Origin: Bacteroidales bacterium UBA3868
GTDB lineage: Bacteria; Bacteroidota; Bacteroidia; Bacteroidales; WCHB1-69
Length of the DNA: 18,803 bases
Assembly: GCA_002392325.1 (NCBI GenBank)
Contig: DGGS01000097.1
Span: 1 to 18,803 of the forward strand
Direction: 5' to 3'
Part shown: positions 1 to 18,803 of the stretch, in pieces
Numbering within the stretch: the stretch's first letter is position 1
Layout: each line of letters begins with the position of its first letter
Translations under genes and position numbers: made by a program
The notes under the pieces: generated by a model
Told to the model about the DNA's origin: nothing
Database searches by the model: none
The model's input: only the letters and a program-made list of their open reading frames with translations

Positions 1-2
1 TT

Positions 3-2975
3 TATTCTTTTGCCGCGCCATACGGAATAGTGCCTTCGCTGCCGTGCGAGCCCACTGGCAAACTACAAGTGAAAATGCACGACGGAACATTCCCGTATCA
101 CTTTGTGATTATGCGCATTACACCTACCGACACCGTTTTTTACAAAGAAATCACATTTGACACCAACCAGTATAGCGGAACGGACTCATTGCGCCACGAC
201 TACAAGCATTACTACACGATCGACAGTTTGGACACAGGCCGATACAAGATCCTATGTTATGACGGATGCGGCTACTACACACCATATCTTTATGTCACTA
301 TTCCCAAAGTGCGCCACTTTAACTCCGCGGATTTGCACCTGTTGAGGAACAGTTCCGGATTTCCTGAAAGCCACAACATCATCACTTTTAAGGAACTGTC
401 TGAAAAACAAAGTTTTGCGGGTTCAAATGATGATTATTACCGGAATTATGAAAACGGGCACAACATCTTATATTACCGTTTCATCAACCCTTCGCTAAGC
501 ATAGAAAACGACACTACGGCGTGGCTTCCCATGCCCTTATTCGACCAGAGTGTGTTTCTTTATGACACCCTAAGCCGATTACAGGATTATGGCCAAGTTT
601 GGGGACGAAGCATCATTCTTCAAATCCAGCCCTACTGCGGGGACACGCTTTTCTCATACACATTCAACATATATAGCCACGGAAACAATCAAATTTATAT
701 GGGGCAAGCCATCGAAAACTATGTGGAAGTGCCTTCTGTGTACACATTCTGTTGGCATCGGGACATGTCTAGCGAGTATGATGCCATCAACGAAGCGATT
801 GCCAGCGAGCATGTTCGCAACCCATGTTACATGCCGGACACCATCAACTGTCAAAATTATTATGGCTATACCGTGGCTGATTTGGACATGCCTTACTATG
901 TGGGCATAACATTCCACAGCTATATTACTTTCCCATTAAAAGCAACTATCATCAATATGACGCACGACACCTTGGTCTTTTCTGGCGAGGTTCCCGGCAC
1001 CGACTACTTTTGGAGTCATCGGTTTTTGGAAAACGAAGATTTTCACAACGATTCAGTGCTCCTTATCATCACCGACGCATACGACAACCCATTGATTAGC
1101 AGGGTGATGCAATACAGGAAATTCGATGCGCATTATAGGTATGGGGGAAATATTCATTATCATAATTGGACTTCTTGGGATCAGGATTTGGATGGGGATT
1201 ATTTTTGTCCTGACCAACCCCATCACCTGGGAATCTATCAAAAATACGGGCTATATTATTCCACCATCATCGATGGGGAACGGCACTATTTATATGACAG
1301 GGATACTATTTGTTTGGTAGAGAGTCCGGAGGGCAACAAATACAATCTCACAGCCACGGCGGGGCCGGGTGGCGAATGGGTGGTGAACAGGCTACGGCCT
1401 GACAATCATGCCACTTTAGAGAGGTATCTTTTCAGAGACAAGGAAACCAACACGGGTTATCCCGGCGTTCTGTTCACTGACACAAACTTGGCTCCCGGAC
1501 GCTATGTTTGGATTGTTTACAAGCCCTGTGAAACCAACGACACCATCATACAATATATCGATTATAACCTCCCTGAAATCACAGAGCAGCCGCATTACCG
1601 TTTGGACACCACCTGCACCGCGCTGAACATCATCCCCGTGAGCGGCCAATACAGCCGGGATGGTGTGGCGTTGGAGACTTTCTTTCAAGTTTATGCGACG
1701 GACACGCTCACGCACACTGCCTCCGCCGTCCACAAAAACGGAACACTGTCCGTCGGACTTCCGGGAACCTACCGTATTGGCATGTACACCTTGCCGCAAA
1801 ACAACGGAAGACTGCTCGCGCTCAACCCTTGCTTCGTTGCAGACACTGTGATCGAATGGCGAAACGAAACCATTGAATTGGAATACATTTACGGACATGT
1901 ATGCAATGAGCACGACACAGAAGGGTTTGTGCGCGTGAAAGGACAAAAAGGACTAAAGCCCTACACTTACAAACTCTTCAGCGCTCCTAATGGTGGCGGC
2001 ACACTTATTGCCACCAACAACGACGGGGTTTTCGACCAGGTGCCCGTGCGGTTCGGGCAAACCGTGTCCGTGGAGCTCACCGATGCCTGCAATGCGCATT
2101 TCATCACCAACCTTACCATCAGCGACATGGATAAAATCAGAAAGTGCTGGTTGGAAAACGGAGGGAGCAGTATGGTTTTCGATGAAGGGGACACTTGCCA
2201 CATGTTTGGCTTGTCGTTGGGTGGATGCAACTACTTGTGGTCGGGGCCAAACGGTTTCCAAAGTGACGAAACAAACATTCATGTTTTTGTCACTGGCCCT
2301 GAGGTTGCGGGAACCTATTGCATTGCCATTGAAGGCGGGGGGTGTGGCATTCTGCGCGACAGTGTGCGGTTGAGGGTGTTGGAACGTCCCTGTCCGCAAG
2401 CGGTGGACTACGACGGCAATCACTACAATGCTGTCCGGATCGATGGGTTTTGTTGGACTCAAACCAACCTGCGAAGCACACACTACAGTGACGGGCGGAC
2501 GGTGGACTCTGCCTATGTGTATGAACACTCGGACTTCACGCAAGAGCAAATGATCGAGACTTTCGGGATGCTGTACCGATGGGCAACGGCCGCGGATTCC
2601 GGAAACATCCACTATGCTGACGCCGCCCACCATGTGCAGGGCATTTGTCCGTCGGGATGGTACCTGCCCACCCGCAGCCAATACGAATGGTTGGCGACAT
2701 GGGGTGCGGATGCCCTGCGCGCGCCCGACTACTGGATTAACGGCGCCGGTGGCCACAACGAAACCGGATTCTCGGCTCTCCCCGCCGGCTTTTACAACGG
2801 TCTTCGCAACAGGTTTGAGAACTTGTATGGTGAAACACGCTTCTGGTCGATTAATCCCGACGATTTCTCCGAAAATCGGACCGCCAGTACGCTGACCTTT
2901 TTCTGCCCCGTCCTGAAACCCGTGGAAAGCAACGACCTTGACGCCTATTCTGTACGCTGTATTTTGGCCGAATAA
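3..2975 (+). CDS. Large surface/extracellular protein with C-terminal Fib_succ_major domain (5' end missing)
   Basis: The frame is open from the first complete codon at position 3. A GTG at 30 could be called a start, but the upstream codons are open and no signal peptide is seen, so the gene most likely begins left of the window. About 990 codons are visible, ending TAA at 2973-2975. The body is rich in Tyr, Asp, Asn and Thr and looks like stacked beta-sandwich modules: a stretch near 1915-2100 (GLKPYTYKLFSAPNG) resembles SprB-type surface repeats, and one near 2235-2330 (YLWSGPNGFQSDETN) resembles an Ig/PKD-like module. From about 2391 to the end there is a Fibrobacter succinogenes major paralogous domain, with DYDGNHYNAVRIDGFCWTQTNL, ICPSGWYLPT, TGFSALPAGF, FWS and a final SVRC. 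The family is common in secreted Bacteroidota proteins of unknown role. I see no clear type IX sorting domain at the C-terminus. The domain call is confident; function is unknown. Confidence 0.8.
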   Translation, partial: YSFAAPYGIVPSLPCEPTGKLQVKMHDGTFPYHFVIMRITPTDTVFYKEITFDTNQYSGTDSLRHDYKHYYTIDSLDTGRYKILCYDGCGYYTPYLYVTIPKVRHFNSADLHLLRNSSGFPESHNIITFKELSEKQSFAGSNDDYYRNYENGHNILYYRFINPSLSIENDTTAWLPMPLFDQSVFLYDTLSRLQDYGQVWGRSIILQIQPYCGDTLFSYTFNIYSHGNNQIYMGQAIENYVEVPSVYTFCWHRDMSSEYDAINEAIASEHVRNPCYMPDTINCQNYYGYTVADLDMPYYVGITFHSYITFPLKATIINMTHDTLVFSGEVPGTDYFWSHRFLENEDFHNDSVLLIITDAYDNPLISRVMQYRKFDAHYRYGGNIHYHNWTSWDQDLDGDYFCPDQPHHLGIYQKYGLYYSTIIDGERHYLYDRDTICLVESPEGNKYNLTATAGPGGEWVVNRLRPDNHATLERYLFRDKETNTGYPGVLFTDTNLAPGRYVWIVYKPCETNDTIIQYIDYNLPEITEQPHYRLDTTCTALNIIPVSGQYSRDGVALETFFQVYATDTLTHTASAVHKNGTLSVGLPGTYRIGMYTLPQNNGRLLALNPCFVADTVIEWRNETIELEYIYGHVCNEHDTEGFVRVKGQKGLKPYTYKLFSAPNGGGTLIATNNDGVFDQVPVRFGQTVSVELTDACNAHFITNLTISDMDKIRKCWLENGGSSMVFDEGDTCHMFGLSLGGCNYLWSGPNGFQSDETNIHVFVTGPEVAGTYCIAIEGGGCGILRDSVRLRVLERPCPQAVDYDGNHYNAVRIDGFCWTQTNLRSTHYSDGRTVDSAYVYEHSDFTQEQMIETFGMLYRWATAADSGNIHYADAAHHVQGICPSGWYLPTRSQYEWLATWGADALRAPDYWINGAGGHNETGFSALPAGFYNGLRNRFENLYGETRFWSINPDDFSENRTASTLTFFCPVLKPVESNDLDAYSVRCILAE

Positions 2976-3027
2976 ACATTCTTGAAAAAAATAAATTACG
3001 AAAGATGCTTTGTTTCAATTTTTTTTG

Positions 3028-3035
3028 TACTTTTG
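3028..3035 (+). promoter_or_regulatory. Bacteroidota -7 promoter element for rpmB
   Basis: TACTTTTG matches TAnnTTTG exactly, 48 bases before the rpmB start codon. A TTTG at 3009-3012 could be the -33 box, but its 15-base spacer is shorter than the usual 19-21. Transcription probably begins near 3041-3045. Confidence 0.55.
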
Positions 3036-3083
3036 CCGCCCAAAATCAAAAGAGAATATTAATCATTAAAAACGATAGAGAAG

Positions 3084-3317
3084 ATGTCAAGAGTTTGCCA
3101 GATTACAGGAAAGAGAGCAGTGGTTGGTAACAATGTTTCCCACTCTAATATCAAAACCAAAAGAACCTTCAAACCGAACCTGCACACCAAGAAATTCTAT
3201 GTGCCGGAATTGGACGAATGGGTATATCTTAAAGTTTCCGCTCACGGTATGCGCATCATCAACAAGAAAGGCGTTTACGCCACTCTCGTCGAAGCTGCCC
3301 AAAAAGGTAACTTATAG
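3084..3317 (+). CDS. rpmB: 50S ribosomal protein L28
   Basis: This 77-aa protein is a full-length bacterial L28, a component of the large ribosomal subunit. The N-terminus [20 protein letters not shown] and the central [18 protein letters not shown] are characteristic of the family. Only one cysteine (C5) is present, so this is a form without the paired CxxC zinc-ribbon motifs. The start is ATG at 3084, behind an A-rich leader with no clear Shine-Dalgarno, as is usual in Bacteroidota. In many Bacteroidales, rpmB is followed by rpmG (L33) and a DUF4295 gene; here it is followed at once by a strong terminator, so it appears to be transcribed alone. Confidence 0.97.
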
Positions 3318-3338
3318 TGTTTTGATTACACGACCTAC

Positions 3339-3374
3339 AAGCTGTTGTGATGTTCCATCGCAACAGCTTTTTTT
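3339..3374 (+). terminator. Rho-independent terminator after rpmB
   Basis: A 14-bp stem (AAGCTGTTG-T-GATG pairing with CATC-G-CAACAGCTT, one U-G wobble) closes on a TTC loop and runs into a T tract at 3368-3374. It starts 21 bases after the rpmB stop codon. Confidence 0.92.
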
Positions 3375-3449
3375 ATTACGGATTCACACAATATTTTCCA
3401 CATTTCTTCGTATATATTCCTTGTGCCCCCAAAACCAGATTGATCATCA

Positions 3450-5945
3450 TTGAAAAATAAAAAACTGTTTTTCCTGATCCTCACCTTGCTGATGACGACC
3501 TTCGCCTATGGTCAGAAGGCCGTCGTGAAAGGCGTTGTGCTGGACGAGGAGAACCAGCCTATCGAGAATGTGGTCATTCAGGTGCTGGATTATAACACAC
3601 AAACCATCACCAGTGATTTCGGGCAATTTGCCATCAATGTTCCCGAAAATGTGGAATTCCGCCTGTACTTCCAGCAAATCAGCCACCGCGACACGGTATT
3701 GCGCTTCAAACTAAAGCCAAGAGAATCCAAAAACATCACCGTGATCCTGCCCACTATCGGCAACCGGCTGGAGCAGGTGAACATTCAGAGCAATAGCGAC
3801 AACGGCTATATCCGTGTAAACCCGAAACTTTCCTTCCAGATGCCATCCCCGGGCGGCGGCATGGAGTCCATCATCAAGATGATGCCCGGCACCTCATCCG
3901 TCAACGAACTCAGTTCCCAATACAATGTGCGAGGCGGCAACTACGATGAAAACCTGGTTTTTGTAAACGACATACAAATCTATCGTCCGTTTCTTATCCG
4001 CAACGCCCAACAGGAAGGTCTGAGTTTTGTAAACACCGATTTGGCAGGCAATGTCATTTTCTCCGCCGGCGGTTTTGAAGCCAAATACGGCGACAAGATG
4101 TCTTCCGTGCTGGATGTCCAGTACAAGGAACCCACCCAATATGGCGGCTCACTGTCGGTGAGTATGCTGGGCGCCTCCGTACATGCGGAAGGGCGTGTGG
4201 ACAGCTGCTTTTCGTTCCTGATCGGCTCCCGCTTCAAGTCCAACTCCTACCTGCTCCGCTCCATGCGCATGGCAGGCGACACCTCCGATTACAAACCACG
4301 CTATTTTGACACCCAAATGCTACTCAAGTGGGATATCTCCAAGAAATTCAGCATCAGTTTCTTAGGCAACATATCCCTCAACAGCTTCATTTACCAGCCC
4401 ACCAACAGGGAAACCAACTTCGGTCCCACGGATATGACCCGACAATTCAAAATCTATTTCGACGGACAGGAGGTGGACCGTTACCAGAATTACCTCGGAG
4501 GGCTTACTTTTCATTACCGCCTTAATGAGAACAACATCTTAAAACTCATTCTCTCCTCATACTACGCCAAAGAGAGTGAAACCTATGATATTCAGGGACA
4601 ATACTGGTTGCATGAGGTTGAACCGGATTTAGAGTCCAGTACTGTACATATTTTGTCAACGCTGGGTTACGGCACCAATTTGGAGCATGCGCGCAACCAT
4701 ATCACCTCCATTGTATCCGCCGCCGACCTGAGAGGCGAGCACAAACTGCCCGCATACAACCTGCTGTCTTGGGGTTTTAAAGCCCAAAACGAGATCATCC
4801 ATGACCAAATCAAGGAATGGACCATGAACGACTCCTCCGGACTCACACTGCCCTTCATCTTCAACACTCCCGGCGAGCCCGTACCGCTAGACGATCCTTC
4901 CCGAATCCTCACCTTTGGCGAAAACGCGTACTTAGTTTCCGTCAACAACTTGAATACCATGCGCTTAACGGGGTTCATACAGGACCAATGGAAGATTGAT
5001 GGCGACAGTTCCTCCCATTACATTCTGAACGCCGGATTGCGTTTCCACTACTGGACCTACAACAAACGGGAATTCACCGTATCCCCGAGGGTTTCTTTTG
5101 TTTACAACCCTCACTGGAAACATGACTGGATCTTTTCCATCCGCACCGGTCTTTACTATCAGCCGGCCTTTTATCGGGAAATGCGGTATGTGGATGGCAC
5201 TTTGAATCCAGACATCCGGTCACAACGATCCTTTCAAATCGTAGCCGGCGCCGAATACAATTTCAAAATGTGGCGACGGCCGTTTAAATTTACCGCAGAA
5301 GCGTATTATAAATATCTGGACCATCTCATCTCATATTCCATTGACAATGTGCGAATTACCTACAGTGGTTACAACGATGCCGTGGGTTACGCCACCGGAC
5401 TTGACTTGAAATTGAGTGGCGAGTTCATCCGCGGTCTGGAGTCCTGGTTCGCCGTATCCATCATGGATACCAAAGAGGATATCTTGGATGATTACTACTA
5501 TGACAAGGACGGTAACCGGATAGAACCCGGATATCTTCCCCGCCCCACCGACCAACGCATGGCATTCAACCTATTCTTCCAAGACCATATTCCCGGATTC
5601 CCGCAATTCCGGGTGCATCTCAACTTTGTCTTTGCCAGCGGACTTCCGGTAGGTCCCGTAAACGCCCCCGCATATCAACGGGTTCGTGACCCCAAATGGT
5701 ATCGCCGCGTGGACTTGGGATTCTCGTTCATGTTCCTTGAGCAAAGCCGCGACCGCATGCGCAACAAGTCCAAATTCATCCGCAGCATCAAAAACGCGGG
5801 TATCTATATTGAGGTGTTCAATTTGCTTGGCACCAAAAATGTGGCATCATACTCTTGGATATCCGATATTTACAACAACTCATACGCCGTTCCGAACTTC
5901 CTGACCGGAAGGATGATCAATGTGAAGTTTGCCGTGGAGTTTTAG
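3450..5945 (+). CDS. TonB-dependent outer-membrane receptor with N-terminal carboxypeptidase-regulatory-like domain
   Basis: This 831-aa outer-membrane beta-barrel would import a ligand using TonB-transduced energy. Residues 1-21 form a signal peptide (Lys-rich start, hydrophobic LFFLILTLLM core, AYG before the likely cleavage at Q22). Residues about 24-105 are a CarboxypepD_reg-like beta-sandwich (VVKGVVLDEENQPIENVVIQVL). The plug follows at about 115-240 (MPGTSSVNELSSQYNVRGGNYDENLVFVND...LAGNVIFSAGGFEAKYGDKMSS), then the barrel to the C-terminus, which ends in phenylalanine (NVKFAVEF). The start must be the TTG at 3450: an in-frame TGA lies at 3441-3443 and no ATG precedes the signal peptide. 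No SusD-like partner is adjacent and the ligand is unknown. The cobalamin riboswitch promoter lies beyond this gene's stop, so nothing here shows B12 control of it. It stands alone between the rpmB terminator and that promoter. Confidence 0.93.
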   Translation: MKNKKLFFLILTLLMTTFAYGQKAVVKGVVLDEENQPIENVVIQVLDYNTQTITSDFGQFAINVPENVEFRLYFQQISHRDTVLRFKLKPRESKNITVILPTIGNRLEQVNIQSNSDNGYIRVNPKLSFQMPSPGGGMESIIKMMPGTSSVNELSSQYNVRGGNYDENLVFVNDIQIYRPFLIRNAQQEGLSFVNTDLAGNVIFSAGGFEAKYGDKMSSVLDVQYKEPTQYGGSLSVSMLGASVHAEGRVDSCFSFLIGSRFKSNSYLLRSMRMAGDTSDYKPRYFDTQMLLKWDISKKFSISFLGNISLNSFIYQPTNRETNFGPTDMTRQFKIYFDGQEVDRYQNYLGGLTFHYRLNENNILKLILSSYYAKESETYDIQGQYWLHEVEPDLESSTVHILSTLGYGTNLEHARNHITSIVSAADLRGEHKLPAYNLLSWGFKAQNEIIHDQIKEWTMNDSSGLTLPFIFNTPGEPVPLDDPSRILTFGENAYLVSVNNLNTMRLTGFIQDQWKIDGDSSSHYILNAGLRFHYWTYNKREFTVSPRVSFVYNPHWKHDWIFSIRTGLYYQPAFYREMRYVDGTLNPDIRSQRSFQIVAGAEYNFKMWRRPFKFTAEAYYKYLDHLISYSIDNVRITYSGYNDAVGYATGLDLKLSGEFIRGLESWFAVSIMDTKEDILDDYYYDKDGNRIEPGYLPRPTDQRMAFNLFFQDHIPGFPQFRVHLNFVFASGLPVGPVNAPAYQRVRDPKWYRRVDLGFSFMFLEQSRDRMRNKSKFIRSIKNAGIYIEVFNLLGTKNVASYSWISDIYNNSYAVPNFLTGRMINVKFAVEF

Positions 5946-5967
5946 TTCCTCACCTTTCTTTTTTTAG

Positions 5968-5975
5968 TATCTTTG
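5968..5975 (+). promoter_or_regulatory. -7 promoter element upstream of the cobalamin riboswitch
   Basis: TATCTTTG matches TAnnTTTG and begins 23 bases after the receptor stop codon. It would start a transcript a few bases downstream, just before the riboswitch aptamer. No convincing -33 TTTG was found at the expected distance. Confidence 0.65.
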
Positions 5976-5999
5976 CCCCGTTTTTGGCGAAGCGGTCAT

Positions 6000-6140
6000 T
6001 TTTTTGCCGTTTCAGGGAAACAGGTGCGAATCCTGTACAGTACCCGCTGCTGTAAGTTTCATCCGTTTCCGGCACAAAAAAGTCACTGCCGCAAGGTGGG
6101 AAGGCGTGTCGGGAGAAACAAGTCAGAATACCGGCCTAAA
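6000..6140 (+). promoter_or_regulatory. Cobalamin (adenosylcobalamin/B12) riboswitch aptamer
   Basis: Conserved blocks occur in the right order: GGGAAACAGGTGCGAATCCTG at 6015-6035, then CAGTACCCGCTGCTGTAA, GTCACTGCCGCAAGGTGGGAAGGC around 6082-6105, and the B12 box AGTCAGAATACCGGCC at 6121-6136. Pairings that can be traced are GGG 6015-6017 with CCC 6043-6045, a CAGG/CCTG hairpin inside it, CCGGCAC with GTGTCGG (one wobble), GTTTC with GAAAC just outside, and GCCG 6006-6009 with CGGC in the B12 box as the closing stem. High intracellular cobalamin is expected to reduce expression of the gene that follows at 6217. Confidence 0.95.
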
Positions 6141-6141
6141 A

Positions 6142-6224
6142 CATGTTGTTAACCGCTTCGGGAGATAAGCGACATGCTGCCCGAGCACCATTATTAACCC
6201 ATTAAATGCCGAGGTAATGCATTT
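6142..6224 (+). promoter_or_regulatory. Riboswitch expression platform, probably translational
   Basis: Two hairpins lie between the B12 box and the coding sequence. The first (6142-6176) pairs CATGT with ACATG and CGCTT with AAGCG around the loop CGGGAGAT. Part of that loop (TCGGG, 6158-6162) can instead pair with CCCGA at 6180-6184, giving mutually exclusive folds. The second pairs AAATGC (6204-6209) with GCATTT (6219-6224); it places GAGG (6211-6214) in the loop and the G of the start codon in the stem. No U tract follows either hairpin, so control of translation initiation fits better than transcription termination. Confidence 0.5.
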
Positions 6225-7287
6225 CAAACAACCCTTTTTCCACGGAATCATTTTGTTTATGTTCGCCGTATTTTGCGGTGCCAGCTGCCAGCCCCCCACT
6301 CCACCCCCAACCCCTCCCGTTGACACTCAAGCAAGCGGCATCTACATTCTCAACGAAGGTCTTTTCCAACACAACAACAGCACCATATCATTTTACAACT
6401 TCGACACGGGCGATTTTCGCGCAGACTTGTTTCTTGAGATAAACCAGCGTGGCCTTGGCGACACAGGAAATGACCTTAAACGATATGGCAACAAACTCTA
6501 CTGTGTGGTCAACAACTCCCATCGGGTGGAAGTAATGGATTTCGCCACAGCAAAATCCATCAAAGCCATCAGTCTTCCCGGGAAAAGCCCTCGTCATATC
6601 ACCTTCCACCAAAACAAAGCGTATGTCTCCTGCTTTGACGGCGATGTGGTGCGTATTGACACAGCCACCTTGGAAGTGGAGCAATCCGTACACTCAGGCA
6701 ACAACCCCGAAGGTCTCTGCGTATGCAACGGCAAACTCTATGTGGCCAATTCCGGCGGACTGAACAATCCGGATTATGACAAGACCGTGTCCGTATTTGA
6801 TGTCAACACTTTGACTCTGCTGAAGACCATCGAGGTCGGGATCAACCCGTACATGGTGGCCGCCAGCGACAACGGACAATATGTGTATGTGTGCACGCGC
6901 GGCGATTACATTGACCAGTGCGGCACGCTCTCCCGCATTGATGCCCATACCGACCAAGTTAGCCAGACATGGCAAAACATCCAAAACTTCTGTTTAGACG
7001 GGAACAAAGCATATGTGTATGAGGTGGACTACAATGCCGCTTCCAACCCTGTCAAAGTGCTCGACCTTACCAATCCGGATATGGAGCCAACCCTTTTCAT
7101 TACCGATGGCACCAATTTGCAAATGCCCTACGGCATCACCGTAAACCCATTGAATGGGGATGTCTATATTACGGATGCTCACAATTTTACAGTCACGGGA
7201 GATGTATTCTGTTTCGACAAAAACGGCAAAAAGAAATTCTCTTTCTCTGCGGGATTGAACCCGAGTGCCATTGTGTTTAAGCAATAG
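6217..7287 (+). CDS. btuG: BtuG-like cobalamin-capturing surface lipoprotein (YncE/DUF5074-type beta-propeller)
   Basis: This 356-aa protein has a lipoprotein signal (hydrophobic ILFMFAVFC followed by lipobox GAS-C, lipidated Cys24) and a proline-rich linker (PPTPPPTPP). Repeated beta-propeller blades follow: GKSPRHITFHQNKAYVS, GNNPEGLCVCNGKLYVANSG, VGINPYMVAASDNGQYVYVC and MPYGITVNPLNGDVYITDA. BtuG proteins of Bacteroides are seven-bladed propeller lipoproteins on the cell surface that bind cobalamin very tightly and cap the BtuB transporter. The fold, the lipobox, the length and above all the cobalamin riboswitch directly upstream support that role here; cobalamin binding itself is inferred. 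The ATG at 6217 gives the full signal peptide. BtuG is normally encoded with btuB; here the next 150 bases hold no such gene and a terminator follows, so the gene is a single-gene B12 regulon, perhaps truncated by the neighbouring island. A different propeller lipoprotein under B12 control is the alternative. Confidence 0.85.
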   Translation: MHFKQPFFHGIILFMFAVFCGASCQPPTPPPTPPVDTQASGIYILNEGLFQHNNSTISFYNFDTGDFRADLFLEINQRGLGDTGNDLKRYGNKLYCVVNNSHRVEVMDFATAKSIKAISLPGKSPRHITFHQNKAYVSCFDGDVVRIDTATLEVEQSVHSGNNPEGLCVCNGKLYVANSGGLNNPDYDKTVSVFDVNTLTLLKTIEVGINPYMVAASDNGQYVYVCTRGDYIDQCGTLSRIDAHTDQVSQTWQNIQNFCLDGNKAYVYEVDYNAASNPVKVLDLTNPDMEPTLFITDGTNLQMPYGITVNPLNGDVYITDAHNFTVTGDVFCFDKNGKKKFSFSAGLNPSAIVFKQ

Positions 7288-7435
7288 GATGTATCGACAA
7301 ACAGCGAGAACATCATCAATCTCGTTCTGGTTATACGGAGTGTTGAACACCACCGTAAACCTGCCATGAGCGAGCTCTAGCGCAAGCCATAAAATATCTT
7401 CTCTGTTTTTGTTTACATATAGTGTCAATTTCGCG
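7288..7435. other. Non-coding gap after btuG with possible gene remnant
   Basis: No complete gene is seen between the btuG stop and the terminator. The minus strand reads as protein-like text without a stop (for example NTPYNQNEIDDVLAVCRYI) and runs on antisense into btuG, so it has no end of its own. The plus strand has only short frames. It may be a scrap of a lost gene. Confidence 0.3.
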
Positions 7436-7465
7436 CCGCCAAATGCCATTTTCAGGCGGTTTTTT
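7436..7465 (+). terminator. Probable intrinsic terminator downstream of btuG
   Basis: CCGCC at 7436-7440 pairs with GGCGG at 7455-7459; inside, AAAT can pair with ATTT. A run of six T follows (7460-7465). It would end the riboswitch/btuG transcript just before the island promoter. Confidence 0.65.
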
Positions 7466-7467
7466 GC

Positions 7468-7475
7468 TATTTTTG
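7468..7475 (+). promoter_or_regulatory. -7 promoter element of the helicase operon
   Basis: TATTTTTG matches TAnnTTTG. It sits three bases after the preceding T tract and 85 bases before the helicase start codon, and its last base is the first base of a perfect inverted repeat. A similar GCTATTTTTA recurs at 7504-7513. No -33 TTTG was found. Confidence 0.55.
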
Positions 7476-7505
7476 CAGAACCACAAAAAATAATTGTGGT
7501 TCTGC
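7475..7505. repeat. Perfect 10-bp inverted repeat over the predicted start site (operator or RNA hairpin)
   Basis: GCAGAACCAC at 7475-7484 is repeated inverted as GTGGTTCTGC at 7496-7505 across an A+T-only 11-base spacer. The first arm begins at the end of the -7 element, so the expected transcription start falls inside the repeat. No U tract follows directly, which argues against a terminator. It could be an operator for a dimeric repressor or a 5' stabilising hairpin. Confidence 0.6.
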
Positions 7506-7515
7506 TATTTTTATA

Positions 7516-7554
7516 ATGAATTATCGCCATATGACAAAAAGGAGGTTGTTCTAA
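7516..7554 (+). other. Possible 12-codon leader ORF carrying an AGGAGG
   Basis: ATG at 7516 opens MNYRHMTKRRLF, stopped by TAA at 7552-7554, six bases before the helicase ATG and in the same frame. The codons AGG AGG (7540-7545) form a textbook Shine-Dalgarno sequence, unusual in Bacteroidota, 15 bases from the helicase ATG. A shorter start (ATG 7531) exists in the same frame. There is no coding evidence beyond position and frame. Confidence 0.25.
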
Positions 7555-7560
7555 TATTTT

Positions 7561-10500
7561 ATGAAAGATATTTTGCGTAATTTTCTTGAGAAAAACAAAC
7601 AAGATTCTGGTTTAATGTTGTTACCGTTAACAACTGGGTCAGGGAAAACTCATCATGTTCTTGAATATATTGCTGATTTACTTACGCGAAACAGAGAACA
7701 AAAGGTGTTCTTTATAACAACGCAAAAGAAGAATCTCCCTGTCGAAAAACTACGCAGCTTATACAAGGGTAGTGATTTTGATGAAAGGGTTTTGCGAATC
7801 CAGTCAGTAATGGATTGTGTAAAAGAAAACTTGACTGATGAATTGGTTAAAGAAATTAAAGACAAACACCCAATTCTTGCAAGTTCCCCGAAATTCAGAA
7901 TGTTAGTTGCTGTTCGCAGAGAAATACTTCGTATTGGCGATGAAAACATAGAAACGGGACGGGTGGCAGAACGTGATTTTCGTGATGAGCTGTTAAGTTT
8001 TCTAAAAAAGGACTGTAAAAAAGAAGATCTTCTAAATAAAATAAAAACAGACATGTCATGGCGATGGGTCGGTAAATTATATCCAATGGTTTACACAGCG
8101 GAACGACAAGTTTATTTTATGAGTATGGACAAATTTATGCTCCCGTATAACACTCTTGTTGATCCGATAGAGAAACTTGTTGATAGTAAGTGGTTCCATG
8201 GCGCGTATGTCTTTATTGATGAATTTGATGCAACAAAAGGAACCGTTCTCAATAGAATTATTGATGACAAATACAATAAAATCAATCTAATAGCATTGGC
8301 AAAAAAAATCACACAAGGTTTAAACTATACCGATTTCCCAGCTATTTATACAGATACCGAGAAAATAATTAAAAATAACTTAACTAATTTCAATCAATTA
8401 AGCAAGGATTATTGTTTTAAATACGCATTCAAAACATCAGATGAGATTAAATCAACAGATAGTTTTTTGTTTCACGATAACGGATATTGGGGACAAACCA
8501 CAGAGAAGAGCTTAATAGTGAGAACCGACACCCAGCGAAAACAGAACATTATTAATTATAAATCTGGAGATAACGACAATAAAACATATACGCTATATGA
8601 GCTTTTGTCTAAAATACAGAGCAAACTAACGTATTTTCAGAATGGCGTTTCATATATCGCCAAAGACTACACCAACAAAAAAGATGTAAATCTTAAAACT
8701 GCGGTTGATTCTTTTTTAAACTTATTTCTTGATAATCCTTTTAGCGATTACATTTCCGCACAGGTGATGTCGATTTTACGGGCAGAGAATGATAAGAAAA
8801 GCGATATATCTATAATGGACAAATTTGATACATCATTCTATAAAAAAGGGTTTCGCTATACCAGATTGGAGAATGATGACTTTAGTAATGCGGAACAATC
8901 AGAGGTGACTTTATACTCCTATAATGATACGCCTGAATCTGTAATGGAGAAAATGGCTAAAGTCGCAAAGATTGTGGGAATTTCGGCGACGGCTACACTT
9001 AAAACCGTATTAGGGAACTACGATATTGATTATTTGCGACGTAAGTTGCTTGACAAATACTATGTCTTGAGAGAAGATGAACAAAAACACTTGAAAAATT
9101 TCCTCAATGAATCAAAGAAGAATTATCACAAAACTAATATCAATGTTGAATTTACTGATATTTCAGAAAAAGAATATACCGATGAAGTATGGTTGAACAT
9201 TGTTTCGGAAACAGATGCACAAGAAATAACAGAAGCATTAAATAATAGTTATGGCACTAACAATTATATAAAATTCAGATTTTATAAAATATCGTGGGCA
9301 TTCAAACAATTCTATTCGCACGATGATATTAAATCATTCTTGTGCTTTATGAATTTGCACCCAAAAAAAGGGAATGATTTGGGTTGTGAGATGTTGTCTT
9401 TTATTTTTGATAAAATAACAGGGGAAAATGGTGGAGCAAAAAATTTGATAGAATATTTAAACAACGAAGGAGAAGGTTATGATAGTAATTTGAATCGAGT
9501 AAGAGATCGTTTAAGCAAAGGAGATAGATTGTTTGTAATATCTGTTTACAAAACTCTTGGTACTGGCCAAAACCCACAATACAAAATTCCAAATGGCATC
9601 GAAGTAGTAAAAATCAACGACAAATATGATAAAGACGAAAAGGATTTTGACGCAATCTATTTGGACAAACCTACTCATATAATCAGCAATTTATATGATA
9701 CTTCACAACTAAAATGGGATGAGAATGATTTCTTAAAGTTTGTTTTTGAGATGGAGTATTTGTGTCAAAACGGAGATATAAGCGTGTCACAAAAAAGAGA
9801 ACTGATAAATGCTGGTTCTAGAAAGTTGTGTGGTATACCTTGCAAAAGAAAAAGAGATATAGACGTTGAACGTATGCAGCCATACAAAGGCTTAGCGACA
9901 CAGGTGATAAATCAAGGTTGCGGGCGTATTTGTCGTACTAACAAGAAGAACAAGAACATATACATTTTTGCAGATAGAGATATTTCAAGTGTAATTGACC
10001 CTTCGGCAAGAACGGCAATCCCATTGAGCCCTGAATTTGAAAAATTGCTCGACGAGTTAGAAAAGATTGGTATTCAAGAATCTGCACCAACATTATATGA
10101 GGAAAAGGCTAAAAAAATTGCAACAGATACATCCCGAACTATTGGCAGTTATTTATCCTGGGAAGATAGGTGGACAGCTAACAAAATAGATGAGTGGAAG
10201 CAAATGCGGTCGTACGCATTATTATTCCCTACTCCCAACGAACAAGAGTTCAAAACTTTTCCACTTTGTGATATGTATGTTGAATTGCCGGAAAAACAGT
10301 CGGCATATTGGTATGACCAATCGGAAGATTATGGGAAATTTGACGCAATCAGTTTTACGAAGAAATTATCTCAGGAAGTATCCGAAGAAGATTGCCAGTT
10401 GAAAACATTGATGAAAATTCCAGGCATAAAAGAATTATTTGAAAGGAAAGGCTATAATACATTCTGGACCCCTACCAAATATATGATGTCACCTTCTTTG

Positions 10501-10908
10501 TATAGTCGAATATATAAGGGCGCATTGGGCGAGGTTGTTGGGAAACAAATATTTAAAGACACAATAGATGTTGAGCTGGAAGACATAGAAGATAGTTCTG
10601 TTTATGAATTCTTAGATTACAAGGTGCCGGGTAAACCTATATATGTGGATTTCAAGTTGTGGAAAGAATTTGATTTGGGTAAGGATAAATCTGATAAACA
10701 ACGTTCGGAGATTTTCGCTAAAGCGAAAAAATGTAAAGCCAAAAAAGTTTTCATTGTCAATATTTGCTCAACAACCGAACGCTCATGTAAACCACCAATT
10801 GAAGAAGAAGGCTGCACTTTATTCGAAATACCACAATTATACTATGAGAATGGAGACCAAGTTAAACTCTCTATTAGTTCAATAGAAACAATATCCAAAC
10901 ACTTATGA
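7561..10908 (+). CDS. SF2 helicase (DinG/XPD-like motifs) fused to a C-terminal PD-(D/E)xK-like nuclease domain
   Basis: This 1115-aa protein carries the SF2 ATPase motifs in order: Walker A TTGSGKT (residues 24-30), motif Ia around FFITTQ, motif II DEFD (220-223), SAT motif (475-477), and motif VI QGCGRICR (785-792) with Q785, G788, R789 and R792. The long insertion between Walker A and DEFD and the shape of motif VI recall DinG/XPD-type helicases; I see no four-cysteine Fe-S cluster. At about 980-1060 a restriction-endonuclease-like core is readable: GALGE (E991), then FLD (D1019), then YVDFK (D1030, K1032), followed by a beta-strand VFIVNI. It therefore probably unwinds and cuts nucleic acid. 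The ATG at 7561 is preceded by an in-frame stop at 7552. The gene overlaps the next by ATGA. It is clearly richer in A and T than rpmB, uvrC or rpoC, which suggests acquisition. An antiphage or anti-plasmid role is inferred; I cannot place it in a named system. Confidence 0.85.
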   Translation: MKDILRNFLEKNKQDSGLMLLPLTTGSGKTHHVLEYIADLLTRNREQKVFFITTQKKNLPVEKLRSLYKGSDFDERVLRIQSVMDCVKENLTDELVKEIKDKHPILASSPKFRMLVAVRREILRIGDENIETGRVAERDFRDELLSFLKKDCKKEDLLNKIKTDMSWRWVGKLYPMVYTAERQVYFMSMDKFMLPYNTLVDPIEKLVDSKWFHGAYVFIDEFDATKGTVLNRIIDDKYNKINLIALAKKITQGLNYTDFPAIYTDTEKIIKNNLTNFNQLSKDYCFKYAFKTSDEIKSTDSFLFHDNGYWGQTTEKSLIVRTDTQRKQNIINYKSGDNDNKTYTLYELLSKIQSKLTYFQNGVSYIAKDYTNKKDVNLKTAVDSFLNLFLDNPFSDYISAQVMSILRAENDKKSDISIMDKFDTSFYKKGFRYTRLENDDFSNAEQSEVTLYSYNDTPESVMEKMAKVAKIVGISATATLKTVLGNYDIDYLRRKLLDKYYVLREDEQKHLKNFLNESKKNYHKTNINVEFTDISEKEYTDEVWLNIVSETDAQEITEALNNSYGTNNYIKFRFYKISWAFKQFYSHDDIKSFLCFMNLHPKKGNDLGCEMLSFIFDKITGENGGAKNLIEYLNNEGEGYDSNLNRVRDRLSKGDRLFVISVYKTLGTGQNPQYKIPNGIEVVKINDKYDKDEKDFDAIYLDKPTHIISNLYDTSQLKWDENDFLKFVFEMEYLCQNGDISVSQKRELINAGSRKLCGIPCKRKRDIDVERMQPYKGLATQVINQGCGRICRTNKKNKNIYIFADRDISSVIDPSARTAIPLSPEFEKLLDELEKIGIQESAPTLYEEKAKKIATDTSRTIGSYLSWEDRWTANKIDEWKQMRSYALLFPTPNEQEFKTFPLCDMYVELPEKQSAYWYDQSEDYGKFDAISFTKKLSQEVSEEDCQLKTLMKIPGIKELFERKGYNTFWTPTKYMMSPSLYSRIYKGALGEVVGKQIFKDTIDVELEDIEDSSVYEFLDYKVPGKPIYVDFKLWKEFDLGKDKSDKQRSEIFAKAKKCKAKKVFIVNICSTTERSCKPPIEEEGCTLFEIPQLYYENGDQVKLSISSIETISKHL

Positions 10909-12722
10909 AAATAAATACCAATCGAATTGTTTATGAATTGGATGCCATACAAATGGCATCGTTATATGATGTTTATTCGTTGAAAACGACAAATGATCGA
11001 TTCCATTCAGGAGCGAAGTTGATTGACGAATTATCTGATAATAAACGCATTATATCAGTGGTGTTTGTTTCAAGAAAAGAATATTTGATAATGCTGAAGA
11101 AAGGCATAGAAAGCAGGTTTGATTTGCTTGATAACATTCGCAAACAGAAAGACGGCGACAAGATTACATTAACTGATTATTTGTCTGGAAAAACCAATGA
11201 TTATTACTTGCTTCAACTTCTTTTGAATGCCCTCGGTACGCGCCAAACAAAGTTTGAATCGTACAATAATGTTACTGGGCATTTGTATTGCTTCAGTCCC
11301 AATTGGATAAAAAGGTTTCATTCTGAAATCATCAGTATTCCCACTATGGACATCCGTTTGACATCGGGCATTTTGACTTGGAATATCTGCACATTCAACT
11401 CGCTGAAATACAAGAATGTGATGGATTTTGGGAAACGGAACATTTCGGAGTTTCCGCAATACACAATCTCTGCCAATTATACATTGCGCCGAAAATTAAA
11501 AGATGATGGTAAAACGGATGCCTATATTCAACGAAGGATTTTCGACGAGAAAACAAGCAAAACATTTCTCGATATTTCTGATGAGAAAGCATTTGATGAA
11601 AGCAAGATGGGAATCATTACAAAAGTGGTTTCACAGTTCAACGAGAAATACAAAGGGCTGGCAAATTTGAATTTTGAGCAACAGGAATCGGCGTCAACTA
11701 TTGAGTATTCAAGCAACCGGGAAAAAAGACTATTGAACGAACGACTTACAAGGATGCTATCAAAACAAAAGGTCATTCTAGTCGATCTAATAGGAGATGA
11801 GAAATCGGCAATCCAATGCGAAAAAATAGTTTCTGTTTTCAAATCATACTTTGGAATATCGGTAAAACAAGCCAAAAGACTGTCGAAAGATGCATATAAT
11901 TTAAGATTGATACACAAGGACTCATATTATGGTGATAATTTTGCAGATCCACATGACGAAACTAACCTATCGAAATATACTGTTCAACACATAACAACAG
12001 AGAATTTCAATGATAAAGGATCAGATGTTTATCTTCGGGCTATCGCATTCAATGTCGTAGAAGAATTAATCATTAAAGATGATTTAAGGAATGGAGCTAT
12101 CTCAATTGTTAATTGGTCTGAATACAAATTCAAAGACAATTTGATTTTTGGCCTTGAACACGATATTCCATCTAAAACCGGTGGAACAATCAGTCAATTC
12201 TTTTTTATGGCCATAAAACCTGATGGACGGTTTGAGATACGACAACTGGAGAACGATTTGTTCTCCTCTGATGAATACCATAAATATTTAAAAATCTTTA
12301 CTTCTTGCGAGGAAGAGACAGTAAAAGGCATCGTTAAATGTGGCGAGAACATTAATGTTATCCATGAGACAGGATTACATACGGTTCCAAATATTTTTGG
12401 ATTGAAAGATGAGTTGGCAAAGGGTAATAACAAACTCAAAAATAAAGAAGCTCGAGATAATTATTTGTCTGCATTACTTGATGTGAAAACATTTGAAAAG
12501 GATAAGGAGTTGTATTATTATGTGGGAGAAATGGGAGTCGGCATAAATAGCACATTATCAGGTGTACCTATCCGTAGAATAGAAAAATTTGAGGATTCTT
12601 CTTTATTCTTCGACAAACTTTTACCACTTATGGGAGTGACATTTGTCCGCAACGGACAGTTGACGGTTGTACCATTTCCGTTTAAGTATTTGAGAGAATA
12701 CATAACGACTATGAAACCCTAA
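10905..12722 (+). CDS. Unknown 605-aa partner of the helicase-nuclease; possibly Argonaute/PIWI-like
   Basis: I do not recognise this family. The ATG at 10905 overlaps the helicase stop (ATGA), implying translational coupling and a shared task. There is no signal peptide or membrane segment, so it is likely cytoplasmic. Residues 1-230 alternate strands and helices and include GHLYCFSPNWIKR and DIRLTSGILTWNICTFNSL. From residue 290 there is a Rossmann-like stretch (VILVDLIGDEKSAIQCEKI, then a helix and strands through LRLIHKD at 333-339), then VQHITTENF, and a beta-rich region with ISQFFFMAIKPDGRFEIRQL. It ends FVRNGQLTVVPFPFKYLREY. This order (N-terminal lobe, MID-like Rossmann fold, RNase H-like C-terminal half) resembles prokaryotic Argonautes, and the PIWI-RE family in particular is encoded next to DinG-like helicases and REase-fold nucleases. 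No DEDX catalytic tetrad is evident. The PIWI idea is a hypothesis only; the protein may be a new family. Confidence 0.8.
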   Translation: MKINTNRIVYELDAIQMASLYDVYSLKTTNDRFHSGAKLIDELSDNKRIISVVFVSRKEYLIMLKKGIESRFDLLDNIRKQKDGDKITLTDYLSGKTNDYYLLQLLLNALGTRQTKFESYNNVTGHLYCFSPNWIKRFHSEIISIPTMDIRLTSGILTWNICTFNSLKYKNVMDFGKRNISEFPQYTISANYTLRRKLKDDGKTDAYIQRRIFDEKTSKTFLDISDEKAFDESKMGIITKVVSQFNEKYKGLANLNFEQQESASTIEYSSNREKRLLNERLTRMLSKQKVILVDLIGDEKSAIQCEKIVSVFKSYFGISVKQAKRLSKDAYNLRLIHKDSYYGDNFADPHDETNLSKYTVQHITTENFNDKGSDVYLRAIAFNVVEELIIKDDLRNGAISIVNWSEYKFKDNLIFGLEHDIPSKTGGTISQFFFMAIKPDGRFEIRQLENDLFSSDEYHKYLKIFTSCEEETVKGIVKCGENINVIHETGLHTVPNIFGLKDELAKGNNKLKNKEARDNYLSALLDVKTFEKDKELYYYVGEMGVGINSTLSGVPIRRIEKFEDSSLFFDKLLPLMGVTFVRNGQLTVVPFPFKYLREYITTMKP

Positions 12723-12817
12723 AATCCATGCTGACACAAAAACACGGTTAACCAAAGGTTCGTCCGCCGGCAGGAACGATCTGTAAACACTTGCCCGATT
12801 TAGTCTCCGAGCTGAAG
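12723..12817. other. Short convergent gap without a clear terminator
   Basis: The plus-strand operon and the minus-strand XRE gene converge here. The palindrome GGTTAACC and a small AACC-AAA-GGTT hairpin are present, but no stem with a T tract. Confidence 0.4.
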
Positions 12818-13087
12818 CTACTCTGCCAATTTAATAAGCGGTTCGCCCAAAGCAGTGGAAATCTCGGATAATGTTCTAAATGTGAAGTTAGGAAGGCCTG
12901 TGATCCAACGAGAGACCACCGCTTCGTTTTTTCCCAACTTTTTCGCCAAGTCACGCTGCGTCATGTTCTTTTCATTAAGAATCTTGTCAATGCGTGCAAT
13001 GATACCTGCAGACATCTGCACCTCCGACATGATTTCCGGCGAAACTTGCTCTACTCTGGATTTGAACCATTCTTGCTTGTCGTTCAT
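12818..13087 (-). CDS. XRE-family helix-turn-helix protein (antitoxin-like)
   Basis: This 89-aa protein contains a Cro/C1-type HTH at residues 42-83 (MTQRDLAKKLGKNEAVVSRW, then LSEISTALGEPL). The N-terminal 40 residues are charged and probably helical. The size, and translation directly coupled to a small upstream gene (ATGA overlap at 13084-13087), are typical of antitoxin-type regulators such as the HigA group. The upstream partner is broken by a frameshift, so this may be an orphan regulator. It could bind its own promoter or the inverted repeat at 7475-7505, but no matching site was found near 13330-13400, so that is speculation. DNA binding is a confident call; the antitoxin role is moderate. 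Confidence 0.85.
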   Translation of the reverse strand: MNDKQEWFKSRVEQVSPEIMSEVQMSAGIIARIDKILNEKNMTQRDLAKKLGKNEAVVSRWITGLPNFTFRTLSEISTALGEPLIKLAE

Positions 13088-13322
13088 ATTTCAAAAATAA
13101 TGTTGTCTGTACCAACAAGTTCTTTTTCGTTAACGCTGATATAGCCCTTTTCAATGTTTTCCTTCAAAATTCTCTCAAACCTTTGCAAATCTAACACATA
13201 ACCATACAGTTTCGGATCTTCCTGATAACTCTTAGTGCTTTTTACTCCTCCATTCCCTAGAATAACGATTTGCTCGAAGTTCTTTGTGATTCAGAAATTT
13301 TGTCCAATGTCATCTTCTTCAT
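13084..13322 (-). pseudogene. Small partner gene of the XRE regulator, broken by a one-base frameshift
   Basis: Reading the minus strand from ATG at 13322-13320 gives MKKMTLDKISE, then the frame goes to a stop. One frame over, starting just after that point (near 13289-13293), the strand reads ITKNFEQIVILGNGGVKSTK and on through DPKLYGYVLDLQRFERILKE to VGTDNIIFEI, ending at TGA 13086-13084, which overlaps the XRE start. Restoring a single base (GAAATC in place of GAATC) joins both parts into a seamless 79-aa protein: the interval is 239 bases, one short of 80 codons. The family is not recognised; the position fits the partner of an antitoxin-like regulator. The break may be real inactivation, programmed frameshifting, or a sequencing error. 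It is listed as a pseudogene on the sequence given. Confidence 0.7.
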
Positions 13323-13328
13323 ACGCTG

Positions 13329-13336
13329 CAAAAATA
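13329..13336 (-). promoter_or_regulatory. -7 promoter element for the XRE unit
   Basis: On the minus strand TATTTTTG (TAnnTTTG) ends six bases before the ATG of the broken gene, so the transcript would be leaderless or nearly so. A TTGACA on the minus strand with its TTG at 13361-13359 lies 22 bases further upstream, close to a -33 position. Confidence 0.45.
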
Positions 13337-13666
13337 TTAAAATAATTGATATATATGTCAAGTTTGTTTATTTTTTTCTTATCTGCGCAGACATGCCTCA
13401 CTAACCTCTCACACAGACAATCTGCTCGGGGTTAATGAAATGGTGCGCTTTCAGCACGCACTTCGCTCTCTTTTTGTCATGGTCTGTTTCTACTTTGCAA
13501 TATTACAACACAAAAAACTCATTATCAAGTATTTTGCAAAATTTCATATCAGAGTGGTTTTCAAATAAATATATAATAAAAATTTACAATTAATTATACA
13601 AATTGTTAATTTTCAATGTGTGTATTCGGAATAATCAAAAGAAATGTTGCCTTCAACTAAAATCAC
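13337..13666. other. A+T-rich intergenic region, no gene supported
   Basis: Between the XRE-unit promoter and the uvrC promoter lies about 330 bases with no supported gene. A more G+C-balanced core at about 13385-13495 is open on the minus strand for 34 codons (ending KAHHFINPEQIVCVRG) without a start codon; it could be a gene scrap or chance. The right part (13560-13620) is almost pure A+T, with a small ACAATT/AATTGT inverted repeat. Confidence 0.4.
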
Positions 13667-13674
13667 TATCTTTG
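13667..13674 (+). promoter_or_regulatory. -7 promoter element for uvrC
   Basis: TATCTTTG matches TAnnTTTG, 31 bases before the uvrC ATG. A TTG at 13647-13649 with a 17-base spacer is a weak -33 candidate. An A+T-rich stretch lies upstream. Confidence 0.6.
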
Positions 13675-13705
13675 CCCACAATTTCTCATCATCTCATCCG
13701 CCCAC

Positions 13706-15496
13706 ATGAAAGAGGTACGCGAAAATCTGAAACTCATACTCAAAACCCTGCCTGAAAAGCCGGGCGTATATCGCTTTTTGGACGACAAAGGCACCATCAT
13801 ATATGTTGGCAAGGCCAAGCGTTTGAAACGGCGCGTATCCTCCTATTTCAACAAAGAGCATGATTCCGCCAAAGTCCGTATGCTCGTCACCAAAATCCGC
13901 GACATACAAACCACTGTGGTGGACACCGAATGGGAAGCGTTGCTGCTGGAGAACAGCATGATCAAGCAGTTCAAACCACATTACAACATCATGCTGAAAG
14001 ACGACAAATCGTATCCTTGGATAGCCGTCACCAAAGAGGAGTTTCCCCGGATTTTCCCCACCCGGCGTCCCGAACCCGACAAGATGCAACTATTCGGCCC
14101 CTATTCGTCTGTAAAACAGATGAATGTGCTGCTGGACACCATCAACGAGATGTTCCCTCTGCGCAAATGCAAACGGTTGGTGAAAAACGACCGGCCCTGC
14201 ATGCAGTATCAGGTGCACAACTGTTCGGCACCCTGCTGTGGATACATCACGGCCGAGCAATACCAGGCCAACATCCAAAAAAGCGTGGATATCATCAAGG
14301 GCAACCGGAAGGAAGTCATCAGCCGCTTGAAAGAGGAAATGATGAAATGTGCGGAGAACTGGGAGTTTGAAGAAGCGGGCAGAATCAAACAGCAAATCGA
14401 AATTCTGGAGAATTTTGTGGTGAAATCGGTGGTGGTCAGTCCGCAACTTACCAATCTGGATGTATTCGGAATGGAAGAGGACGACGACTGTGGTTACATC
14501 AGCTTCTTGCGCATTGTGGACGGTTCCATCGTGCAAGCGCACACGCTGGAAATCAACAACAAGATGGATCGCAGTCGCGAGGACCTGCTTTGGGCAGGAT
14601 TGCTGGAGATGGAGATGCGGTTGGGCGAGTTGTTCCCCAACATTCTGCTTCCCCTCATGCCGACCATTGAGACGGAGAAATGGACATTCCAGGTTCCCCA
14701 GCGGGGCGAGAAGCGCAAACTGGTGGAATTGGCGGAGCGCAACGCCCATTTCTACATGCTGGAGAAGAAGAAACGGCAAGACTTGGTCGATCCTGAGCGC
14801 CGGAGCCAGCGCGTGCTCATGGCCCTGCAGCAAGCCCTCGGCATGAAAACACTACCCCGCCGTATCGAGTGCTTCGACAACTCCAACACCCAAGGCGAAG
14901 ACCCTGTTGCCGCCATGAGCTGCTTTATTGACGGCAAACCCGCCAAAAGCGAATATCGCCACTTCAATATCAAAACCGTGGTCGGTGCCGACGATTTCGC
15001 CTCCATGGAAGAGGTGATTTACCGCCGCTATCATCGCCTGCTGGAAGAGAACAAGCCCTTGCCCGACCTTGTGGTCATTGACGGCGGGAAAGGCCAACTG
15101 AACGCCGCCTGGAAATCCATACAAGCGCTGAACATTGAAGACCGGCTGATGATGGTGGGCATTGCCAAACGGTTGGAAGACATTTACAAAGTGGGCGATG
15201 AATACCCCATCTATATCGACAAAAAATCAGAAGCACAGAAACTGCTTCAGCATGTGCGCGACGAAGTGCACCGCTTTGGCATCACGCATCACCGCAAACG
15301 CCGCTCCAAGACCAGCATAGCTTCCGCCTTGGACAAAGCGCCCGGCATAGGACCCGTGCTCAAACAACGGCTGCTGAGCAAATTCAAGAGCGTGAGCCGC
15401 ATCAAAACCGCTACTATGGCAGAACTGGCAGAAGTGTTAGGTCCCAAGAAAGCCGAAACCCTTTTGGCATATTTTCACACGCTTAACGACAAATAA
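13706..15496 (+). CDS. uvrC: UvrABC excinuclease subunit C
   Basis: UvrC makes the 3' and 5' incisions around a DNA lesion after UvrA and UvrB have located it (nucleotide excision repair). At 596 aa it is full length. The GIY-YIG nuclease domain (about residues 14-95) shows PGVYRF and IIYVGKAKRLKRRV, with LENSMIKQFKPHYN at its end. A Cys-containing linker (CKRLVKNDRPCMQYQVHNCSAPC) follows at about 155-180. The UVR/UvrB-binding coiled region is at about 203-240, and the RNase H-like C-terminal nuclease carries D391 (ECFDNSN), D459 (VVIDGGKGQL) and H522 (DEVHRFGITHH). A helix-hairpin-helix DNA-binding region closes the protein (APGIGPVLKQRLLSKF and the following turn). ATG at 13706 gives the expected N-terminus. 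It has its own promoter and converges with the rpoC-DUF3467 unit. Confidence 0.98.
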   Translation: MKEVRENLKLILKTLPEKPGVYRFLDDKGTIIYVGKAKRLKRRVSSYFNKEHDSAKVRMLVTKIRDIQTTVVDTEWEALLLENSMIKQFKPHYNIMLKDDKSYPWIAVTKEEFPRIFPTRRPEPDKMQLFGPYSSVKQMNVLLDTINEMFPLRKCKRLVKNDRPCMQYQVHNCSAPCCGYITAEQYQANIQKSVDIIKGNRKEVISRLKEEMMKCAENWEFEEAGRIKQQIEILENFVVKSVVVSPQLTNLDVFGMEEDDDCGYISFLRIVDGSIVQAHTLEINNKMDRSREDLLWAGLLEMEMRLGELFPNILLPLMPTIETEKWTFQVPQRGEKRKLVELAERNAHFYMLEKKKRQDLVDPERRSQRVLMALQQALGMKTLPRRIECFDNSNTQGEDPVAAMSCFIDGKPAKSEYRHFNIKTVVGADDFASMEEVIYRRYHRLLEENKPLPDLVVIDGGKGQLNAAWKSIQALNIEDRLMMVGIAKRLEDIYKVGDEYPIYIDKKSEAQKLLQHVRDEVHRFGITHHRKRRSKTSIASALDKAPGIGPVLKQRLLSKFKSVSRIKTATMAELAEVLGPKKAETLLAYFHTLNDK

Positions 15497-15525
15497 CACT
15501 TTGTTTATTTCATTCTTTTATATTG

Positions 15526-15552
15526 AAAAAGGGTGAAACCGAAGTTCCACCC
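15526..15552 (-). terminator. Rho-independent terminator of the rpoC-DUF3467 operon
   Basis: Read on the minus strand: GGGTGGAAC, loop TTCG, GTTTCACCC, then TTTTT. All nine pairs form (one G-U) and close on a C(UUCG)G tetraloop, an exceptionally stable arrangement. On the plus strand the stem has a mismatch and no T tract follows, so it acts mainly on the minus strand. Confidence 0.85.
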
Positions 15553-15597
15553 TATCCATCATTAATATAAAAAACTTGAACGTATTCGGAAGATTAT

Positions 15598-15894
15598 TTA
15601 TGCCAGGCCCCCATTATTCATCATTGGAGGAATAGCGCCTTGCGGATTGTCCACTATAACACCATTCTGTCCCTCATACTTGGAGATGTTGTCCGCAAGC
15701 GCGTTCAACAACCGTTTGGCGTTCTGGGGTGTCATAATGATACGGGAACGAACTGTACCTTTTTGAACACCGGGCAGCATAGCCACGAAATCCACTATGA
15801 ATTCCGAATTGGAATGAGAGATGATAGCCAAGTTGGAATATACGCCTTGTGCTATCTCTTCTGGCAAATTAATGTCGATTTTCTGATCTGGCAT
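15598..15894 (-). CDS. DUF3467 family protein
   Basis: This 98-aa protein matches DUF3467 along its length: an N-terminal QGVYSNLAIISHSNSEFIVDF, a middle TVRSRIIMTPQNAKRLLNAL and a helix ADNISKYEGQNG, followed by a Pro/Met/Asn-rich tail. The family is small, cytoplasmic and of unknown function, and in Bacteroidota it commonly follows rpoC, as here. The gap to rpoC is 15 bases and AAGGA lies four bases before the ATG, so it is very probably cotranscribed with rpoC and ends at the terminator at 15526-15552. Its steady association with RNA polymerase genes hints at a link to transcription or ribosome supply, but nothing in the sequence shows this. Confidence 0.93.
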   Translation of the reverse strand: MPDQKIDINLPEEIAQGVYSNLAIISHSNSEFIVDFVAMLPGVQKGTVRSRIIMTPQNAKRLLNALADNISKYEGQNGVIVDNPQGAIPPMMNNGGLA

Positions 15895-15909
15895 GATTCC
15901 TTTTATTTT

Positions 15910-18803
<2,894 letters not shown>

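Follow-up and report, generated by a model that had tools for sequence, protein, structure and literature searches.

DdmDE, the DNA defence module, is described in a review of characterised systems (PMC12409362), and passages of PMC12904381 agree with it in outline, one of them swapping the two names. The helicase-nuclease DdmD and the Argonaute-like DdmE have been solved from Lactobacillus casei (PDB 9iw3, 9ixm, 9ix4) and Vibrio cholerae (PDB 8u3k, 9ezy, 9bgk, 8u0j), and an anti-plasmid pair with a likewise composed helicase-nuclease and Argonaute-like partner, ApsAB of E. coli ST38, is reported in PMC11096173. The window analysed here, a stretch of 18,803 nucleotides from a Bacteroidales genome, contains two genes that we assign, with a probability of about 0.9, to a DdmDE operon with a compact class of DdmE, which would cause plasmid loss by a mechanism transferred from homologous systems. 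This reading is based on the homology and motifs of the proteins, on the fold predicted for DdmE, on the operon structure, on the co-occurrence of the genes and their low dN/dS, and on an insertion site in the chromosome where a sister species has another defence system. An earlier note on this DNA had proposed a candidate undescribed defence system; a defence pair it seems to be, but not an undescribed one, since its members are homologues of DdmD and DdmE. The locus is composed as follows:

7285-7560, minus strand: protein-like frame of 65 residues, absent from the empty site
7288-13658, ends approximate: insertion, judged against congeneric genomes, that separates the DUF5074 gene from uvrC
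7475-7505, plus strand: terminator-like hairpin of 12 pairs with a T tail, between the DUF5074 gene and ddmD
7561-10908, plus strand: ddmD, SF2 helicase with C-terminal PD-(D/E)xK nuclease, 1115 aa
10905-12722, plus strand: ddmE, compact DdmE-type prokaryotic Argonaute-like protein, 605 aa
12818-13087, minus strand: intact PDC-M64C-like HTH gene (PADLOC E = 1.3e-21; Pfam HTH_3), inside the insertion
13087-13290, minus strand: C-terminal fragment of a broken PDC-M64B-like gene (E = 6e-15), preceding the HTH gene

The ddmD gene lies directly 5' of ddmE on the same strand in one operon, and in the list of open reading frames the two share an ATGA at 10905-10908. The two long frames, their overlap and the A+T-rich block around them are thus all present as the earlier note had described them (GC 0.32-0.36 across about 7500-12500, against 0.44-0.54 in most of the flanking DNA, with 0.38-0.40 at about 12001-14000 as the exception among the flanks). 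The operon's own promoter was not borne out by a scan restricted to sigma-70 types (three sites, against 1.2 expected in shuffles). The hairpin upstream of ddmD has an MFE of -24.3 kcal/mol and a fold z of -4.39, and the minus-strand frame at 7285-7560 has no family match. The gene further upstream encodes a DUF5074 domain (Pfam) and is itself preceded by a cobalamin riboswitch (Rfam RF00174, 83.3 bits) at 5968-6153 on the plus strand. Both ddmD and ddmE look to be under purifying selection, with dN/dS of 0.08 for DdmE and 0.115 for DdmD against related locus L003 and 0.077 for DdmE against L004, values that come from three of four comparisons (DdmD against L004 was not computable) with dS near saturation at 0.85-2.0.

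The 1115-residue protein combines an SF2 helicase bearing Walker motifs with a C-terminal PD-(D/E)xK nuclease, the arrangement of DdmD, and has the PADLOC DdmD model as its top PADLOC match (E = 1.8e-45). Six distinct solved sequences match it (E = 2.7e-46 to 3.9e-42); the best is 9ix4_A, which is named DdmD (best stretch 146-1084), and the other five are labelled helicase/UvrB N-terminal proteins, although the entry title is DdmDE or DdmD-DdmE for three of the five. The Pfam matches are all below their curated cut-offs (ResIII reaches 22.3 bits against 22.5), and no NCBIfam family was found at E ≤ 1 for either DdmD or DdmE. In an alignment of 41 rows, consisting of the window protein and 40 relatives longer than 1000 aa (one row without the N-terminus), each of the key residues named below is identical in at least 40 rows, in agreement with the D1030/K1032 of the earlier note (plus strand throughout):

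7630-7650: Walker A TTGSGKT, residues 24-30; key residues G26, G28 and K29
8218-8229: Walker B, with the sequence DEFD at residues 220-223; each of the four is a key residue
8983-8994: SATA, residues 475-478, which we take to be helicase motif III; each of the four is a key residue
9913-9936: QGCGRICR, residues 785-792, presumably helicase motif VI; key residues Q785, G788, R789 and R792
10615-10656: nuclease core, D1019 to D1030-F-K1032; key residues D1019, D1030, F1031 and K1032

The partner is homologous to solved DdmE both by profile and by fold. Its profile alignment spans nearly the full length of L. casei DdmE (LcDdmE), which is also the best match of its predicted structure (low-confidence stretches at 340-352, 370-372 and 581-587). 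The profile match to V. cholerae DdmE (VcDdmE) is weaker (E = 2.4e-33), and a single-sequence match to solved DdmE is confined to residues 568-600 (E = 4.5e-07). Two plus-strand features stand out in an alignment of 50 rows (48 different sequences):

12429-12434: junction that follows residue 509 of DdmE; a helical block of about 75 residues, present here in the solved DdmEs, is absent from the compact class
12672-12701: C-terminal signature PFPFKYLREY, residues 590-599; P590-Y595 and E598 do not vary in any of the 50 rows

The PIWI block at this junction is missing from the window DdmE and from 37 of the 49 others: 70-87 residues follow position 509 in 12 of the 50, and none or one in 38. Both solved DdmEs bear it, and in a model of a long-class DdmE (Coprococcus catus, L041; overall pLDDT 86.9, pTM 0.84) it is predicted as four helices at residues ~507-582 (block pLDDT 89-96). 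In the DdmE tree, which has no outside root and from which the block columns were dropped as below the fill limit, the window falls inside a compact clade of 35 rows (support 100/96), and the compact L039, L043 and L047 form a separate clade (support 100/97). Two changes of the compact/long trait are counted on this tree, while a single change is found in 16% of bootstrap trees. The long form is presumably ancestral, since both LcDdmE and VcDdmE have the block. The low dN/dS argues that the compact form is not a product of decay. As the block is a shared trait and no published criterion of DdmDE, its absence marks a variant and membership is kept.

The residue after F-G-[ILV], a position that we take to be the first catalytic Asp site of active Agos, is E418 in the window and varies among the 50 DdmEs (E in 15, C in 8, K in 7, S, Q and R in 4 each, A and V in 2 each, and 4 others), which, if the positions are equivalent, suggests that the PIWI domain may be inactive. 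Homology and fold together give good support to the view of the helicase-nuclease as the effector and of its partner as an Argonaute type, and likewise to the earlier supposition that the pair acts on foreign nucleic acid. According to the steps of the characterised systems, DdmE, probably without cleavage activity, would load short DNA guides, pair with plasmid DNA and then recruit DdmD, which would open from an autoinhibited dimer, load on the displaced strand, be driven 5' to 3' along the DNA by its SF2 motor and nick or degrade it with the PD-(D/E)xK domain, so that plasmids would be lost; the type of guide, the plasmid target, the recruitment and the order of the steps are what we infer for the window pair.

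A DdmE stretch is detected by profile in 58 of 59 related loci (L057 is the one without), and in 50 of the 59 it is immediately preceded by DdmD, the two frames overlapping or abutting; these 50 include near-copies (such as L003/L005, L008/L009, L012/L015/L016 and L025/L026) as well as fragments and genes truncated by the end of a contig (L036 and L049 are examples). DdmE starts at a contig edge in four of the 59 loci, and four others (L048, L051, L055 and L061) contain C-terminal or short DdmE stretches without DdmD. Because the loci were found via DdmE patterns, the figures tell how often DdmE has DdmD and not the reverse. Their hosts include Bacteroidota, Bacillota, Fibrobacterota, Spirochaetota and Pseudomonadota. 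The closest titled loci are 76-82% identical (two Paludibacteraceae MAGs and one other Bacteroidia MAG), and P0002 in the protein database is 89% identical (among the best 120 of 201 matches, from the 7998 best candidates scored). Two different DdmDE operons, L003 and L026, occur on a single Paludibacteraceae MAG contig (JAILLP010000036.1), their DdmEs being 82% and 35% identical to that of the window. Some related DdmE genes are interrupted or split (L040, L052, L054 and L060); for instance, L054:7089-11737 has two opposite-strand genes within ddmE, which we assume to resemble an IS21-type IstA/IstB pair.

DdmD relatives are present in 4 of 72,556 plasmid records (two covering at least 80% of the query) and DdmE relatives in two plasmid records, neither more than 80% covered. 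No DdmD relative was found among 50,697 phage records, and a scan of viral contigs with one peptide pattern found no relative. A DdmDE-like pair occurs at 48108-53653 of a 291-kb Nostoc plasmid (NZ_CP117770.1), with a DdmD 29.6% identical over the whole query.

The PADLOC DdmE model does not match the window DdmE at E ≤ 1. Across scans with E limits of 1, 0.01 and 0.001 it matched one of eight relatives in a first set and five of ten in a second, giving 6 of 19 DdmEs overall, all weakly. These are 6 of 13 compact forms (window included) and 0 of 6 long ones; hence the misses are due to sequence distance rather than to the missing block. DdmDE is thus probably undercounted where both genes are required.

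The genomic position gives support for a defence role independent of the homology of the pair. The uvrC gene is present in 38 of 40 genomes of the genus, and its surroundings were compared in 36 of the 37 other genomes (G026, with partial matches, was left out). DUF5074 lies no more than 201 bp before uvrC in 8 of these 36 stretches, while 7.9 kb separate the two in one (L075). In the remaining 27, some of them short, DUF5074 is not upstream within the stretch examined (it is downstream in L078 and L080), and these therefore do not show the slot. The insert of L075 encodes Cas9 (E = 1.5e-152), Cas1 (E = 3.3e-95) and Cas2 (E = 3.2e-21) together with a repeat array, so that the same slot, with this single second example, holds two different defence systems in sister species. 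This type II CRISPR-Cas locus (L075:3290-11172, genome G015) has a further gene of 276 aa between Cas9 and Cas1. No tRNA was found in the window. The toxin-antitoxin-like unit seen earlier beside the operon is retained in its intact PDC-M64C-like HTH gene, which is probably not part of DdmDE, while its PDC-M64B-like partner survives only as the C-terminal fragment.

The surroundings of the related loci, after six near-copy and three weak loci had been dropped, were scanned with PADLOC at E ≤ 1e-20: the 145 ORFs that lie within 2.5 kb gave 141 families and the 115 ORFs at a distance above 5 kb gave 31, figures that are redundant family rows and not ORF counts and that come from a longer near set (~48,000 against 34,640 residues). 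Eight of the 153 near ORFs chosen (~820-900 aa) and ORFs above 900 aa in both sets were left out. This crude count is only suggestive of defence-gene enrichment. It would also fit a DdmDE-derived pair directed mainly against phage or conjugative/integrative DNA, with a compact DdmE tuned to RNA guides or other replication intermediates, as would the absence of the PIWI block. We regard this as unlikely, given that the characterised DdmDE is described as plasmid-targeting and DNA-guided in PMC12409362 and that residues such as D348, T364, D393 and K594 are shared by all 50 DdmEs, compact and long alike, which points to a single guide chemistry.

An operon that has decayed or fallen silent and is borne along by an integrating element would be in keeping with the broken PDC-M64B-like gene, with the interrupted relatives and with the finding of DdmE in only one of 104 genomes searched of the host family, namely the window's own; both frames are open over their full length with motifs in place, and together with the low dN/dS this makes decay very unlikely. 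Least probable of all is that the pair belongs to the ApsAB branch, with ApsA as the helicase-nuclease and a MID-containing ApsB. ApsA and DdmD are placed in one wide family in PMC11096173, but ApsB is reported there to lack sequence similarity to DdmE, with which the window protein aligns by profile along nearly all of LcDdmE, and the helicase-nuclease has DdmD as its top PADLOC match, ApsAB being set apart by its published description.

Within the DdmDE reading, a bolder proposal, which we hold only tentatively and consider rather doubtful, is that compact DdmDE forms a subtype of its own. The four-helix PIWI block may have been lost from DdmEs of Bacteroidales, Clostridia and Fibrobacter (mostly rumen or gut by record titles), and duplex handling or hand-over to DdmD might therefore differ from both solved systems; gut anaerobes would then have a widespread but under-annotated defence against plasmids, able to sit in a chromosomal slot that can also take CRISPR-Cas9. 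Compact DdmE is not mentioned in the portions of the literature searched. The DdmDE system itself is known already, and a slimmed-down DdmE occurs in many related genomes. DdmDE limits plasmids, the main carriers of gene transfer, and the compact class offers a natural deletion for probing the role of the helical block.

Hachiman (HamAB) consists of two genes with helicase and nuclease functions, whereas in the window the nuclease is fused to the helicase; Gabija combines a TOPRIM ATPase with a UvrD helicase, and PIWI-RE has pPIWI_RE domains with a DinG-type helicase. Neither HamA/DUF1837 nor TOPRIM or UvrD matched at E ≤ 1 (Pfam, PADLOC), in agreement with the earlier exclusion of Hachiman and Gabija. 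PIWI-RE likewise gave no match at this limit, the Helicase_C_2 match of DdmD (E = 0.067) being below its cut-off. ApsAB also joins a helicase-nuclease to an Argonaute-like partner, but ApsB has a MID motif and, by its published description, is reported to be dissimilar in sequence to DdmE (PMC11096173). Among the DdmDE systems, that of V. cholerae has the more distant DdmE, and that of L. casei is the best sequence match of both window proteins. LcDdmE has 715 residues including the helical PIWI block, which VcDdmE also possesses, whereas the window DdmE, with 605 residues, has the same overall partner in DdmD and a PIWI region without the block.
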